Shown piece after piece: positions 1 through 64,000 of a DNA stretch of 64,000 nt. This DNA is from Chloroflexota bacterium (GTDB lineage Bacteria; Chloroflexota; Dormibacteria; Dormibacterales; Dormibacteraceae). Under the pieces are notes generated by a model. The model was given only the letters and a program-made list of their open reading frames with translations. It searched no databases and was not told the origin of the DNA. Made by a program: the position numbers and the translations under genes. Every line of letters begins with the position of its first letter. Positions within the stretch are counted from its first letter, which is position 1. The stretch is from positions 62,001 through 126,000 of the forward strand of contig VBIW01000043.1 in NCBI GenBank assembly GCA_005880915.1, written 5' to 3'.

Positions 1-1
1 C

Positions 2-247
2 GCTGTGCACACCGCGGCTCGTGTGTGCTTTGCCGCCCACGGCGGGCAGATCCTGCTTACGCAGTCGACACAGGACGCAATTGGCGGGTCGGTGCCGGCC
101 GGCATCCGGTTCAGAAGTCTCGGCTTGCACCAGCTCCAGGGCCTCCCAGAGCCTGAGGCGCTTTTCCAGGCCGAGGCGCCTGATCTGGTCTCCGACTTCC
201 CTCCTCCAAGAACCCCCGCGGCGCCGGCGGAGGCAGCAACGAGCTAA
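2..247 (+). CDS. Class III adenylate/guanylate cyclase, C-terminal fragment
   Basis: Only the last 81 codons lie in the window; the gene starts upstream. The residues AVHTAARVCFAAHGGQ match the end of a class III nucleotidyl cyclase catalytic domain, where an N-R-A-A-R segment is usual (here H-T-A-A-R, so the usual Asn and first Arg are replaced). It is followed by the common LGLHQLQGLPEPEALFQ segment found after such domains in actinobacterial-type cyclases. The last 20 residues are Pro/Ala-rich and probably disordered. The family makes cAMP or cGMP; this copy may be catalytically weak if the Asn/Arg replacements are real. The next gene encodes a cyclic-nucleotide-binding domain, which suggests a linked signalling pair. 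Confidence 0.75.
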   Translation, partial: AVHTAARVCFAAHGGQILLTQSTQDAIGGSVPAGIRFRSLGLHQLQGLPEPEALFQAEAPDLVSDFPPPRTPAAPAEAATS

Positions 248-292
248 AACGGGCGCTTGCGTCTTTCCCGGCGACAGCTATCCTGCCGTGTA

Positions 293-709
293 ATGAGCGA
301 CGCCAAGATCGAGGCGCTGAGCAAGGTTCCTCTCTTCGCCCCGTGCAGCCGGAAAGACCTGGAGTTCCTGGTCACGCGCACAGACGAGGTGGATGTTCCG
401 GCGGGCCGCACGCTCATCACCCAGGGCAGGACCGCGGATTCGTTCTATCTCTTGCTCACCGGGGGAGCCACCGTACGGGTCGACGATCACGACCGCCCCG
501 CTCTGGAGCCTGGAAGCTTTTTCGGCGAGATCAGCATGCTCGACCGCGGGCCGGCGACGGCAACCGTCGTCACAAGCGCCCCGTCCAAGCTGATGGTCAT
601 GAGCCACGCGCAGTTTCGCGATGCGATCAGGGCCAACGACCAGCTCCTTTCACAGGTGATGGCTGCGATGGCCGAGCGCCTGCGTCGCGACATGCTCGAG
701 CGCCAGTGA
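293..709 (+). CDS. Cyclic nucleotide-binding domain protein (single CNBD)
   Basis: A 138-residue protein made of one Crp-type cyclic nucleotide-binding domain and little else, with no helix-turn-helix. The ATG at 293 is chosen because the domain begins just after it (MSDAKIEALSKVPLF); an in-frame upstream extension from 257 adds only an arginine-rich stretch. The phosphate-binding cassette reads PGSFFGEISML then DRGPATATV. In functional domains this segment normally has R-T/S-A after the Pro, and here the phosphate-contacting Arg is Ala, so cAMP/cGMP binding is doubtful. It lies 45 bases after a nucleotide cyclase gene. It could be a regulatory adaptor responding to another ligand or a constitutive form. 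Confidence 0.85.
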   Translation: MSDAKIEALSKVPLFAPCSRKDLEFLVTRTDEVDVPAGRTLITQGRTADSFYLLLTGGATVRVDDHDRPALEPGSFFGEISMLDRGPATATVVTSAPSKLMVMSHAQFRDAIRANDQLLSQVMAAMAERLRRDMLERQ

Positions 710-734
710 ATTGATCGGCGTCTAGGAGGAAGCG

Positions 735-1166
735 ATGGCTGGGCAACTTGAGCTGGGCAGCATCCACCACGTGCGGTTGACGGTGACCGATATCGAGAGG
801 AGTCGAGCCTTCTACACCGGCCTATTGGGATTCAACGTCGCTGCCGAGGCGCCGGCGTCGGACGATCCGAAGTCCGATCCGAGCTATCCGGTGCTGTGGG
901 GCGGGTGCGTGATGACGAGGGGCACATACCTTCTGGGCCTTCGTCCGGTGGCGAACAAGGGCGACCGCTTCGACGAGGATCGAGTGGGCCTGGATCACCT
1001 GAGCTTCAGCGTGGAGAGCCGAGCCGCGCTCAATGAGGCGATCCGATTCCTGGACGAGAGCGGCGTGCAGAGGGGAGAGGTCCGCGAGCTGACGTCATTC
1101 GGGATCTGCGTGCTGCCGTTCCGTGATCCCGACAACATTCAACTGGAGCTGACGTCGCCGCTCTGA
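735..1166 (+). CDS. VOC family (glyoxalase/dioxygenase-fold) protein
   Basis: A 143-residue single-domain protein of the vicinal oxygen chelate superfamily. It has the paired beta-alpha-beta-beta-beta modules: the first opens with IHHVRLTVTDIERSRAFYTG and the second with GLDHLSFSV and ends DPDNIQLEL. His of IHH, His of GLDH and Glu of QLEL occupy the usual metal-ligand positions. A strong ribosome-binding site (AGGAGGA, 724-730) lies 4 bases before the ATG, which fixes the start. Members are lyases, dioxygenases or resistance proteins and the substrate cannot be told from sequence. It follows the CNBD gene by 25 bases and may be cotranscribed with it. Confidence 0.85.
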   Translation: MAGQLELGSIHHVRLTVTDIERSRAFYTGLLGFNVAAEAPASDDPKSDPSYPVLWGGCVMTRGTYLLGLRPVANKGDRFDEDRVGLDHLSFSVESRAALNEAIRFLDESGVQRGEVRELTSFGICVLPFRDPDNIQLELTSPL

Positions 1167-1196
1167 GACTCTGGTTTTGTAGGTAGGGTGGTCCGC

Positions 1197-1517
1197 TCAG
1201 CTGCGGGCGGCAGCATCGCGGCGCGCGCGCCCGGCAACCATCCGCAGCTGGAGAAGGCGGGCAGCCCCAAACGTAAAAACGATGAGGGCGCCAAGGATCA
1301 TGGCGAACAACAGAGCCACGGCGAGGGGGAGGTGGCCCGACAAGAACAAGAAGGACACCTCGACGCTTTGCTGGTTCTGCAAGATGAAGACGAGGATCAC
1401 GACCAGCAGCACGAGGCCGACGACAACCGCCGTCCACGCACCGCTGAGTCGCGTGCGGCTTTCACCGGGCAATGCCTCCGATTCAGGGGCGGCGTCAGCC
1501 GGGGGTGTGCTGTCCAC
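1197..1517 (-). CDS. LapA/DUF1049-like membrane protein
   Basis: About 106 residues: a Pro/Glu-rich N-terminus, then two membrane segments (about residues 27-47 and 61-81) joined by a short loop with the QNQQSVEVSFLFLSG pattern typical of the LapA (DUF1049) domain, and a basic C-terminus. The family is linked to envelope assembly; its molecular role outside Enterobacteria is not known. The GTG at 1517 is chosen because it lies two bases after the stop of the upstream 48-codon gene, which suggests translational coupling; no good Shine-Dalgarno is present. A longer reading to 1583 adds an unlikely basic extension. Confidence 0.65.
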   Translation of the reverse strand: MDSTPPADAAPESEALPGESRTRLSGAWTAVVVGLVLLVVILVFILQNQQSVEVSFLFLSGHLPLAVALLFAMILGALIVFTFGAARLLQLRMVAGRARRDAAARS

Positions 1518-1519
1518 AG

Positions 1520-1666
1520 TTAGTGGAGGTCCAATAGGCCGCCGGCCACGATGATCGCAACTGCCGACAAACCTGCGATCCAAACCGCGGCGGTGGTCGC
1601 ACGCGAAAGTCGCCAGGCCGCGCGTTGGCTTCGCCTGGCCCGCAGCCGCTGCTCGAGCGTTGCCAC
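1520..1666 (-). CDS. Small single-pass membrane peptide (48 aa)
   Basis: A short open frame of 48 codons starting at GTG. It has a basic, Gln/Arg-rich N-terminal half (LEQRLRARRSQRAAWRLSR) and one hydrophobic segment of about 20 residues (roughly residues 26-45). The stop TAA sits two bases before the GTG of the LapA-like gene, and its own start lies 14 bases after the stop of the helical-protein gene, so it fits neatly into the minus-strand operon. No family is recognised and there is no strong Shine-Dalgarno. It is supported by position and by the membrane-like composition only. Confidence 0.4.
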   Translation of the reverse strand: MATLEQRLRARRSQRAAWRLSRATTAAVWIAGLSAVAIIVAGGLLDLH

Positions 1667-1679
1667 AATGACAACGGGC

Positions 1680-2054
1680 CTATTCAAGCTCTCTCACCCT
1701 CGCCGTCCAGAATCCCAGGCGCTGGCGAAACCTCTCTGCTTGAGCGGCGACCACCGGGACGTTGGTCAGCTCGACTTCGCGCCTCGCCTGTGCGGATTGT
1801 GTGGTCATCAGGTCCTGGATTCGCTCCATGACCTTCTCTTCCATGGTGAGGATCTCCCGATAGATCTTCCTCCAATAGAGCGCTTGCTCCATCGATGCGC
1901 TCTTCGGATCAGCCTCTCCATCCATGGCCTGACTTGCATCGCCACCCCGCGCGGCGGCCACCATATCGGGCCGCAAACGATCGTTGCTGGAAAGCTTCAT
2001 GGCATAGTCTCGCGCCAGCTGCCATAAGAAGGTCAGTAACTTTTCGTTGGTCAC
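1680..2054 (-). CDS. Hypothetical helical protein, coupled to winged-helix regulator
   Basis: A 124-residue soluble protein, rich in Glu, Arg, Gln and Ala and predicted almost entirely helical, with a possible coiled coil near residues 55-85 (the segment YWRKIYREILTMEEKVMERIQD). No domain is recognised. The GTG start overlaps the stop of the upstream regulator gene by four bases (GTGA), so the two are translationally coupled and probably act together. The regulator's N-terminal half is likewise helical, so the two may form a heteromeric helical bundle; that is inference. Confidence 0.65.
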   Translation of the reverse strand: MTNEKLLTFLWQLARDYAMKLSSNDRLRPDMVAAARGGDASQAMDGEADPKSASMEQALYWRKIYREILTMEEKVMERIQDLMTTQSAQARREVELTNVPVVAAQAERFRQRLGFWTARVRELE

Positions 2055-2599
2055 TCGTCTGGGCGGAAGACCAGGGAATAGCCTCGGGCCGGGCGGTTCA
2101 CGAGTTCGGCGGGGATTTCCAGGTCAGCCAGGATCTTGCGGACACGGCGCACGTAGTTGCGTACCTCTTCCGGAAACAGGGCAGGATCGGCCCACGCTCT
2201 ACCCAGCAGCTGGTTCACCGTGAAGAAGCGGTGAGGGTGGTCGATCAGAAACTGAAGCAGCTGGAATTCCCGCTTCGTCAGGTGGCCCTCCCGTCCGCGG
2301 TGGCGGATCAGCTGGCCCTCTGGATCCAGCTGCAGGCCTTGAAGCTCCCACAGGCGCTGGTACCAGAGATCGAGCCGACTTTGATAGCCACGCATCTGGC
2401 CTTCGATGATGGCGAGGTCCGTGGCGGCTGCCTCTTGGGCGACCGGCTGCAGCTTGGGCAGCTCGCGGCGCACCCTGTCGAGGAGGCCGACCTTGAATCG
2501 AATCAGATCGGCGTAAACACCGAGCCAGTGCCTGGCATCCTCCCAATGGGTCGTTCCCAGGTCCTGACCCTCGAGTCCTCGGGAGTTCTCCGGAGCCAT
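2051..2599 (-). CDS. PhoB/OmpR-type winged-helix protein without receiver domain
   Basis: About 182 residues. The C-terminal 85 or so residues form an OmpR/PhoB-type winged helix: LTKREFQLLQFLIDHPHRFF, then the EVRNYVRRVRKIL recognition-helix region and the PARGYSLVF wing. In place of the phospho-receiver domain the N-terminal half is a long helical segment (residues about 20-95) with no Asp phosphorylation site, so activity is not controlled by ordinary two-component phosphotransfer. The ATG at 2599 is used; a GTG at 2608 is also possible. It is the first gene of the minus-strand set ending at 1197. Targets are unknown. Confidence 0.8.
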   Translation of the reverse strand: MAPENSRGLEGQDLGTTHWEDARHWLGVYADLIRFKVGLLDRVRRELPKLQPVAQEAAATDLAIIEGQMRGYQSRLDLWYQRLWELQGLQLDPEGQLIRHRGREGHLTKREFQLLQFLIDHPHRFFTVNQLLGRAWADPALFPEEVRNYVRRVRKILADLEIPAELVNRPARGYSLVFRPDE

Positions 2600-2725
2600 A
2601 CCGATCACGCTACGTATTGGCTATGCGTAACCGCTGGATGGTGAATCGAGACAACTGGCATGCCAATGGCTACCATTGTCCGGCGTTTGTCTTATTTACT
2701 GTCTAATTCCGGGGAGGATGGTGCT

Positions 2726-3601
2726 TTGATTCGAAGTCGTCGCTTGCTGATCTCGGTGTTCCTCGCCGCTCTCGTAGGTGCGATCTGGCCCCTGACCGCT
2801 CTGGCCGCCACCGACCCTGGCTTGGCCTCAGCCGGAAACTTCGCGGTGCTGGCGGGAACGACGGTAACCAACACCGGGCCCAGCTGGATCACCGGCGAAG
2901 TCGGGGTCGCCCCGGGCACTGCGATCGTCGGATTCCCACCCGGAACGTCGGGTCCGCAGCATGCCGGCGACTCGGTAGCCACGACGGCTCAGACCGATCT
3001 CACAGCAGCGTATGGGGCTGCTGTGCAGCCGTGCACCGCCGACTACTCCGGCGTGAACCTCGGTGGCTTGACACTGGGGCCCGGAGTCTATTGCCAGACG
3101 ACGGCGCCGACCTTGACCGGGACGCTCACCTTGAACGGCTCGGGCATCTACATCTTTTTGATTGGGACCACCGCAACTCCGACGACTCTTGTCACGGCCT
3201 CTAGTTCGAGAGTCATCCTCATCGGGGGAGCACAGCCGTGCCAGGTCTTCTGGCGGGTGACAAGCTCTGCCACCATCGCGACTTCGACGACGTTCGTCGG
3301 GACGATCATGGCCAACATCGCAATCGCGATGCAGACCGGGGCAACCCTGAACGGCAGGGCTCTAGCCAGGACCGCAGCGGTGACTCTGGACACCAACCGC
3401 ATAATCCAGCCGAGCGGATGCGGTTACGGCGTGCCTACATACGTCGCCCCGCCCTCCGGCAACGTGCTGCCGGCCACGCTGGGGGTACCCTCTGAGCTTA
3501 TGGCGGAGGTGCCGTGGTTGCTGGTGATCGCGAGCGGCAGCGGAATCGCGGTTGTTGCGTTGGGCGTCAGCAGCCGGAGGCGCCGCCGCCGCAACGCGTA
3601 G
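2726..3601 (+). CDS. Secreted DUF3494 ice-binding family protein with C-terminal anchor
   Basis: The start is taken as TTG 2726, because a strong Shine-Dalgarno (GGGGAGGA, 2711-2718) lies 7 bases upstream and the product then begins with a clean signal peptide (IRSRRLLISVFLAALVGA, cleavage near ALA-ATDPG). The mature part is a right-handed beta-solenoid of the DUF3494 type: LASAGNFAVLAGTTVTNTG near the start, the GVYCQTTAPTLTGTLTL repeat and the FVGTIMANIAIAMQTGATL segment are hallmark positions. Members bind ice crystals and inhibit recrystallisation. The C-terminus has a hydrophobic stretch (about 20 residues) followed by an Arg-rich tail, which resembles a sortase sorting signal but without LPXTG. 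A sortase gene follows 10 bases later. Confidence 0.88.
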   Translation: MIRSRRLLISVFLAALVGAIWPLTALAATDPGLASAGNFAVLAGTTVTNTGPSWITGEVGVAPGTAIVGFPPGTSGPQHAGDSVATTAQTDLTAAYGAAVQPCTADYSGVNLGGLTLGPGVYCQTTAPTLTGTLTLNGSGIYIFLIGTTATPTTLVTASSSRVILIGGAQPCQVFWRVTSSATIATSTTFVGTIMANIAIAMQTGATLNGRALARTAAVTLDTNRIIQPSGCGYGVPTYVAPPSGNVLPATLGVPSELMAEVPWLLVIASGSGIAVVALGVSSRRRRRRNA

Positions 3602-3611
3602 CGGCTGACCG

Positions 3612-4301
3612 ATGACGATTATCGGCCCCGCGCTGAGCCGCCGAGCGCACTTGCTGGTAGGCGAGGTCGCGGGGGCCGGGGTTCTTTTGGCGGCTTTGGT
3701 GATCACGTGGAGCGATGGCACGCCGGTGGACGCCGGCGTCGATTTGCTGCCGCCGGCACCAGTGGTCACAGCTGCAGTTGCGAGTTATGCGGACCCGGCG
3801 CACCTGAGAACCGCCGTCCTTCCTCCGGCGCCGCTTCCAGAAGCACCCGTACCAACCGCCGCGCCGGCGATGATCATCATCCCCTCTTTAAACGTCCACC
3901 GTCCCGTCGAGGCGGTGGGGCTTGACCGCTCGGGGGCGATGGTCGTTACGCAGAATCTCTGGAACGCGGGTTGGTACAAAGGCGGGCCAGTACCCGGAGC
4001 TCCAGGGGACGCGGTGATCGAGGGCCACGTCGGTTACCCCAATGCACCTCTGCTGTTCGGCAAGCTCCACCAGCTCAGCGCGGGGGACAAGATTGTGGTC
4101 GTGCTCGCCGACGGCAGCCGGCGCCTTTTCCTCGTCGATTCCCAGGCCATCTGGCCCGCAGGCTCGGGCCCTCCCGGAATGGGGGAACCGTATGGGCCGG
4201 CGCGGCTCACCCTGATCACCTGCTCCGGGCCGTTCGACGATCACTACAAGACATACGCCGACCGCCTCGCCGTCGAAGCAACCTACGCCGGGCTTGCCTA
4301 A
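3612..4301 (+). CDS. Class F-like sortase
   Basis: A 229-residue sortase with an N-terminal membrane segment (about residues 17-34) and an extracytoplasmic catalytic domain. The catalytic triad is visible: His139 in VIEGHVGYP, Cys204 in LTLITCSGPFD and Arg218 in YADRLAV. The short length, and the linker of Pro/Ala between membrane anchor and domain, fit the class F group of high-GC bacteria. Sortases join secreted proteins to the cell envelope at a sorting motif. The gene follows the ice-binding protein by 10 bases, so that protein is the obvious candidate substrate, although its tail lacks a standard LPXTG. Class E is the main alternative. Confidence 0.88.
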   Translation: MTIIGPALSRRAHLLVGEVAGAGVLLAALVITWSDGTPVDAGVDLLPPAPVVTAAVASYADPAHLRTAVLPPAPLPEAPVPTAAPAMIIIPSLNVHRPVEAVGLDRSGAMVVTQNLWNAGWYKGGPVPGAPGDAVIEGHVGYPNAPLLFGKLHQLSAGDKIVVVLADGSRRLFLVDSQAIWPAGSGPPGMGEPYGPARLTLITCSGPFDDHYKTYADRLAVEATYAGLA

Positions 4302-4382
4302 CATCTCAGCCGGCCCCAGGCGCGGTTACTGCCTTTGTTATGGGCCTCGAGCGATCGTTACCGCAAAGAGGTGACTACATAA

Positions 4383-4769
4383 ATGGCAGTTCAGCAATCG
4401 TCTCCCGTGTCCGCTCCGGCGTCCGCACAACCATCGGTCTCGATGAATGAAGAGGGCCGCTACAACTTTCGCGCCGCGGCCGTGGTCGGATTCATCGTCG
4501 GCGTCGTCGATATCTTCGTCGCCGCGCGCTTCCTGGGCAAGCTACTCGGTGCGTCCGCGCAATCAGCCTTCGTCAACTTCCTTTACGCGGTCAGCGGGCC
4601 GCTCGTTGCGCCATTCCAGGGCATCTTCGGCAACGGCGGATCGAAGGCGAACAGCTTCGAAACCGCTGATCTGGTGGCGATCGTGGTGTACTCGGTGATC
4701 GGCTGGGGACTCGTGATGCTCATCAGAATCGTCACAGCGCCGCGCGGCACCAAACCGGCCACGTCGTGA
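4383..4769 (+). CDS. YggT family membrane protein
   Basis: A 128-residue protein with a Ser/Pro/Ala-rich cytoplasmic N-terminus (about 25 residues) and two to three membrane segments. The spacing of the segment FLYAVSGPLVAPFQGIFG and the final helix with VYSVIGWGLVMLIRI match the YggT family, whose function is poorly known (linked to osmotic or division-related membrane roles in other phyla). An AAGAGGTG Shine-Dalgarno precedes the ATG by about 10 bases. The next gene overlaps its stop by four bases. Confidence 0.75.
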   Translation: MAVQQSSPVSAPASAQPSVSMNEEGRYNFRAAAVVGFIVGVVDIFVAARFLGKLLGASAQSAFVNFLYAVSGPLVAPFQGIFGNGGSKANSFETADLVAIVVYSVIGWGLVMLIRIVTAPRGTKPATS

Positions 4770-5065
4770 GCGACCTGCCGTCCTGGGCGAGGCGGTGGAA
4801 TGGCGCATCCCTGAGGCAGCTCGCTGCCTTGCGGGAACCTAAAAGCTCCAGCCGGTGGCGACTTGTAGGCATGTTCGCGCTCGGGCTCGTCGCGGGGGCG
4901 ATCGGGTCGTACGCGGCAAGGCAGCGTTCACACATCAAGCGTTTCGCCGTTCGCACCCTATCGGTGAGGGATGAAGTGCCGGATGAGTTTGGCGGCGTCG
5001 AGCTTGTGAAACCAAAATCATATCGTTCAAATCACCGCCGTAAGGCGGCCGCGGAGGTTACTTAG
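4766..5065 (+). CDS. Small single-pass membrane protein, unknown function
   Basis: A 99-residue protein with a basic, Trp-containing N-terminal region, one membrane helix (about residues 33-52, LVGMFALGLVAGAIGSYAA) and a highly basic C-terminal tail. The GTG start overlaps the YggT stop (GTGA), which indicates coupled translation. No family is recognised. Its neighbours on both sides are small membrane proteins of stress-related families, so an envelope-stress role is a reasonable guess but not shown. Confidence 0.65.
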   Translation: MSDLPSWARRWNGASLRQLAALREPKSSSRWRLVGMFALGLVAGAIGSYAARQRSHIKRFAVRTLSVRDEVPDEFGGVELVKPKSYRSNHRRKAAAEVT

Positions 5066-5068
5066 CCG

Positions 5069-5329
5069 ATGAGTGGATTTATCGTCTGGATCATCGTCGG
5101 CGGAATCGCCGGGTTCCTGGCCAGCAAGGTGCTGACGGGCAAGGGCATGGGCCTGATCTGGGATATCGTCGTCGGCATCCTGGGTGGCTTCCTTGGCGGG
5201 TGGCTCGCGGGACTTGTCGGCATCGCAGTCAGCAATCTCTTGATTGAAATCGTAGTTGCCTTCGTCGGTGCTGCCATCCTGCTGGTGGTCTTCCGCGCCT
5301 TGACCCATCGGGGGATTCTTCACACTTAG
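5069..5329 (+). CDS. GlsB/YeaQ/YmgE family stress-response membrane protein
   Basis: An 86-residue Gly-rich protein with three hydrophobic segments. The pattern IIVGGIAGFLASKVLTGKG followed by DIVVGILGGFLGGWLAG is diagnostic of the transglycosylase-associated (GlsB/YeaQ/YmgE) family. These small integral membrane proteins are often induced by stress; their biochemistry is unknown. The gene starts three bases after the preceding stop, closing a three-gene set of small membrane proteins. Confidence 0.88.
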   Translation: MSGFIVWIIVGGIAGFLASKVLTGKGMGLIWDIVVGILGGFLGGWLAGLVGIAVSNLLIEIVVAFVGAAILLVVFRALTHRGILHT

Positions 5330-5700
5330 TTAATCGGCGCCCGTGACGGCCCGGCGTCAACTCTCCCTCAACGGGGGCTGTTAGCTACAACCATCCATTC
5401 CACCGATATGGAGGACGTGCGCCAGGCGACCTCCTGTGGCCGGCCGACAAATGGCGACGGCCGAACTTGGTGACGCGCCGCCAGTTGGGTCCGATCCCGA
5501 TTCGGCTAAAGTAGGCGGACTGTGCGTAGTACGGCTGCCCGCGGCCTGGACCTGACCCGACGCCGGGCGATCGACTACGTGCGCTGCGCCAGCTGCTTCT
5601 GTAGCTAGCCGACCTCTCAGACGGGGGTAACCCCAACTGTCCGCGCCCCGGGGCGCGGTCTCGCGAGTCGGCAATTTCAGCTAACGGAGGCGCATTTTCC
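5330..5700 (+). other. Non-coding leader upstream of the sulfate assimilation operon
   Basis: This 371-base stretch has no convincing gene. It holds several strong dyads near its right end: GGGG-TAA-CCCC at about 5624-5634, and an 18-base perfect palindrome CCGCGCCCCGGGGCGCGG at 5641-5658, just before the GGAGG ribosome-binding site of the first sulfur gene. The position suggests a 5' leader with transcriptional or translational control of the operon, or a terminator for the upstream set followed by a promoter. I do not recognise a known SAM or cysteine riboswitch consensus here. Confidence 0.4.
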
Positions 5701-6450
5701 TTGTCGGATCTGCTCGTTGTTCTTTTTGGTTTGGGCGTGGGAGTTTCCGTCGGGCTAACCGGGGTGGGTGGCGGGTCCTTCCTGACGCCGTTCCTCATCC
5801 TCGTCCTTCGTGTCCATCCCGCCGTCGCTGTCGCCACGTCGCTCGTGTTCACCCTGGTCACGCGAGCTGTCGGATCGGTGCAGCACCTGCGTCAGCAGAC
5901 CGTCGACCTCAAAGTGGTTCGCCAGCTCGCCGTTGGCAGCGTTCCCGCAGCCATCGCGGCCTCGTTCGTGCTCGGACGTCTCGCCGGCGGCGGAGGCGGC
6001 TCCGACCACATTCGGGCGCGCTTGATCCAGGCCTGTCTCGTGATCGCGGCGGGCGTGCTCACCTATCGACTTTTTGTGCCTGCACGGCCTGGACACGGCG
6101 ACAACAACCCCATCAAGCTGACTCTGCTCGGCGTCCTGGTCGGCACGATGGTCGCCCTGTCGAGCGTGGGCAGCGGTTCAGTCGCCGTTGCTGGGCTGAT
6201 CGGTCTGACCTCGCTGCCGGTCGCTCGTGTGGTCGGCACTGACATGGTCCACGCCGTGATCCTCGCAGCGGTGGCGGCGCCCCTTGTCCTGCTTCAGACG
6301 GCGTTCGATTTCCACCTCGCGTTCTTGCTCATCCTCGGGTCGCTGCCCGGGGTCGTGATTGGCAGCAAGCTCGCCGTCCGGGTGCCCGAACGGGTGACCC
6401 GTCTGACCGTGACCTTGGCTGTCTGGACCCTTGCCCTCAAGGTGGCCTGA
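5701..6450 (+). CDS. TauE/SafE family sulfite (anion) exporter
   Basis: A 249-residue, roughly eight-helix membrane protein. The N-terminal GLTGVGGGSFLTPFLIL and the second-half repeat GVLVGTMVALSSVGSGSVAVAG are the two inverted halves of the TauE/SafE fold. The start is TTG, supported by a GGAGG about 10 bases upstream. Members move sulfite, sulfoacetate or similar anions; placement at the head of a sulfate assimilation operon suggests sulfite or sulfate movement here. The sulfite reductase gene follows after four bases. Confidence 0.85.
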   Translation: MSDLLVVLFGLGVGVSVGLTGVGGGSFLTPFLILVLRVHPAVAVATSLVFTLVTRAVGSVQHLRQQTVDLKVVRQLAVGSVPAAIAASFVLGRLAGGGGGSDHIRARLIQACLVIAAGVLTYRLFVPARPGHGDNNPIKLTLLGVLVGTMVALSSVGSGSVAVAGLIGLTSLPVARVVGTDMVHAVILAAVAAPLVLLQTAFDFHLAFLLILGSLPGVVIGSKLAVRVPERVTRLTVTLAVWTLALKVA

Positions 6451-6454
6451 CCCG

Positions 6455-8176
6455 ATGTGCAAGGTCTGCGGCTGCACACCGTCGCTGGACGGTTTCTCCA
6501 AGAACGAGAAAATCAAAGCGAGCTCCGATCACCTCAGGGGCACGATCGAGGAGGAGCTCGCCGCCGACACACCTGAGTTCGGCGACGAGTCGGAGCAGCT
6601 GCTGAAGTTTCACGGCATTTACCAGCAGGACGATCGGGACCGCCGGAAGGAGGCTCGCGCCAGGGGCCTGGACAAGCACCACCAGCTGATGATCCGGACT
6701 CGCATCCCGGGCGGGATCCTGTCCGCCGACGCGTACCTCGCCCACGATGAAATCAGCCGGCGGTGGGCCAACGGCACGCTGCGCGTCACGACCCGCCAGG
6801 ACTTCCAGCTGCACGGAGTGTTGAAGGGCGACCTGAAGCAATCGATTCGCGCCATCAACGCCGCGTTGCTCACCTCGCTGGGAGGCTGCGGCGACGTCGA
6901 GCGCAACATCATGTGCTGCCCCGAGCCGCTGGCTGACCGATTTCACCTCGAGGTGCAGCGCTCGATCGCGGGCATGGTGGCCGAGCTGACGCCACGCACC
7001 GGCGCCTACCACGAGATCTGGCTCGACGGCGAGGTCGTGGAGACGTCGGAGCCGGAGAGCGAGCCCCTCTATGGCGAGCAGTACCTGCCGCGCAAGTTCA
7101 AGACCACGGTGGCGCTCGAAGGCGACAACTGCGTCGACGTCTACGCCCACGATCTCGCCATCGTCGCCATGCGTGGAGTCGACGACACGCTGCGCGGATT
7201 CAACGTGCTCGTTGGGGGAGGGCTCGGCCGCACTCACAACAAGCCGGAGACATTCGTGGCGATCGCACTTCCGCTCGCCTTCGTTCAGCCGGACGAGATC
7301 GTAGAGCTGGCTCGCGAGGTGGTCGCGGTGCAGCGCGATTACGGCAACCGCGCCAACCGCCGCCACGCCCGCCTCAAATACACCATCGCCGACCGCGGCC
7401 TCGATTGGTTTCGGGCCGAGGTACAGAGCCGCCTGCCATTCCAGCTTCAGCCTCCGGAGCCGCTGTCATGGCAGCCGGTGGACGACCACCTCGGCTGGCA
7501 CGAGCAGGGCGAAGGCCTGTACTACCTCGGCATCTATATCGAGAACGGGCGCATCGCCGATACGGCCGATGTGCGTTCAGCCAGCGGCCTGCGCCAGATC
7601 ATCCAGGAGCTGCGGCCGGAAGTGCGGCTCACCGCTCAGCAAAACGTGATCCTGGCCGGCATCAAGCCGGCGGACCGTCACCGGGTGAACGAGCTGCTGG
7701 CGAGCCACGGCATCGCCCCGGTGGAGTCGATCCCGCGCGCCATCCGCCACTCCATGGCCTGCCCGGCGCTTCCGACCTGTGGCCTTGCCGTCGCGGAGGC
7801 CGAGAGGTCGATGCCCGGGCTCGTCCGGCAGATCGCGAAGCTGTTGGAGGAGCTGGGTCTTGCCGAGGAGCGGATCAGCTTTCGGATGAGCGGCTGCCCC
7901 AACGGGTGCTCGCGTCCGTACCTGGGCGACGTCGGCTTCGTCGGCACGACGCTCGGCAAATACGATGTCATGCTCGGCGGCGACTTCGACGGCACGCGCC
8001 TCAATCGCCTCTACGCGGCCAACGTCCCCATGCCGGAAATCCCCTCGCTACTCCGGCCCCTGTTCGAGGCGTTCGGATCCGAGCGCGAGTCGGATGAGGG
8101 TTTTGGCGACTGGGTCGACCGCAGCGGATTCGACGCACTTCGCGGGCGATTCGCCCTCAGCGAGCAGACGGCATGA
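6455..8176 (+). CDS. cysI: Assimilatory sulfite reductase, siroheme/4Fe-4S subunit
   Basis: A 573-residue hemoprotein of the sulfite/nitrite reductase family, which reduces sulfite to sulfide with six electrons. It has two ferredoxin-like repeats and the siroheme-[4Fe-4S] ligand motifs Cys436-x5-Cys442 (ACPALPTCGLAVAEAER) and Cys481-x3-Cys485 (SGCPNGCSRPY). The latter pair and ACPALPTCGLA match assimilatory CysI rather than NirA. ATG 6455 is used; the N-terminus has an extra CKVCGC motif before the family core, which could bind metal and is not typical. No flavoprotein subunit (CysJ) is nearby, so electrons may come from ferredoxin. The downstream siroheme synthase supplies the cofactor. Confidence 0.92.
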   Translation: MCKVCGCTPSLDGFSKNEKIKASSDHLRGTIEEELAADTPEFGDESEQLLKFHGIYQQDDRDRRKEARARGLDKHHQLMIRTRIPGGILSADAYLAHDEISRRWANGTLRVTTRQDFQLHGVLKGDLKQSIRAINAALLTSLGGCGDVERNIMCCPEPLADRFHLEVQRSIAGMVAELTPRTGAYHEIWLDGEVVETSEPESEPLYGEQYLPRKFKTTVALEGDNCVDVYAHDLAIVAMRGVDDTLRGFNVLVGGGLGRTHNKPETFVAIALPLAFVQPDEIVELAREVVAVQRDYGNRANRRHARLKYTIADRGLDWFRAEVQSRLPFQLQPPEPLSWQPVDDHLGWHEQGEGLYYLGIYIENGRIADTADVRSASGLRQIIQELRPEVRLTAQQNVILAGIKPADRHRVNELLASHGIAPVESIPRAIRHSMACPALPTCGLAVAEAERSMPGLVRQIAKLLEELGLAEERISFRMSGCPNGCSRPYLGDVGFVGTTLGKYDVMLGGDFDGTRLNRLYAANVPMPEIPSLLRPLFEAFGSERESDEGFGDWVDRSGFDALRGRFALSEQTA

Positions 8177-8880
8177 GCACCGTCGCCTCTTTCCAGGTGG
8201 CAGCCAGCTCTGAGGCCGATCCCGAAGCGGTGCTGAGGTGGGCGTACGAATCCTTTCCCCGCGTGGTCATCGTGGCGAGCTTCCAGGCCGAGTCCTCTGT
8301 CCTGATCGACATGGCATCGAGGATCCGGTCCGACATTGCTGTCCTGACCCTCGACACCGGGCGGCTGCCGCAGGAGACGCACGACATGATCGACCGCGTC
8401 CGCGACCGGTACGCGATCGAGGTCCAGGTCGTTACGCCAGATCCGAATGAGGTTCAAGACATGGTCGCCCTCAACGGCACCAATCTCTTCTACGGATCAC
8501 CCGACCTGCGCCGCCTGTGCTGCAGCGTGCGCAAGTCGCGGCCGCTCGAGCGCGCGCTCGCCGGCTACGACGCATGGGTAACGGGACTGCGCCGCTCCCA
8601 GATCGCCACTCGGGCTCAAACCCCCGTCGTTGCGACCGATCTGGAGCACGGCGGAATCACGAAGATCGCGCCGCTGGCCTCCTGGTCCGCGGAGCAGGTT
8701 TGGGAATACGTCCACGATCGCAACGTCCCCTATCACTCGCTGTACGACTCGGGTTTCACCTCCATCGGATGCGCCCCCTGCACGCGGGCGACACAGCCTG
8801 GTGAGGATGCGCGCGCGGGGCGCTGGTGGTGGGAGCAGGGCGAGGTCAAGGAATGCGGTCTTCACTGGAGCAAGCCATGA
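8173..8880 (+). CDS. cysH: Adenylylsulfate (APS) reductase, thioredoxin-dependent, 4Fe-4S type
   Basis: A 235-residue PAPS/APS reductase-family enzyme giving sulfite from an activated sulfate. The catalytic Cys228 is in the KECGLH motif near the C-terminus. Cys116-Cys117 (CCSVRK) and Cys200/Cys203 (GCAPC) form the [4Fe-4S] cluster ligands that mark the APS-using branch; PAPS-only reductases lack them. It overlaps sulfite reductase by ATGA and itself overlaps the CysC-Sat gene by ATGA, so the three are cotranslated. The presence of an APS kinase next door means APS can be drawn either to reduction or to PAPS. Confidence 0.92.
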   Translation: MSTVASFQVAASSEADPEAVLRWAYESFPRVVIVASFQAESSVLIDMASRIRSDIAVLTLDTGRLPQETHDMIDRVRDRYAIEVQVVTPDPNEVQDMVALNGTNLFYGSPDLRRLCCSVRKSRPLERALAGYDAWVTGLRRSQIATRAQTPVVATDLEHGGITKIAPLASWSAEQVWEYVHDRNVPYHSLYDSGFTSIGCAPCTRATQPGEDARAGRWWWEQGEVKECGLHWSKP

Positions 8881-10523
8881 GCAAAGGATTCGTCGTCTGG
8901 TTCACGGGCCTGTCCGGCGCGGGCAAGTCCACGATCGCGACCGCGCTCCAGGCCGAGCTCGCTCGCCGGGGACGCAGCTCCGAGCTGCTCGATGGCGATG
9001 AGGTGCGCACGCACCTGTCGAAGGGACTCGGTTTCTCGAAAGAAGACCGCGACACCAACATCCGGCGCATCGGCTACGTGGCTCGCTTGATCGCGCGGAG
9101 CGGCGGCGTAGCCATCACGGCCGCGATCTCGCCCTACCGCGAGGTCCGCGACGAGGTGCGCAGCCAGACCCCCAACTTCGTCGAGGTCTTCGTCCGCTGC
9201 CCGCTCGACACGCTGGTCGAGCGCGATGTGAAAGGCCTTTATCGCAAGGCGATCGCGGGTGAGATCGCCAACTTCACCGGGGTCAGCGATCCGTATGAGG
9301 AGCCGCTCCACGCCGAGGTCACGTGCGACACGTCAAAGGAAAACCTCGCCGAGTCGCTGGCAAAGGTGCTCGACAGGCTGGAGCGCCTCGGCCATCTGCC
9401 GCGCCAGGTGTTCGAAAGGCTGCTGTCCGGTGACGAGCTGCAGGAGCATCGGGCCGAGGCGAGAGCTCTTCCCCGGCTCCAGGTCGGGCAGCGCGAGCTG
9501 TCGGATGTTTTCATGCTCAGCGCGGGCGCGCTCTCTCCACTGGATGGGTACATGGACCGCGATGACTACGAGTCGGTCATCGAGCAGGGCCGCCTGGCAG
9601 GTGGGGCGCCTTTCACGATCCCGATCGTCCTTCGTACAGGTGAAGTTCCCACTGCGGACCGGGTGGCACTTTTCGCCGGCGACAAGCCGATCGGCATCCT
9701 CGACATCACCGGCGCTTATGAAGCAGACACACGGCGTGAAGCGCTGGGTGTCTACGGGACGGAGGACGACGCGCATCCCGGCGTGCGTGTTTTGAAGGAA
9801 TCGGGGCGCTGGGCAGTGGGCGGAAACGTGGTGGCGCTCGCCAGGCCGAGCTCTGGATTTCCGGAGTTCGATCTAACGCCGGCGCAGGTCCGAGAGGTCA
9901 AAGCCCAGCGCGCCTGGAAGACGATGGTCGGCTTCCAGACCCGCAACCCGGTCCATCGGGCGCACGAATACCTGCAGAAGGTGGCGCTCGAGATCGTCGA
10001 CGGGCTGCTGCTCCACCCGCTCGTCGGCGAAACCAAGAGCGATGACATCCCGGCTGCGGTCCGCATGCGCTGCTACGAAGAGCTGCTCGCGGGCTACTAC
10101 CCCGCGGACCGCGTCCTCCTGGCCACCAACCCGGCGTGGATGCGCTACGCCGGACCGAAGGAAGCCGTTTTCCACGCCATCGTCAGGCGCAACTATGGCT
10201 GCACCCATTTCATCGTCGGGCGCGACCATGCCGGCGTCGGCAATTACTACGACACGTACGCCGCGCACCGGATCTTCGATCAGTACGCGCCGGGTGACCT
10301 CGGAATCGAGATCCTCCGTTTCGAGCACACCTTCTACTGCTCCGCCTGCGGCGGCATGGCTTCCACGCGGACGTGCCCTCACCCCAAAGAGCTGCACCGG
10401 ACTTTGAGCGGCACGGCTGTGCGCAAGCTGCTGGAAGAGGGCGCTGACCTGCCGCCGGAATTCACGCGGCCCGAAGTGGCGCGCGTGTTGCTCGATGCGT
10501 CGAAGGAAGAGGCGACGGCGTGA
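8877..10523 (+). CDS. Bifunctional APS kinase / ATP sulfurylase (CysC-Sat fusion)
   Basis: A 548-residue fusion. Residues 1 to about 175 are APS kinase, with the P-loop GLSGAGKST (11-19), DGDEVRTHL and the DTNIRRIGYVA segment. Residues about 190-548 are a Sat-type ATP sulfurylase, with QTRNPVHRAHE (from Gln354), the GRDHAGVG motif and a Cys-rich patch FYCSACGG that matches the zinc site of bacterial Sat. ATG 8877 is used since it overlaps the cysH stop; the kinase domain begins at once. Kinase-first order is that of animal PAPS synthases. No CysD/CysN is present, so this protein is the sulfate-activating enzyme of the operon. Confidence 0.93.
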   Translation: MSKGFVVWFTGLSGAGKSTIATALQAELARRGRSSELLDGDEVRTHLSKGLGFSKEDRDTNIRRIGYVARLIARSGGVAITAAISPYREVRDEVRSQTPNFVEVFVRCPLDTLVERDVKGLYRKAIAGEIANFTGVSDPYEEPLHAEVTCDTSKENLAESLAKVLDRLERLGHLPRQVFERLLSGDELQEHRAEARALPRLQVGQRELSDVFMLSAGALSPLDGYMDRDDYESVIEQGRLAGGAPFTIPIVLRTGEVPTADRVALFAGDKPIGILDITGAYEADTRREALGVYGTEDDAHPGVRVLKESGRWAVGGNVVALARPSSGFPEFDLTPAQVREVKAQRAWKTMVGFQTRNPVHRAHEYLQKVALEIVDGLLLHPLVGETKSDDIPAAVRMRCYEELLAGYYPADRVLLATNPAWMRYAGPKEAVFHAIVRRNYGCTHFIVGRDHAGVGNYYDTYAAHRIFDQYAPGDLGIEILRFEHTFYCSACGGMASTRTCPHPKELHRTLSGTAVRKLLEEGADLPPEFTRPEVARVLLDASKEEATA

Positions 10524-11833
10524 GGTATTACCCGGTGTTTCTCGACCTCGCCCACCAACCGTGCGTCGTCCTGGGCGACGGCAAGCTGGCGATGGAAAAA
10601 GCCGCTGCACTGCGCGAGGCGGGCGCGGAGGTGCGCGTCATCCCGGCCCGCAACTACAAACAGGGCGACCTCGCCGGCGCCAGGCTGGTGTTCGATGCGA
10701 GTGACGACCCGGCGATCAACCGCCAGAGCTGGGAGGAAGCGGAGGCGGCCGGCATCCTGATCAACGTGGTCGACAGGACCGCCCAATGCCGGTTCATCGC
10801 CCCCGCAATCGTTCGCCGGGACCCGGTATTGATCGCAATCTCAACCTCTGGCGAAAGTCCCTTCCTCGCCTCTGCCCTGCGCGCCCGCCTCGAACGCTGG
10901 TTGGGCAGGGAGTGGGGGCCGTTCACCGAGCTGGTGGGCCGGATCCGGCGTGGGCTCCGCGAGCGCGGCGTGCCAATAGCGGAACAGACGAAGGTCTATC
11001 GCAGGCTGGTCAGGTCAGAGCTGCGCGAGCTTCTTCGGAGCGGCCGGGGCCAGGAGGCGGAGGTCCTTGCGGCGAGCCTCGCCCGACCCGGCGATCATGG
11101 GGGCAGGGTGGCGCTGGTCGGAGCGGGCCCTGGGGATTCGGACCTCATCACGGTGAAGGCGCGGGATCTGCTGGCGGACGCGGACTTCGTTCTGCACGAC
11201 GCGCTCATCTCGCCCGAGACGCTGGCGCTCTGCGGTCCGGGAGCGATCCTCGAGCCGGTGGGGAAGCGTGGCGGAGGTGACAGCACAGGCCAGGACGAGA
11301 TCACCGATCGGATGATCGAGCTGGCCCGCTCAGGTCACTTCGTCGTCCGCCTCAAAGGCGGCGATCCCTTCGTTTTCGGCCGTGGTGGGGAAGAGCTCAG
11401 GGACCTGATCGATGCCGGGATCGACGTGGTGGTCGTGCCCGGCGTTTCGTCAGCCGTCGCGGCGGCGTCATCGATCGGCGTGCCGGTCACGCTGAGAGGC
11501 GTCGCCTCCTCGGTCGCGATCACGACCGCAACAGGCTCGGACTGGCCAGGGCGAATCCGCGACCTGGCGCGAGCCAGCGACACCCTGGTCGTCCTGATGT
11601 GCCGCGCGAACCTGGCCGAGGTGGCCGCGCACGTGGCGACGGCAGTAGGCGGATCGCGGCCTGCGGCCGTGGTCAGCAAGGCCACGTGGCGGGATCAGCG
11701 CAGCGTCGAAGGCTCGATCGCCGACATCGCCCAGCTCGCTGACCAGGCGGTCATCGAGGCGCCGGCCACACTGATCGTGGGCGAAGTGGTCGGCGCGGTC
11801 GCCGCCCACATCCTGCAAGCCGTCGCGCTGTAG
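10520..11833 (+). CDS. cysG: Siroheme synthase (precorrin-2 dehydrogenase/ferrochelatase + SUMT)
   Basis: A 437-residue CysG-type enzyme making siroheme from uroporphyrinogen III for the sulfite reductase of this operon. The N-terminal domain (to about residue 190) is a Rossmann precorrin-2 dehydrogenase/ferrochelatase; its nucleotide loop reads VLGDGKLAMEKAAAL, with Asp in place of a usual Gly. The C-terminal domain is uroporphyrinogen-III C-methyltransferase with VGAGPGDSDLIT, RLKGGDPFVFGRGGEE and VPGVSSA motifs. The GTG start overlaps the previous stop (GTGA). It is the last gene of the run, and a convergent gene ends 14 bases beyond it. Confidence 0.92.
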   Translation: MRYYPVFLDLAHQPCVVLGDGKLAMEKAAALREAGAEVRVIPARNYKQGDLAGARLVFDASDDPAINRQSWEEAEAAGILINVVDRTAQCRFIAPAIVRRDPVLIAISTSGESPFLASALRARLERWLGREWGPFTELVGRIRRGLRERGVPIAEQTKVYRRLVRSELRELLRSGRGQEAEVLAASLARPGDHGGRVALVGAGPGDSDLITVKARDLLADADFVLHDALISPETLALCGPGAILEPVGKRGGGDSTGQDEITDRMIELARSGHFVVRLKGGDPFVFGRGGEELRDLIDAGIDVVVVPGVSSAVAAASSIGVPVTLRGVASSVAITTATGSDWPGRIRDLARASDTLVVLMCRANLAEVAAHVATAVGGSRPAAVVSKATWRDQRSVEGSIADIAQLADQAVIEAPATLIVGEVVGAVAAHILQAVAL

Positions 11834-11847
11834 CGGCTAGCTGCGCT

Positions 11848-12057
11848 CTACGACTTGGCGCCCTCGCGCCTGGCCCGGAAGGTCGCGATGGCCGCCTGGC
11901 GGTAGCGCTCGGCCATGTCGACGTAGCGGGCTGTGTCATCGGCCAGGTCCGGGTCATGGTCCCTGTGCCTGCGGCCCAACGCTACTGCCGCGAACCTGGC
12001 GCCTCTCATGTAGGGCTCCAGCTGCTCAAACGGGAGAGGTCGGTCTCCGCGCGCCAT
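11848..12057 (-). CDS. Hypothetical 69-residue helical protein downstream of peroxiredoxin
   Basis: A small charged, mostly helical protein (MARGDRPLPFEQLEPYMRGA at the start, and a His/Asp-rich middle, RRHRDHDPDLADD). A GGAGGTG Shine-Dalgarno lies 7 bases before ATG 12057, and the start is one base after the stop of the peroxiredoxin gene, so it is the last gene of that operon. No family is recognised. The His/Asp cluster could bind a metal, which is inference. Confidence 0.65.
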   Translation of the reverse strand: MARGDRPLPFEQLEPYMRGARFAAVALGRRHRDHDPDLADDTARYVDMAERYRQAAIATFRARREGAKS

Positions 12058-12058
12058 C

Positions 12059-12505
12059 TCAAGCACCTCCGCGCAGTGAATTGAACAACTCGTCGTCGGT
12101 GGGTCGGTCGGCAAAGTCGCGCCCGACATATTTCCATGCGATGGATCCATCGCTCCTGATTGCAAAGATCGACGGCCTGGCAATTCCGCCTTCGGTGTCG
12201 GTCCAGACGCCCCATTCCTTGATGACGCGGCCTTCTGGGTCACTCAGCAGGGGAAAAGGAAGGAGGAGCTTATCGACCATTGCGTGGTTTTGGTCCACTG
12301 AATCGACTGATATTCCGACCAGGCTCACGCCCTCCTGGACGAATCGGTCCCAGCTCCTTGCATACGAGGCCAACTGCCCGTTGCAGTAGGGTCACCAGTC
12401 GCCGCGATAGAAGACGAGGATGACCGGCGCGCGGGCCAGATGTTCGGCGAGCTTCCAGCTCTTGCCTTCCTGGTCGGGCAGCTCTAGATCCAGCGCTTGA
12501 GCCAC
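12059..12505 (-). CDS. Peroxiredoxin (AhpC/TSA family) with in-frame TGA at the peroxidatic position; probable selenoprotein
   Basis: Reading from GTG 12505 gives a 148-residue AhpC/TSA-fold protein interrupted once, at codon 38 (TGA, 12394-12392). The context is VILVFYRGDW-TGA-PYCNGQL. In this family the same segment reads FYRGxWCPYC, so TGA replaces exactly the first (peroxidatic) Cys of C-x-x-C, giving U-P-Y-C. The frame is open and family-like on both sides (upstream LELPDQEGKSWKLAEHL; downstream SLVGISVDSVDQNHAMVD and FPLLSDPEGRVIKEWGV), so this looks like selenocysteine insertion, not decay. A hairpin follows at once. Selenoprotein peroxiredoxins are known. Alternatives are a nonsense mutation or a read error (TGC to TGA). 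No sel genes are in the window. Confidence 0.75.
12370..12390 (-). promoter_or_regulatory. Candidate bacterial SECIS hairpin
   Basis: Directly 3' of the in-frame TGA the RNA can fold as two C-G pairs, a U-U mismatch and five pairs (ACUGC with GCAGU) closed by a five-base loop AACGG. Bacterial SECIS elements are stem-loops inside the coding region just after UGA with one or two G residues in the apical loop for SelB. The loop here carries GG. Its distance from the UGA (loop begins after about 9 bases) is a little shorter than in E. coli fdhF, so the assignment is tentative. Confidence 0.45.
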
Positions 12506-12541
12506 AGCTTTAGAAACGGCCGGCCTTGATTCGTGATTCCG

Positions 12542-12919
12542 TCAAGTCTGGATGCGGCGATGGAGCTGCGAGCTGAAGCCGAGCGCGGCGACCGGGACGA
12601 TCAGCTCGAGCACGGTTGCAGTCGCCACGAGGGCATCCGGCCTGTCGCGCAGGACGAGCAAGGCGACGATCGGTCCCGTGACGCCGATGACGGACGACGC
12701 AAGCAGAACGGCAAACCAGGCGCCATGCCCGCGAGCCGCAGTCGCGGCGAAGCCTCCGGTGATCGCGACCATCACGAGTATGGCGATGGGGATCAGCAGC
12801 GATACGGGGATGTAAATGTCACAGGCAGCACCATTGCATTGCGCGGCGATGGCCCGGAAGACGAAATACAGTCCGATGAGCAACAGAGTGGCGACTGAGA
12901 GCACGCGAATGGACCTCAT
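12542..12919 (-). CDS. Four-helix membrane protein, unknown function
   Basis: A 125-residue protein with four predicted membrane helices and a short external loop carrying two Cys (AAQCNGAACDIYIP). No family is recognised. It is the first gene of the minus-strand operon that continues with the probable selenoprotein peroxiredoxin (36 bases downstream) and a 69-residue protein. The paired Cys on the loop could exchange disulfides with a thiol peroxidase, but that is inference from the neighbourhood. It diverges from the DNA ligase gene, leaving only 24 bases between the two starts. Confidence 0.7.
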   Translation of the reverse strand: MRSIRVLSVATLLLIGLYFVFRAIAAQCNGAACDIYIPVSLLIPIAILVMVAITGGFAATAARGHGAWFAVLLASSVIGVTGPIVALLVLRDRPDALVATATVLELIVPVAALGFSSQLHRRIQT

Positions 12920-12943
12920 CCCAACTGGCTAAGGTGAGCAGCC

Positions 12944-14683
12944 GTGAAGTTTGTCGACCTGGCCGCGAACCTCGACCAGATGGAAGCCACGAGCAGCCGC
13001 AATGAGCTGGTCCGCATCCTGGGCGATATATACAGCAACTGCTCGACCGGTGAGCTCCAGCCGGTCACCTACCTGATCCAGGGCAGGCTCGCGCCCTTCT
13101 TCGTGCCGGTTGAGATCGGACTGGGTGAAAGGTCTCTCATCACCGCGATCGCGGCCGCTTACGGGGTGCCGAAGGAGGAGGTGACCAAGCTCAATCGCCA
13201 GACAGGCGACCTGGGCCTCACCGCGCAGGCCCTGGCGAAGGCCTCGCCGAGGGACTCGCCATCGGTGGTCGAGGTGCACGAGCGCCTCAGCCAGATCGCC
13301 GCGGCGTCCGGTGCCGGCAGCGTGCAGCAGAAGCTCGATGGCTTCATCGCCCTGCTGCGTGACCTCGATGCGATATCCGCCAAGCACCTCGTGCGAATCA
13401 CGCTCGGAAAGATGCGGTTGGGGATAGGCGATCCGACCGTGCTCGATGCGCTGTCAATGGCAAAAAGGGGAGACCGATCACTGCGACCTGTCCTGGAGGG
13501 TGCCTACAACAGGACCTCCGACCTTGGACAGATTGCGTGGACGCTATGGGATTCCGGCGAGGCTGGACTCGAAGCGCTGAAGGTCAGGGCGGGCCATCCG
13601 CTGCGACCCCAGCTTGCGGAACGCCTCCCGAATCCGGAGGCAGTGATCAAAAAGCTCGGCATGGTGGGCGTGCAGCCGAAATACGACGGCTTGCGCGTCC
13701 AGATTCACAAAGCCGCGGACGAGGTGAGCATCTTCTCGAGAAACCTCGAGTCGATGACGGAGATGTTTCCCGAGCTGGTCGCGGCCGCCACTGAGCTCGA
13801 CGTCGACAGCGTCATCCTCGACGGCGAGGCGATCGCCTACGACGCCGAGTCAGAGGAGTTCGTTCCCTTCCAGGAGACGACTGCGCGCCGGCGCAAGGAG
13901 GGGATTCAGGAGATGGCCGCGCGTGTGCCGATGCGAGCCTTCGTCTTCGACGTGATGTTCCGCGACGGATCCGACCTGACGCCGCTGCCTTACGAGCAGC
14001 GTTTCGCGATCGTCGAGGAGCTGCTCCGCGAATCCGACACGCTGTTGACAGCGCCCCTGACCAAGACCGATTCCGCTGAGGTCCTGACTCGGGACTTGCT
14101 CGACAACATCAGCCAGGGGCTGGAAGGCGTTGTGGCGAAGCGCCTCGACTCGCCTTACCAGGCCGGAGCTCGCAACTTCAACTGGGTCAAGTTGAAGCGG
14201 AACACGAGCGGGCACCTGAACGACACCATCGACGTCGTGCTACTGGGCTACTACCGGGGCAAAGGCAAGCGGGCAGAGTTCGGCGCAGGCGCCCTGCTCG
14301 CCGGCGTCTACGACAGCGACAGGGACGAGTTCGTGACGATCAGCAAGCTCGGGACCGGCCTTTCCGACCAGGGCTGGCGCGAGATCCATCAACGCCTGGC
14401 CAGCCTGGAAGTTGCCGAGAAGCCGCCCCGAGTCAACTCGACCTTCGTCCCCGACGCCTGGCTTCAGCCGGCGATCGTGGTCGAGGTCCTGGCCGACGAG
14501 ATCACGCCCAGCCCGCGCCACACCGCAGGCATGACCGCCGACCGCCCGGGATTCGCGTTGCGTTTCCCGCGAATCGTCTCATTGCGAACCGAGGACAAGA
14601 AGCCCGAGGACGCTACGAGCGTCCGCGAGATCCGGGAGATGTACGAGCAGCAGAGGCGGCCCGGCGAAAAGAAATCGAGCTAG
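12944..14683 (+). CDS. lig: ATP-dependent DNA ligase (archaeal/eukaryotic LigI type)
   Basis: A 579-residue ligase with the N-terminal DNA-binding domain (about 1-210), adenylation domain and OB fold. The adenylated Lys is Lys246 in PKYDGLRVQIH; other nucleotidyltransferase motifs are FSRNLESMT, ILDGEAIAYD, FVFDVMF, LEGVVAKR and WVKLKR. It closes nicks with ATP. The GTG start has an AAGGTGAG Shine-Dalgarno about 6 bases upstream. In bacteria such archaeal-type ligases are accessory to NAD-dependent LigA. No Ku or LigD polymerase gene is adjacent. Confidence 0.95.
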   Translation: MKFVDLAANLDQMEATSSRNELVRILGDIYSNCSTGELQPVTYLIQGRLAPFFVPVEIGLGERSLITAIAAAYGVPKEEVTKLNRQTGDLGLTAQALAKASPRDSPSVVEVHERLSQIAAASGAGSVQQKLDGFIALLRDLDAISAKHLVRITLGKMRLGIGDPTVLDALSMAKRGDRSLRPVLEGAYNRTSDLGQIAWTLWDSGEAGLEALKVRAGHPLRPQLAERLPNPEAVIKKLGMVGVQPKYDGLRVQIHKAADEVSIFSRNLESMTEMFPELVAAATELDVDSVILDGEAIAYDAESEEFVPFQETTARRRKEGIQEMAARVPMRAFVFDVMFRDGSDLTPLPYEQRFAIVEELLRESDTLLTAPLTKTDSAEVLTRDLLDNISQGLEGVVAKRLDSPYQAGARNFNWVKLKRNTSGHLNDTIDVVLLGYYRGKGKRAEFGAGALLAGVYDSDRDEFVTISKLGTGLSDQGWREIHQRLASLEVAEKPPRVNSTFVPDAWLQPAIVVEVLADEITPSPRHTAGMTADRPGFALRFPRIVSLRTEDKKPEDATSVREIREMYEQQRRPGEKKSS

Positions 14684-14693
14684 GCTCCTCGGC

Positions 14694-15407
14694 GTGCGCG
14701 ACCTTGGCGACGTTCTGGAGCTGCTCCACACGAGCCCAGACCGATGGAGATCTCTCCGCCTCGAAGGCGTGGAGTGGAGGCATCGCGCCCGCTTCCATGA
14801 GGCGTGGGAGCGATGGACAGCTGCGATGAACCGAGGTTCGGTTGGCGGCTCGGTCACCATCAGCGCCGTCAGGGCGAAGACCGGCTTCCAGGAACCCGAA
14901 GAGACGGTCGAGAAATGGCGACTGTGGAGAGCCAGGCCGGACAAGATCCGGACCCAGTTTCAAGTCGGCATGGAGACGGTGACCGCGGTGTTTGTCGGAC
15001 CCCAATGGTGGAGCTTGTCGCCGACCGCGGGCTTCATGACAAACGGCGGGGATCCATCGTCAAGCCATGGTCTGGGGCCGGCCGAGGTACTGGTCGATAC
15101 CCCGCAGCTCCTTAGCTTTCTAAAAGTGCGAGGCGTGAGCCGGACCACATTTCTTGCCCGATCTGCCTACCTCGTTGCAGTGGAACCTGCGACTCCGGAA
15201 CGGCATGGTCCACCCGCGGTGCTGCATGCGCTCGGCCCCGGTGCGGATTTGTATCAGCTCTACGTCGACGCCGAGGTCGGGGTGTTGTTGAGAAGCCAGG
15301 CTGAGCTTGGCGGCAAACCATTTCGCGTTGTCGAGGTCAGCGAGATGGGGCTGAACGAAGAGCTGGACGAGCGCCTCTTCACGCCAGGCGGCCTCGCCGA
15401 GAGCTGA
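14694..15407 (+). CDS. LolA/LppX-like beta-fold protein, hypothetical
   Basis: A 237-residue protein without an obvious signal peptide or membrane helix. The last third (DLYQLYVDAEVGVLLRSQ, then GGKPFRVVEVSEM) resembles the half-barrel repeat of LolA/LppX-like proteins, where a Y-x-L/V-x-V-D-x-x-x-G-x-L-L-R segment is common. The N-terminus opens with a helical part (LGDVLELLHTSPDRWRSLR). This is a weak fold-level assignment and the function is unknown. It begins 10 bases after the ligase stop and is probably cotranscribed with it. Confidence 0.6.
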   Translation: MRDLGDVLELLHTSPDRWRSLRLEGVEWRHRARFHEAWERWTAAMNRGSVGGSVTISAVRAKTGFQEPEETVEKWRLWRARPDKIRTQFQVGMETVTAVFVGPQWWSLSPTAGFMTNGGDPSSSHGLGPAEVLVDTPQLLSFLKVRGVSRTTFLARSAYLVAVEPATPERHGPPAVLHALGPGADLYQLYVDAEVGVLLRSQAELGGKPFRVVEVSEMGLNEELDERLFTPGGLAES

Positions 15408-15550
15408 ACATTTCAGCGCGGCTCCAGGATCAGGCTTTGCATCGAGCGCCCAAACCGACCTCGTTCGCGCGACCGGCCGGCATCGGCGCATCTTACCCAC
15501 ACAGAACAGAGTGGCTGCAGCTCGTGTTGTGTGCAGCCTGACGGGAGCAA

Positions 15551-15994
15551 CTACGTCAAGAGATAGCAGATCTCGGTCTCGAGCTCGGCGGGATTCTCCC
15601 GCCAGTCGCCGTAGATCTCCCAGCGTGGTCCGGCTATCGCGAATCCCTGTGCCCTGCACCACTCGCGGACGGCGCGGTGCGGCTCGGCGAGCCTGTCGTA
15701 AGGCCCGCGGTGGATGGTGCGTGCGACCCGGCCTGCCGGCAGAGTGGAGGGGATGACGCGGCCCGCTGGTGCGAACGGACGGGTCACCTGGACCCCGACC
15801 TCGACGTTCGGCACGTCGTCCTTATAGAGCATCACGTTGTGCCCGTCCGTGCGGAGGTCGGTGTCGCGGAGAAATGCCCAGACCTGGTCGAGCATCCCTT
15901 TCCACTGGTTGGGGAACCGCTCCCAGGTGGTTGTTTCCGCAACTACAGCGGTGGGTGTTGCCACGACCGTGGCTACCTCCACTCGATAGTTCAC
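15551..15994 (-). CDS. GyrI-like / effector-binding domain protein
   Basis: A 147-residue single-domain protein of the GyrI-like (AraC effector-binding) superfamily: VEVATVVATPTAVVAETTTW at the N-terminus, the PAGRVARTIHRGPYDRLAEPHRAV segment in the middle, and the ending WEIYGDWRENPAELETEICYLL with the conserved Glu. These domains bind small hydrophobic molecules. The GTG at 15994 overlaps the stop of the upstream oxidoreductase (GTGA), so the two are coupled. Confidence 0.8.
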   Translation of the reverse strand: MNYRVEVATVVATPTAVVAETTTWERFPNQWKGMLDQVWAFLRDTDLRTDGHNVMLYKDDVPNVEVGVQVTRPFAPAGRVIPSTLPAGRVARTIHRGPYDRLAEPHRAVREWCRAQGFAIAGPRWEIYGDWRENPAELETEICYLLT

Positions 15995-16980
15995 GCGATC
16001 AGGACAGCTTTGCCAGTGGTCTGCCGCGTCGCGATCTCGTGGAGGAGTGTCACCGCGTCCGACAGCGGGGCCTGGCGCCCGACGTGCGGGCGGATCTTGC
16101 CCGCGGCGTAGAGCTTCAATAGCGCTTCGGTGCATTCCGGAATGAGCTGCGGCGCTCGCTGGCGGTACAGGCCCCAGTGCAAACCGACCACCGAATAGTT
16201 CTTCACCAGGACGTAATTGGTGGCCACCGTCGGCATGCGTCCCGAGGTGAATCCGACCACGACGATCCGACCCTCAAACGCCACGCACTTGGTCGATCGA
16301 TCGAACACGTCGCCGCCCACCGGGTCGTAGATGACATCCGCGCCCCTGCCCTCAGTCGCCTGCTTGACTGCGGCGACGAAGTCCTCCTCGTTGTAGTTGA
16401 TCGCCAGGTCGGCGCCCATCTCTCGGCATACTGCGAGCTTGGCTGCCGAACCCGCGGTCGCGATCACGCGCGCGCCGGCGGCCCTGGCAAGTTGAATCGC
16501 AGCTGTTCCGACACCACCGGCGCCGCCGTGGACAAGCACGACCTCTCCGGCCTGCAGGCGCGCGCGGCGGTGGAGCCCAAACCAGCCGGTCTGGTAGTTG
16601 ATGAAAAACGCCGCGGCCTCTGCGAATGACATCTCTTGCGGGATTTTCAAAACTGCGTCGGGCTCGGCATGCGTGACCTCGGTATAGCCACCGCGCTGCA
16701 TGCCGTCTTGCGAGACAGCGGCGAGGACGCGGTCTCCCGGCTCGAACCCGCTGCCCGCCGGCGCCGCTTCGACTTCGCCTGCCACTTCGGCGCCAGGCAC
16801 GAACGGCAGCTCAGGCTTGACCTGATACCTGCCGCCAATCTGGAGCAGGTCGAAAAAGTTCACTGCCGCCGCACGGACACGTATCCGGACGAGCTCTGCC
16901 GGCGATGGGGCGGCTTGCAGAGTCTCGAAGCTGAGCTTGTCGGGCGTCCCCAGCTCGCGGACAACCCACGCTTTTGGCAT
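15991..16980 (-). CDS. NADPH:quinone oxidoreductase-family (MDR) dehydrogenase
   Basis: About 329 residues of the medium-chain dehydrogenase/reductase superfamily, zinc-free quinone oxidoreductase branch. It has a GroES-like N-terminal domain and a Rossmann domain with VHGGAGGVGTAAIQLARAAGA for NADPH. Zinc-ligand Cys residues of alcohol dehydrogenases are absent. ATG 16980 (PKAWVVRELG) is chosen over an upstream in-frame ATG at 17004 because the family begins there. It ends coupled to the GyrI-like gene. The substrate is unknown (a quinone or an enone is usual). Confidence 0.88.
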   Translation of the reverse strand: MPKAWVVRELGTPDKLSFETLQAAPSPAELVRIRVRAAAVNFFDLLQIGGRYQVKPELPFVPGAEVAGEVEAAPAGSGFEPGDRVLAAVSQDGMQRGGYTEVTHAEPDAVLKIPQEMSFAEAAAFFINYQTGWFGLHRRARLQAGEVVLVHGGAGGVGTAAIQLARAAGARVIATAGSAAKLAVCREMGADLAINYNEEDFVAAVKQATEGRGADVIYDPVGGDVFDRSTKCVAFEGRIVVVGFTSGRMPTVATNYVLVKNYSVVGLHWGLYRQRAPQLIPECTEALLKLYAAGKIRPHVGRQAPLSDAVTLLHEIATRQTTGKAVLIA

Positions 16981-17004
16981 CTCGCTGGATCGTAGAGCAG
17001 GCAA

Positions 17005-18135
17005 CTAGCGCGACGGTGGAAGCGCTGCCAGCAATGCGGCAGCGGCGACAACCGCGACTGCCGCGCCGAGCTCCAGGCGGCGGCGGCGTAGCACGACCGT
17101 CACGAGCGCTGCAGCTACGATCGCCACCTTCAGGAGCAGAGCCCAACCGTATTCGGTCGACATCAACGCGTCGAACGAGGCAGTGTGGGCGAAAGCGAGG
17201 AGCACGCCGGTACCGACCGCCGTCGCGAATGTGACCGCGGCGTAGCGGCCAAAGCGTTGGTCGGGCGCCCTGACGAAGGCGGCGAGGCCCCCGATCCACA
17301 ATCCCATCGCCGACACGTGGAGGGCCACCAACACCTGGCCCAACCCGGGCAATCCGGGGATGGCATGCGCACTCAGGCCATCCAGGAGAGCGACAACCGC
17401 CCCAACCATGAGCAGGGGCCATGACCGACGGGTCGCGATAAGGGTCCACAGGAGCAGCGCGGCGCCGAGCCTCAGCGCCAGCAGACGGCCAAAGTTCGAG
17501 CCCAGCACCGCGATGGCGGTGTCGCCATCGAAGGAGAGGCTGGCGAGCTGGGCGACCAGCGTCAAGGGTTCGGCCGCGATCAAGAGAAAGACGCCCACGC
17601 CGACCGCTGCGTTGAAACTTTCGTCGCGCCGGATCAGAGCTCGATAGGCAACCACGCCAAAAGCAAGCGCGAACCCCACGAAGTGAGCCCAGCGCGCCAG
17701 CGCCTGCATCACCAGCCCCAACGGTGTCGAGGTACCGATCTGACTCGCGTCGAGCAACGCCGAGTACGGATTCGGGCTCGCCCTCACCACATCGAAGCTG
17801 AAGCTCCCCCGCGAAGGATGGGTGTCGGAGGCGAAGACCTGCCAGGTGACGACGAACGTTCCCGTTTCGTTCGACTCCAACGGCGCGGTGAGTGCAGCCC
17901 CCCTAAGGCCCGTCGGGCCGGCAACTTCACGACCGCTCGGGCCGAACACTCGGATTCCAGGACCGGCCGGTGTCACCGGCTCCGTGAAAAGCAGCGTGAT
18001 GGTGGCCGGCACCGACTGGAGCGTGGCCCTCGGCGCAGGGTCGGACTGGACGAGCTGGGCGTGGGCCAGGGCGGCTTGCGGGAGGAGCGCCGCGGCGACG
18101 GCGAGGCCCGTGAGCGAGAGCCGCGCCGGGTTCAG
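17005..18135 (-). CDS. CopC-CopD fusion (copper resistance/uptake) membrane protein
   Basis: About 376 residues. A signal peptide (LSLTGLAVAAALLPQAALA) is followed by a CopC domain whose mature N-terminal His25 (HAQLVQSDPAP) and the SDTHPSRGSFSFDV segment provide copper ligands. The rest is a CopD domain with about eight membrane helices. The fusion is common in high-GC bacteria and handles copper at the membrane. No ATG, GTG or TTG lies where the protein must begin; the best start is a CTG at 18135 that overlaps the MFS stop (CTGA), mirroring the ATGA/GTGA overlaps elsewhere. The start is thus non-standard and uncertain. Confidence 0.88.
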   Translation of the reverse strand: MNPARLSLTGLAVAAALLPQAALAHAQLVQSDPAPRATLQSVPATITLLFTEPVTPAGPGIRVFGPSGREVAGPTGLRGAALTAPLESNETGTFVVTWQVFASDTHPSRGSFSFDVVRASPNPYSALLDASQIGTSTPLGLVMQALARWAHFVGFALAFGVVAYRALIRRDESFNAAVGVGVFLLIAAEPLTLVAQLASLSFDGDTAIAVLGSNFGRLLALRLGAALLLWTLIATRRSWPLLMVGAVVALLDGLSAHAIPGLPGLGQVLVALHVSAMGLWIGGLAAFVRAPDQRFGRYAAVTFATAVGTGVLLAFAHTASFDALMSTEYGWALLLKVAIVAAALVTVVLRRRRLELGAAVAVVAAAALLAALPPSR

Positions 18136-19412
18136 GAGTAGGCGGGTGCCTCGGCTCCGATGCCCGTTTCCGCGACCCGTGCCGGGCGCTGGTGGCTGAT
18201 CCGCAAGACGAGGCCCGCGGCGACGAGGCACAGCAATCCAGAGCTCATGAAGGCGATCTGGTAGTCGCCGAAGTAGGTCCTCACTGCGCCCGCGGCGAAC
18301 GCGATCGTGGCCGCGCCGAGCTGATGAGCCGCGAAAATCCATCCATATACGATGGCGAAGTTCTGCTGCCCGAAAACTTTGCGGGCCAGCTGGACGGTCG
18401 GCGGCACCGTCGCGACCCAGTCCAGGCCGTAGAAGACGATGAAGAGGATCAGCCCGAACTGCGGGCTGCCGAACACGTAGGGCAGCAGAAGTAGCGACCC
18501 GCCGCGGAGTGCGTAGTAGATGAACAGAAGGACGCGGCTGTCGAACCGATCGGTGAGGTAGCCGGACGCGAGGGTCCCGATGACGTCGAAAACGCCGATG
18601 ACCGCGAGCAGGCTCGCGGCGGTCACCTCGGCCATGCCGTGATCGATGGACGCCGGGATCAGGTGTGTTCCGATCAGGCCGTTGGTCGACGCGCCGCAGA
18701 TGAAAAAGCTGCCCGCGAGGAGCCAGAAGTCGCGTGAGCGAACGCCCAGGCGCAAGCCGCGAAACGCGTTCGCGATCGGGCTCCCAGTGCCCAGTGGCAC
18801 GTTGTCGGCTTCGGTGGCGCCGTAGGCGCGAAGCCCGAGGTCGCTGGGGCGGTTGCGAATGAAGATCGCGACCAGCGGCACCACCGCCAGTGCAGCGACG
18901 CCGACTGTGATCGCCGAGTAACGCCAGCCGACGTTCTGCGCCAGCCAGCCCAGCCCGGGCAGGAAGATCAGCTGGCCCGTCGCCCCGGCCGCCGTCAGCG
19001 CGCCGAGGACGAGGCCCCTCCGGTGGACGAACCAGCGGCCGGCCACGGTGGCCGCGAGCACCGACGCCATGCAGCCAGTGCCGAGACCGACCACGACTCC
19101 CCAGAGCAGGTAAAGCTCCCACGGGGAGGTCATGAGCGTCGTGAGCAGCGCGCCGCTCGCGACGGTGATCAGCGCTCCGACAGTCACGGCTCGCAGCCCA
19201 AAGCGGTCCATCAGCGCGGCTGCAAAGGGACCGGTCAGCCCGAACAGGATGAGGTTGATCGAGACCGCCACCGAGATGACAGCACGATTCCAGCCGAACT
19301 CATGCTCGAGCGGAACGATCAGCACCGCGGGGGTTGACCGGAACCCGGCGGCGCCCATCAGCGCTATGAAGGTGACGGCGGCGATGACCCAGGCGTAGTG
19401 AATGCGCCTCAT
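18132..19412 (-). CDS. Major facilitator superfamily transporter
   Basis: A 426-residue, twelve-helix MFS protein, with the loop 2-3 motif variant (ALMDRFGLRAV) and the helix 8-9 counterpart (GYLTDRFDSRVL). The pattern resembles the oxalate/formate and monocarboxylate antiporter-type group (YAWVIAAVTF at the start and RWFVHRRGLVLGALTAAGATGQL in the middle), so an organic anion substrate is likely, but it cannot be fixed. The stop overlaps the proposed CTG start of copC-copD. Its ATG lies only about 18 bases from the divergent dehalogenase start. Confidence 0.88.
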   Translation of the reverse strand: MRRIHYAWVIAAVTFIALMGAAGFRSTPAVLIVPLEHEFGWNRAVISVAVSINLILFGLTGPFAAALMDRFGLRAVTVGALITVASGALLTTLMTSPWELYLLWGVVVGLGTGCMASVLAATVAGRWFVHRRGLVLGALTAAGATGQLIFLPGLGWLAQNVGWRYSAITVGVAALAVVPLVAIFIRNRPSDLGLRAYGATEADNVPLGTGSPIANAFRGLRLGVRSRDFWLLAGSFFICGASTNGLIGTHLIPASIDHGMAEVTAASLLAVIGVFDVIGTLASGYLTDRFDSRVLLFIYYALRGGSLLLLPYVFGSPQFGLILFIVFYGLDWVATVPPTVQLARKVFGQQNFAIVYGWIFAAHQLGAATIAFAAGAVRTYFGDYQIAFMSSGLLCLVAAGLVLRISHQRPARVAETGIGAEAPAYS

Positions 19413-19430
19413 GCCGAATTAACCAACTCC

Positions 19431-20177
19431 ATGCGCGAGTATCGTGTTGCCGGATTGACTTCGTCCGATCTGGGCGCAGTGCGAGCTTTGACGTTTGATG
19501 TATTCGGCACCACGGTGGATTGGCGCGCGGGTGTGGCCGCTGAAGCGGAGCGGATCGGCAAGCTCAACGGCGTTCATGGTGACTGGGAGCGCCTGGCCGA
19601 TGCATGGCGCGCGCTGTACATCCCGTCGATGGATCGGGTGCGCAGCGGTGAGCTGCCATGGACCAACTTCGACCGGCTTCACCGCCTTTCGTTGGACGAG
19701 GTACTTCATAACGTCGGCCTGGAAGGATTCGATCCCGATGCTCGCGAAGAGCTGACGCGTGCCTGGGAGCGCCTCCCTCCGTGGCCCGACGCAGGGCCAG
19801 GTCTGGCGCGCCTTGCCCGTCGCTTCACGGTGTCGACGCTTTCGAACGGCAACCGATCCCAGCAAGCCGCCCTGATCCACTTCGCCGATCTGCCGTTCCA
19901 GCGTTTGCTGTCCGCGGAGGACTTCCGCCACTACAAGCCTGATCGTGAGGTTTACCTTGGCGCGGCATCTGCGCTGGGCCTGAAACCAGACGAGGTGATG
20001 ATGGTGGCCGCCCACAAGGGCGACCTGCGGGCCGCGCAAGCCGCCGGCTTACGCGCGGCTTTCGTCGAGCGGCCGCTCGAGAAGGGACCAGGCGGAGCGG
20101 CGGACCGCCTGCCCGACCCGGAAGCGGACGTGCAGGCCACCGACTTTCTGGACCTGGCCGCCCAGCTGGGCGGTTAG
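19431..20177 (+). CDS. HAD superfamily hydrolase, haloacid dehalogenase type II-like
   Basis: About 248 residues with the HAD signature: nucleophile Asp in ALTFDVFGTTVDWRAG, the SNGNRSQ motif II (Ser-Asn-Gly) and the KPDREVYLGA Lys. The arrangement matches L-2-haloacid dehalogenase-type enzymes, which remove halide from 2-haloalkanoic acids, although many relatives are phosphatases. In the expected acidic motif IV the usual Asn/Asp pair reads MMVAAHKGDLRAAQ, which fits the type II pattern. ATG 19431 is used; a GTG at 19398 would overlap the divergent MFS gene. Confidence 0.85.
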   Translation: MREYRVAGLTSSDLGAVRALTFDVFGTTVDWRAGVAAEAERIGKLNGVHGDWERLADAWRALYIPSMDRVRSGELPWTNFDRLHRLSLDEVLHNVGLEGFDPDAREELTRAWERLPPWPDAGPGLARLARRFTVSTLSNGNRSQQAALIHFADLPFQRLLSAEDFRHYKPDREVYLGAASALGLKPDEVMMVAAHKGDLRAAQAAGLRAAFVERPLEKGPGGAADRLPDPEADVQATDFLDLAAQLGG

Positions 20178-20187
20178 CGACTCGCGC

Positions 20188-22287
20188 CTACAAGAGCTCC
20201 GCGATGAGTTTCGCGGCGCGAGCAGCCGTTCCGGTCTCGACCTCGACGTAGTCGACCGGCTTGGATACGAGGGATTCGATCGAGGCGGCGATGTTGGCGG
20301 GTGTCGCCTGGTCGAAGTCCATGCATCTGCCCGCGCGATAGCGGTCAAGTCGGTGCTTGACGTGGAAGTTCTGCTCGAAGTGGTCCCGCAACGGGAAATA
20401 GAGGAAAGGACGCCGGGCGGCGGTCAGCTCCATGGTCGTGCTGAGGCCGCCTTGGGTCAGGGCGACGTCGCATGCGGCCAGGTGGAGGTCAAGCTCGGGC
20501 ACAAAGGAATGAACCTCGACGCCTTCGACCTTCGGAAGGGCGGTCACATCGATGCGCGGACCTGCGACCGCAACCAGCCGCAGCCCCGGTATCCGCCTCC
20601 GGGCTTCCGGGAATGCCTTCATCAACTGGGCGAGAAGCGCCGAACCCACCCCCGAGCCGCCGACGGTTGCGATGCAGACGACTTCGCCGTCGTGATAACC
20701 GAGTTTGCGACGCAGCTCGTCGCGATCACGGGCCGTTTCGCCGTCCAGGCCGAGGATGTATCCGTCGGTGAACTGGTAGTGGCGCTCCGTCCATTCGCGC
20801 ATCTCGGGTAGGCCGGCCCCGAACGTGCCTGGGACGATGTCTTCGGGACGTCCGATGAAGATGGCTCGATCGCGCACCCGAGGGAAGCGCTCGACGTGCT
20901 CGATCATCTCCGCGTTGTAGTCGGCGGTCAGGAACGCTTCGCGTTCGCCCATGGCCGGCATCGGCAGCCACCCGACGAAGTCGGTCAACCAGACGTAAGG
21001 CGCCTGCTTCAGCTCCGGGTTTTCGTGCAGGAAATGGTCGACCTCCCATGCCTCATCGCCGATCCAGACGTCATAGTCGCGTTCGCGCACCGTTTCCAGG
21101 AACACCATGAAGTTGGAGAGGAGGATCTCGTCCATCCTGCGGAACGCCTCGAAGACATGCAGGCGGTGTGGGCTGGACTCTGCCTCGATGTGCTCCGATT
21201 CGCTGGCCAGGTCTTTGCTCGCGGGGTGAATCCGCTCGCCGTGAGCCTCCAGCACTCGAGTCACGGGGTCCTGCGCGAGCCACTCGATCTCGATGCCGGG
21301 CACGAGCTTTCTGAGCTCGCCGGCAATTGCGACGTCACGGCGTGCGTGGCCAAGGCCGATCGGCGACGAAACATACAGCGCACGGCGTGGCCGGACCAGC
21401 GCCCGGCGCTTCACCGTTGGCGGCGTCGTGGGCAGGAGGAAGTCGCGCAGAGCGAGGTTGACCGCGACGGGATCCCGATCGTGCGGACAGTGGCCTGACC
21501 CTTCCATGGTCATGAGCTGGCCTTTGGTCAGCTCAGCCAGGGCAGCACCGATCTTGTGAGGAACGATCTCGTCCCGGTCGCCGTGGATGACCAGAACCGG
21601 ACAAGAAACGCGTTGCGCTAGCGCCCGAGCGTGCTCCTGATCCAGTCCTTTGGCGCGAGCCGTCGCCACGAGCACCTCGGGAGTCGTGTCGAGCCCCCAG
21701 CTCACCGCGTCTTCGACCCCCTTGGTGGAGTGCGGTTCGGGAAACACGCGAGTGAAGAAGAATTCGAGGAATCCTTGGTGGTCGCGGAGCCAGTAATCAG
21801 CGTTGAATTTCGCCCAGCCGTCGTTTTTCTCGAGCTTCTCTTCGAACAGGTTCCTCGCTGCGATTCGTTTCGGGTTCCCGGGTGCGAGCGGAACCGATGG
21901 CCCTATGAAAACGGCTGATGTCACTCGCTCCGGATGCTCTGCGGCCAGCACCAACGCCCACCGCGCACCCGCCGACAGCGACACCAAGCCGGCCGATGCG
22001 GTTTCGGTGTCATCCATCACCGCGAGCGCGTCAGCCGCCAACACCCAGTCCGTATACGCCTCCGGGTCTGGCGGACGGTCGGACAGCCCGTTGCCACGCC
22101 CGTCCATCACGAGCACGCGACAGTGACGCGCCAGGTAGGAGATCTGATGCTTCCAGTGCCGGGAGTGGATGATCGACCACGCCGGCAGCAAGAACACCGT
22201 CCGGTCGCCTTCGCCGTACAGCTCCCAGTGGAGCCGAACCCCTTCTCGAACCGTGTAACCGTGGCGGTCAGGGTTTCTCGCTCTCAT
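20188..22287 (-). CDS. Alpha/beta hydrolase - glycosyltransferase (GT1/GT28-like) fusion
   Basis: A 699-residue two-domain protein. Residues 1 to about 290 are an alpha/beta hydrolase: nucleophile Ser105 in SLSAG (the first Gly of G-x-S-x-G is Ser), acid in VIHGDRDEIVP and His in GSGHCPHDRDP. Residues about 300-699 are a UDP-glycosyltransferase-like B fold: VSSPIGLGHARRDVAIAGEL at the start, VATVGGSGVGSALLAQL, and the donor-site segment LTQGGLSTTMELTAARRPF with FPLRDHFEQNFHV. The family glycosylates lipids or natural products; the hydrolase could act on the same acyl-glycoside. It is separate from neighbours by convergence with the dehalogenase gene. Confidence 0.85.
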   Translation of the reverse strand: MRARNPDRHGYTVREGVRLHWELYGEGDRTVFLLPAWSIIHSRHWKHQISYLARHCRVLVMDGRGNGLSDRPPDPEAYTDWVLAADALAVMDDTETASAGLVSLSAGARWALVLAAEHPERVTSAVFIGPSVPLAPGNPKRIAARNLFEEKLEKNDGWAKFNADYWLRDHQGFLEFFFTRVFPEPHSTKGVEDAVSWGLDTTPEVLVATARAKGLDQEHARALAQRVSCPVLVIHGDRDEIVPHKIGAALAELTKGQLMTMEGSGHCPHDRDPVAVNLALRDFLLPTTPPTVKRRALVRPRRALYVSSPIGLGHARRDVAIAGELRKLVPGIEIEWLAQDPVTRVLEAHGERIHPASKDLASESEHIEAESSPHRLHVFEAFRRMDEILLSNFMVFLETVRERDYDVWIGDEAWEVDHFLHENPELKQAPYVWLTDFVGWLPMPAMGEREAFLTADYNAEMIEHVERFPRVRDRAIFIGRPEDIVPGTFGAGLPEMREWTERHYQFTDGYILGLDGETARDRDELRRKLGYHDGEVVCIATVGGSGVGSALLAQLMKAFPEARRRIPGLRLVAVAGPRIDVTALPKVEGVEVHSFVPELDLHLAACDVALTQGGLSTTMELTAARRPFLYFPLRDHFEQNFHVKHRLDRYRAGRCMDFDQATPANIAASIESLVSKPVDYVEVETGTAARAAKLIAELL

Positions 22288-22371
22288 TCCTTTCCTTCCT
22301 CGCGCTCATTCTCCGCCCGCACGGGCCGAAAGGCGGGCGCGCATCGCGCCCGCCTCCGCCCATTGCAAAGC

Positions 22372-22581
22372 TCAGACAGAAACCGTGACCGAGTGGGCGA
22401 CGCCATCCACGACGAGCATCGAGTAGACGTCGGGGACTCCGCCGCGGTTGTCGGACGCCGGGCGGTTCTGGATTCGCTCGACGACATGGCGGGCGCCGCC
22501 TTTCGGCTCGAGTGCGACGAACCGATCCATCCAGGTCTTGCGCTCGTCGGGATTCGCTTTGACGGCATAGACGGGTTGCAT
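22372..22581 (-). CDS. Small hypothetical protein (69 aa)
   Basis: A 69-residue protein (MQPVYAVKANPDERKTWMDR at the start, ending DGVAHSVTVSV) with a plausible Shine-Dalgarno (GAGAGGT about 8 bases before the ATG). It looks like a compact alpha/beta domain with no recognised family. It lies 30 bases after the methyltransferase stop on the same strand and is probably cotranscribed with it. Confidence 0.6.
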   Translation of the reverse strand: MQPVYAVKANPDERKTWMDRFVALEPKGGARHVVERIQNRPASDNRGGVPDVYSMLVVDGVAHSVTVSV

Positions 22582-22611
22582 CTTCTTTACCTCTCTAAAC
22601 GTGGGAATTGA

Positions 22612-23685
22612 TTACGGACGGGCTTCGTAAACGAGGTTGAACGGCGTCTCCGCGACGCGGCGGAAGTGCTTGAAGCCGCCGGCGGTCGCGACGTCGCGAA
22701 TACGGGACTCGCCGGCCTGGGCGCCAAGTGCCAGCCCAACATCCTGGGATAGCGAGTTCGGCGTGCATAGAAACGTGGAGAAGGCGTAGTAGGCGCGGCC
22801 GACGGGGTTCAGGTTCTGCTCGACCCGATCGCCGGCGATCGGCTCGACGATCAGCCATGTTCCGTCCGAGGCCAGCGCCTGGCGCACGTGCCGCGCAGCG
22901 CCGACCGGGTCCCCCATGTCGTGGAGGCAATCGAACATGGCGACCAGGTCATATCCGGTCCCTGGAAACGAGGAGGCGGGTGCGACCTCGAACCGAGCGC
23001 GATCCTCGATGCCGGCCTCCCTGGCCTTGCGCCGGGCAAGCTCGATCGACTCCGGGTGGTAGTCGAAGCCCGTGAATTTCGACCGGGGGTAGGCTCCCGC
23101 CATGAGCCGGGTCGATGCGCCCAGCCCGCAGCCGATGTCGGCCACCTTCGCGCCCACGCCGAGCTTGGCCTCGACCCCGTCGAGCGCCGGGATCCAGGAC
23201 GAGACCAGGTTTGCGTTGTAGCCCGGCCTGAAGAACCGCTCGCACCCGGTGGAAACGCCGATGTCGTGCTGGTGCCAACCAAAGCCGGTCCCGGTCCGGA
23301 ACGCCGACTCGATCTCCGATTCGGACTTGAGCGTGGCCGTCGCCAGCTCGAAAGCGCCACACACAAAAGCGGGGCTGTCCTCGTTGGCCAGCGCCATCGC
23401 CTGCTCCGCCGGCAACAGGTAGTGCTGCGTCTGGGGGTCGTACTCGACGAATCCGCCCGCCGCCTGCGCGTTGAGCCATTCGCGAACGTAGCGCTCGGCG
23501 GTCCCTGTCTTTTCGGCGAGCTCGCCGGAGGTGATCGGGCCGCTAGCCGCCATCGCCTTGTAGAGGCCGAGCCTGTCGCCGATCACGATGAGGCCCGCGT
23601 TTACGGTTGCGCCAAGCTCGCCGACCACCTGCCCCATAAAGGCGTTGAGCTTGTCCATGTCAATCGCCGGTGTCTGTACTGCCAT
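22612..23685 (-). CDS. Class I SAM-dependent methyltransferase with N-terminal winged helix
   Basis: About 357 residues. The N-terminal 90 residues form a winged helix (ITSGELAEKTGTAERYVREWL), the rest a Rossmann methyltransferase with the SAM-binding VADIGCGLGASTRLMA and the FDCLHDMGDPVGAARHVRQAL post-motif. Architecture matches small-molecule methyltransferases of the Rv2258c kind found in high-GC bacteria. ATG 23685 follows a GGAGGAGG Shine-Dalgarno at 8 bases; an upstream in-frame ATG is less suitable. It diverges from the large regulator gene at 23790, leaving about 100 bases for both promoters. Confidence 0.88.
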   Translation of the reverse strand: MAVQTPAIDMDKLNAFMGQVVGELGATVNAGLIVIGDRLGLYKAMAASGPITSGELAEKTGTAERYVREWLNAQAAGGFVEYDPQTQHYLLPAEQAMALANEDSPAFVCGAFELATATLKSESEIESAFRTGTGFGWHQHDIGVSTGCERFFRPGYNANLVSSWIPALDGVEAKLGVGAKVADIGCGLGASTRLMAGAYPRSKFTGFDYHPESIELARRKAREAGIEDRARFEVAPASSFPGTGYDLVAMFDCLHDMGDPVGAARHVRQALASDGTWLIVEPIAGDRVEQNLNPVGRAYYAFSTFLCTPNSLSQDVGLALGAQAGESRIRDVATAGGFKHFRRVAETPFNLVYEARP

Positions 23686-23789
23686 TTGTCCTCCTCCGAA
23701 AGTTGAGATGCTCAGACCGTAGGAGTGGGTGGGAGGGGGTCGCATCAGGGACCCCACCTAGTTGTTGCCGGACGCGGGAGACTATTGCG

Positions 23790-26042
23790 GTGCTCCTGGG
23801 CCGCGACGCTGAGCTGTCGGCGATCGACCAGGCCCTCGCCTCGGCGAGGCTCGGCAAGAGCTCGCGTGTCCTCATTCGCGGTGAGCCGGGAATCGGCAAG
23901 ACCGCACTTCTCGAATACGCCGTGGCGCGGGCCGGTTCGATGCGCGTCCTGGCCGCGCGGGGCGTGGAGTTCGAGGCAGACGTTCCATTTGCGGGGCTGC
24001 ATCAGCTCTTCCATCCGACGCTGGCCTTGCTGGATCGGCTGCCCCCGATCCACGCTGCCGCTCTGCGATCGTCGCTGGGATTGGGAGCGCGGATCGAGGC
24101 CGACCGGCTGATCATCGGCGCGGCTGCGCTTGGCCTGATCTCGGCTTACGCGGAGGAGGCTCCTCTCCTCATCACCCTCGACGACGCGCAGTGGCTCGAT
24201 CGTGCCTCCGCCGAGGCGGTCGCCTTCGCGGCTCGCAGGCTCTTCGCTGACCCGGTGGCGATCGTGATCGCGCTTCGCGGAGGAGAGGATTCGCCGCTCG
24301 CGGCGGCAGGCCTTCCCGAGCTCCGGTTGCAGGGGCTTGACTCGGCGTCCGCCACCGCGCTCCTGGAGCAGGCCGCCTCTGAACGCGTCTCGCCCGACGT
24401 CGCGCGCTGGATGCTGGAGGCAACCGGCGGAAACCCACTCGCACTGATCGAGCTCGGACACGAAGCACCCCGCATGTCCGCGTCTCCACACGACACCTTG
24501 CCGATCGCGACCAGCGTTGAGCGTGCCTACTTGCGGCGAGCGGATGGGCTTTCGGAAGGGGCGCGCCGTGTGCTCCTCTTGATGGCCGCGTCGGGAACCG
24601 CAGAGCTCGGCCTGGTTCAGCGCGCGGCTCGGGCTTTCGAGCTGAGTCCTGTCGACGTCGAGCAAGCCGAGGCTGCTGCTGGGCTGGTCATGCAGCGCGC
24701 GGATCGGGTTGAGTTCGTGCATCCGCTTGCGCGAGCAGCCATCTACCACGCCGCGACGCCGGCGGATCGCCGCGCCGCTCACAGGGCTTTGGCGAGAGTC
24801 ATGACTGAGCCCGACGACGCCGACCGCCAGGCGTGGCACCTGGCCTCGGCATCAACCGGATGGGACGCCGACGCCGCGACAGCGCTGGAGGGCGCGGCCC
24901 GACGAGCCCGAGAAAGCTCGGGCTACGCCGCAGCCGCAAGCGCCTGGGCAGAGTCGGCGCGGCTCACCGAGATGCCCGAGCTGAAGGCCGCGAGGATTTT
25001 CAACGCGGCCGACAACGCCTGGCTCGCCGGTCGGGTGGAGGACGCGGTCGGCTTGCTCGCCGAAGCCCGAAACCATGCCGAGACACGCGATCTGCGGATC
25101 GACATCGACACTCTCAGCGGCCACATCGCCATGCGCCGCGGCTCGGTCGTGGAGGGTTATCGGCTTCTGGTCGCGGCGGCCGGGGCTGTGGAGCGCGTCG
25201 ACCGCCTGAAGGCGATTCGCATTCTCGCCGACGCGGTGCTGTCGACATTCGGCGCCGGACGGCCATCCGACATGCTGGCTGATGCCCAGAAGGCGATCGG
25301 GCTGCTGCGTCCGGACGATCCGCCGGAGGTCGCCATCTTCGCTCATGTCGCATACGGCGCCCTGGTCGTCCTCGCAGGGCACGGCTCGGACGGGCCGACG
25401 CACTTCCGCCAGAGCGTGGAGCTGTTCAAGAAGGTGCCGGCCGAGAATGCCGACCCGCTGGTGCTCATCTGCGCGTGCTTTGTCGGTCTGTTCCTGCGCG
25501 AGGCCGAAGCCGGTCGCGATCTGCTGGAGCGAGCTGTCATCCTGGCGCGTGAGCACGCGCCCACGGCGGCCCTGCCGACGCTGCTGTTCATGTTGGGTCG
25601 CGACGCCGCCGCGACCGATCGCTGGGCGCTGGCGCGCGCGAACTATGAAGAAGGCGACCGTGTTGCGCGCGAAACGACCCAGTTCACGAGGCTATCGGGC
25701 GGACTCGCAGGACTGGCCTGGCTCGATGCCCTGGAGGGCCGGGTGGATGAGTGCCGCACCCACGCAGCTGAAGCGATCCAGCTGTGCGACGAATACGGGA
25801 TGGGCCTCTACAAAGCATGGTCGCTGACAGCCCTCGGTCAGCTCGAGCAGAGCCTGGGGCATCAAGAGGAAGCGCTCCAATACTTTGTTTCGTGTGAGTC
25901 CGTGCTTTCGGGCGTCTCCATCAATGACCCTGACATCTCGCCTCTGCCCGACATTGTCGATACCCTCGTGCGGCTCTCACGGCACCCTGAAGCGCGCGAG
26001 GCCGCCGCCAGGTATCAACCGTCCGCCGAGGCCAAAGCCTAG
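23790..26042 (+). CDS. AAA ATPase/TPR part of a LuxR-cyclase regulator, ending at an in-frame amber
   Basis: Starting at GTG 23790 (GGGAG upstream), this encodes 750 residues: a STAND/AAA-type ATPase (Walker A GEPGIGKT, residues 31-38; Walker B LLITLDDAQWLD) followed by TPR-like helical repeats (about residues 400-750). It ends at TAG 26040-26042, but the same reading frame stays open for another 331 codons through a LuxR helix-turn-helix and a cyclase domain. The residues around the stop (EAKA-TAG-PFALARAARARAL) match the continuous family pattern, where a Gln or similar stands at the stop position (CAG to TAG is one change). It is therefore either a recently broken gene, a read error, or a true split. 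Without the stop it would be a 1081-residue protein. Confidence 0.8.
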   Translation: MLLGRDAELSAIDQALASARLGKSSRVLIRGEPGIGKTALLEYAVARAGSMRVLAARGVEFEADVPFAGLHQLFHPTLALLDRLPPIHAAALRSSLGLGARIEADRLIIGAAALGLISAYAEEAPLLITLDDAQWLDRASAEAVAFAARRLFADPVAIVIALRGGEDSPLAAAGLPELRLQGLDSASATALLEQAASERVSPDVARWMLEATGGNPLALIELGHEAPRMSASPHDTLPIATSVERAYLRRADGLSEGARRVLLLMAASGTAELGLVQRAARAFELSPVDVEQAEAAAGLVMQRADRVEFVHPLARAAIYHAATPADRRAAHRALARVMTEPDDADRQAWHLASASTGWDADAATALEGAARRARESSGYAAAASAWAESARLTEMPELKAARIFNAADNAWLAGRVEDAVGLLAEARNHAETRDLRIDIDTLSGHIAMRRGSVVEGYRLLVAAAGAVERVDRLKAIRILADAVLSTFGAGRPSDMLADAQKAIGLLRPDDPPEVAIFAHVAYGALVVLAGHGSDGPTHFRQSVELFKKVPAENADPLVLICACFVGLFLREAEAGRDLLERAVILAREHAPTAALPTLLFMLGRDAAATDRWALARANYEEGDRVARETTQFTRLSGGLAGLAWLDALEGRVDECRTHAAEAIQLCDEYGMGLYKAWSLTALGQLEQSLGHQEEALQYFVSCESVLSGVSINDPDISPLPDIVDTLVRLSRHPEAREAAARYQPSAEAKA

Positions 26043-26150
26043 CCGTTCGCGCTCGCGCGCGCTGCACGCGCTAGGGCGCTTGTCGCCGATGACGACAGGT
26101 ACATCGAGGAGTACGAGACCGCCCTGCGGCACCATCGCGACACTCCCGAT

Positions 26151-27035
26151 GTGTTTGAACAGGCGCGAACTGAGCTCTACTATGGCGAGCGCCTTCGGCG
26201 TTCTCGCCGCCGCATCGACGCGCGGCGGCATCTTCGCGAAGCTCTGAACGCGTTCGACCAGCTGGGTGCGGCACCGTGGGCCGAGCGTGCCATGCAGGAG
26301 CTGCACGCAAGCGGAGAGACAGCCCGCGTGCGCGATGACACCTCCCGCCAGCAGCTCACGCCGCAGGAGCTCCAGGTGGCGATGACCCTGGCCGAAGGGG
26401 CCACTACGCGTGAGGCGGCGGCCAGGCTTTACCTCAGCCCGAAGACTGTGGAGTACCACCTGCGTCATGTCTACGACAAGCTCGAGGTCCGGACGCGGGA
26501 AGACCTGCGGAAATTGATACTGGCCCAATCACGGCCGGCTGGCTCGAGAAAGGCGCTGATGTTCACGGACCTCGCTGGTTCGACGAGCCTGGTCGAGGCG
26601 ATTGGTGACAAGGCGTGGCACGACCTGAGTGCGTGGATGGATGGCGAGATGCGGCGGTGCTTCGACGAATTCAAGGGTCGCGAGGTCGACCATGCGGGCG
26701 ATGGATTTTTCGTTGTGTTCGACGCTGCCGCCGATGCGATCGATTGCGCGGGCGCGATTCAGCGCCGGTTGTCGAACCACCGCCGTCTGCATGGGTACGC
26801 GCCCCAGGTACGCATCGGGATCCATGTGGGGGAGGTCCAGGGCTCCGACTCAACGCTCAGAGGTGCCGCGGTGAACCGCGCGGCGCGCCTTTGCGCGGCA
26901 GCTGAGGCGGACGGGATCATCGCTTCACGCGAAGCTCTTGAAGCGAGCGGCCGCCAAGTAATCGGTTTCCAGAAATTCGTCTTGAAGGGGATCAAAGAAC
27001 CCATCGAGGCGGCGGAAGTTCCCTGGGAGCGATAG
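26151..27035 (+). CDS. LuxR helix-turn-helix + class III cyclase part of the same regulator
   Basis: Same frame as the upstream part. The earliest start codon after the amber is GTG 26151, giving 294 residues; frame continuity begins at 26043. The LuxR-type helix-turn-helix (LTPQELQVAMTLAEGATTRE, then LYLSPKTVEYHLRHVYDKL) is near residues 70-120 of the fragment. It is followed by a class III cyclase domain: metal Asp in FTDLAGST, second Asp in HAGDGFFVVFD, and VNRAARL at the transition-state position. The substrate-Lys position reads Asp (EVDHAGDG) as in a common variant group. Cyclase placed C-terminal to the DNA-binding domain is unusual; the mycobacterial relatives put it at the N-terminus. 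Confidence 0.8.
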   Translation: MFEQARTELYYGERLRRSRRRIDARRHLREALNAFDQLGAAPWAERAMQELHASGETARVRDDTSRQQLTPQELQVAMTLAEGATTREAAARLYLSPKTVEYHLRHVYDKLEVRTREDLRKLILAQSRPAGSRKALMFTDLAGSTSLVEAIGDKAWHDLSAWMDGEMRRCFDEFKGREVDHAGDGFFVVFDAAADAIDCAGAIQRRLSNHRRLHGYAPQVRIGIHVGEVQGSDSTLRGAAVNRAARLCAAAEADGIIASREALEASGRQVIGFQKFVLKGIKEPIEAAEVPWER

Positions 27036-27104
27036 CACGCCGCTCACCGCCTTGCTTGACGGCCGGCTGTGAATGTTCACGGGCATGAAGTGGTTTCACG
27101 GTCC

Positions 27105-28040
27105 ATGAACACGAAATGGACGGCTGAACAAATTCCGGGACAGCAAGGTCGCACTGCGATCGTCACAGGGGCCAACAGCGGGCTGGGGTTCATCGTCGCG
27201 CGGGAGCTTGCCCGAGCCGGTGCCCGTGTGATCGTGGCGACACGCGACGCCGGACGTGGCGCGAACGCCGTCGGCGAGATCAAGGCGGCGCACCCGGCGG
27301 CAAAGGTCGAGCTCGCGCAGCTCGACCTGGCCAATCTCGCCTCGGTCAGAGCATTCGCGCAGTCGTTCCTCGACGCCGGCAGCAGTCTCGACCTGCTCGT
27401 CAACAACGCTGGAGTCATGGCGGTCCCGCGCCGGCTGAGCCCGGATGGATTCGAGCTCCAGTTCGCAACCAACCACCTGGGCCACTTCGCCCTGACCGGA
27501 CTGCTCGTGCCCGCGTTCAACCAGCAGCCTGGAACCCGCGTCATAACGGTCAGCAGCAACAACCACAAGGCTGGGCAGATGCGCTTAGACGACCTTCAGG
27601 GAGAGCAGCAGTATTCGCGCTGGGGCGCGTATGCGCAGTCGAAGCTTTCCAACCTGCTGTTCACTCTCGAGCTGGATCGAAGGCTCAAAGCCGCCGGGCT
27701 GCCGATGATCAGCGTGGCCGCCCACCCTGGCTACTCGGCCACGAACCTGCAGAACAACGCAGTTCCGCGGCAGCTGCGATTCCTGGCCCGCATGGCAAAC
27801 GCGCTGATGGCCCAGTCGGCCGAGATTGGCGCTCTTCCCCTTCTTTATGCGGCGACCTACCCGGACCTGCCCGGCGGCTCGTATATAGGCCCCGACGGCC
27901 CAGCCGAGATGCGAGGTTATCCGACCGTGGTCCAGCCAAGCGACAAGGCGAAAGACGTCGAGGACGCCAGTCGGCTCTGGCAGATCTCCGAGAAGTTGAC
28001 GCGCGTGACGTATGAGATGCCGGCGCCGGCGGCCGCCTAG
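27105..28040 (+). CDS. Short-chain dehydrogenase/reductase (retinol dehydrogenase-like)
   Basis: A 311-residue classical SDR: cofactor site TGANSGLG, NNAGVM, and catalytic YAQSK (Tyr-x-x-x-Lys) with upstream Ser in ITVSSNNH. Its length and the NHLGHFALTGLL segment match the retinol dehydrogenase/light-dependent protochlorophyllide reductase-like group. Substrates are unknown. ATG 27105 is chosen since the family begins at KWTAEQIPGQQGRTAIVTGA. Confidence 0.88.
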   Translation: MNTKWTAEQIPGQQGRTAIVTGANSGLGFIVARELARAGARVIVATRDAGRGANAVGEIKAAHPAAKVELAQLDLANLASVRAFAQSFLDAGSSLDLLVNNAGVMAVPRRLSPDGFELQFATNHLGHFALTGLLVPAFNQQPGTRVITVSSNNHKAGQMRLDDLQGEQQYSRWGAYAQSKLSNLLFTLELDRRLKAAGLPMISVAAHPGYSATNLQNNAVPRQLRFLARMANALMAQSAEIGALPLLYAATYPDLPGGSYIGPDGPAEMRGYPTVVQPSDKAKDVEDASRLWQISEKLTRVTYEMPAPAAA

Positions 28041-28076
28041 TCCAGCATCTCGACCGCCCTTCTATAGTCGGCTGAC

Positions 28077-29315
28077 GTGTCTGCCGGCACTGCCGAACCG
28101 ATCACGACTCAGAAGGTTTCGGATTGGGTAACGCTCCTGATTCTCTTCGGGATCGCGTCGACGGTCGAGGCCTTCACGGTCTCTCATGTGTTCCGCTTCA
28201 TGCCGCTGTACCTCGCGACGGTCCACGTGCCGGCGTCGGAGATTCCAGCCTGGACCGGATACCTGAACGCCGCGTTCTTCCTTTTTGGCTTGCCCCTCGT
28301 CCCGTTCTGGGGAGTTTGGGCAGAGCGTTACGGGCGCATCCCGATCATCGCCCGCAGCGCATTCGTCGAGATGGTCGTTTTCGCCGGGCTCTGGGTCGCA
28401 CAGAACAGGTGGCAGGCCGCGTTCGCCATGCTCCTCGTCGGCTTCCAGCTCGGCAACACCGGCGTCATGCTCACCGCTCTGCGCGCGGTCACCCCGCAAC
28501 GGCGGGTCGGGTTCGCGATCTCGATCTATGGCATCACGCCTTCTCTTGGTTTCGCGATCGGTCCCGCCGCGGGCGGCTGGCTCGTCGACCACGGCGTCTT
28601 GAACCTGCACACCCTGTTCGCGCTTGATGCCGCGCTCTCTCTGGCGGCCGGCATCATCGTTGTGGCATTCGCCCGGGAGGGGCCGCGCCCGCTCCGGCCT
28701 TCCGGGTCGGCGACGCAGCTCGCGCTCGGCGCCCTGCGCCTGGCCCTCACGGGACGTGTGACCCTGATCGTCTTCGGCGTCTTCGGTCTCGCCTACTTTG
28801 CGCTGCAGATCGCCAACCCGTTCCTGCCGCTTCTGGTGGTTAGGCTCGTCGGCGGCACGTCTGGCGCCGCCGGCCAGATCGGGATCGTCTTTGGCGCCTC
28901 GGCTTTGCTCGGCGCACTGCTCTCGCCGCTGGCGGGGGCTGCCGGCGATCGTTATGGTTTCCGGCCGCTTCTCGCAGGGGCGTGCGTGCTCGCCGCGGCG
29001 AGCCTGGCCGAGCTGGCGCTGGCGCCGAATCTCGTCTTGCTCACGGTGGGCGCGGTCTTCCTCGGCGCCGCCACGGCGACGGCGATCTCGATGGTGTTTG
29101 CGCTCCTGGCCACGGCCGTCCCTGAGGCCCGTCGTGCCACGACGCTCAACCTGGTTTTGCTACCTATCTACTTCTCGTCCATCGCGGGAGGAATCGTGGG
29201 CGCGATTCTTGTGCGCAACGGTCTCAACACAGTCCTGTGGGCAGGAGCGGCGATCTCTTTGCTCGCAGCGGTGTTGACCACAAGGTTGCGCTCAACTGAC
29301 TCAGTCCTCACGTAG
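28077..29315 (+). CDS. Major facilitator superfamily transporter
   Basis: A 412-residue twelve-helix MFS protein of the drug-efflux-like kind (helix 2-3 loop WGVWAERYGRIPIIAR; second half loop GAAGDRYGFRPLLAG). The gene starts with GTG 36 bases after the SDR. No substrate can be assigned. Confidence 0.85.
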   Translation: MSAGTAEPITTQKVSDWVTLLILFGIASTVEAFTVSHVFRFMPLYLATVHVPASEIPAWTGYLNAAFFLFGLPLVPFWGVWAERYGRIPIIARSAFVEMVVFAGLWVAQNRWQAAFAMLLVGFQLGNTGVMLTALRAVTPQRRVGFAISIYGITPSLGFAIGPAAGGWLVDHGVLNLHTLFALDAALSLAAGIIVVAFAREGPRPLRPSGSATQLALGALRLALTGRVTLIVFGVFGLAYFALQIANPFLPLLVVRLVGGTSGAAGQIGIVFGASALLGALLSPLAGAAGDRYGFRPLLAGACVLAAASLAELALAPNLVLLTVGAVFLGAATATAISMVFALLATAVPEARRATTLNLVLLPIYFSSIAGGIVGAILVRNGLNTVLWAGAAISLLAAVLTTRLRSTDSVLT

Positions 29316-29402
29316 GCCTTGACAGCCACAAGCGCTCCTGGCCGCACCGGTAGGGAGCGTTACGATGTGGCTACGGCTTGAGGCGTAGGGGAGGTCGACT
29401 TT

Positions 29403-30572
29403 ATGTCCGTCTGGATCGAGGCCATCGCCTTCAACCATGATCAGAGCACCGCTACTCACGACGCCCTGAATCTCCGTCGCAACGCGAGCGAAGAGGTCCG
29501 CTTGCCGGAGTGGCAGGAAGGGATTTGCGTCCGGCCCGAGGATTCGCCTGCGGCGTACTCGATCGCCGACATCCATGGCCATAAGATCACCATCAAGGCC
29601 AGCTTTCGAAGCTCGAACCCGAATCCCCACAAGCTTGAGATTCGCGCTGTCGACGACCTCGACGATCCGGACATACCCACCGAATGCCGCAACGTCCTCG
29701 GCCAGGTGGAGGCGAAGAAGATCGCGTTCGCGGGCGGACAGAGTGGCATGCAAGAGATGACCCTCCACAAGGTCAAGCTGCACGATTGGGGAGTAGGGGT
29801 GAGGGAGACGACGTGGCACTGGCAGGTCAGAGATGACGCGGACGACGAGTGGGAGCACTTCGCCAGCACCCGCCACCGCATCTACTCGGTTCTAACGACC
29901 CCCACTGCGCCTTGGCAGCAGACGCCTTTCAACTCCACCAACGCAGACATCCTGTGGACCGACGTACTCGATTACGCGTGCTGGTGGGCTTTCGGCGCCA
30001 AGACGCCCGACAAGGCGGCGGGCAAGATCACCCGCCACGTCTACAACCTGGGGCCGGCCGTTCTCACCTACGACTGTCCCGGCGGTGGCTCGACCCAGTA
30101 CGCCTGGCCGGACTTCAATTGCACCGCGTTCATCGACCGCCTGCGCGGAGGCATCGGAAACGGCTACTACCTCAACTGCACAGACTGCGCGACGATCACG
30201 TCGACCTTCGCCAACGCCATCGGCTGCGACTTATGGCAGTCGAGAATGTTTGGCGGCTGGAGTTTCGCGCTGAACGAGATCCTGGCGATTGGATCCAACG
30301 TCTGGCAGACGGCGTGTGGATGGGGCAGCTTCAGCTACCACGAGGTGGCGTGGGAGGGCGCCTGCACATCGAACGAAGACGTGTTCGACGCCTGTCTTCA
30401 GGTCGACGGGGACGCCGACCCGACCACTCCACCACATACACCGCTGCTTCCGGTGGATCTGAGATTCGGGCTTCCGGGCGACGGGCTTTACCGCGATCGG
30501 CTGGCGACCCCTCTGGGGCGTCCCAACTGCAACGACCAGCCCGCGACCAGACAGCGGCGGCAGGTGAACTGA
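29403..30572 (+). CDS. Predicted transglutaminase/papain-like fold protein, unknown function
   Basis: A 389-residue protein with no signal peptide. The N-terminal half (to about 170) is beta-rich with an IDGHKITI-type pattern; the second half holds a possible cysteine-hydrolase core: NCTDCATITSTFANAIGCDL (candidate catalytic Cys), FSYHEVAWEG (candidate His) and DGDADP (candidate Asp) in the Cys-His-Asp order of transglutaminase folds. The ending (ATPLGRPNCNDQPATRQRRQ) is polar. A GGGGAGG Shine-Dalgarno lies about 8 bases before the ATG. The following gene starts on the next base after the stop, so the two act as a pair. No named family was recognised. Confidence 0.7.
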   Translation: MSVWIEAIAFNHDQSTATHDALNLRRNASEEVRLPEWQEGICVRPEDSPAAYSIADIHGHKITIKASFRSSNPNPHKLEIRAVDDLDDPDIPTECRNVLGQVEAKKIAFAGGQSGMQEMTLHKVKLHDWGVGVRETTWHWQVRDDADDEWEHFASTRHRIYSVLTTPTAPWQQTPFNSTNADILWTDVLDYACWWAFGAKTPDKAAGKITRHVYNLGPAVLTYDCPGGGSTQYAWPDFNCTAFIDRLRGGIGNGYYLNCTDCATITSTFANAIGCDLWQSRMFGGWSFALNEILAIGSNVWQTACGWGSFSYHEVAWEGACTSNEDVFDACLQVDGDADPTTPPHTPLLPVDLRFGLPGDGLYRDRLATPLGRPNCNDQPATRQRRQVN

Positions 30573-31052
30573 ATGGATGAGAAGTTGCGCAGCGAATTGC
30601 GCCATAGGTTCGACTTCGACACCTGGAAGACGGCGCCGCGTGCGGTCGCCGAGCTGTCGATTGGCGGCTTGATTGAGGTGGGCAGCGAACTCGGCAGATG
30701 GACGGTGCGCAAGATGCAGCCGCTGAAAGTTCCAGGGACGCGCGCCGCCTCTCAGTCGATGTGGCAGGAGGATGCGGCAGCCGATGCGCTGTTGAGAGTC
30801 GACCTGCTCGAGGCTTCGTCGGGGACAGCTGCCCGGGAGCTGGTTCTGGAGCTCCTAGGAGAATTCCAGTCGCCTGAGATAAAGCGCGTCGCCGACCCAC
30901 GGGCCGGCGAGCTCGCCTTCAGCGGGCCCGGGGAGACGGCGATCCTGTTTGCCCGCGCCAACCTGGTCGCAATGGTGCGCAACGCCGGGCGGCGCGTCGT
31001 CCAGGTGACTGAGTTCGCCAAGACGCTCGACACTCTCCTCGGCGGGGGTTGA
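30573..31052 (+). CDS. Unknown protein paired with the upstream transglutaminase-like gene
   Basis: A 159-residue protein, mixed alpha/beta, with a charged N-terminus (MDEKLRSELRHRFDFDTWKT) and a C-terminal part (FARANLVAMVRNAGRRVVQVTEFAKTLDTLL). No cysteines, no signal peptide and no recognised family. ATG directly abuts the previous stop (zero spacing), so translation is coupled. Partner or inhibitor of the enzyme-like neighbour is a possibility, unproven. Confidence 0.65.
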   Translation: MDEKLRSELRHRFDFDTWKTAPRAVAELSIGGLIEVGSELGRWTVRKMQPLKVPGTRAASQSMWQEDAAADALLRVDLLEASSGTAARELVLELLGEFQSPEIKRVADPRAGELAFSGPGETAILFARANLVAMVRNAGRRVVQVTEFAKTLDTLLGGG

Positions 31053-31062
31053 TAAGCCTCCG

Positions 31063-31887
31063 CTAGCTGATCGATTCGGCTGGGCGCGCAGATCCCGAAA
31101 AAGGCGAGACCGGGCGCGGCTGCAGCACGCCGTCGATGTAGAGGTCGACCTTTTCGTTGTAGAAGCAGAGGAGGTTCTCGATCTTGGGGATCTCCGGGAT
31201 CGGCCGCGGATAGCTCCACACGAAATCCTTGTACGTCTTGCCGCCGATGTGCAGCGACCAGTAGCTGGCGTCGCCTTTGTAGGGGCAATGCGTGACTCTG
31301 CTTGTTGACTCGAGCAGGTCCATGCGCACATCGAGCTTAGGAATGTAGTACCGCGTCGGCAGGCCGGTTTCGAAAAGCAGCACCGGCCGTCTTGTCTCGG
31401 CGACCACCTGGCCGTCCACCTCTACGCGCACGTGACGAGAGCTGTGGACGGTGTCCACCCTCGTGTAGGGATCGCGCGGATGGACGAAGACTTCTTCGTC
31501 TTCTTCGAACCACGAGTCGACGGCCTTCCAGTAGAAGGCGATGTGACCTTCCAGCGGCGTGAGGTCACCGGTGGGATTTGCGTAGCTGTAAGCGAGGTTG
31601 TCCTCGACACGTCCACCCGTGTTCGAGCGCCAGCGGACGGTGCCGGAGCCGGTGTCCGGCGCCGCCTCTTTCGCGGCCAGCAAGTCCATCCGCACGTCCG
31701 CCACTGGGAACCAGTACGTAGGCGGGCGCCTGGTCTCGAACACCAACAGCACACTCTGACTGTCGGCGATCAACCTGCCGTCGAAGAAAGCTCGCACGCG
31801 TCGCGGGCTGTATTCGATGTGAGCTCCGTCTTTCAGCCGTGCCCGGTCGGCCGCGGCCGCCACGCCAGCTCGCGCCGCTTCGCTCAT
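31063..31887 (-). CDS. Tandem DUF427 protein
   Basis: A 274-residue protein of two DUF427 domains (about 25-140 and 145-260). Both carry the same pattern: VRAFFDGRLIADSQSVLLVFE/VRVEVDGQVVAETRRPVLLFE, then YWFPVADVRMDLL/YYIPKLDVRMDLL, then a YK/RS-D-type segment ending near WSYPRPI. The family is small beta-rich, of unknown biochemical function. Duplication in one chain is seen in many actinobacterial-type genomes. ATG at 31887. Confidence 0.85.
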   Translation of the reverse strand: MSEAARAGVAAAADRARLKDGAHIEYSPRRVRAFFDGRLIADSQSVLLVFETRRPPTYWFPVADVRMDLLAAKEAAPDTGSGTVRWRSNTGGRVEDNLAYSYANPTGDLTPLEGHIAFYWKAVDSWFEEDEEVFVHPRDPYTRVDTVHSSRHVRVEVDGQVVAETRRPVLLFETGLPTRYYIPKLDVRMDLLESTSRVTHCPYKGDASYWSLHIGGKTYKDFVWSYPRPIPEIPKIENLLCFYNEKVDLYIDGVLQPRPVSPFSGSARPAESIS

Positions 31888-32107
31888 GTACCAGCTAAAC
31901 CGCCCGATTCGAAGGAACCTTCCGTCGTGTCATTCAAAAGAACACCCTCCTCTTGCGAATCTGCAACGTGCGCAACATTCCGCTGGCCACGAACATCGCC
32001 ACCGCCGACATGTTGATGTCGTCGGACCTTATCTGGAGGCTGCCTGAGATGTCGGCCAAGACCTGGTGGGAGGAGAAAGACCCTGCCTGAGCCGGCCATC
32101 TGTCGAG

Positions 32108-32413
32108 CTAGGAGACGAGCACCTCGACCCGCCCCGCGTCGATGGCGACCATCTTGTCGAGCGGGTCGCGCTTGACGACCGCGTTGATATGGTCCACCAC
32201 TTCCACGATCTCCGCCCGCATCCCCTCGACGTCCTCACCCTCGGCCTCGATCTCGATGAACGAGTACTCGTCAGCGTGGCCCTTGCGATAGCCGGTCCAG
32301 TGGAAATGCCAATCGGTTCGATGATTCAGGGACAGCGCGGCAAACACGGCGCCCCAGGTGGCCTCTTCATCGGCGGGTATCTGCTCTATCCGTGCCCTCA
32401 CACCGCCAATCAT
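32108..32413 (-). CDS. Hypothetical 101-residue protein
   Basis: A 101-residue protein with a DWHFHWTGYRKGHADEYSFIEIEAEGEDVEGM core and an acidic helix. It looks like a small alpha/beta fold, and no family is recognised. The ATG at 32413 is used since an upstream extension would run into the divergent DinB gene (start 32460). Confidence 0.55.
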   Translation of the reverse strand: MIGGVRARIEQIPADEEATWGAVFAALSLNHRTDWHFHWTGYRKGHADEYSFIEIEAEGEDVEGMRAEIVEVVDHINAVVKRDPLDKMVAIDAGRVEVLVS

Positions 32414-32459
32414 TGTGCGCCAGAGCTGTTTCGTCCGGGAGTTCGCCCCGGAGCACACT

Positions 32460-33029
32460 ATGCCGATGCGGGCGAACCGGCTTCTGTCGACCCAGCTGAA
32501 CGCGCTCAACTTCCACCTTCACGAGGTGGCCGCCTCGATGCAGCCGGACGACTGGCTCCGCCGCAGCGTCCCCGGTACAAACCTGCCTGCGTTCACCTTC
32601 TGGCATGTCCCGCGGACGATCGATTCCACCGTCAACATGGGAATCCGGGGCGTGCCGGAATTGATCGAGTCAGAGCCCTGGGCCGCGAGGCGTTGGGCGC
32701 GGCCGGAAGGCGGAACCGGCTACACAGTCGAGGAGGCTGACCAACTCGCCGCCGACGTGGTTCCGGCTGAGGTTGTCGAGTACGCGGACGCGGTCAGGTC
32801 ACATGTAAGCCAGTGGCTCAAGACGGTCACGGACGAGGAGCTCGACGCGCCCAACATGCTGAAGGAGCACACCGCCAAGACAAAGGCCTACTACCGGCCT
32901 GAGGTCGAAGAAGCAATCGCGCCTCTCGTGGGCCAGCCGGTGTGGCTTCTGGTCAGCCTCACGTGTTTCGCGCATGGCTGGGCGCACCTCGAGGAGATCA
33001 AACTCCTGGCGGCCGCAGGTCGAAAGTAG
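32460..33029 (+). CDS. DinB family protein
   Basis: A 189-residue four-helix-bundle protein of the DinB/YfiT type. Candidate metal ligands are His of HLHEVAASM, His of FWHVPRTIDS and the His pair in FAHGWAHLEEIK. Members are metal-dependent thiol-S-transferases in mycothiol or bacillithiol chemistry or stress proteins. ATG 32460 is chosen because the helical bundle starts at TQLNALNFHLHEVA. Confidence 0.8.
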   Translation: MPMRANRLLSTQLNALNFHLHEVAASMQPDDWLRRSVPGTNLPAFTFWHVPRTIDSTVNMGIRGVPELIESEPWAARRWARPEGGTGYTVEEADQLAADVVPAEVVEYADAVRSHVSQWLKTVTDEELDAPNMLKEHTAKTKAYYRPEVEEAIAPLVGQPVWLLVSLTCFAHGWAHLEEIKLLAAAGRK

Positions 33030-33068
33030 ATGTTCCAGCTCGAAGCCGACAACAGGAGTCGACTTATC

Positions 33069-33137
33069 GCGCCTCGCTGTATCCAGCGGCGCTTATCGAG
33101 GCCGCAATAGCGCCTCGCTGTATCCAGCGGCGCTTAT
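33069..33137. repeat. Two-copy 28-base hairpin repeat
   Basis: Two identical 28-base units at 33069-33096 and 33110-33137, 41 bases apart, with a 9-base start of a third at 33151. Each folds as GCGCC-(TC)-GCTG-TATC-CAGC-GGCGC, a hairpin with a two-base bulge. A diverged copy is at 42091-42117, so it is a dispersed REP-like element. It sits in the gap between the DinB gene and a convergent secreted-protein gene. Confidence 0.75.
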
Positions 33138-33180
33138 AGAGCCGGCACCAGCGCCTCGCCGTCCGTCACCGGATCGGGAT

Positions 33181-33207
33181 GTGGAGGCCGGACCTACCGG
33201 CCTCCAC
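33181..33207. terminator. Strong hairpin between convergent genes
   Basis: A perfect 11-bp stem (GTGGAGGCCGG with CCGGCCTCCAC) and a 5-base ACCTA loop, lying between the DinB gene (+) and the secreted protein gene (-). There is no U-tract, so it may act as a bidirectional, factor-assisted terminator or be part of the adjacent repeat cluster. Confidence 0.5.
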
Positions 33208-33218
33208 GACTTGAGCTC

Positions 33219-33731
33219 CTAGCGACCCTCAGTCCATCCGCACGCCGCGCGCACGGCTTGAGCCAGCGTTTGCAGATTCATCCACTGCGCCTTCGTCGTC
33301 GGTCGACCCGCGGCCCATGCGGCCTTCAGCGCCTGGACTGCCGCCGTGCATTGCGCGGTGGGGGCGAACGTTTTGGTGACAGGGGCAGACGTCGCGGTTG
33401 GCGCGCATGCGGTGCGCGCTGCTCCGAAGAGCGATACAAAATTCGCGCGCTCGGTGCTGTCTTCGCCTTGATCCGCAGTCACGTCGGGGTTGGTCTTGGC
33501 GACCGCGCGCTCGGATGCGTCCTCCGAGGCATCGGCAGTCGCGGCCGACTTGATGTTCTCGATCGCCGCGGTGCATTCCGCGCTCAAGGTCGCCTGCGCG
33601 GCGATCGAGCGATCACTCGATTGACTCGAAGGTGCATATGCGAGTCCGATTTGAGCTGACGCGAGAGCGATCGCAGCGCTGATGCCTGCAGCGGCACCGG
33701 TGTAACCGACGAACTTGCGAATCGAGATCAT
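33219..33731 (-). CDS. Secreted hypothetical protein
   Basis: A 170-residue protein with a signal peptide (YTGAAAGISAAIALASAQIG, cleavage near LAYA). The mature part is Ala/Thr-rich with two similar segments, each with a Cys pair: SAECTAAIENIKSAA...RTACAP, and AQCTAAVQALKAAW...RAACGW. They could form a tandem small domain with two disulfides. A GAGGAGG Shine-Dalgarno is about 8 bases before the ATG. The function is unknown. Confidence 0.7.
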   Translation of the reverse strand: MISIRKFVGYTGAAAGISAAIALASAQIGLAYAPSSQSSDRSIAAQATLSAECTAAIENIKSAATADASEDASERAVAKTNPDVTADQGEDSTERANFVSLFGAARTACAPTATSAPVTKTFAPTAQCTAAVQALKAAWAAGRPTTKAQWMNLQTLAQAVRAACGWTEGR

Positions 33732-33770
33732 TCGTAGCCTCCTCGTGAGCCCCGGTTGGGCCCAGAGAGA

Positions 33771-34748
33771 CTAGCCGATCACCTTGGCGGAAAACAATGC
33801 CTTCAGCTGGACCGGACTGATGTTTCCGCCGCTGCAGATCAGCGCCACGCGATGATCGCGTAGCGAGGCTTTCAGCTTCAAGGCTGCGGCGAGAGCGGCC
33901 GCGCCCGCCGCCTCGACCATCGTCCGTGTCTTCTCGATCATCACCGCCGTCGCGGCGTCGATCTCGTCGTCGGCGACGAGGACGAAGTCGTCCAGCAGCC
34001 GGCGCAAGATCCGCTGCGGAAGCTCGAACGGCGCAGCGGTGGCCAGGCCCTCCGCGCGCGTCCGGTTCGGCGACTCCGTAAGCTCGCCGCTCTTCCAGGA
34101 CAGGTAGGCCGACTTCGCCTCCTCAGACTGGACGCCGATCACCCGGATCCCCGGATTGATCGCCTTGGCCGCGATGCACGCGCCGGCCGCTCCGGACCCG
34201 CCGCCGACCGGCACGATCACCGTGTCGACGTCGGGCTGTTCCTGCAGCAATTCGAGCGTGTGCGTCCCCACGCCCGCGATGAGGAGCGGTTCGTCGCCCG
34301 AGTGGATGTACCGATAGCCGTGCTCCCGGGCGAGCTTCTCGGCGTGCCGCCGCGCGTCGTCGTAGCGCTCGCCCTGGAGGACCACCTCAGCGCCGAGGTC
34401 CTGCATCGACTCGACCTTCACCGGATTGGCGGCCGCCGGCGCACAGATGATCGCGCTCACCCCGAACAGGCGCGCCGCGTAGGCGACCGACTGGCCGTGG
34501 TTCCCTGTCGAAGCGGCGATCACCCCTCGCGCGTGCTCGTCTTCATCGAGGCGGCTCACCAGGTTGACGCCGCCCCTCACCTTGAACGCCCCGGTGGGGT
34601 TGTGGTTCTCGTGCTTGACGTAAATCTCCGCGCCGACCAGGCGGTCCAGGGCCGGATAGCGCCGCAGCGGTGTCGGCTCGAGGTAGGGCCGGATCTGCCT
34701 GGCCGCGTCAAGCACGTCAACGAAGGCGGGCTCTTTCGGCTCTAACAT
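33771..34748 (-). CDS. Threonine/serine dehydratase (PLP-dependent)
   Basis: A 325-residue fold-type II PLP enzyme. PLP Lys in PTGAFKVRGG, the SxGNHGQ motif (ASTGNHGQSVAYAA), the glycine loop VPVGGGSGAAGAC and CSGGNIS near the C-terminus match catabolic threonine/serine ammonia-lyase. There is no C-terminal ACT domain, so it is the short type not inhibited by isoleucine. Serine racemase and related 3-hydroxyaspartate dehydratases are possible alternatives. Confidence 0.88.
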   Translation of the reverse strand: MLEPKEPAFVDVLDAARQIRPYLEPTPLRRYPALDRLVGAEIYVKHENHNPTGAFKVRGGVNLVSRLDEDEHARGVIAASTGNHGQSVAYAARLFGVSAIICAPAAANPVKVESMQDLGAEVVLQGERYDDARRHAEKLAREHGYRYIHSGDEPLLIAGVGTHTLELLQEQPDVDTVIVPVGGGSGAAGACIAAKAINPGIRVIGVQSEEAKSAYLSWKSGELTESPNRTRAEGLATAAPFELPQRILRRLLDDFVLVADDEIDAATAVMIEKTRTMVEAAGAAALAAALKLKASLRDHRVALICSGGNISPVQLKALFSAKVIG

Positions 34749-34818
34749 CGCTGAAAGGCTAGTTGAACTCGCCTAAGCCGGTTCGAAACCGCGTGCGGTG
34801 GCTCAACATGGCGCTCCT

Positions 34819-35739
34819 ATGCGCAAGACGATCGCCAGGACGATCTTGGTTGCGGCGGTGGCCTTTAGCGCCGCAGCGTGCGGCTTCGACACCAGCGCGA
34901 CCTTCAACGCCGACGGCTCGGTGACGGTGGGCTTGAAATTCCTGTTTCCCAAGTCGCTGATGGACGGCGCCAATGGCACCACTGTCACAGGCATGAGCCC
35001 GTCTGACATCGCCGCAGCAAACACCAAGCTGCAGGCGAAATACCCGGGGTCGAAAATCAGCGTGGTCACCGAGGGCGACGAGAAGGGCGCTTTGATGACG
35101 ATCCCGTTCAAGACCGAGAAGGACGCGTTCACGTTCCTCACCTCGCCATCCCAGCTGAGTCCGTCTGGGGCAACTTCTGGCTCGGGGGTCGGCATAAACC
35201 TTTCCAACACGGGTGGCCTGTTCAACGCAGCGACGCATACGACTTCCGGCCAGAACGACACCTACACGTTCAAGACCGCGCCGGCGCCGATGGCTTCGCC
35301 GTCGCCCGGCCAACAGCAGATCATCAGCCCTGACGAGATCGCGTCCGTCTTCGTCATCACGTTCGCGCTCACGGTCCCGCACGTGATCACGTCCGCCCCA
35401 GGCGCCGTGTTCACGCTCGACCGAAAAACAGCGATCTGGAAGCTGTCATGGACGAAGGCGGAAACGTTCACGGCCACGACGGGATCCGACGCCGGGTTGG
35501 TGGCCAGCGTTTCGCCGCTTCAGGACTCACGCCTTGTGATCGCCGTCGGATTCATAGCCATTGCGGTGGGATTCCTGCTCGGGATGCTCCTGACGTGGCG
35601 GACGCTGCGGAGGCCGGTCCTCCAGCCGGCTGTGCAGGTCGCCACGGCGCCGGTTGCACCCGAGCCGGTGCCACTCGTACCGCCGGCGGCGTGGCCCGGA
35701 CCACCGCCAGGCGCGCCGCCGCCCTCGACGACCTCCTGA
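34819..35739 (+). CDS. LppM-like lipoprotein with C-terminal membrane helix
   Basis: About 306 residues. A lipoprotein signal (VAAVAFSAAAC, lipobox SAAAC) gives a lipid-modified Cys. The extracellular part (FNADGSVTVGLKFLFPKSL, then DEKGALMTIPFKT) has the beta-rich pattern of LppM-type domains; a membrane helix (about residues 240-262) and a Pro-rich tail follow. ATG 34819 is used so that the lipobox sits about 20 residues in. The family is of uncertain function, and in mycobacteria LppM affects phagosome handling. Confidence 0.75.
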   Translation: MRKTIARTILVAAVAFSAAACGFDTSATFNADGSVTVGLKFLFPKSLMDGANGTTVTGMSPSDIAAANTKLQAKYPGSKISVVTEGDEKGALMTIPFKTEKDAFTFLTSPSQLSPSGATSGSGVGINLSNTGGLFNAATHTTSGQNDTYTFKTAPAPMASPSPGQQQIISPDEIASVFVITFALTVPHVITSAPGAVFTLDRKTAIWKLSWTKAETFTATTGSDAGLVASVSPLQDSRLVIAVGFIAIAVGFLLGMLLTWRTLRRPVLQPAVQVATAPVAPEPVPLVPPAAWPGPPPGAPPPSTTS

Positions 35740-35756
35740 CCGCCGACAATTAGGGC

Positions 35757-36749
35757 GTGGCCGCAGGCGACCTGAAGCTCGGCGTCTTCGTGCCCCAGGG
35801 CTGGCGCATGGACCTGGCCGACGTGCCCGACCCGATCGAGAAGTACGAGACGATGAGCCGCTGCGCGAGAGAGGCGGAGCAGGCAGGGTTCGATGCCGTC
35901 TGGCTGTACGACCACTTCCACACGGTGCCCACGCCGCAAATGGAATCGGTGTTCGAATGCTGGACGTCGATGGCCGGGCTGGCGCGCGATACGAAGACGA
36001 TCCGCCTGGGCCAGATGGTGACCTGCAACAGCTACAGGCCGCCGTCCCTGCTCGCGAAGATGGCCAGCTGCATCGACGTGATGAGTCGTGGCCGGTTGAT
36101 CCTCGGCATCGGCGCCGGCTGGTACCAGCACGAGTACGAGGCGTACGGCTACGAATACCCCGACACGCCCGAGCGCCTTCGAATGCTGCGCGAGTCTCTC
36201 CAGGTGATCAAGGCGATGTGGACAGAGGAGCAGGCCACCTTCGATGGCCGCTACTACCACGTGCGCGGCGCGATCAACGAACCGAAGCCGGTGCAGAAGC
36301 CGCACCCTCCGATCTGGATCGGCGGTGGAGGCGAGAAGGTGACCTTGAAGCTCGTCGCTCAATATGGGGACGCGTGCAACTTCAACGCTGATGTGGAGAC
36401 CGTGCGGCACAAGCTGGAGGTGCTTCGCGAGCATTGCGAGACCGTCGGCCGCGATTACGACTCAGTGCTGAAGACGCTCGAGTTCTACACAATGTTGGGC
36501 GACAGCCGCGAGATTGACCGTGTTGTGGCGGATGCAGCCCGCCGTTCCGGCCAGGACGAGTCATTCATGCGCTCCTGGCACCCACTGCACGGGGACGCCG
36601 ACCGTATCGCCGAGATCATCCAGAGCTACGCCGAGGTGGGGATTCAGTACTTCATCGTCAACCTGCCCAATGCGTTCGAGGGAGGCGTGATCACGCGCTT
36701 TGCCGAAGAAGTCTTCCCGCGGGTCGGATTTCACGCCGTATCCAGATGA
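35757..36749 (+). CDS. LLM class (F420-dependent-type) oxidoreductase
   Basis: A 330-residue TIM-barrel protein of the luciferase-like monooxygenase superfamily: GFDAVWLYDHFHTVP, IDVMSRGRLILGIGAGW and PPIWIGGGGEK are typical of the F420-dependent branch, and the pattern matches the family of mycobacterial-type LLM F420 enzymes. The GTG start is 17 bases after the LppM-like gene stop. Substrate is unknown. Confidence 0.85.
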   Translation: MAAGDLKLGVFVPQGWRMDLADVPDPIEKYETMSRCAREAEQAGFDAVWLYDHFHTVPTPQMESVFECWTSMAGLARDTKTIRLGQMVTCNSYRPPSLLAKMASCIDVMSRGRLILGIGAGWYQHEYEAYGYEYPDTPERLRMLRESLQVIKAMWTEEQATFDGRYYHVRGAINEPKPVQKPHPPIWIGGGGEKVTLKLVAQYGDACNFNADVETVRHKLEVLREHCETVGRDYDSVLKTLEFYTMLGDSREIDRVVADAARRSGQDESFMRSWHPLHGDADRIAEIIQSYAEVGIQYFIVNLPNAFEGGVITRFAEEVFPRVGFHAVSR

Positions 36750-36753
36750 GCGG

Positions 36754-37290
36754 ATGGCAACAGTTGAGCGATATGGTGCGGGCGCCGATGCCGCGGACTT
36801 CGTGCCCGGCGATTTCATCCTGACCCATCGCCACCGTCTGTTTGCCACGCTCATCAGCCGGGCGCAGAGGCGGCGATTCAAAGGAGCCGATGCACCCTTT
36901 GCCCACTGGAGCCACGCGGCGGTGGTCGTCGGGCGGGACGGCGCGCTCGTTGAGGCCGAGACGATGGGCGTTGTCCGCAGCGCGATTGCGAAGTATCACG
37001 ACGATGAGTACCACCTGGTACGGCTCGGCGGCGAATTCACTCCTGATCGGCGCGCGCGAACTGTGGAGTACGGCGAAAGCCAGGTCGGGAGTGGGTTCGG
37101 CTACCTCGACATGGTCGGCGCGACCCTGCACCTCTTGTTCGGCTGGCCACTGCGCTGGGTCCGGCGCAACCACGAGATCTGCTCCAGCCTTGTCGTGAAG
37201 GCCCTGCAGCGAGGCGGGTTGCTGGGCGAGCTGGACCCAGCCCTGACGCTGCCGGCCGATCTCGCCAAGGCGTTCGACGTCCGACCCTGA
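36754..37290 (+). CDS. YiiX/YaeF-like permuted papain-fold protein
   Basis: About 178 residues. The pattern DFVPGDFILTHRHRLFATLI, HWSHAAVVVGRDGALVEAE (His of the permuted catalytic pair) and NHEICSSLVVKALQRGG (Cys) matches the permuted NlpC/P60 (YiiX/YaeF) superfamily. These are probable amidases or lipid-modifying hydrolases. The ATG is 4 bases after the LLM stop, so the pair is coupled. Confidence 0.75.
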   Translation: MATVERYGAGADAADFVPGDFILTHRHRLFATLISRAQRRRFKGADAPFAHWSHAAVVVGRDGALVEAETMGVVRSAIAKYHDDEYHLVRLGGEFTPDRRARTVEYGESQVGSGFGYLDMVGATLHLLFGWPLRWVRRNHEICSSLVVKALQRGGLLGELDPALTLPADLAKAFDVRP

Positions 37291-37347
37291 TCTACCATGC
37301 CGCGCGTGAGGCGATTCGAGCTCGCCTGACAGCAGGCCGCTTCGGAA

Positions 37348-37365
37348 TGCTGTATACAAGCAGCA
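37348..37365. promoter_or_regulatory. Candidate operator upstream of the ABC importer operon
   Basis: An inverted repeat TGCTG-8-CAGCA that contains the perfect octamer TGTATACA (37351-37358). TGTATACA-type dyads are typical of FadR/GntR-family operators in catabolic systems. It sits 35 bases before the binding-protein ATG. No GntR gene is in the window. Confidence 0.35.
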
Positions 37366-37399
37366 TCTTCGGCTCGGCCGGATTGGGGGAGGATTCACG

Positions 37400-38641
37400 A
37401 TGAAGCATCGGTTTGCTGCGCCTGCAGTGGCGGTCCTGGCCATCGTGGCCGCGGGGTGTGGGGGGAGCAACACGCCGAGCTCAGGCTCGACGATCACCTT
37501 CGCCGCTCCCGTCTCGCAGACCGGCGCGTTCGGCCAGGCCGAGGGCCTCTACACCCTCCAGGGCTATAAGTTCTGCGTCAATACCTTGAATGCGAAGGGC
37601 GGCATCACCTTCGGCGGCCAGTCGCACCAGGTCAGCCTCGTGACCCAGGACGACCAGAGCGTCGCCGCGACCTCCGCCCAGATCGTCGACCAGTTCAACG
37701 ACCAGGGCCGCAAGCTGATCCTCAGCCCGTACGGGTCGGCGGCAACCACCGCGGATGCGCCGGTTGTCGAGCGCAACGGCCAGGTCATGGTGGACGCCAA
37801 CGGAGCCGACACCGCGATCTTCTCGCACGGCTACAAAAACACCTTCGCCGTGCTCTCGCCGAGCAGCTCCTACGTCACCAGCATCATCGACGCCCTGGCC
37901 GCGTTGAACCCGGCGCCAAAAACCGTCGCCATCATCGCCGCGAACGACGGCTTCAGCCAGCACTCCGCCCAGACCGGCGTGAGCGAGGCTCAGGCCAAGG
38001 GCATGACGGTGGTTCCATCCGCGACGGCCTACACGACTTCGACCAAGGTCGCGGCAAACGTGACCGACGTGTCGAGCGCGCTGATCGCCATCAAGCCGAC
38101 GAGCCCGGACGTGATCATCATCTCGGCTCACCTCAACGAGGCGGTCGCCGCGGTCAAGCAGGCGTCCGAGCTCGGGGCCAAGCCAAAACTCGGTTTCGCC
38201 GCTACCGTCGCACCGCCTACGCCGGCCTTCATCTCAGCGTTGGGCAAGTCCTCCGAAGGCGTGATCGGCAGCACGCAGTGGGTGCCCGAGATCTCCGCAT
38301 CAGACAGCATCTTCGGCAACGCCCACCAGTTTCTGACGAACTTCACAAACACCTTCGGCTGGTCGACCACCCAGTATCCCTACCAGGCGGCGGATGCGGC
38401 CGCCGGGTGCGAGGCCATGGCGCTGGCGATCGAGAAAGCCGGCTCGGCGGACCCGTCGGCGGTGCGCACAGCGCTCGCCGGCCTCAAGGCCGATACGTTC
38501 TACGGCCACATCGAGTTCGACTCGACCGGCATGAACACGACCAAGCCGATGTACGTGGTCCAGGTTCAGCAGTCAGGCTTCACGACCATCTACCCGAGCA
38601 ACCTCGCGACCAAGCAAGCGATCTGGCCCGCCGTCTCGTAA
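37400..38641 (+). CDS. ABC transporter substrate-binding lipoprotein (branched-chain type)
   Basis: A 413-residue periplasmic-type binding lipoprotein: lipobox VAAGC (Cys about residue 20) and the LivJ fold with PVSQTGAFGQAEGLYTLQGYKF and VTQDDQSVAATSAQIVDQ. The family binds branched-chain amino acids, urea, amides, aromatic acids or nucleosides. It heads a five-gene importer operon and is followed 10 bases on by the first permease. Substrate is not fixed; the neighbouring purine genes make a nucleoside or purine compound conceivable, though they are 9 kb away. Confidence 0.88.
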   Translation: MKHRFAAPAVAVLAIVAAGCGGSNTPSSGSTITFAAPVSQTGAFGQAEGLYTLQGYKFCVNTLNAKGGITFGGQSHQVSLVTQDDQSVAATSAQIVDQFNDQGRKLILSPYGSAATTADAPVVERNGQVMVDANGADTAIFSHGYKNTFAVLSPSSSYVTSIIDALAALNPAPKTVAIIAANDGFSQHSAQTGVSEAQAKGMTVVPSATAYTTSTKVAANVTDVSSALIAIKPTSPDVIIISAHLNEAVAAVKQASELGAKPKLGFAATVAPPTPAFISALGKSSEGVIGSTQWVPEISASDSIFGNAHQFLTNFTNTFGWSTTQYPYQAADAAAGCEAMALAIEKAGSADPSAVRTALAGLKADTFYGHIEFDSTGMNTTKPMYVVQVQQSGFTTIYPSNLATKQAIWPAVS

Positions 38642-38651
38642 GGGCAATCTG

Positions 38652-39539
38652 ATGGGGCAGTTTCTGCAGGCGGCCGCCTATGGCATCGTCCAGGGCGGCC
38701 TTCTCGCCCTGGTCGCAGTCGGCTTCTCGCTGGTGTGGGGAGTCATGAACGTGATCAACTTCAGCCACGGCGCGTTCGCCGTGACCGGCGCCTACGTCGC
38801 CTGGCTCATGAGCCAGCGATTTGGCCTCGACCCGTTCCTGGCGATTCCGATCGTCGCCATCGCGCTCTTCGGCTTCGGCTATGTCATCCAGCGAGGTCTG
38901 ATCAACCTGATCATCAACGCGCCCATCTTTCTCACGCTGTTGCTCACCTTCGGCCTGAACCTGGTGATCCTGAACGGGCTGCAGCTGCTCTTCACGTCGG
39001 ACGACCGCACCATCGACACCTCGTACGCATCGCAAAGCTTCGCGCTCGGGGTGGTGAACGTCCCCTATGGACGGCTCGCCGCCTGCTTTCTGGCGATCGT
39101 GATCACGGTTGCGCTCGCGCTCGTCATGACACGGACCCGGCTCGGCCACGCGATCGGAGCGACCGGGATGGATCGAGGGGCCGCGCGGTTGATGGGCATT
39201 CGCGCGCGTCATATCTATGCCGTGACGTTCGGCATCGCCGCGGCGCTGGCCGGGATCGCTGGGACGATGATCGCCACCGTCGGGTCGTTCAACCCGACGA
39301 CCACCCCGGGACAGCTGACGCTGGACGCATTCGTGATCTCTGTGCTTGGCGGGCTCGGCAACATGTACGGCGCGCTGGTCGGGGGTCTCGTGCTTGGTAT
39401 CGCCGAGTCGATCGGCGGTCTTCTTCTGACCGGCACCTGGGTGAACGCGATCGCGATGGCGGTGCTGATCGCGGTCCTGATCATCAGACCCTCGGGCCTC
39501 ATTGGCAAAGCCCAGTACAGCGGGCGAGTGGAGGTGTGA
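38652..39539 (+). CDS. ABC transporter permease (LivH type)
   Basis: A 295-residue membrane protein with about eight helices; FSLVWGVMNVINFSHGAFAV and the DAFVISVLGGLGNMYGALVGG loop are LivH hallmarks. It pairs with LivM downstream. The stop overlaps the LivM GTG (GTGA). Confidence 0.92.
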   Translation: MGQFLQAAAYGIVQGGLLALVAVGFSLVWGVMNVINFSHGAFAVTGAYVAWLMSQRFGLDPFLAIPIVAIALFGFGYVIQRGLINLIINAPIFLTLLLTFGLNLVILNGLQLLFTSDDRTIDTSYASQSFALGVVNVPYGRLAACFLAIVITVALALVMTRTRLGHAIGATGMDRGAARLMGIRARHIYAVTFGIAAALAGIAGTMIATVGSFNPTTTPGQLTLDAFVISVLGGLGNMYGALVGGLVLGIAESIGGLLLTGTWVNAIAMAVLIAVLIIRPSGLIGKAQYSGRVEV

Positions 39540-40612
39540 GCGCCGGGTCTGACCCTGGGTCCCCGGCCGCGGTTCTGCAGCGCCCCCACCGAACCCGCGT
39601 GCAGGTGTTCGTCGATTGGGTTCGGTCGCGGAGACCGGCCAACTCGTGGCCGGCGCTGCTCGGACTGGCCGGGTTCGCCGCGATGCTCGTCCTGCAGCAG
39701 CTCATCGAGCCGGGGACGCAGCGACTGCTCACCGCGGTCTTCATGTTCGTCGCCCTGGCCCAGGCCTGGAACCTGATCGGCGGCTACACCGGCTACGCAA
39801 GCTTCGGCCAGGTCGCGTTCTTCGGCCTGGGCGCCTACACCGTGGCCGTGCTGATGAACAACTACCACGTCTCCTTCTGGCTGGCGATGCCTGTTGCGAT
39901 CCTGGCCGGCGTGCTATTTGCGGTGCTGATCGGCGTGCCGCTGCTCCGCCTGCGAGGCCACTACTTCGCCATCGCGACGCTTGGCGCAGCCGAGGGCCTG
40001 CGCGAGGTCGTCAACAACCTGACCCCGATCACCGGCGGCGGTCTCGGGATCACCATCCCGACGTTCGGCGACCAGGTCCCGACGCCATATTTCGGCAAGC
40101 CAGGCTTTTACCTTGCGTTCCTGGTTCTGGCTGCGGCTTCGGTTGCCGTCTGCGCGCTGCTGGCGCGCAGCAGGTTCGGCTACGCGATGGTCGCCGTCAA
40201 CGAAGACCAGGAGGCGGCTGGAGCGGTAGGCATCAACACGACCCTGGTCAAAGTCGTTGCGTTCGCGGTCTCGGCCGCGATCGTCGCCTGCGCCGGCGCG
40301 CTCTACGCGTTCCAGCAGATCGAGTTCTATCCGACCGACGTGTTCGACGCGAGCTTCACCGTGTTGATGGTGATCATGGTGATGATCGGAGGCAGCGGGA
40401 CGATCGCCGGTCCCCTGGCCGGCGCGGTCGGGCTCGAGCTCCTCTCGCAGTTCCTACGCGTGAACCTGGGCGCCTACAACCAACTCATCTTCGGCGCGAT
40501 CATCGTTGTAGTCGTCGTCTTCTTCCCCCAGGGCGTCGTCAACTACTTTCGCGAAGCGCTCCGGTCGCGTGAGTTCTCGGTCCTCGGCAACGTAAGGCGC
40601 TACAGGCTGTGA
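39536..40612 (+). CDS. ABC transporter permease (LivM type)
   Basis: A 358-residue membrane protein with about ten helices: GYTGYASFGQVAFFGLGAYT and the MVIMVMIGGSGTIAGPLAGA loop match LivM. GTG 39536 is chosen for the four-base overlap with LivH; the first 40 residues are a cytoplasmic extension (PHRTRVQVFVDWVRS). Confidence 0.9.
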   Translation: MSAGSDPGSPAAVLQRPHRTRVQVFVDWVRSRRPANSWPALLGLAGFAAMLVLQQLIEPGTQRLLTAVFMFVALAQAWNLIGGYTGYASFGQVAFFGLGAYTVAVLMNNYHVSFWLAMPVAILAGVLFAVLIGVPLLRLRGHYFAIATLGAAEGLREVVNNLTPITGGGLGITIPTFGDQVPTPYFGKPGFYLAFLVLAAASVAVCALLARSRFGYAMVAVNEDQEAAGAVGINTTLVKVVAFAVSAAIVACAGALYAFQQIEFYPTDVFDASFTVLMVIMVMIGGSGTIAGPLAGAVGLELLSQFLRVNLGAYNQLIFGAIIVVVVVFFPQGVVNYFREALRSREFSVLGNVRRYRL

Positions 40613-41379
40613 TCGCGCCGCAAGCCGCTGCCCCGACGGCAATCCTCGAGGTCCGCAACATCTCGAAGCGATTCGGCGGGCTGTGGGCGCTGCGCGACGT
40701 CAGCTTTTCGGTGGCGGAGGGGCAGATCCTCGGGGTCATCGGGCCGAACGGCGCCGGCAAGAGCACGCTGGTGAACCTGATCACCGGCCTCTCGCGACCT
40801 ACGAGCGGCCAGGTGTTGATCGACGGCAAGGACGTGACCGGCTCGAGACCCTGGGTGATCGCCCACGACCGGGTGGCCCGCACGTTTCAGATCGTCAAGC
40901 CGTTTCGCGGCCTGACGGTCCGCGAGAACGTGGCCATCGGCGCGATGCACGGCAACGAGCGCGATCTCAGCGTGCGCGATTCCCTCGCCACTGCAGATGA
41001 GCTGCTCGAGATGGTCGGCATCGCAAAGCACGCCAACGACGCACCCGGCCAGCTGAGCGTGGCCGACGCCCGCCGGCTCGAGCTGGCGAAGGCGCTCGCG
41101 ACCCGTCCGCGGCTCTTGCTGATCGACGAGGTGATGGCAGGCTTGCGTTACGCCGAGATCGAGGCCGCTGTGCAGCTGATCCATCGCCTGCGGGACAGCG
41201 GGATCACGATCGTGGCCATCGAGCACGTGATGAAGGCGATCGTTTCGGTAAGCGACCAGATCCTGGTCCTCCATCACGGGTCGATCATCGCCAGGGGAGC
41301 GCCTCGCGACGTGTTGTCGGATGAGCGAGTGATCGAGGCCTATCTCGGCAACCGTTACGTGAAGCGAAGGTCGACGTGA
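40609..41379 (+). CDS. ABC transporter ATP-binding protein (LivG type)
   Basis: A 256-residue ATPase: Walker A GPNGAGKST, Walker B RLLLIDEV. The signature motif is atypical: LSVADARRLELAKAL where LS-x-G/Y-x-Q-R-R is usual, so the Gly of LSGGQ is replaced. GTG start overlaps the LivM stop. It pairs with LivF next. Confidence 0.9.
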   Translation: MIAPQAAAPTAILEVRNISKRFGGLWALRDVSFSVAEGQILGVIGPNGAGKSTLVNLITGLSRPTSGQVLIDGKDVTGSRPWVIAHDRVARTFQIVKPFRGLTVRENVAIGAMHGNERDLSVRDSLATADELLEMVGIAKHANDAPGQLSVADARRLELAKALATRPRLLLIDEVMAGLRYAEIEAAVQLIHRLRDSGITIVAIEHVMKAIVSVSDQILVLHHGSIIARGAPRDVLSDERVIEAYLGNRYVKRRST

Positions 41380-42080
41380 ACCTGCTGGAGGTGCGTGACC
41401 TCAATGCCGGCTATGGCCGCGTACAGGTGCTGTGGGACGTGAGCATCATGGTGGAGGCAGGGCAGATCGTGGCCCTTGTCGGCGCGAACGGCGCCGGCAA
41501 GACGACGCTGCTGCGAGCCATCTCAGGCATGGTCTCGACCCGGTCGGGGAGCATGAAGTTCAAGGGCCACGAGATCACCGGCTCGTCGATCGAGGGGATC
41601 GTCGATCTCGGCATCGCACACGTGCCGGAGGGGAGACGCTTGTTCACTGGACTCACAGTGCGCGAGAACCTGCTTCTCGGAGGCTGGCGGCGCAACAACA
41701 AAGACCTGAGCCGGGTCGTCGAGCTGTTCCCGGCACTGGCCGAGCGCATGAACCAGACCGCCTCCACGCTGTCCGGCGGAGAGCAGCAGATGTGCGCCAT
41801 CGGGCGCGGCCTGATGGGCCGGCCGGAGCTCTTGCTGATCGACGAGCTGTCGCTCGGCCTTGCGCCGAAGACGGTGGACGAGATCGTCGCGCGGCTGCCT
41901 GAGATCGCGGCCGCCGGCACGGCAGTGCTGCTCGTGGAGCAGGACATCGACACCGCCCTGAGCGTGTCGCAATTCGCGTACGTGCTCGAAACCGGCCGGG
42001 TTACGAAGTCCGGCCCGTCGCCCCATCTGCTGGCCGACCCGACGATCCAGGAGGCTTACCTGGGCCTGGCGCCGAGCTAA
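41376..42080 (+). CDS. ABC transporter ATP-binding protein (LivF type)
   Basis: A 234-residue ATPase with a canonical set: Walker A GANGAGKTT, signature LSGGEQQM, Walker B LLLIDELSLGLAP and the switch region VLLVEQD. The GTG start overlaps the LivG stop by four bases. It closes the five-gene importer operon (37400-42080). Confidence 0.92.
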   Translation: MNLLEVRDLNAGYGRVQVLWDVSIMVEAGQIVALVGANGAGKTTLLRAISGMVSTRSGSMKFKGHEITGSSIEGIVDLGIAHVPEGRRLFTGLTVRENLLLGGWRRNNKDLSRVVELFPALAERMNQTASTLSGGEQQMCAIGRGLMGRPELLLIDELSLGLAPKTVDEIVARLPEIAAAGTAVLLVEQDIDTALSVSQFAYVLETGRVTKSGPSPHLLADPTIQEAYLGLAPS

Positions 42081-42090
42081 CCCGCCGATT

Positions 42091-42117
42091 CCGCCTCGTT
42101 GTATCCACCGGCGCTTT
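42091..42117. repeat. Diverged copy of the 28-base hairpin repeat
   Basis: CCGCCTCGTTGTATCCACCG followed by GCGCTTT shares 22 or so positions with the pair at 33069-33137, including the TATCCA core, but its stem has a mismatch. It lies just after the livF stop. The rest of the 210-base gap to the flotillin gene holds a second GC-rich dyad and an ACTTGC direct repeat around an A7 tract (about 42172-42194). Confidence 0.55.
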
Positions 42118-42290
42118 TCGAGGAGGGAAATTAAGCTCCGTTGGCGCCACCGGCGCGAAATCCTCGCCTCGCAACTTGCAAAAAAACTTGCGCGGTTTTC
42201 GCTCCAACTGGGTAAGTAGTTCTTTAATCGCCCGCGGTTAGGGCGAACCTCGTTAAAGGGCCAGGATTGCGCCCTCGGAGGCAGTGCACC

Positions 42291-44249
42291 ATGAGTGTTC
42301 TGCTTGAGTTCCTCCTCCTGCTGTCGACGCTTGGCGCCCTCGCGCTGTACGTCGTCGGCAGATCGATCGTCGTGATCGGCCCGGCCGAGATCGGGCTCGT
42401 GACCAAGCGGGTCTCCAGGCGGCACAACACCACCGACACCCCGATCGCGTTCGCCGGCGAAGCCGGCTACCAGGCAGAGCTGTTGATGCCTGGCGTCCGC
42501 TTCAAGCTGTGGCCGACGTACGCCGTGACAAGGTACCCGTGGGTGCAGGTCCCTGCAGGTGAGATCGGCGTCGTGATCTCCCAGATCGGCGACCCGCTGC
42601 CGACCGGTGCCAAGTCGGCGGTCTTTCGGCCTGAGTTCGGCAACTTCACGAACCTGCGCGCCTTCATCGAGGGCAGGGGCCAGAAGGGGGTGCAGCGGCC
42701 GGTGCTGCCGCCGGGCACGCTCGCGCCAATTCATCCGATCGCGTTCCTGGTCATCACAGCCAGCAAGGCGTACGGCCGGCCGGTCGACACGCAGATCCTG
42801 GCCCGGGGCCCGCTTTCGCCCGCCTCGTTTGGGCTGGACGCGGACCAGCTCCGTGTCACCGTCATCGCGCCGGATGGCGCAATGGACGTCGTGGGCGTCG
42901 TCACCGCGCTGGAAGGCGACCCCCTCGGCCCAGCCGACCTCGCCGGTCGGATCGGTGGATTCAACGACATCGCGAGCATGGAAGGGCAGCCAGGAATCAC
43001 CGACTCCGAGCTGATCGAAGCTCTCCTTGGCAAGAAAAACGAGCTGCACAACAACTACCAGGACTTCCAGGCATTCCTGGACAAGGGCGGGCGCATCGGC
43101 CTGCAGCACGACCCGCTGCTGTACGGCGCCTACCTGCTGAACCCGTTCCTCGTCCGCGTCGAGCTGGCTCCGATGCTCGTGGTCAACCAGGGTGAGGTCG
43201 CCGTGATCAAGGGCTACGTCGGACTGCCCACACTGGACACGTCGGGCCCTGAGTTCAAGTTCGGCTCGATCGTCCAGCCCGGCCACCGCGGCATCTGGCG
43301 CGAGGCGCTGCGTACGGGGAAGTACCCGCTGAACCCGCGCATCTACGCGGCCGAGTCGGTGCCGACGTTCATCCTCACGCTGAACTGGGCGCAGGCGAAC
43401 TCAGTCGCGCACAACCTGGACGCCCAGCTGAGCCCGATCGAGGGCAAAAGCCGCGAGGGTTTCATCTTCAAGATCGACCTCCAGGTCCAGATTCACGTGC
43501 CTGACACCAAGGCGCCGAAGGTGATCTCGATGGTCGGCTCGATGCAGAACCTCGTCAACGAGGTGCTGCAGGCGGCCGTCGGCAACCATTTCCGGAACAC
43601 CCTGCAGGCGCTCGAGGCGGTCCGCTTCATCGAGACGCGCGACCAGGTCCAGGCGGCGGCGCTGGAGGCCATCTCCCGCTACCTCGCGGCCTACGAGGTC
43701 GAGACGCGCGGCGTCTACATCCAGGACGTGACGTTCCCCCAGGAGCTCGTCAACGTGCTGACCCGCCGCGAGATCGCCAACCAGGAAAAGGCCACTTTCG
43801 AGCAGCAGAAGGACGCGCAGACGGTGCGCGTGGACCTGGAGAAGGCGCGCGGCACCGCCGACATGCAGGCGGAGCTGGCCAAGGCCCAGGTGTCGGTCGA
43901 CATCAACCGTGCCCGGGCCAACGCCCGCAAGGCGGAGGCGGACGGCGAAGCGGCCTACGTCAGGGTCACCGGCGAGGCGGAGGGCTCGCGGCGCCGGGCG
44001 ATTGGCCTGGGCGACGCAGCGGCCATGGAGGCACTCGGCCTGGCCAAGGCAAAGGGCTACGAGGCACAGGTCGCGAGCCTGGGCTCCACGCCGACTGCCG
44101 CGGTGGCGATCGCCAACGCGCTGTCGGAAGGCAAGCTCGATGTCGTGCCCGAGGTGCTCGTGACGGGCGGCGGTGGCGCGCTGGAAGGTCTGGCCGCCAC
44201 GTTCATGCGCAGCCTGAACGGAAACGGCGAGGCCAAGGCCCCGAAGTAA
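42291..44249 (+). CDS. Flotillin-like SPFH/band 7 protein
   Basis: A 652-residue protein: one N-terminal membrane helix (LLEFLLLLSTLGALALYVVG), an SPFH/band 7 domain that begins GPAEIGLVTKRVS, and a long Ala/Glu-rich coiled coil (about residues 480-600, EIANQEKATFEQQKDAQTV). The C-terminal Gly-rich tail is typical of flotillins. Such proteins form membrane scaffolds. ATG 42291 follows a GGAG-type ribosome-binding site. No NfeD partner is adjacent. Confidence 0.85.
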   Translation: MSVLLEFLLLLSTLGALALYVVGRSIVVIGPAEIGLVTKRVSRRHNTTDTPIAFAGEAGYQAELLMPGVRFKLWPTYAVTRYPWVQVPAGEIGVVISQIGDPLPTGAKSAVFRPEFGNFTNLRAFIEGRGQKGVQRPVLPPGTLAPIHPIAFLVITASKAYGRPVDTQILARGPLSPASFGLDADQLRVTVIAPDGAMDVVGVVTALEGDPLGPADLAGRIGGFNDIASMEGQPGITDSELIEALLGKKNELHNNYQDFQAFLDKGGRIGLQHDPLLYGAYLLNPFLVRVELAPMLVVNQGEVAVIKGYVGLPTLDTSGPEFKFGSIVQPGHRGIWREALRTGKYPLNPRIYAAESVPTFILTLNWAQANSVAHNLDAQLSPIEGKSREGFIFKIDLQVQIHVPDTKAPKVISMVGSMQNLVNEVLQAAVGNHFRNTLQALEAVRFIETRDQVQAAALEAISRYLAAYEVETRGVYIQDVTFPQELVNVLTRREIANQEKATFEQQKDAQTVRVDLEKARGTADMQAELAKAQVSVDINRARANARKAEADGEAAYVRVTGEAEGSRRRAIGLGDAAAMEALGLAKAKGYEAQVASLGSTPTAAVAIANALSEGKLDVVPEVLVTGGGGALEGLAATFMRSLNGNGEAKAPK

Positions 44250-44259
44250 ACAGTCGGCG

Positions 44260-44285
44260 GACCAGGGGGCCGGCGCCCCCTGGTC
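44260..44285 (+). terminator. Hairpin terminator after the flotillin gene
   Basis: A perfect 11-bp stem (GACCAGGGGGC with GCCCCCTGGTC) around a CGGC loop, 11 bases after the flotillin stop, followed by TTCC. A good intrinsic-type terminator for a high-GC genome, though the T-run is weak. Confidence 0.6.
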
Positions 44286-44307
44286 TTCCACGATTAAGCT
44301 GCCGGCG

Positions 44308-45090
44308 ATGGATCTGGGACTGAATGGCAAGGTCGTCATCGTCACCGGCGGGGCCTCTAACCTCGGCCGTGCGATCACGCTCGGGTTCGCTGCCGAGGGC
44401 GCTCGCGTGGTGATCGCCGACGTCGATGACGAGCAGTCGAGAAAAGTCGCGTCCGAGGCGGCGCCAGGAACCATCGTCGCCCGTCACACCGATGTCACCG
44501 ACTGGGAGTCGGTGTCTTCCAGCGTCGAGTTCGTGAAGAGTTCGATGGGAGCCGTCGATGTGCTCGTCAACTGCGCCGGTTGGACGATCGACCGGCTGTT
44601 CACGGAAAAGCCGCGGGCCGAATGGGAACGCGAGATCGCGATCGACACGTGGGGCTTCATCAACAGCGTGCGCGCTGTGCTCGACCCGATGATCGAGCGC
44701 GGGTATGGCCGAATCGTCTCGATCGGCTCGGACGCCGGCCGCATCGGCGAGTGGCGCGAGGCGGTCTACAGCGGAACCAAGGCGAGCGTGATCGCAATGT
44801 CGAAAGCAATCGCAAGAGAGGTCGGCAAGCATGGCATCACCCTCAACGTGGTCTGTCCAGGGCTGATTCCGGGCTCGCCTGAAACGTCAGGTGAGAGCTC
44901 GATGTGGTCGGCCGAGCAATCGCAGATGTTCACCTCGGAGGTGCGAGAGAAGGCTGCAAAGGGCTACCCGCTGCGCCGCCTTGGGACGCCCGAAGACGTC
45001 GTCCCGGCCGTCCTCCTGCTGGCCTCGGACCGAGCGTCATACATCACCGGCCAGACGCTTTCGGTGAGCGGCGGCTACACGATGATCTGA
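44308..45090 (+). CDS. Short-chain dehydrogenase/reductase (FabG/BadH-like)
   Basis: A 260-residue classical SDR: TGGASNLGRAI, NCAGWT, catalytic Ser in SIGSDAG and Tyr-x-x-x-Lys in YSGTK. The closest fold group oxidises a hydroxyacyl-CoA or steroid. It converges on the LLM gene with a 16-base overlap at the stops, so it may belong to the same catabolic locus as the five minus-strand genes. Confidence 0.85.
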   Translation: MDLGLNGKVVIVTGGASNLGRAITLGFAAEGARVVIADVDDEQSRKVASEAAPGTIVARHTDVTDWESVSSSVEFVKSSMGAVDVLVNCAGWTIDRLFTEKPRAEWEREIAIDTWGFINSVRAVLDPMIERGYGRIVSIGSDAGRIGEWREAVYSGTKASVIAMSKAIAREVGKHGITLNVVCPGLIPGSPETSGESSMWSAEQSQMFTSEVREKAAKGYPLRRLGTPEDVVPAVLLLASDRASYITGQTLSVSGGYTMI

Positions 45091-46055
45091 GCGAGGATCT
45101 CGTCGCGGATCTTTCGCCAGCGCTCGACTCGATTTCTGCCGGTCAGAGGAAACATCAGGGTATCGACGCCAGTCGACCACAGCTGACGCAGCCGGGCCAC
45201 GCATTCGTCGGGCGTTCCAACGACGGCAAGCGCACGCGTGAGCTCATCGGAGACCGCGGCTCTGTGCCCGGCCCTGGTCGACAGGTGCTCCGCGTAGTCG
45301 TACGAGTCGGGGCTCTGCTGGATCTCGCTTCGAAAGGGCGAAAGGCTTGGCGGAAGCTCTTTGTAATGCGTGAGAAGCCGCGCCTGCGTCGAGGCCCACG
45401 ACCGCACGTCGTCGACGTCTGGCGACATCGTGGTGACGAACGAGATATCGAAGTCGTCGCGCGAGCGGCCTGCGGCGTCCAGGCCGGCCTCAATCCATGT
45501 GACTTGCTGCCGCACCATATCCGGCTGCGCGGGACCCATCACGATCGCGCCGTCGGCCTTGCGGCCCGCGAGCTCGCACATGCGCTGCTGGCTGACGGCG
45601 AGATAGACCGGGACCCTGGCGGCGGCGTGGGGGAGGTGGTACTTCTTGCCGCCAAGCTCGCCTTCCTCGCCTCTGAACAGGGCCTGGAAGAAATCGATCG
45701 CCTCCTCCACCTCGGCGACCTTCTGCGGCTTCAGGCCGAGACCGTAAAGAGCCGAGTCCCCCGCACCCAGACCCAACGCCGCCCGGCCATGCGAGATCTC
45801 GGCCAGCGCGGCGATCGCGTTGGCGGTGATCGTCGGGTGGCGGGTCACGGCGTTAGTGACGCCCGTGCCCAGGTCGAGCCATTTCGTGTTGAGAGCGGCC
45901 ACGATCAAGCCTGCATATACGTCCTTCATCGCGAGCTGCGAATCGATGACCCATACCCGTCCGACGCCTTCGGCTTCGAGCTCGGCCATGAATTTCGCCC
46001 AGCTCTCGAAGGACTGGCGGGGGCTGATCCCCACGCTGACGTCGAACTGGCTCAC
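45075..46055 (-). CDS. LLM class flavin/F420-dependent oxidoreductase
   Basis: A 326-residue luciferase-like TIM-barrel enzyme (GRVWVIDSQLAMKDVY, AALAEISHGRAALGLGAGD, VYLAVSQQRM). The last gene of a five-gene minus-strand operon, with ATGA overlap to the crotonase gene. The monooxygenase or hydride-transfer substrate is unknown; its linkage to a CoA-ligase suggests a ring-opening or hydroxylation step. Confidence 0.85.
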   Translation of the reverse strand: MSQFDVSVGISPRQSFESWAKFMAELEAEGVGRVWVIDSQLAMKDVYAGLIVAALNTKWLDLGTGVTNAVTRHPTITANAIAALAEISHGRAALGLGAGDSALYGLGLKPQKVAEVEEAIDFFQALFRGEEGELGGKKYHLPHAAARVPVYLAVSQQRMCELAGRKADGAIVMGPAQPDMVRQQVTWIEAGLDAAGRSRDDFDISFVTTMSPDVDDVRSWASTQARLLTHYKELPPSLSPFRSEIQQSPDSYDYAEHLSTRAGHRAAVSDELTRALAVVGTPDECVARLRQLWSTGVDTLMFPLTGRNRVERWRKIRDEILAQIIV

Positions 46056-46831
46056 GTCGACTTGCGGTTTGTCCGCTTCGACATGGATTGCTTGCGGCGA
46101 GTCACTGCCTCGCGCCGTTCCGGGCTCGCCGCCGCGTCCGCGCGCAGCTGCTGCGCCAGAAGCAGATCCTCACCGGAGACACCGCGCCGCGCCAGCAGAT
46201 CGAGGCTTGCCTTGGTTCCGTGGACCGCCGGCCGTGGAGACATAGCGAGCATCTCAGCCAGCGCATGAATGCGTGCGTCGAGCATCGAGGCTGGGACCAC
46301 CTCGGTGACGAGTCCCCAGGCGCTCGCGCGCTCGGCGTCGAGCTCCGGCATGGCCAGGAGAAGGTCCGACGCTCGGGCGATGCCACAGATCTGCACCAGC
46401 CGGGCCAGGAACTGGAAGCGATAGACGACGCCGAGGCTCACGGCCGGAACTGACATCCGCAGATCTGGGGCGGCGATCCGAAGATCACAGTTCAGGGCGA
46501 TCTCGACCGCGCCGCCATGGCAGTGGCCCTGAAGCCTGGCGATCACAGGCGCGGGACACGCACGCAGCGCTGCCGCCGCTTCGCCGATGTGACGGTCTGC
46601 CTCGAGGTCGTCGACCGTCCCGGTGAGCCGCGACAGGTCATAACCGGAGGAAAACGCCTCGCTGCCTGCGCCGCGCAGGATGACGGTCGACGCTCGAGTG
46701 CCGTCGATCCGAAGGGCGTCGGCAAGCTCGGTCAGGAGCTCGGGGTCGAGCGCGTTCTTACGCTCCGGCCGGTCGATCGTGAGAGTGAGAATCTCGTGCG
46801 GTCCCCACTCGCGCCTCAGTGTCTCAGGCAA
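46052..46831 (-). CDS. Enoyl-CoA hydratase/isomerase family (crotonase)
   Basis: A 259-residue crotonase-fold enzyme: oxyanion-hole segment HCHGGAVEIALNCDLRIAA retains the first catalytic Glu (VEIAL), but the position of the second Glu of hydratases (PE in the family) is PA (SVPAVSLG). A hydratase with one Glu missing is more likely an isomerase, hydrolase or lyase of the superfamily. Its start overlaps the hydrolase gene and its stop overlaps the LLM gene start (ATGA). Confidence 0.85.
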   Translation of the reverse strand: MPETLRREWGPHEILTLTIDRPERKNALDPELLTELADALRIDGTRASTVILRGAGSEAFSSGYDLSRLTGTVDDLEADRHIGEAAAALRACPAPVIARLQGHCHGGAVEIALNCDLRIAAPDLRMSVPAVSLGVVYRFQFLARLVQICGIARASDLLLAMPELDAERASAWGLVTEVVPASMLDARIHALAEMLAMSPRPAVHGTKASLDLLARRGVSGEDLLLAQQLRADAAASPERREAVTRRKQSMSKRTNRKST

Positions 46832-47615
46832 GTTCGGCCAGGAAAGAATTGATGGAGCCCGCCAGCTCGCGAGGCTTCTCGACCGGAATTGGATGGCCCG
46901 CGTCGGGGAAGATCTCGAGCCGGCTGCCCTTGATCCCCGCGGCGATGATCTCCGCCGCCTTGGGCGGGCAGTGCCGGTCCTTGTCCGAGGCGACTATCAG
47001 CGTCGGCACGGTGATCCGCCCGAGGTCTGGGTCCAGGGGCGCTTCGTTGAGCGCCGCCATGGCCGCGCACGCGTTGGCGTAGCCGCGTGGGTCGGCCGTC
47101 GACTGCCGCCGGATCAGCAGCGCCTCTTCCAGCTCTTGGGGTGACTCGGCGTGCACATCGGCAGTATCGCGGTCGAGCGTCTCTCGAAGCTGCGGATCGC
47201 TCCGCTCGACCATGTCCACGCGCCGGCGGTACCAGTCAGCCGGGGTGCGCCCGACGCGACTGGACGTCGCCACGAGAACGAGTCCGCGGACCTCGAGCGG
47301 GAAATCGATGGCGAAACGCATCGCAATGGTTCCGCCAAGCGAGAAGCCGGCGATATCCACCTGCTCCAGGTGGACGGCATCCAGGAACTCGAGCAAATCA
47401 TTGCTCAGCTGACGCAGCGTGCCGTGCGGCGTGCCGAGGGTCGTCTGGCCGTGGCCCCGAAGGTCATACAGAATCACGCGCCGCCGGAGCATCAAATCCG
47501 GAATGGTCCGTCGCCATGCCCGGTGGTCGTCCCCGAGACCGTGGATGAGGACAAGCGGGTCGCCGCGCCCGACTTCGGAATAGGCAACCTCCATGTCGTC
47601 GAGGCGGACGCTCAT
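46824..47615 (-). CDS. Alpha/beta hydrolase
   Basis: A 263-residue hydrolase: oxyanion HGLGDDHRAW, nucleophile GFSLGG, acid ASDKDRHCP and His in DAGHPIPVEKP. Pattern resembles 3-oxoadipate enol-lactonase/C-C hydrolase-like proteins, which cut ring-cleavage products. ATG 47615 is used; it overlaps the ligase stop by four bases. Confidence 0.88.
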   Translation of the reverse strand: MSVRLDDMEVAYSEVGRGDPLVLIHGLGDDHRAWRRTIPDLMLRRRVILYDLRGHGQTTLGTPHGTLRQLSNDLLEFLDAVHLEQVDIAGFSLGGTIAMRFAIDFPLEVRGLVLVATSSRVGRTPADWYRRRVDMVERSDPQLRETLDRDTADVHAESPQELEEALLIRRQSTADPRGYANACAAMAALNEAPLDPDLGRITVPTLIVASDKDRHCPPKAAEIIAAGIKGSRLEIFPDAGHPIPVEKPRELAGSINSFLAELA

Positions 47616-49000
47616 CGTTGGGCTGCGAGCTCGCGGAGCGATTTCCGATTGACTTTGCCCGGGCCGGACAGCGGAAGCTCCTCGACGTTGTACACCGCTT
47701 CGGGCCACTTGTAGTGGGCCAGCCCTCGCTCGTTCAAAAAGCCGTCTAGCTCGTGCTTGTCCGCCCGGCCGACGACGAATGCAACCGCGACCTCACCAAG
47801 CTCCGCGTGCGGACGGCCGACCACGCATGCGTCGACCACGCCGGGGTGCGTGCGCAGGATCGACTCCACCTCGTAGGGATTGATGTTCGTGCCGCCCCTG
47901 ATGATGATGTCTTTCACCCGGCCGGCGACGTGCAGGTAGCCGGCTTCATCGACGAAGCCCAGGTCGCCCATGTGCACCCAGCCGTCGTCCGAGTGCGGCC
48001 CGAACGTCTCTCCCCAGTACCGTTCCTGGACGAGGTCGCCGCGCATGCAGATCTCGCCGTCGACGATCTTCCAGTCGGCACGGTCATGCGGCCGGCCGAC
48101 GGTGGTCCACCGCGCCGACTGAGGATCGGACGGCCGCGCGACCGCCAGCTGGCCGGCGTCCATCGAGCCGTAGAAGCTCGAGATCGGGATGCCGGTCGAG
48201 ATCTCCCACCTCTCGGCGATCTCTGGCGGAAGGGGTGCCCCTGCTACTGCGACCGCACGTGCGGCGGGCAGTGAGATGGGGTGAGCGAGTAGGCGGATCA
48301 CGTTGGTCGGGACACCGACCAACAGGGTCGAGCGTGAGTCACGGGCGACTTCGAGGCAGTGCTCGGCCGTCCATTGCGGCTCGTGGAGCATGACCAGGGC
48401 AGCGCCGGCGCGAAGGCAGTACAGGCACATCCCACCGATGCCCTGAGTCAGCGGCGTCATCGGAAGGACCCGATCGTTCTCGCTGACCTCGAGCCGCGTG
48501 GTGAAGCCCTCGAAGGTCGCCTGCTTCAGCCGCGCCGAAAGCGACGCGAGCTTGGGCATCCCGGTCGTGCCCGAGGTCAGCGCTATCTCCACGATCCGGC
48601 TTGGGTCCGCGGCCGCCGTGGCCGGCGCTGGCAAGCCGTCCGCCGAGGCCGTCGCCAGCTGATCCGCCATCACGGAGTCGATCAGCAGGACCGGGCGCGC
48701 CTTCCCGGTGATCCATCGCATCTCGTGCTCGCCGAGACCGAGCGGCAGCGGGAGCAAGACACCGCCGAAGTCGGGGACCGCGAGCTCGAGCGCGACGTAC
48801 ATCCACACGTTCGGCAGCCGAACGCCGACCACGTCGCCCGGCTTCACGCCGCGCGCGCTGAGCAGCGCCTGGAGCCGGCGGACGTGACCCAGGAGCTCGA
48901 CGAACGTGATCTCGACCCCTTGGTCCCAGATGGCGACGCCCCCGCCACGCCGCTCGGCGTTTGCCTCCAGAAAGCTGACCGGGTCGTATGGCCGGGTCAC
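47612..49000 (-). CDS. AMP-dependent acyl-CoA ligase
   Basis: A 462-residue ANL-superfamily enzyme: P-loop LTSGTTGMPKLA, GDLGFVDEAGYLHVAGRVKD and C-terminal catalytic Lys in SGPGKVNRKSL. It activates a carboxylic acid to a CoA thioester. The GTG start overlaps the molybdenum-hydroxylase stop. It is short for the family (about 500 is usual), with a compact N-terminal part. Confidence 0.9.
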   Translation of the reverse strand: MTRPYDPVSFLEANAERRGGGVAIWDQGVEITFVELLGHVRRLQALLSARGVKPGDVVGVRLPNVWMYVALELAVPDFGGVLLPLPLGLGEHEMRWITGKARPVLLIDSVMADQLATASADGLPAPATAAADPSRIVEIALTSGTTGMPKLASLSARLKQATFEGFTTRLEVSENDRVLPMTPLTQGIGGMCLYCLRAGAALVMLHEPQWTAEHCLEVARDSRSTLLVGVPTNVIRLLAHPISLPAARAVAVAGAPLPPEIAERWEISTGIPISSFYGSMDAGQLAVARPSDPQSARWTTVGRPHDRADWKIVDGEICMRGDLVQERYWGETFGPHSDDGWVHMGDLGFVDEAGYLHVAGRVKDIIIRGGTNINPYEVESILRTHPGVVDACVVGRPHAELGEVAVAFVVGRADKHELDGFLNERGLAHYKWPEAVYNVEELPLSGPGKVNRKSLRELAAQR

Positions 49001-51309
49001 CGAGTGACCTCAGCGATGCGGTCTGGCGTGAGCGGCAGGACCAGGTCGCCGAGCGAGAGAGCGTCGGCGATCGCATTTGCGATCGCGGCGGTGGCGCCGA
49101 TCGTGCCTCCCTCGCCGGCGCCTTTCGTGCCCAGCTCGTGCACCGTCGACGGTGTCACCAGGTGTTCGATCTTCACCCCGGGCGACTCGCCGATGCTCGG
49201 AATCATGTAGTCGAGGAACGTCCCGCTTCGCAGCTCCCCGTCGGCGCCGTAGGCGACCTCCTCCATCACGGCGGCGCCGAAACCCTGTGCCACTCCGCCT
49301 ACGACCTGTCCCTCGACGATGGCCGGGTTGATGATCACTCCGCAGTCCTCGGCGACCACGTAGCGAAGTATCTGCACCGCGCCGGTTTCCCGATCGACCT
49401 CGACCAGGCAGGCGTGCGTGGCATGAGGGTGTGAGGCCTGCACTGCGTCGTACGTCACCGATACGTCGAGCTTGTGACCGCCGTTTTCCGATTCCTTGGT
49501 CGCGGCCAGCTCGGGCAGGGTGGTGATTACGTTCGCGCCGTCGAGAATGATCTGCGAACCGCGGATCGATAGCCGCTCCGCGGGCTGGTCGAGCCGCCAC
49601 GACGCCGCGTTGAGGATTTCCTCGCGCAGGAGGCCCGCCGCGCGATGGGTGCTCGTCGCCGCGGTCACCGAGCTCCGGCTCATGAAAGACCCCGTTCCGT
49701 GCCCGACCGCCTTCGTGTCGGTCTGCTCGACGACCACGCTCCCGACATCGACGCCGAGCTTCGCCGCCGCGACCTGGGCCAGGGTCGTCTGCACGCCCTG
49801 GCCGATCGCGGGGCAGGTGGTCTGCAGATGGACACGGCCGTCGCTCTCGAGCCACAACCTCGCTGTGTCGGTGCCGGGGATGTCAGCCATGCCGCGGGCT
49901 TCGAAGGTCGCCGAGCCCGCGCCGGTGTATTCGACGTACGAGCCGATGCCGATCCCGACGAGGCGGCCCTCGCGTCGCGCTTCCTCCTGCTCCTTGCGCG
50001 CGCCGGCGTAGTCGAATTCCCGTAGGGCCGTGTCGAGGGCGGCGGCGTAGTCGCCCGACTCGTAGGGATGGTTTGTCACGCTGACGTACGGCATCCGCGC
50101 CGCCGGCACAAAGTTGACCCGTCGCACCTGCGCCGGATCCAGCCCGAGCCGCGCGGCGACCAGGTCCATGAGGCGCTCGTGCACGAGCACGGCGGTCACC
50201 ATGCCGACGCCGCGATAGGGGCCTTCGGGGCATTTGTTGGACGCGACAGCGTAGGAGTCGAACTCGTAGTTGCGAATCTCGTACGGCCCCGGAATCAGTC
50301 CGGCGGTGCCAAGTGGGTCGAGCAGGGGACCGAACGGCCGGATCCCGTAGGCACCGATGTTCGAGAAGAGCGTGGCTCGCAATGCCAGGACGTGTCCGTC
50401 ATCGCCCACCGCGGCGCTGAACTTCACGGTCTGGTCTCGCGCGTGGCTCGCGGACATCATGTGCTCCGAGCGCGTTTCGATCCATTTCACCGCGACCCTG
50501 GTGTGAATCGCGATCCACGCCAGAAGGATCTCCTCGGGGTACACCTGTGCCTTGATGCCAAACCCTCCGCCGACGTCGGTGGCGACGACGCGCACCTGCG
50601 TCTCGTCGATTCCCAGGCATTCGGCTACGGCGGCTGCGACAAGGTGGGGAACCTGGGTCGAGGTCCAGACCACGACACCTCCTTCGTCATCGGGTACGGC
50701 CACGACGCCGCGGCACTCGATCGGCGCGGCCGAGACTCGGGGATGCGTCACCTCACCCTCGACGATGAGGCCGGCTTGTTCGAACGCCCCGTCTACGTCG
50801 CCGTACGTGCGGTGGGCCAGGTAGAAGAGGTTCTCGGGTACCGCTTCGTGGACGACCGGCGCGCCCTCCGCGAGCGCGTCTTCAAGCGTGACGACAGCCG
50901 GAAGGGAATCGATCTCCGGCTGGAGAAGCTCGACTCCGTCAGCAGCCTGATAACGGCTGCCTGCGATGACCGCGGCGATCATCTCGCCTGCGAAACGAAC
51001 GCGGTCGCCGGCCAGGATCGGCCGCTCCCGTGACACGGCGCCGGGTGTGGTCAGGTGGACGGCAAGCGGTTGGCACGAGCCTTCGAGGTCGGCCGCCGTG
51101 AACACGGCGCGGACGCCGGCTGCAGCCCTGGCGGATGAGGTGTCCAGAGCTTTGATCCGGCCGCTCGCCACCGAGCTTCGCAGCAATGCCACGTGCAGGC
51201 AGCCGTCGGGCTGCAGGTCATCGGCGAACTGACCCTCACCGCGCACCAGGCGACCGTCCTCGAGTCGCCTCAGCCGCTTGCCGAGAGGGCCGGCGTCAGC
51301 CATCGTCAT
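48997..51309 (-). CDS. Molybdenum hydroxylase large subunit (xanthine dehydrogenase/CoxL family)
   Basis: A 770-residue molybdopterin-cytosine-dinucleotide-type subunit: TDVGGGFGIKAQVYPEE, PEGPYRGVGMVTAV, IGQGVQTTLAQVAA and the active Glu in KGAGEGGTIGA. The CODH active-loop Cys (AYRCSFR) is absent (PYRGVG), so it is not a CO dehydrogenase. No FAD or 2Fe-2S subunit is in this operon; those lie 2 kb away on the other strand (53011-54329) and could be shared. It heads the catabolic operon and would hydroxylate the substrate before CoA activation. Its 5' end overlaps the antisense 5' end of uraD if that gene starts at 51193. Confidence 0.9.
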   Translation of the reverse strand: MTMADAGPLGKRLRRLEDGRLVRGEGQFADDLQPDGCLHVALLRSSVASGRIKALDTSSARAAAGVRAVFTAADLEGSCQPLAVHLTTPGAVSRERPILAGDRVRFAGEMIAAVIAGSRYQAADGVELLQPEIDSLPAVVTLEDALAEGAPVVHEAVPENLFYLAHRTYGDVDGAFEQAGLIVEGEVTHPRVSAAPIECRGVVAVPDDEGGVVVWTSTQVPHLVAAAVAECLGIDETQVRVVATDVGGGFGIKAQVYPEEILLAWIAIHTRVAVKWIETRSEHMMSASHARDQTVKFSAAVGDDGHVLALRATLFSNIGAYGIRPFGPLLDPLGTAGLIPGPYEIRNYEFDSYAVASNKCPEGPYRGVGMVTAVLVHERLMDLVAARLGLDPAQVRRVNFVPAARMPYVSVTNHPYESGDYAAALDTALREFDYAGARKEQEEARREGRLVGIGIGSYVEYTGAGSATFEARGMADIPGTDTARLWLESDGRVHLQTTCPAIGQGVQTTLAQVAAAKLGVDVGSVVVEQTDTKAVGHGTGSFMSRSSVTAATSTHRAAGLLREEILNAASWRLDQPAERLSIRGSQIILDGANVITTLPELAATKESENGGHKLDVSVTYDAVQASHPHATHACLVEVDRETGAVQILRYVVAEDCGVIINPAIVEGQVVGGVAQGFGAAVMEEVAYGADGELRSGTFLDYMIPSIGESPGVKIEHLVTPSTVHELGTKGAGEGGTIGATAAIANAIADALSLGDLVLPLTPDRIAEVTR

Positions 51310-51822
51310 GCAACGTTAAGGTCTTACCTCATCGACGGCATCGCCTCGTTCAACGCTTTGCCACGCGCGGACGCGGAGGAGCGGCTCCTCGCATGTTTCG
51401 CTAACCGAACGTGGGCGTCGCGCGTGGCGGGCGGCCGTCCTTACAAGACCTATGCGCAGCTCCTGGCGGCCGCCGAGCTGGCCTGGCGCGACCTGGACGA
51501 CGCGGCCTGGCTCGAAGCCTTCACCGCGCACCCGCGGATCGGCGAGGCAGGCGGCCATGCTCCGGCGACCTCAGAACGCGAACAAAGCAAGGTCATGGAA
51601 GGCGACGGCGACACGCTGGCCACCCTGGCGACCGAGAATCGCGAGTATGAGGCGCGTTTCGGTCATATTTTTCTCATTGCCGCCGCCGGCCGCGGCGCGG
51701 GCGAGATCCTGGCCGCCCTCCGCGAGCGCATGGCCAACGACCCTGCTAACGAGCTCCGAGTCGCGGCCGCTGAGCAGCGTAAGATCACGCGGCTTCGATT
51801 GGAGAAGCTGCTGAACGCATGA
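51193..51822 (+). CDS. uraD: OHCU decarboxylase (purine degradation)
   Basis: The family part (about residues 47-209) reads LIDGIASFNALPRADAEERL, then FTAHPRIGEAGG (catalytic His in HPRIG), TLATENREYEARFGHIFLIA and EILAALRERMANDP. It decarboxylates 2-oxo-4-hydroxy-4-carboxy-5-ureidoimidazoline to S-allantoin. The only ordinary start codon in frame is ATG 51193, which adds 46 non-family residues overlapping the xdh-like gene by 117 bases on the other strand. The family domain begins at 51331 where no standard start exists (ATC with AAGG upstream at 51318), so the true start is doubtful. ATGA overlap with uraH downstream is clear. Confidence 0.88.
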   Translation: MQAAVGLQVIGELTLTAHQATVLESPQPLAERAGVSHRHATLRSYLIDGIASFNALPRADAEERLLACFANRTWASRVAGGRPYKTYAQLLAAAELAWRDLDDAAWLEAFTAHPRIGEAGGHAPATSEREQSKVMEGDGDTLATLATENREYEARFGHIFLIAAAGRGAGEILAALRERMANDPANELRVAAAEQRKITRLRLEKLLNA

Positions 51823-52148
51823 GCATCTCGACCCACGTCCTGGACACGATGCGCGGATTGCCCGCGGCCGGCCTGGCGGTCGCGCTGCACCGGCGCGAGC
51901 CTGACGGCGACTGGAAGGAGGTCGGACAGGCAGAGACTGACGCCGACGGCCGTGTGCGCGAACTTTCGGAGGAAGAGCTCGAAGCGGGGGAGTATCGAAT
52001 CGAGTTCGACACGCGGCCATATTTCGAGCGATCGGGACTCGATCCTTTCTATCCGTCGGTGGCTGTGACGGTGAACTTCGTGGGCGGCCGACTGCACGTG
52101 CCGGTGCTCCTCAGCGCATTCGGCTACACCACCTATAAAGGGACATGA
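51819..52148 (+). CDS. uraH: 5-hydroxyisourate hydrolase (transthyretin-like)
   Basis: A 109-residue transthyretin-fold protein: STHVLDTMRGLPAAGL at the N-terminus, catalytic residues in the RIEFDTRPYFER region, and the C-terminal signature HVPVLLSAFGYTTYKGT, close to the family Y-R-G-S ending (here Y-K-G-T). It hydrolyses 5-hydroxyisourate to OHCU. ATGA overlaps link it to uraD before and uricase after. Confidence 0.93.
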   Translation: MSISTHVLDTMRGLPAAGLAVALHRREPDGDWKEVGQAETDADGRVRELSEEELEAGEYRIEFDTRPYFERSGLDPFYPSVAVTVNFVGGRLHVPVLLSAFGYTTYKGT

Positions 52149-53014
52149 CGATCGTCCTCGGCGACAACCAGTACGGCAAGGCCGAGACGCACGTCGTTCG
52201 TGTCACGAGATCCGGCGCCAAGCACGACATCAAGGACCTCAACGTCAGCGTCGCCCTGGCCGGCGACTTCGCGGACACGCATCAGACCGGCGACAACAGC
52301 AAGGTCGTCCCCACCGATACGCAAAAGAACACGGTCTTCGCATTTGCCCGGGATCCGATCGGCGAGATAGAAGACTTCGGCATCCGGCTGGCGCGACATT
52401 TCGTGAGTGAGTTCGCTTCGGTCTACAGGGCCCGCGTGCACATCGAGGAGGCGGCCTGGGCGCGGATCAACGTGGGCGGTAAGCCCCACGACCACGCGTT
52501 CGTGCAGGGCGGATCGGAGAAGCGCCTGGCCACGGTCACGTGCACGGACGATGGGACCTGGGTTGTCAGCGGCGTCGGCGACATGGTCGTGCTCAAGTCC
52601 ACCGGCTCCGAGTTCCGCGGTTTCGTCAGGGATCGGTTCACCACCCTGCCCGAGACGGAGGAGCGAATCCTCGCCACCTCAGTCGTCGCGCGCTGGCGAT
52701 ACATCGGCACGGACGTCGACTGGCGTCACTCGTTCGCCGAGGTGCGCCGCCAGCTGCTCGAGACGTTCGCCCTCAAGCACAGCCTGTCCTTGCAGCAGAC
52801 GCTGTACGCAATGGGTGAAGCGGTGCTCACGACGCGGCCGGAGGTGGCCGAGATCCGGATGTCGATGCCCAACAAGCACCACTTCGTGGTCGACCTGTCG
52901 CCGTTCGGCATGGCCAACGAGAACGAGGTCTTCCACGCCGCCGATCGCCCATACGGCCTCATCGAGGGAACCGTGACACGGGACGACGCGCCGGAACCCG
53001 GCCTCGCCTGGTGA
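52145..53014 (+). CDS. pucL: Urate oxidase (uricase), cofactor-free
   Basis: A 289-residue uricase: tandem T-folds with VVPTDTQKNTVFAFA (catalytic Thr/Lys) and VDWRHSFAEVRRQLLETFA, LSLQQTLYAMGEAVL and IRMSMPNKHHFVVDL in the second. It oxidises urate to 5-hydroxyisourate with O2. Length is standard. ATGA-overlap with uraH and GTGA-overlap with the XDH FAD subunit. Confidence 0.95.
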   Translation: MTIVLGDNQYGKAETHVVRVTRSGAKHDIKDLNVSVALAGDFADTHQTGDNSKVVPTDTQKNTVFAFARDPIGEIEDFGIRLARHFVSEFASVYRARVHIEEAAWARINVGGKPHDHAFVQGGSEKRLATVTCTDDGTWVVSGVGDMVVLKSTGSEFRGFVRDRFTTLPETEERILATSVVARWRYIGTDVDWRHSFAEVRRQLLETFALKHSLSLQQTLYAMGEAVLTTRPEVAEIRMSMPNKHHFVVDLSPFGMANENEVFHAADRPYGLIEGTVTRDDAPEPGLAW

Positions 53015-53883
53015 TGGACTTCCTCCAACCGACGACCTGGACCGAGGCGCTCCAGATGAAGGCGGCTCACCCCGAGGCCGTTCCGATCGCCGGGGGCACC
53101 GACGTCATGGTGGAAATCAACCTGGACCGCCGGCGGCCAGCCGCGATCATGGACCTCACTCGCATCAAGGGGCTGGCGGAGTGGGAGCGTTTCGACGGGA
53201 TGCTGCGGATCGGCGCCGGCGTCACGTATACGCGCCTGATCGATGAGCTGGGCGACCGCTTGCCAGGTCTGGCCATGGCCTCGCGCACCGTGGGTTCGCC
53301 GCAGATTCGCAATCGCGGCACCGTCGGTGGCAATCTCGGCACCGCATCACCTGCTGGCGATGCGCACCCGCCTCTCCTCGCCACCGACGCGATCGTGGAG
53401 CTGGCCTCCACGTCCGGGACGCGGCACGTCGCAATACACGAGTTCTTCACCGGGCCGAAGCGAAACGCGATGCGGAAGGACGAGCTGATAGCCGCGTTTC
53501 TGGTCCATCCGGCGACTGGGCCGCAGCAGTTTTCCAAAGTCGGCACACGCAATGCGATGGTGATCGCGGTGTGCTCGTTCGCGGTTTCCCTGGACCCGAC
53601 CCATCGAAGCGTCGGCACCGGGATCGGCTCCGCTGGACCGACCCCGCTGCGAGCCCCGCGAGCTGAGCACTTCATCGAGGATGTGCTGCTCGACGAGGAC
53701 CTCTGGAATCGCAAGGCCGAGGTCAGTGCGTCGGCGCTGAAGCGCTTCGGCGACCTCGTCGCCCGGGCCGCGAAGCCCATCGACGACGTGCGTGGCACCG
53801 CCGCCTATCGCCGGCACGCCCTCGCCGTCCTGGCGCGCCGCTGCATGACGTGGGCCTGGAACGACTACCGATTGGCCGCATGA
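53011..53883 (+). CDS. Xanthine dehydrogenase FAD-binding subunit
   Basis: A 290-residue FAD-binding subunit of the CoxM/XdhB-type: PIAGGTDVMVEINL, RNRGTVGGNLGTASPAGDAHP for FAD and the C-terminal CO-dehydrogenase flavoprotein helix region. GTG 53011 overlaps the uricase stop; ATG 53014 is an equal alternative. It forms a heterotrimer with the two following products. Confidence 0.92.
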   Translation: MMDFLQPTTWTEALQMKAAHPEAVPIAGGTDVMVEINLDRRRPAAIMDLTRIKGLAEWERFDGMLRIGAGVTYTRLIDELGDRLPGLAMASRTVGSPQIRNRGTVGGNLGTASPAGDAHPPLLATDAIVELASTSGTRHVAIHEFFTGPKRNAMRKDELIAAFLVHPATGPQQFSKVGTRNAMVIAVCSFAVSLDPTHRSVGTGIGSAGPTPLRAPRAEHFIEDVLLDEDLWNRKAEVSASALKRFGDLVARAAKPIDDVRGTAAYRRHALAVLARRCMTWAWNDYRLAA

Positions 53884-54329
53884 GGGTCAGCACCACCGTG
53901 AATGGCACACCCCATGTGGCCGACGACGTTTGGGAGGGCGAGAGCCTTCTTTACCTTCTGCGCGAGCGCTTCAGCCTGTTCGGCTCGAAGAACGCCTGCG
54001 AGCAAGGCGAGTGCGGTTCGTGCTCTGTCTACCTCGACGGAACGCTCGTCTGCGCCTGCCTTGTGCCCGGCGGCCAGGCGAACGGGCGAGAGATCGTGAC
54101 GATCGAGGGCCTAGATGGCGCGAAGGTGCAGCAGGCGTTCGTCGAGGCGGGTGCGGTGCAGTGCGGCTTTTGCACTCCAGGACTCGTGGTCGCGGCGCAT
54201 GACCTGCTGAAACGGATCCCCAACCCCACCGACGCTCAGATCCGCGAAGCCCTTGCCGGCAATATCTGCCGCTGCACCGGCTACGCCAAGATCATCGACG
54301 CGGTCAGGTTGGCCGCGGGATCGGCATGA
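53880..54329 (+). CDS. Xanthine dehydrogenase [2Fe-2S] subunit
   Basis: A 149-residue iron-sulfur subunit. Cys40, Cys45, Cys48 and Cys60 (NACEQGECGSC and LVCAC) form the plant-type cluster; QCGFCTPG and GNICRCTGY form the second. ATG 53880 overlaps the FAD-subunit stop (ATGA), and its own stop overlaps the next start. Clearly a cotranslated trimer operon. Confidence 0.95.
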   Translation: MRVSTTVNGTPHVADDVWEGESLLYLLRERFSLFGSKNACEQGECGSCSVYLDGTLVCACLVPGGQANGREIVTIEGLDGAKVQQAFVEAGAVQCGFCTPGLVVAAHDLLKRIPNPTDAQIREALAGNICRCTGYAKIIDAVRLAAGSA

Positions 54330-56593
54330 GGATCGGCGAGAGCGTCCTCAGACCGGATGGCCCCGCCAAGGCGCGCGGTGAATTCGTCTATTCGTCCGAC
54401 CTGAGGGTCGAGGGAATGCTCTGGGGTTCGACAGTGCGCAGCCCGCACCCGTACGCGCGGATTCTGTCCATCGACGCGGCGGAGGCTCGGGCGATGCCCG
54501 GTGTCGAGGCCGTGCTGACTCACGAGGACGTGCCCGGCCGCAACCTCTACGGCCTCGAGATCGAGGACCAGCCGGTGCTCGCCTCGGAGGTCGTGCGCTA
54601 CTGGGGCGAGGCCGTCGCGCTTGTGGCGGCCGAGCACCCGGAGCAGGCGCGCCGAGCCGCCGCGAAGGTGCGGATCGAGTATGAGGTTCTCCAACCGGTC
54701 ACCGACCCGGACTACGCGCTCACTGCTGACGCACCTCGACTTCATCCCAACGGCAACATCACGCGGAGGGTAAAGATCCGCCGCGGTCGAGCAGACCCGC
54801 GAGCCGACGTCGTTGTGAGGGGCGAGTACGAGATCGGGATGCAGGACCAGGCCCCGCTGGGCCCCGAGTCTGGCCTGGCGATTCCCGACGGGGAGGGCGG
54901 AGTCGACCTCCACATCGCGACGCAGTGGCTGCATATCGACCAGAAGCAGCTTGCCGGCGTGCTCGGGCTGCCTCCCGAGAAGGTTCACCTCACTATGTCG
55001 GGCATCGGAGGCGCCTTCGGTGCGCGCGAAGACCTTTCGATGCAGGCCCACGCATGCATGCTGGCCCTCAGGACAGGCCGCCCGGTCAAGATCTCCTATT
55101 CCCGGACCGAGTCGTTTGTCGGCCACGTTCATCGCCATCCGGGTCGCCTCATCTACGAGCACGGCGCAAATCGCGACGGACGCATCGTCTACGTGAAGGC
55201 CCGAATCCTCCTCGACGGCGGGGCGTATGCGTCGAGCTCGACTGCCGTGATCGCCAACGCCTCTTGCTTCGCAGCCGGTCCGTACCGGTGCCCGAACGCG
55301 AACATCGACGGCATCGTCGTCTACACGAACAACCCGCCGTGCGGCGCGATGCGCGGCTTCGGCTCGGTCCAGAACTGCTATGCGCACGAAGCGCAGATGG
55401 ACAAGCTGGCCGAGGCGCTGGGGTTGGACCCGGTGGAGCTGCGCATGCGCAACGCCCTGGAAACAGGCGACGAAATGATCACAGGCCAGGTAATCGACGG
55501 CCCCGTCCCAGTGGCCGAACTGCTTCGGCGAGTCAAGGCGATGCCCAGCCCCTCTCCCCTCAGGGGAGAGGGTGATGGAGAGGGGCGTGAACAGGACCTG
55601 ACCGCAATGCCCGGCGGAGTGTCGAACACCACTCACGGCGAAGGCGTGAAGCGCGGCATCGGCTACGCCGTCGGCTTCAAGAACATCGGCTACTCGGAAG
55701 GCTTCGACGACTACTCGACGGCGCGGGTGAGGCTTTCGGTCGTGGACGGCCGGCCCCGCGTCGAGGTCCACAGCGCGGCGGCCGAGGTGGGCCAGGGCCT
55801 GGTCACCGTCCAGGCCCAGATCGCGGCAACCGAGCTGGGCGTCAGCGACGTGGTGGTGCTCGAGGCGGACACGCGGGTGGGGTCCGCGGGCTCTTCCTCC
55901 GCGTCACGCCAGACGTACATCACGGGTGGGGCGGTCAAGGCCGCCTCCGAAGCGGTGCGCGAGCGTGTGCTCGAGCTCGCGCAGTCTGAGCTGCACCTGG
56001 CGAGCGGCTTGCGAATCGAAAACGACGCCGTGGTCGACGCGGGCGGCAACCAGGTCGTGGCTCTGGCCACGCTGCTGGGCGACGCGGTGATCGAGGAGAC
56101 GCGGGAGTTCCGGCCGCGGCGCACGCACCACCTCGATCCCGAGACAGGCCAGGCCAACGCGCACATGCAGTACGCGTTCGCTGCGCACCGCGCCGTCGTC
56201 GACGTGGACACCGAGCTCGGCCTGGTCAAGGTCGTCGAGCTCGCGACGGCCCAGGACGTCGGCAAAGCGATCAACCCGCTCGCGGTGCAGGGTCAGCTCG
56301 AAGGCGGAGCGGCCCAGGGCCTCGGCCTGGCCGTGATGGAGGAGATCCAGGTCAAGGACGGTGTCATCCGCAACGCCTCGTTCACCGACTACCTGCTGCC
56401 GACCATCCTCGACATGCCTCCGGTGCGGATGGACATCCTGGAGCTAGGCGACCCCGGCTCGCCTTACGGCCTGAAGGGGGTGGGGGAGCCCCCGACGATC
56501 TCCTCCGGCCCGGCCATCGTGGCCGCGATCCGCGCGGCCACCGGCCGCGAGATCACGCGGGTGCCGGTCCGTCCGCACGACCTGACGCTTTGA
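54326..56593 (+). CDS. Xanthine dehydrogenase molybdenum-binding subunit
   Basis: A 755-residue molybdopterin subunit: GIGGAFGAREDLSMQAHACM, NNPPCGAMRGFGSVQ (Mo-cofactor region), AEVGQGLVTVQAQIA and the catalytic Glu in GVGEPPTISSGPA. It oxidises hypoxanthine/xanthine to urate, matching uricase next door. Around residues 408-425 a Pro/Gly/Glu-rich peptide (SPSPLRGEGDGEG) interrupts the family pattern; at the DNA level it is a perfect palindrome repeat (55550-55572), so an element has inserted in frame without breaking the gene. ATGA overlap with the small subunit. Confidence 0.92.
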   Translation: MRIGESVLRPDGPAKARGEFVYSSDLRVEGMLWGSTVRSPHPYARILSIDAAEARAMPGVEAVLTHEDVPGRNLYGLEIEDQPVLASEVVRYWGEAVALVAAEHPEQARRAAAKVRIEYEVLQPVTDPDYALTADAPRLHPNGNITRRVKIRRGRADPRADVVVRGEYEIGMQDQAPLGPESGLAIPDGEGGVDLHIATQWLHIDQKQLAGVLGLPPEKVHLTMSGIGGAFGAREDLSMQAHACMLALRTGRPVKISYSRTESFVGHVHRHPGRLIYEHGANRDGRIVYVKARILLDGGAYASSSTAVIANASCFAAGPYRCPNANIDGIVVYTNNPPCGAMRGFGSVQNCYAHEAQMDKLAEALGLDPVELRMRNALETGDEMITGQVIDGPVPVAELLRRVKAMPSPSPLRGEGDGEGREQDLTAMPGGVSNTTHGEGVKRGIGYAVGFKNIGYSEGFDDYSTARVRLSVVDGRPRVEVHSAAAEVGQGLVTVQAQIAATELGVSDVVVLEADTRVGSAGSSSASRQTYITGGAVKAASEAVRERVLELAQSELHLASGLRIENDAVVDAGGNQVVALATLLGDAVIEETREFRPRRTHHLDPETGQANAHMQYAFAAHRAVVDVDTELGLVKVVELATAQDVGKAINPLAVQGQLEGGAAQGLGLAVMEEIQVKDGVIRNASFTDYLLPTILDMPPVRMDILELGDPGSPYGLKGVGEPPTISSGPAIVAAIRAATGREITRVPVRPHDLTL
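55550..55572. repeat. REP-like palindrome inserted inside the xanthine dehydrogenase gene
   Basis: CCCTCTCCCC (55550-55559), TCA loop, GGGGAGAGGG (55563-55572), then a partial direct repeat GGAGAGGGGC downstream. This kind of palindrome, giving PSPLRGEGxGEG peptides when translated, is common in high-GC genomes between genes. Here it lies within a coding region with no frame break. Confidence 0.8.
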
Positions 56594-57924
56594 CGACCCT
56601 GCTGGTCCGGGCTGGGCTCGTCTACACCGGCGCCGGCGACGAGATCGAGAACGGCTGGATCCTGGCGCGCGACGGCATGATCGCCGAGGTCGGCGCTGGC
56701 CCGCCGCCGGCCGCCGACGAGGTAATCGACGAGCGCAATTGCGTCGCCATGCCCGGCCTCGTCAACGCGCACGACCACATGTATCAGTGGGCGACGCGCG
56801 GCTACGTGCCGGACGGAACCTTGTTCGAGTGGCTGCGCGCCCTCTACCCGGTCTGGGCGCGCATCGACGCCGACACGGTGCGGGTCGCGGCCCGCGCAGC
56901 GATGGCGCGCCTGCTGCTGTCCGGATGCACGCTCTCGACCGACCATCACTATGTCTTTCCGCACAACCGGCCGGGAATCTTCCAGGCGCTCGTCGAGGTC
57001 GCGCAGGAGCTGGGTCTGCGCGTCCATCCGTGCCGAGGATCCATGTCGCTCGGCGAGTCGCAAGGCGGCCTGCCGCCCGACTCTGTGGTCGAGAAGGAGG
57101 AGGCGATCCTCGTCCACACCGAGGCGATGATCAACCGGTACCACGACCCCAAACCAGGCGCGATGACCCAGGTCGTCGTAGCGCCATGCTCGCCTTTCTC
57201 GGTTACGCCGGAGCTCATGCGCGACTCTGCGGCGCTCGCCCGCAAGCACGGCGTTCGCCTGCACACGCACATGGCCGAGACGCTGGATGAAGAGCGGTTC
57301 TGTCTCGAGAAATTCAGCCGCCGGCCTTTCGAGCTGATGGAAGACCTCGGCTGGACGGGGGATGACGTGTGGTTCGCGCACGGCATCCACCTCAACGATG
57401 CGGAGGTCGAACGCATCGCCTCGGTCAAGACGGGGATCGCGCACTGTCCGTCGAGCAACATGCGGCTGGGCGCCGGCATGTGCAGGGTGGAGGACCTTGT
57501 CCGCGCGGGGGCCCGGGTTGGGCTGGGCGTCGATGGCTCGGCCAGCAACGAGGATGCGAACATCGCGATGGAGGCCCACCAGGCCCTCTTGCTGGCTCGC
57601 GTCCATGCCATGTCGCCCAAGGCGCTCGACGCTCGTGGCGCGTTGCGGCTTGCGACGCGCGGCGGCGCGGAGTGTCTAGGACGGGACGATTGCGGTGCGC
57701 TCGAGCCAGGCAAATGCGCGGACGTCGCGTGCTTCCGAGTCGACGACCTGGCCCACGCGGGAATCAAGGACCTGGTCGCCGCCGTGGTTCTCGCGCCGCC
57801 GTCGCGAGCCCAGACCGTGATCGTGAACGGGAGGGTGGTCGTGCGTGGGGGACGCTTGCTGACCGGCGACGAAGATCAGATCGCCCGCGAGATAGCAGCC
57901 ACGAGCGAACGCCTGGCCGGATGA
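56590..57924 (+). CDS. 8-Oxoguanine deaminase-like amidohydrolase
   Basis: A 444-residue amidohydrolase of the ATZ/TRZ superfamily: first metal pair in VNAHDHMYQWATRGY, further ligands in LHTHMAET, WFAHGIHL and GLGVDGSASNEDAN. The SSNMRLGAGMC segment matches 8-oxoguanine deaminase. It would convert 8-oxoguanine to urate, feeding uricase. Hydroxydechloroatrazine-type enzymes are an alternative. The TTG start overlaps the XDH stop (TTGA). It is the last gene of the purine operon; the repeat array begins six bases after its stop. Confidence 0.85.
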   Translation: MTTLLVRAGLVYTGAGDEIENGWILARDGMIAEVGAGPPPAADEVIDERNCVAMPGLVNAHDHMYQWATRGYVPDGTLFEWLRALYPVWARIDADTVRVAARAAMARLLLSGCTLSTDHHYVFPHNRPGIFQALVEVAQELGLRVHPCRGSMSLGESQGGLPPDSVVEKEEAILVHTEAMINRYHDPKPGAMTQVVVAPCSPFSVTPELMRDSAALARKHGVRLHTHMAETLDEERFCLEKFSRRPFELMEDLGWTGDDVWFAHGIHLNDAEVERIASVKTGIAHCPSSNMRLGAGMCRVEDLVRAGARVGLGVDGSASNEDANIAMEAHQALLLARVHAMSPKALDARGALRLATRGGAECLGRDDCGALEPGKCADVACFRVDDLAHAGIKDLVAAVVLAPPSRAQTVIVNGRVVVRGGRLLTGDEDQIAREIAATSERLAG

Positions 57925-57930
57925 CGGAAT

Positions 57931-58640
57931 TGTCTTCCCCACTGTGTGGGGAAGTACCCGGCGAAGCCGGGGGATGGGGCTGCAGCGAGCCCCTCCGTCG
58001 GCTCCGCCGACACCTCCCCATGAATGGGGAGGAGCCTATTTCTCACTTCTCTTTCCCGCTAGCGGGGGAGTACCCGGCGAAGCCGGGGGATGGGGCTGCA
58101 GCGAGCCCCTCCGTCGGCTCCGCCGACACCTCCCCATGAATGGGGAGGAGCCTATTTCTCACTTGTCTTTCCCGCTAGCGGGGAAGTACCCGGCGAAGCC
58201 GGGGGATGGGGCTGCAGCGAGCCCCTCCGTCGGCTCCGCCGACACCTCCCCATGAATGGGGAGGAGCCTATTTCTCACTTGTCTTCCCCGCTTGCGGGGA
58301 TGTACCCAGCGAAGCCGGGGGATGGGGCTGCAGCGAGCCCCTCCGTCGGCTCCGCCGACACCTCCCCATGAATGGGGAGGAGCCTATTTCTCACTTCTCT
58401 TTCCCGCTAGCGGGGAAGTACCCGGCGAAGCCGGGGGATGGGGCTGCAGCGAGCCCCTCCGTCGGCTCCGCCGACACCTCCCCATGAATGGGGAGGAGCC
58501 CCTCCGTCGGCTCCGCCGACACCTCCCGATGAATGGGGAGGAGCCCCTCCGTCGGCTCCGCCGACACCTCCCCATGAATGGGGAGGAGCTCCTCCGTCGG
58601 CTCCGCCGACACCTCCCCATGAATGGGGAGGAGCCTATTT
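57931..58640. repeat. Nested tandem array of palindromic repeats
   Basis: Five near-identical 116-base units (about 57931-58510) are followed by three more copies of a 45-base sub-unit starting at 58499, 58544 and 58589 (the fifth unit itself ends in one at 58454). Each 45-base piece has two hairpins, GTCGGC-TCC-GCCGAC and CCTCCCCAT-GA-ATGGGGAGG; the extra 71 bases of the long unit hold three more (CCCGGC-GAA-GCCGGG; a TTCCCCGC-TA-GCGGGGAA-like arm; GGGGCT-GCAGCG-AGCCCC). The first unit differs slightly in its arm. There are no unique spacers, so it is not CRISPR. It lies exactly between two convergent purine-catabolism operons and its right edge includes the allantoinase stop codon. Confidence 0.9.
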
Positions 58641-59897
58641 CTCTGGTCGGACGAACTGACCTTGACCTGGTTTGTGGCCCCGGACCAGCGTCCTGATCGT
58701 GCGGCCGCGAATCTTCTGGCCCTCGTGGACGCTGAACGGGTTGCGGTACAGCAGGTCCTCGCGCCGGACCACATCCTCATGGTTGAGGTCGACGATCCAC
58801 AGATCGGCGTCGGACCCCGGCGCGATGTCGCCTTTGCGCTCGAGCCCGAAGCGCTTCGCTACGTTGGTCGCGGTCAGAGCCGCGACCAGGGGCAGCTCGA
58901 GGCGACGATCCGCCAGCAGCAGCTGCCGCGTCGACTGACAGCCAGAGATGCCGCCCCAGATCTTCCGGAAGTCATCGCCCCGCTTCAGGTCGAGCGTGCT
59001 GGGCGAGTGATCCGACACCACCATCTGCAGGCCGCCATATAGGGTCGGCATAAGGGCAGCTTTGTCGCGAAACGGCGGAGCACATTTGCCGAGGCCGCCC
59101 AATCGCTCCAGGTCGTCCGCCCCGTACAGCAGGTAATGCGGGCACGTCTCGCCGGTGACGTCAGCCCCACTCTCTCGGTGCGCGTGGATGAACGCCGCGC
59201 TCGCGAGAATGCTGACGTGAACGATGTGGAGCCTGCAGCCGGCCTCCTGCGCCCACCCGATCGCGTCATGGATCGCCGACAGCTCCGCCTGCCACGGTCG
59301 CGATGCGAGGAAATCGCGCGCGGTCGGGCCCTTCGGTTCCAGGAGCATGCCGGGATCTTCGGCGTGCACCAGGAGGATTGAATCGAGCTCGGCAATGTGC
59401 TTCATGCCTTCGCGCAGAGTTCGTTCGTCGCAGGCCGGAAATTCGTCGATGCCGCTCGGACACATGAAGGCCTTGAATCCCATCACGCCGCGCTCGACGA
59501 GCCCCTCGAGCTGATCCAGGTTGCCCGGCACCAGGCCGCCCCAGAAACCGAAGTCGACCTTTGACGAGCGGCGTGCCGCTACCAGCTTCAGGTCGAACGC
59601 ATCGACGGTCGTGGTCACCGGCAGGTTGTTGAGGGGCATGTCGATGAACGCTGTGTAACCTCCCGCGGCCAGGGCTGCCGAACCATGGGCGATGTCTTCC
59701 CACTCAGTCCGGCCGGGTTCATTGAAGTGGACGTGCGAGTCGATCCCGCCCGGAAAGATGTGCAGACCGGTCGCATCGACCTCTTCGCCGTCTTCGTCGA
59801 GGTTCAGTCCGATTGCCGTGATCACGTCGGCGGCTATCGCGATGTCGGCTTTGTCGACCCCCCGAGGAGTCACGATCGTGCCGCCGCGAACGATCAC
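58635..59897 (-). CDS. allB: Allantoinase
   Basis: A 420-residue cyclic amidohydrolase: GIDSHVHFNEPGRTEWED (metal His-x-His), carboxylated Lys in GVMGFKAFMC, metal His in LLVHAEDPG and HIVHVSIL, and Asp in VVSDHSPST. It opens allantoin to allantoate. The GTG 59897 overlaps the amidohydrolase stop upstream. Its TAG stop (58637-58635) is inside the repeat-unit sequence, so the array abuts the coding region. Dihydropyrimidinase is a less likely alternative given the neighbours. Confidence 0.92.
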   Translation of the reverse strand: MIVRGGTIVTPRGVDKADIAIAADVITAIGLNLDEDGEEVDATGLHIFPGGIDSHVHFNEPGRTEWEDIAHGSAALAAGGYTAFIDMPLNNLPVTTTVDAFDLKLVAARRSSKVDFGFWGGLVPGNLDQLEGLVERGVMGFKAFMCPSGIDEFPACDERTLREGMKHIAELDSILLVHAEDPGMLLEPKGPTARDFLASRPWQAELSAIHDAIGWAQEAGCRLHIVHVSILASAAFIHAHRESGADVTGETCPHYLLYGADDLERLGGLGKCAPPFRDKAALMPTLYGGLQMVVSDHSPSTLDLKRGDDFRKIWGGISGCQSTRQLLLADRRLELPLVAALTATNVAKRFGLERKGDIAPGSDADLWIVDLNHEDVVRREDLLYRNPFSVHEGQKIRGRTIRTLVRGHKPGQGQFVRPEK

Positions 59898-61111
59898 TGT
59901 TCCGCGAGGAGCTCCAGGAAGCGGCTGAGCACGTCCAGGGCGACGGCCACGTCCTCGGTGGTCACCGACTCCGCCGGGTTGTGGCTCACGCCGCCCTTGC
60001 ACCGGACGAACAGCATCCCCACATCGCTGAGCGACGACATCACGACCGCGTCATGCCCCGCGCCGCTGGTCAGCTGGATCGGCTGGACCTGACACTCCTC
60101 CACCGCCTGAGTGAGGAGAGACACCAGCCGCGGCGCGCACACGATCGCGGGGTTTTGCGCCACGGTCCGGATCTCGATCGACAGCTTTCGCCGCCGGGCG
60201 ATGTCCTGCGCGCGAGACGCCAACCGAACCGAGACCTCGGTCCGAATCCTATCGTCGGCGTGGCGGATGTCCAGGCTCATCATCGCGCGCGCGGGGATGA
60301 CATTAGAAACCCCCGGATGCGTTTCGAGCTTGCCCACGGTCGCGACAAGACCTTCCTGGGTCGTCGCCGCGGCCTCGACCGCCAGCACGAACTCCGCCGC
60401 CCCTATGAGCGCGTCGCGGCGACGATCCATTGGCACGGTGCCGGCGTGCCCGGCCACCCCCGTGAACTCGACCTCGAAGCGGCCCTGACCCGCGATCGCC
60501 GAGACGACTCCGACCGGAAGGCCTCGAGCCTCGAGCACCGGGCCCTGCTCGATATGCACCTCGCAGTAGCCGAGCAGGTCACCGCCCTGCCATCGATCCT
60601 CCCGGATTCGATCGGGGTCTCCGCCGAACGTTCGGATCGCATCCGACATCGTGATGCCTGCCGAATCCACTCGTTCGAGGTCGCGCCATTCGAAAGGCCC
60701 CGCCACGGCACGGCTGCCCAGATAGGTCGAGCCGTAGCGCAGGCCTTCTTCGTCGGCGAAGGCCAGCACCTCGATCGCAAACGGAAGCCGGCGGTGGGCG
60801 TCGCGCAGCCGCTGCACGGCGGCGATGGCGACGATCACGCCGAGCGGCCCGTCGTACTTACCGGCGTCGCGCACCGAATCGAGATGCGAGCCAAGGAGCA
60901 GCGTGGCCTCGCCGGCGCCGGCGTAGCGGCCGCGGAGGTTGCCGATGTTATCCCGCATCACCGTCATGCCGGCTTCGGCCATCCAGTCGGTGACCAGCGC
61001 CTGAGCGCGCCTCATCGCGTCGGAGGCGAATGGCCGGGTGATGGCGCCGGGCTCTTCGGTGCACTCGGCGAGGTAGTGGCAGCGCTCGATGACGATTCGC
61101 GGCAGTGTCAC
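59894..61111 (-). CDS. allC: Allantoate amidohydrolase (M20 family)
   Basis: A 405-residue zinc hydrolase: GSHLDSVRDAGKYDGPLGV, FADEEGLRYGSTYLGSRA, CEVHIEQGPVLEARG and GVAGHAGTVPMDRRRDA, with SGAGHDAVVMSSL near the end. It cleaves allantoate to ureidoglycine-type products with ammonia and CO2 release; N-carbamoyl amino acid hydrolases are the close alternative. The GTG start overlaps the DUF3830 stop. Confidence 0.88.
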   Translation of the reverse strand: MTLPRIVIERCHYLAECTEEPGAITRPFASDAMRRAQALVTDWMAEAGMTVMRDNIGNLRGRYAGAGEATLLLGSHLDSVRDAGKYDGPLGVIVAIAAVQRLRDAHRRLPFAIEVLAFADEEGLRYGSTYLGSRAVAGPFEWRDLERVDSAGITMSDAIRTFGGDPDRIREDRWQGGDLLGYCEVHIEQGPVLEARGLPVGVVSAIAGQGRFEVEFTGVAGHAGTVPMDRRRDALIGAAEFVLAVEAAATTQEGLVATVGKLETHPGVSNVIPARAMMSLDIRHADDRIRTEVSVRLASRAQDIARRRKLSIEIRTVAQNPAIVCAPRLVSLLTQAVEECQVQPIQLTSGAGHDAVVMSSLSDVGMLFVRCKGGVSHNPAESVTTEDVAVALDVLSRFLELLAEQ

Positions 61112-61521
61112 GCCGGCTCGGTGAATGTGATCTCCTGCGCGCCTTTCCGAAGCACGAGCTCGCCAAGCTCCTTCAGCTGCTCATTGCCCTCGTAGATCGT
61201 CGCGAAGTGGTTGCCGGCAAGCTGGCCCATCCTGCTGGCGAAAAGTGTGGCGCCGTAGGGAAACAGGATCTCGGTCTCCGAGATCCCGCCTGGATAGAGC
61301 AGGAGCTCGCCCGGCGCCGGGTGGCTGGTGTGGTTCTCGTAACCCAGGCCGAGGTCCAGGTCGCCGAGGGGAATCCACGCCGCCTCGCCGCTCCACCGGG
61401 CCTGGATCAGCTGGGTCTTGAGCGGCAGCATCAACCGGAATTTCTGGCAAGACTGCGGCGCGCGTTGGGTCTCGAGGCGCGCCCGAAAGCGCAGCCCCGA
61501 GACCAGTATCTCGATGTCTAT
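61108..61521 (-). CDS. DUF3830 family protein (cyclophilin-like fold)
   Basis: A 137-residue DUF3830 protein: SGLRFRARLETQRAPQSC at the start, then ARWSGEAAWIPLGDLDLGLG, GELLLYPGGISETEILFPYG and GQLAGNHFATIYEG, all strongly family-like. The family is often next to amidohydrolase genes and its function is unknown. No ATG, GTG or TTG lies at the domain start: the first residue of the family alignment is encoded by ATA (61521), overlapping the permease TAG as ATAG. This looks like a coupled but non-standard start; CTG 61506 is another option, though it would lose five residues. Confidence 0.85.
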   Translation of the reverse strand: MDIEILVSGLRFRARLETQRAPQSCQKFRLMLPLKTQLIQARWSGEAAWIPLGDLDLGLGYENHTSHPAPGELLLYPGGISETEILFPYGATLFASRMGQLAGNHFATIYEGNEQLKELGELVLRKGAQEITFTEPA

Positions 61522-62993
61522 GCTCGCGTACCCATAGCAGCTTTCGGCGCCGGCTGGCTTCGGGTCATCATGTTGAACGCGTAATACAGGGCGCCCGTGA
61601 CGATGAAGCCGACGATGAAGGTGATGTCGCCGATCTGCGGATTGTTGTTTGCGAGGGGTCCCGTGTACACGGAGTACACGTTTGCGAAGAGGCCGACCGA
61701 CACGACGAGGCCGATCGCCATCGCGGCGACGCCCTGCCAGCGCCGATATTTGGCGTCGTAGAACATCGACTCGTCGCCGTAATCGCCCTTGCGCATCCAG
61801 TAGTCGACAAAGACCACGGCAAGCCATGGGGCGATCCAGTAGCTGATGAGCAGCAGGAAATACTCGTACTTGCTGCCCGGCCCGACGTTGGCCTGGCCGA
61901 AGGTGCCGATGAGGTACCCGAGGACGCCCGCCCCGACGGCCAGCACCGCGCGCCTCTGGCGGAGGGTCATGCCCATCTCACGAATGCCGACCGCGACCAG
62001 CGACATCGTGCCGCTGTAGATGTTGATCGCGTTCGCTGCGACTGCTCCGACCGCGATGCAGAGCAGCGTCAGGTAGTAGAGGAAGTCCGGCATGGCTTGC
62101 TTGAGCTGGACCGTGGGAATGTCGGTCGGGCCCCACTTGGTGCCGGACACGGTTGCAAGGGCCGCCCCGGCGAGCTCGAGGACCACGCAGGAAACGAAGA
62201 CTCCCATTCCCGCCCAGAAACCGACCATCGTTCGATTGGTCGTCGGTGGGTGGTAACGCGTGTAATCCGCCGCGTATGGGTTCCATCCGGCCGCGTAGCC
62301 GAATGTCGCCGTGAACAAGAGCGTGAAGGCGCCGAAGTGGCCGATCGCACCCGGGTTGGCGGCGACTCCGAAGTTCGCCTTGCTGAAGATGGCGATGACC
62401 GCAAGGGCGAACACGATGCCGAGAAGCGGCAGCGACCAGCGCTCGAAAAAGTGGATGAAGTTGTGCCCCAGGGTTGCGATGGCGACCTGAGCCACGACGA
62501 TGATCAGGAAGGTCAGCCAGAACGGGAGTGTCAGGTTGGCCAGGCCGCCGAGCGCCTGGAGGGCAAAGGCGCCGCTGACGCTGTTCACGATGAACCAGCC
62601 GATTGAGCCTGTGAACGCGTTCAGGCCGGCCGGCAGGATGTTGCCGAGGAAGCCGAATGCGCCCCGGCTTTCGACCATCATCGGGACCCCGAACTTCGGT
62701 CCCCATGACGACAGGACGGCGTGGGTCAGCGAACCGAGCGCGGTGCCGACGACGATGGCGACCGCCGTCTCCCAGAAGCTGAGTCCGAAAACTGCGATCC
62801 CCAGCACGCCCACGTAGACGGTCGCGAACTCGAGGTTGGGTGACAGCCACGTCCAGAAGAGCTGGATGGGGTTGCCGTGCCGCTCTTTGAGAGAGATGTA
62901 CTCGACGCCGCCCGGCTCGATGGTGGCGACCCTTTCCCCGTAGTCGCCCTCACGAATGGGAACGTGCTGCTCGACGTCATGCGCCGACTGCAT
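61518..62993 (-). CDS. NCS1 family nucleobase:cation symporter
   Basis: A 491-residue, twelve-helix NCS1 permease: FWTWLSPNLEFATVYVG in helix 1, FGYAAGWNPYAADYTRYHPP in the middle (the NCS1-typical Asn-Pro-x-Ala-x-D/E-Y pattern) and SYWIAPWLAVVFVDYW near the C-terminus. Members import cytosine, allantoin, hydantoin, uracil or purines with H+ or Na+. Here allantoin, purine or cytosine is plausible. A GGGAGGAAG Shine-Dalgarno precedes ATG 62993. It heads the minus-strand operon and diverges from the cytosine deaminase gene (71-base gap). Confidence 0.9.
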   Translation of the reverse strand: MQSAHDVEQHVPIREGDYGERVATIEPGGVEYISLKERHGNPIQLFWTWLSPNLEFATVYVGVLGIAVFGLSFWETAVAIVVGTALGSLTHAVLSSWGPKFGVPMMVESRGAFGFLGNILPAGLNAFTGSIGWFIVNSVSGAFALQALGGLANLTLPFWLTFLIIVVAQVAIATLGHNFIHFFERWSLPLLGIVFALAVIAIFSKANFGVAANPGAIGHFGAFTLLFTATFGYAAGWNPYAADYTRYHPPTTNRTMVGFWAGMGVFVSCVVLELAGAALATVSGTKWGPTDIPTVQLKQAMPDFLYYLTLLCIAVGAVAANAINIYSGTMSLVAVGIREMGMTLRQRRAVLAVGAGVLGYLIGTFGQANVGPGSKYEYFLLLISYWIAPWLAVVFVDYWMRKGDYGDESMFYDAKYRRWQGVAAMAIGLVVSVGLFANVYSVYTGPLANNNPQIGDITFIVGFIVTGALYYAFNMMTRSQPAPKAAMGTRA

Positions 62994-63064
62994 AGGCTTC
63001 CTCCCCTACTAAAACCGCCAGTCGAATTACGTCGGAAGTTTAAGGCCGTGTTAGGTTTCCGTCG

Positions 63065-64000
63065 ATGCTGGATTTGCTCCTCAAAGGCGCCCGCCTGCCA
63101 GGTGAGCTCGAGACGCGCGACATCGGCATCAAAGGCGGCCTCATCAGCGAGCTCGAGCCCGAGGCGCACCACGCGATCGATCTGGCCGGCGCGCTGGTCA
63201 CCCCGGCCCTGGTTGAGCCGCATATCCACCTGGACGCCGTGCTGACCGAAGGCGAGCCCCGCCACAACGACACAGGCTCCCTTTTCGAGGGCATCGCGAT
63301 CTGGGCGGAGCGCTTGAAGACCTTGACCGTGGAGGACGTGAAGCAGCGCGCCCGCACAGTGCTCCGCTGGCAGCTGGCCAACGGCGTTCAGTTCGTGCGC
63401 AGCCACGTGGACGTTTGCGACCCCGAGCTGCGAGCGGTCCGCGCCATGGTCGAGCTCCGCCAGGAGATCGGCGACCAGATCACCCTCCAGCTGGTCGCCT
63501 TCCCCCAGCAGGGCATCCTCTCCTTCGACGGCGGCCAGGACCTGATGCGGCGTGCGGTCGACCTGGGGGTAGACGTTGTCGGCGCCATCCCGCATTTCGA
63601 GCTGACCCGGGAGTACGGGGAGCTTTCGATCAAATTTGCCTTCGACCTCGCCGCCAACAAGGGGCTGCGGGTCGACATCCACTGCGACGAGACCGATGAC
63701 GACCAATCTCGCTTCGTCGAGGTGATGGCCGCGGAGACGATCCGGCTCGGCATGGGCGGACGGGTCACCGCCAGCCACACCACCGCGATGCACTCGTACA
63801 ACAACGCCTACGCCTACAAGCTGATCAACAACCTCAAGCGCGCCCAGATGCACATGGTCACCAACCCGCTCGACAACTCAACCTTGCAGGGCCGCTTCGA
63901 CTCCTACCCGATTCGGCGTGGCCACACGCGGGTCAAGGAGCTGCTGGCGGCGGGCATCAACGTGTGCATCGGCCATGACTCGGTGATGGACCCGTGGTAC
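63065..64000 (+). CDS. codA: Cytosine deaminase (CodA-like), 3' partial
   Basis: 312 codons are present and the frame is open to the window edge. The amidohydrolase core is clear: metal pair EPHIHLDAV, RSHVDVCDPE, third ligand VDIHCDETDD, catalytic His in TASHTTAMHSYNN and metal Asp in CIGHDSVMDPWY, matching the CodA subfamily. It converts cytosine to uracil and ammonia. ATG 63065 sits where the family begins (LDLLLKGARLPG). Its divergent partner is the NCS1 permease, consistent with import and deamination of cytosine. Confidence 0.9.
   Translation, partial: MLDLLLKGARLPGELETRDIGIKGGLISELEPEAHHAIDLAGALVTPALVEPHIHLDAVLTEGEPRHNDTGSLFEGIAIWAERLKTLTVEDVKQRARTVLRWQLANGVQFVRSHVDVCDPELRAVRAMVELRQEIGDQITLQLVAFPQQGILSFDGGQDLMRRAVDLGVDVVGAIPHFELTREYGELSIKFAFDLAANKGLRVDIHCDETDDDQSRFVEVMAAETIRLGMGGRVTASHTTAMHSYNNAYAYKLINNLKRAQMHMVTNPLDNSTLQGRFDSYPIRRGHTRVKELLAAGINVCIGHDSVMDPWY

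Follow-up and report, generated by a model that had tools for sequence, protein, structure and literature searches.

Selenocysteine (Sec) containing peroxiredoxin-like (Prx-like) proteins with the AhpC/TSA domain (PF00578) and a UxxC motif have been described at least since 2005, in the available text under the labels 'Prx-like protein' (PMC1088965) and 'Prx-like 1' (PMC2398784), and are filed in Table 1 of PMC13188914 as 'Prx-like thiol:disulfide oxidoreductase'; PMC13188914 names WP_010940744.1 as a Prx-like UxxC reference protein. For the Sec peroxiredoxin, the motif PxxxTxxU is quoted in the available part of the latter source (PMC13188914). The locus considered here lies in a window of 64,000 nucleotides (the whole stretch of DNA that was analysed) and, judged by its sequence, appears to encode a UxxC Prx-like selenoprotein together with a helical-hairpin partner that looks obligate. 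In all likelihood the two genes form one unit, consisting of a Sec-decoded UxxC oxidoreductase of Prx fold and a dedicated helical-hairpin subunit. The features of the first gene (Sec-Prx) are:

12059..12505, minus strand: AhpC/TSA (peroxiredoxin-like) gene, very probably Sec-containing; GTG start at 12505, 148 residues, terminator TGA at 12061-12059
12392..12394, minus strand: in-frame TGA, codon 38, the U of UxxC, very probably read as Sec
12383..12385, minus strand: codon of Cys41, second half of UxxC, aligned with the peroxidatic residue of ordinary Prx
12356..12390, minus strand: candidate SECIS hairpin, apical loop AGUUG at 12375-12371, 16 nt after UGA, from the 41-nt minimum-energy fold

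The minus-strand frame from 12505 to 12062 (GTG...FYRGDW-TGA-PYCNGQL...) holds a single stop before its terminator, the TGA of codon 38. When Cys is put in for Sec, its translation hits Pfam AhpC-TSA at 1.9e-30 and scores 105.8 bits against PF00578 (cut-off 26), which places it in the AhpC/TSA family; with U38-P-Y-C41 inside this domain, it has the make-up of a Prx-like UxxC selenoprotein. The TGA at 12061-12059 is the true stop, because orthologues end at that position in TGA, TAA or TAG. A plain listing of open reading frames starts the gene at a TTG and gives 104 residues from which the active site is missing. A sequence-only reading of the locus had pointed to the FYRGDW-TGA-PYC motif with an open, family-like frame on both sides, to the truncation that standard gene calling would cause and to the small likelihood that TGA falls by chance on a catalytic codon; each of these points is borne out by the frame, by the ORF listing and by the comparison with relatives.

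Among 61 related genomes (the source genome included), 8 orthologues of at least 51% identity were found, each with TGA at this codon; one of them also shows TAA, which is its terminator. A codon shared by every one of these 8 close orthologues cannot be put down to chance or to a sequencing error. In the phylum as a whole, matches of at least 45% identity occur in 9 of 301 genomes, 8 with one TGA and the ninth (G178, locus L145) with Cys. Named genomes were scanned as well, which gave 116 relatives, 80 of them kept; since a Cys codon was part of one of the two scan patterns, the distant part of the list leans to Cys. The subfamily within the 80 comprises 33 loci from Chloroflexi, Rubrobacter, other Actinobacteria and one record titled Acidobacteria. 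Across 34 subfamily loci (the own locus and the 33 fetched), codon 38 is TGA in 26, TGC in 7 and GAC (Asp) in 1, counts that are not independent and not estimates of natural frequencies, since the loci were gathered by similarity with patterns favouring the subfamily and several genomes are related. Of the 47 distant homologues, whose identity is 37% or less, 46 carry Cys at this site, the motif leaving one (L098) unmatched. The alternation of Sec and Cys that the sequence-only reading had proposed to look for is thus present at this site.

The protein sequence is conserved on both sides of codon 38. Downstream of the TGA, comparison of the gene with six relatives gives a dN of 0.11-0.29, and dS is 1.0-2.1 in five of the six pairs, which is near saturation, the sixth pair not being estimable. 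The dN/dS ratio after the TGA is 0.09-0.14 in the five pairs with estimable dS. From this pattern of substitution, the frame is under purifying selection and translation evidently continues past the TGA.

The genome contains the machinery for Sec, another point the sequence-only reading had asked about: tRNA-Sec (72.4 bits, above the Rfam cut-off), selA (497 bits), selB directly after it (334 bits) and selD (337 bits), the last with one in-frame TGA, at GAGUACK. The source is a metagenome-assembled genome of 4.13 Mb in 228 contigs, 96.03% complete with 8.59% contamination, and the machinery genes lie on other contigs than Sec-Prx. The worry over contamination is eased, because selB is present in all six searched Chloroflexi relatives in which Sec-Prx is a separate gene (L051, L053, L054, L055, L078, L080). 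More widely, selB occurs in 19 of 22 searched Sec-form genomes, being absent from the matches in the other three, and in 5 of 8 non-Sec-form genomes (L070, L052 and L074 stand outside this count), so that its presence does not separate the two forms. The genome of L063 gave no selB match; the contig prefix of L063 is common with that of L074, a Sec form. Sec use in Rubrobacter is already known, since the available text of PMC5330540 names the tRNA-Sec of Rubrobacter xylanophilus and a table row of PMC1794560 is taken to mean five selenoproteins in that species.

Two readings would remove Sec from the gene. If the TGA were a real stop or a sequencing error, the gene would be decayed or would encode a shorter protein of 104 residues without active site, just as the plain ORF listing with its TTG start gives it; this is very improbable in view of a TGA shared by 26 of 34 loci, of a protein conserved on both sides, of a dN/dS of about 0.1 downstream and of the Sec machinery in the genome. 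Reassignment of TGA throughout the genome, for instance to Trp, would account for an open frame as well, since the frame is open with TGA read as any residue. It has an even smaller, practically negligible probability, for homologues carry Cys at the site, TGA terminates the Sec-Prx gene itself and those of four of seven relatives, and tRNA-Sec, SelA, SelB and SelD are all present. Taken together, the sequence evidence makes the TGA at 12394-12392 very probably a Sec codon, and the gene, as the sequence-only reading had it, that of a Sec-containing protein of AhpC/TSA fold.

The history of the site was traced in a tree of 42 Prx domains (28 Sec, 13 Cys, 1 Asp) in which the Sec site was masked. 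The tree needs only two changes between Sec and not-Sec, with several deep supports weak and the chosen outgroup not forming one side of a branch. In its Rubrobacter part, the Cys forms are nested among Sec forms and the Asp form is nested in the Cys group, while the Cys form L145 branches outside. The Asp codon is found at L075:962-964, where Cys41 is retained. At L076:1295, a Cys-form orthologue retains the hairpin pairs and the GU loop of the Sec forms, as if Sec had been lost recently.

Recoding of UGA to Sec in bacteria is assigned to a bSECIS hairpin with a loop of 3-9 nt, a G in the first two loop positions, a distance of 16-37 nt from UGA and a minimum free energy of at most -7.5 kcal/mol, as the rule is given in the available text of PMC13188914. 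The minimum-energy fold of the 41 nt of the own gene agrees with this rule (loop AGUUG, 16 nt from UGA, -14.3 kcal/mol). It is also the minimum in two of five own-clade relatives folded, the other three preferring another hairpin. The sequence-only reading had described a hairpin with a GG loop directly after the TGA. Such a short hairpin, CUGC-AACGG-GCAG, can indeed form, but the GG stands at the 3' end of its loop, the folding energy of the region is ordinary, and this hairpin is not the best SECIS model; the 41-nt minimum is the other hairpin, with loop AGUUG. Folding energy as proof of a SECIS was rejected, the z values being ordinary (-0.36 for 57 nt and -1.62 for 41 nt).

Codon usage after the TGA is more telling. 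Every one of the 26 Sec forms uses GGG for Gly at +5, versus 3 of 8 non-Sec forms (Fisher p 2e-4 with a background of 34%, for genes that are related and hence not independent). Among the Sec genes, 20 have Val at +8, and every one of them is able to fold into a common hairpin of 7 pairs with loop N-G-U-N, 20 nt after UGA, a hairpin that is not the minimum-energy fold in either Val-type gene folded alone (L027, L028). Within the eight non-Sec genes, only L076 has all 7 pairs (one of them G-U) together with the GU loop; L056 has the pairs without GU. In the own clade, all six genes carry Ala at +8 and use TTG for Leu at +7; this TTG places GU in a different loop, AGUUG, 16 nt after UGA; elsewhere in Sec-Prx and its six relatives, TTG makes up 4 of 76 Leu codons. 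The Cys form L062 also has TTG at +7. Loop and spacing agree with the bSECIS rule in 11 of 13 Sec genes tested (out of 26) and in 2 of 8 non-Sec genes, random synonymous recodings reaching 35-55%. Covariation is silent, all 7 pairs being invariant among the genes compared. The Rfam model RF00031 found nothing in the genome and likewise nothing in 14 controls, which makes that search uninformative, and Rfam on 12280-12420 gave two matches, both below gathering scores and taken as chance. Constraint on the codons and absence of the hairpin from most Cys forms, rather than folding energy or covariation, thus point to a SECIS at this place.

The peroxidatic motif of peroxiredoxins is TxxC. Aligned by phmmer, the WCPYC stretch of Sec-Prx (with Sec as C) lies over FTQVC of a solved Prx (PDB 2ywn), and BLASTP sets the same stretch over FTGGU of a TxxU paralogue in the same genome. 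In both alignments Sec38 falls on the Thr of TxxC/TxxU and Cys41 on the peroxidatic residue. The classical PxxxTxxC/U active site is replaced by RGDWUPYC, with Sec in the place of Thr. Because both alignments agree, the site is, as far as alignment can place it, a thioredoxin-like UxxC within a peroxiredoxin fold, and the earlier placement of the TGA exactly at the peroxidatic Cys has to be given up.

These alignments also bear on what the enzyme does. A Sec at the peroxidatic position of a standard peroxiredoxin, working like PrxU, would fit the AhpC/TSA fold and the motif, which is real; it is improbable, as Sec38 lies on Thr and Cys41 on the peroxidatic residue both in the solved Prx and in the TxxU paralogue, and as L075 keeps Cys41 with Asp at the Sec site. 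The gene product might instead be a thiol:disulfide oxidoreductase and not a peroxidase. The UxxC is a thioredoxin-type motif, and PF00578 selenoproteins with UxxC carry that very name in Table 1 of PMC13188914, but the closest solved folds, obtained with a model of the L061 fusion, are peroxiredoxins such as BcpB and AhpE. This possibility is less likely than not, though more probable than PrxU-like action.

The second gene of the unit follows Sec-Prx immediately:

11848..12057, minus strand: 69-residue protein, predicted as a helical hairpin (PYxRG module), with its ATG 1 nt beyond the stop codon of Prx; linked or fused to Prx in the subfamily
12066..12070, minus strand: GGAGG, ribosome-binding-like, inside the end of the Prx gene and before the downstream ATG, by direct reading of the sequence

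Neither Pfam nor NCBIfam matches the 69-residue ORF at E up to 1. The module follows Prx in all eight loci L021-L028. In the 33 named loci, it is an in-frame C-terminal part of Prx in 23 (the Chloroflexi L060, L064 and L073 among them), and 8 loci carry it as a gene of its own; L069 and L077 have it broken or in another frame, and in L081 it is in frame and partly scrambled. Fusion is found in most Rubrobacter-type loci and in some Chloroflexi. Profiles of the standalone and the fused module match each other in hhalign at a probability of 99.5% and E 3.4e-23. Searched by profile at E up to 0.01, 32 of the 33 named loci contain the module, as do L022, L143 and L145, and in L052 its first 14 residues are visible at a contig end. 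The module is present in all 37 distinct subfamily loci (one seen in part; L144, which repeats L073, was left out), with weak scores in L069, L081 and L145. The search covered the 301 genomes of the phylum and the fetched loci. Nine of the 301 contain the module, eight of them beside or fused to Sec-Prx, and in the ninth it is fused to what is left of a Prx at the end of a contig, the active site lying outside the visible part. None of the 47 distant Cys homologues has it within the fetched flanks. The sequence-only reading had named the 69-residue helical protein as a possible partner, which this linkage upholds. In the complete genome of Rubrobacter marinus (L077:3090-3760), the module stands in another frame than Sec-Prx, through a linker frameshift, a split gene or a sequence error.

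The predicted structure of the 69-residue protein alone has two helices (10-30 and 38-68; pLDDT 87.5, pTM 0.66), and a fold search with it gave no PDB match at E up to 0.001. The Rubrobacteraceae fusion L061, modelled from an alignment of 28 rows (pLDDT 91.4, pTM 0.88), is predicted as a Prx domain followed by a hairpin of helices 191-214 and 218-247; its best PDB matches in Foldseek are the peroxiredoxins mentioned above.

On the same strand upstream of Sec-Prx lies one further small gene:

12542-12919, minus strand: predicted membrane protein of 125 residues with CNGAAC

It has no Pfam or NCBIfam match. The sequence-only reading had considered this small membrane protein with a Cys pair as a second partner, a candidate that was rejected, since it is matched in its own genome only and in none of 41 other loci, a set that includes several duplicates and some loci whose upstream flanks are short. 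A scan of 11800-13000 for promoters and terminators gave nothing. Converging on the unit from the plus strand (8826-11833) are an APS kinase/ATP sulfurylase fusion and then a siroheme-synthase-type gene, that is, sulfur assimilation beside a selenoprotein. Other Sec proteins of this fold were met in passing. The TxxU-type peroxiredoxin of the same genome (FYVLDFTGGU) is on another contig (G000:C91:16139-16564; L140:1619-2086, minus), and 15 of 22 loci from related genomes (L029-L050) have the motif FYVxDFxxGU. In another family of the phylum (L146-L148 and G099:C11), one genome can have two or three Sec AhpC/TSA matches near each other; L146-L148 show the motif FYRAFWU after Pro/Thr-rich stretches. 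L041 (G026) is a Sec AhpC/TSA protein with the motif FYRSANWUPYC and a long C-terminal extension, the hairpin module being absent.

For Sec insertion, for the activity and substrate of the enzyme and for the physical role of the module, we infer the following course. The UGA of codon 38 would be decoded as Sec by SelB and tRNA-Sec together with a hairpin within the 40 nt that follow. Sec38 and Cys41 would then form the UxxC redox pair, in which the Sec38 selenolate likely attacks a peroxide or a disulfide; resolution of the product by Cys41 would give a selenenylsulfide, which a cellular thiol, for instance thioredoxin, would reduce. The downstream gene is probably translationally coupled, and its product would serve as a dedicated subunit of Sec-Prx; packed on the Prx domain, the hairpin may shape the oligomer, or cover or present the Sec site. 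A further reading, for which the chances are about even, makes the PYxRG hairpin an undescribed dedicated subunit that was paired with a Cys ancestor and kept when Sec arose, today a coupled gene in some Chloroflexi and a C-terminal fusion in Rubrobacter, and belonging to the active unit, where it would cover or present the Sec site; later, in Rubrobacter, Cys would have replaced Sec, and in one lineage Asp would stand in its place, while the recoding signal decayed. The pairing would date back to the Cys ancestor because L145 has both the Cys form and the module. If this history is true, the clade is a natural series for watching Sec being given up. In any case, the family offers a compact test set, with Sec, Cys and Asp forms, a partner fused or unfused and two places where the hairpin of the recoding signal may lie. 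The two Sec peroxiredoxins of one genome share a fold in which their Sec positions differ by three residues, so that the roles of both active-site positions are directly comparable. The 104-residue stump also illustrates how easily selenoproteins are truncated or missed in metagenome bins.

Compared with the known systems, Sec-Prx shares the Prx-like redox fold with the SelL-related proteins (NCBIfam NF040769), against which it scores 45.6 bits for a cut-off of 120, and no NCBIfam model passed its cut-off for this protein. The Sec peroxiredoxin PrxU (PF00578; NCBIfam NF040737, 45.9 bits for a cut-off of 270), represented in the genome by the TxxU paralogue, has the same fold and likewise contains Sec, but places it three residues later, at the peroxidatic position. 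The FYRGDWCPYC proteins of Flavobacteria and others (L083-L093 and L095-L130), at most 37% identical, share the motif with Cys at the Sec site and, unlike the Sec-Prx subfamily, have the hairpin module in none of 47 loci. Closest are the Prx-like UxxC selenoproteins of PF00578, which are alike in the AhpC/TSA domain, in Sec within UxxC and in having known Cys homologues; the descriptions available, on which the comparison was based, say nothing of a helical hairpin, whether fused or paired. In the part of the literature covered, which is weak evidence of absence, no publication on the pairing of a UxxC Prx with a helical partner was found. UxxC Prx-like selenoproteins as a class are already known, and the 69-residue partner hairpin looks to be the new part of the system.
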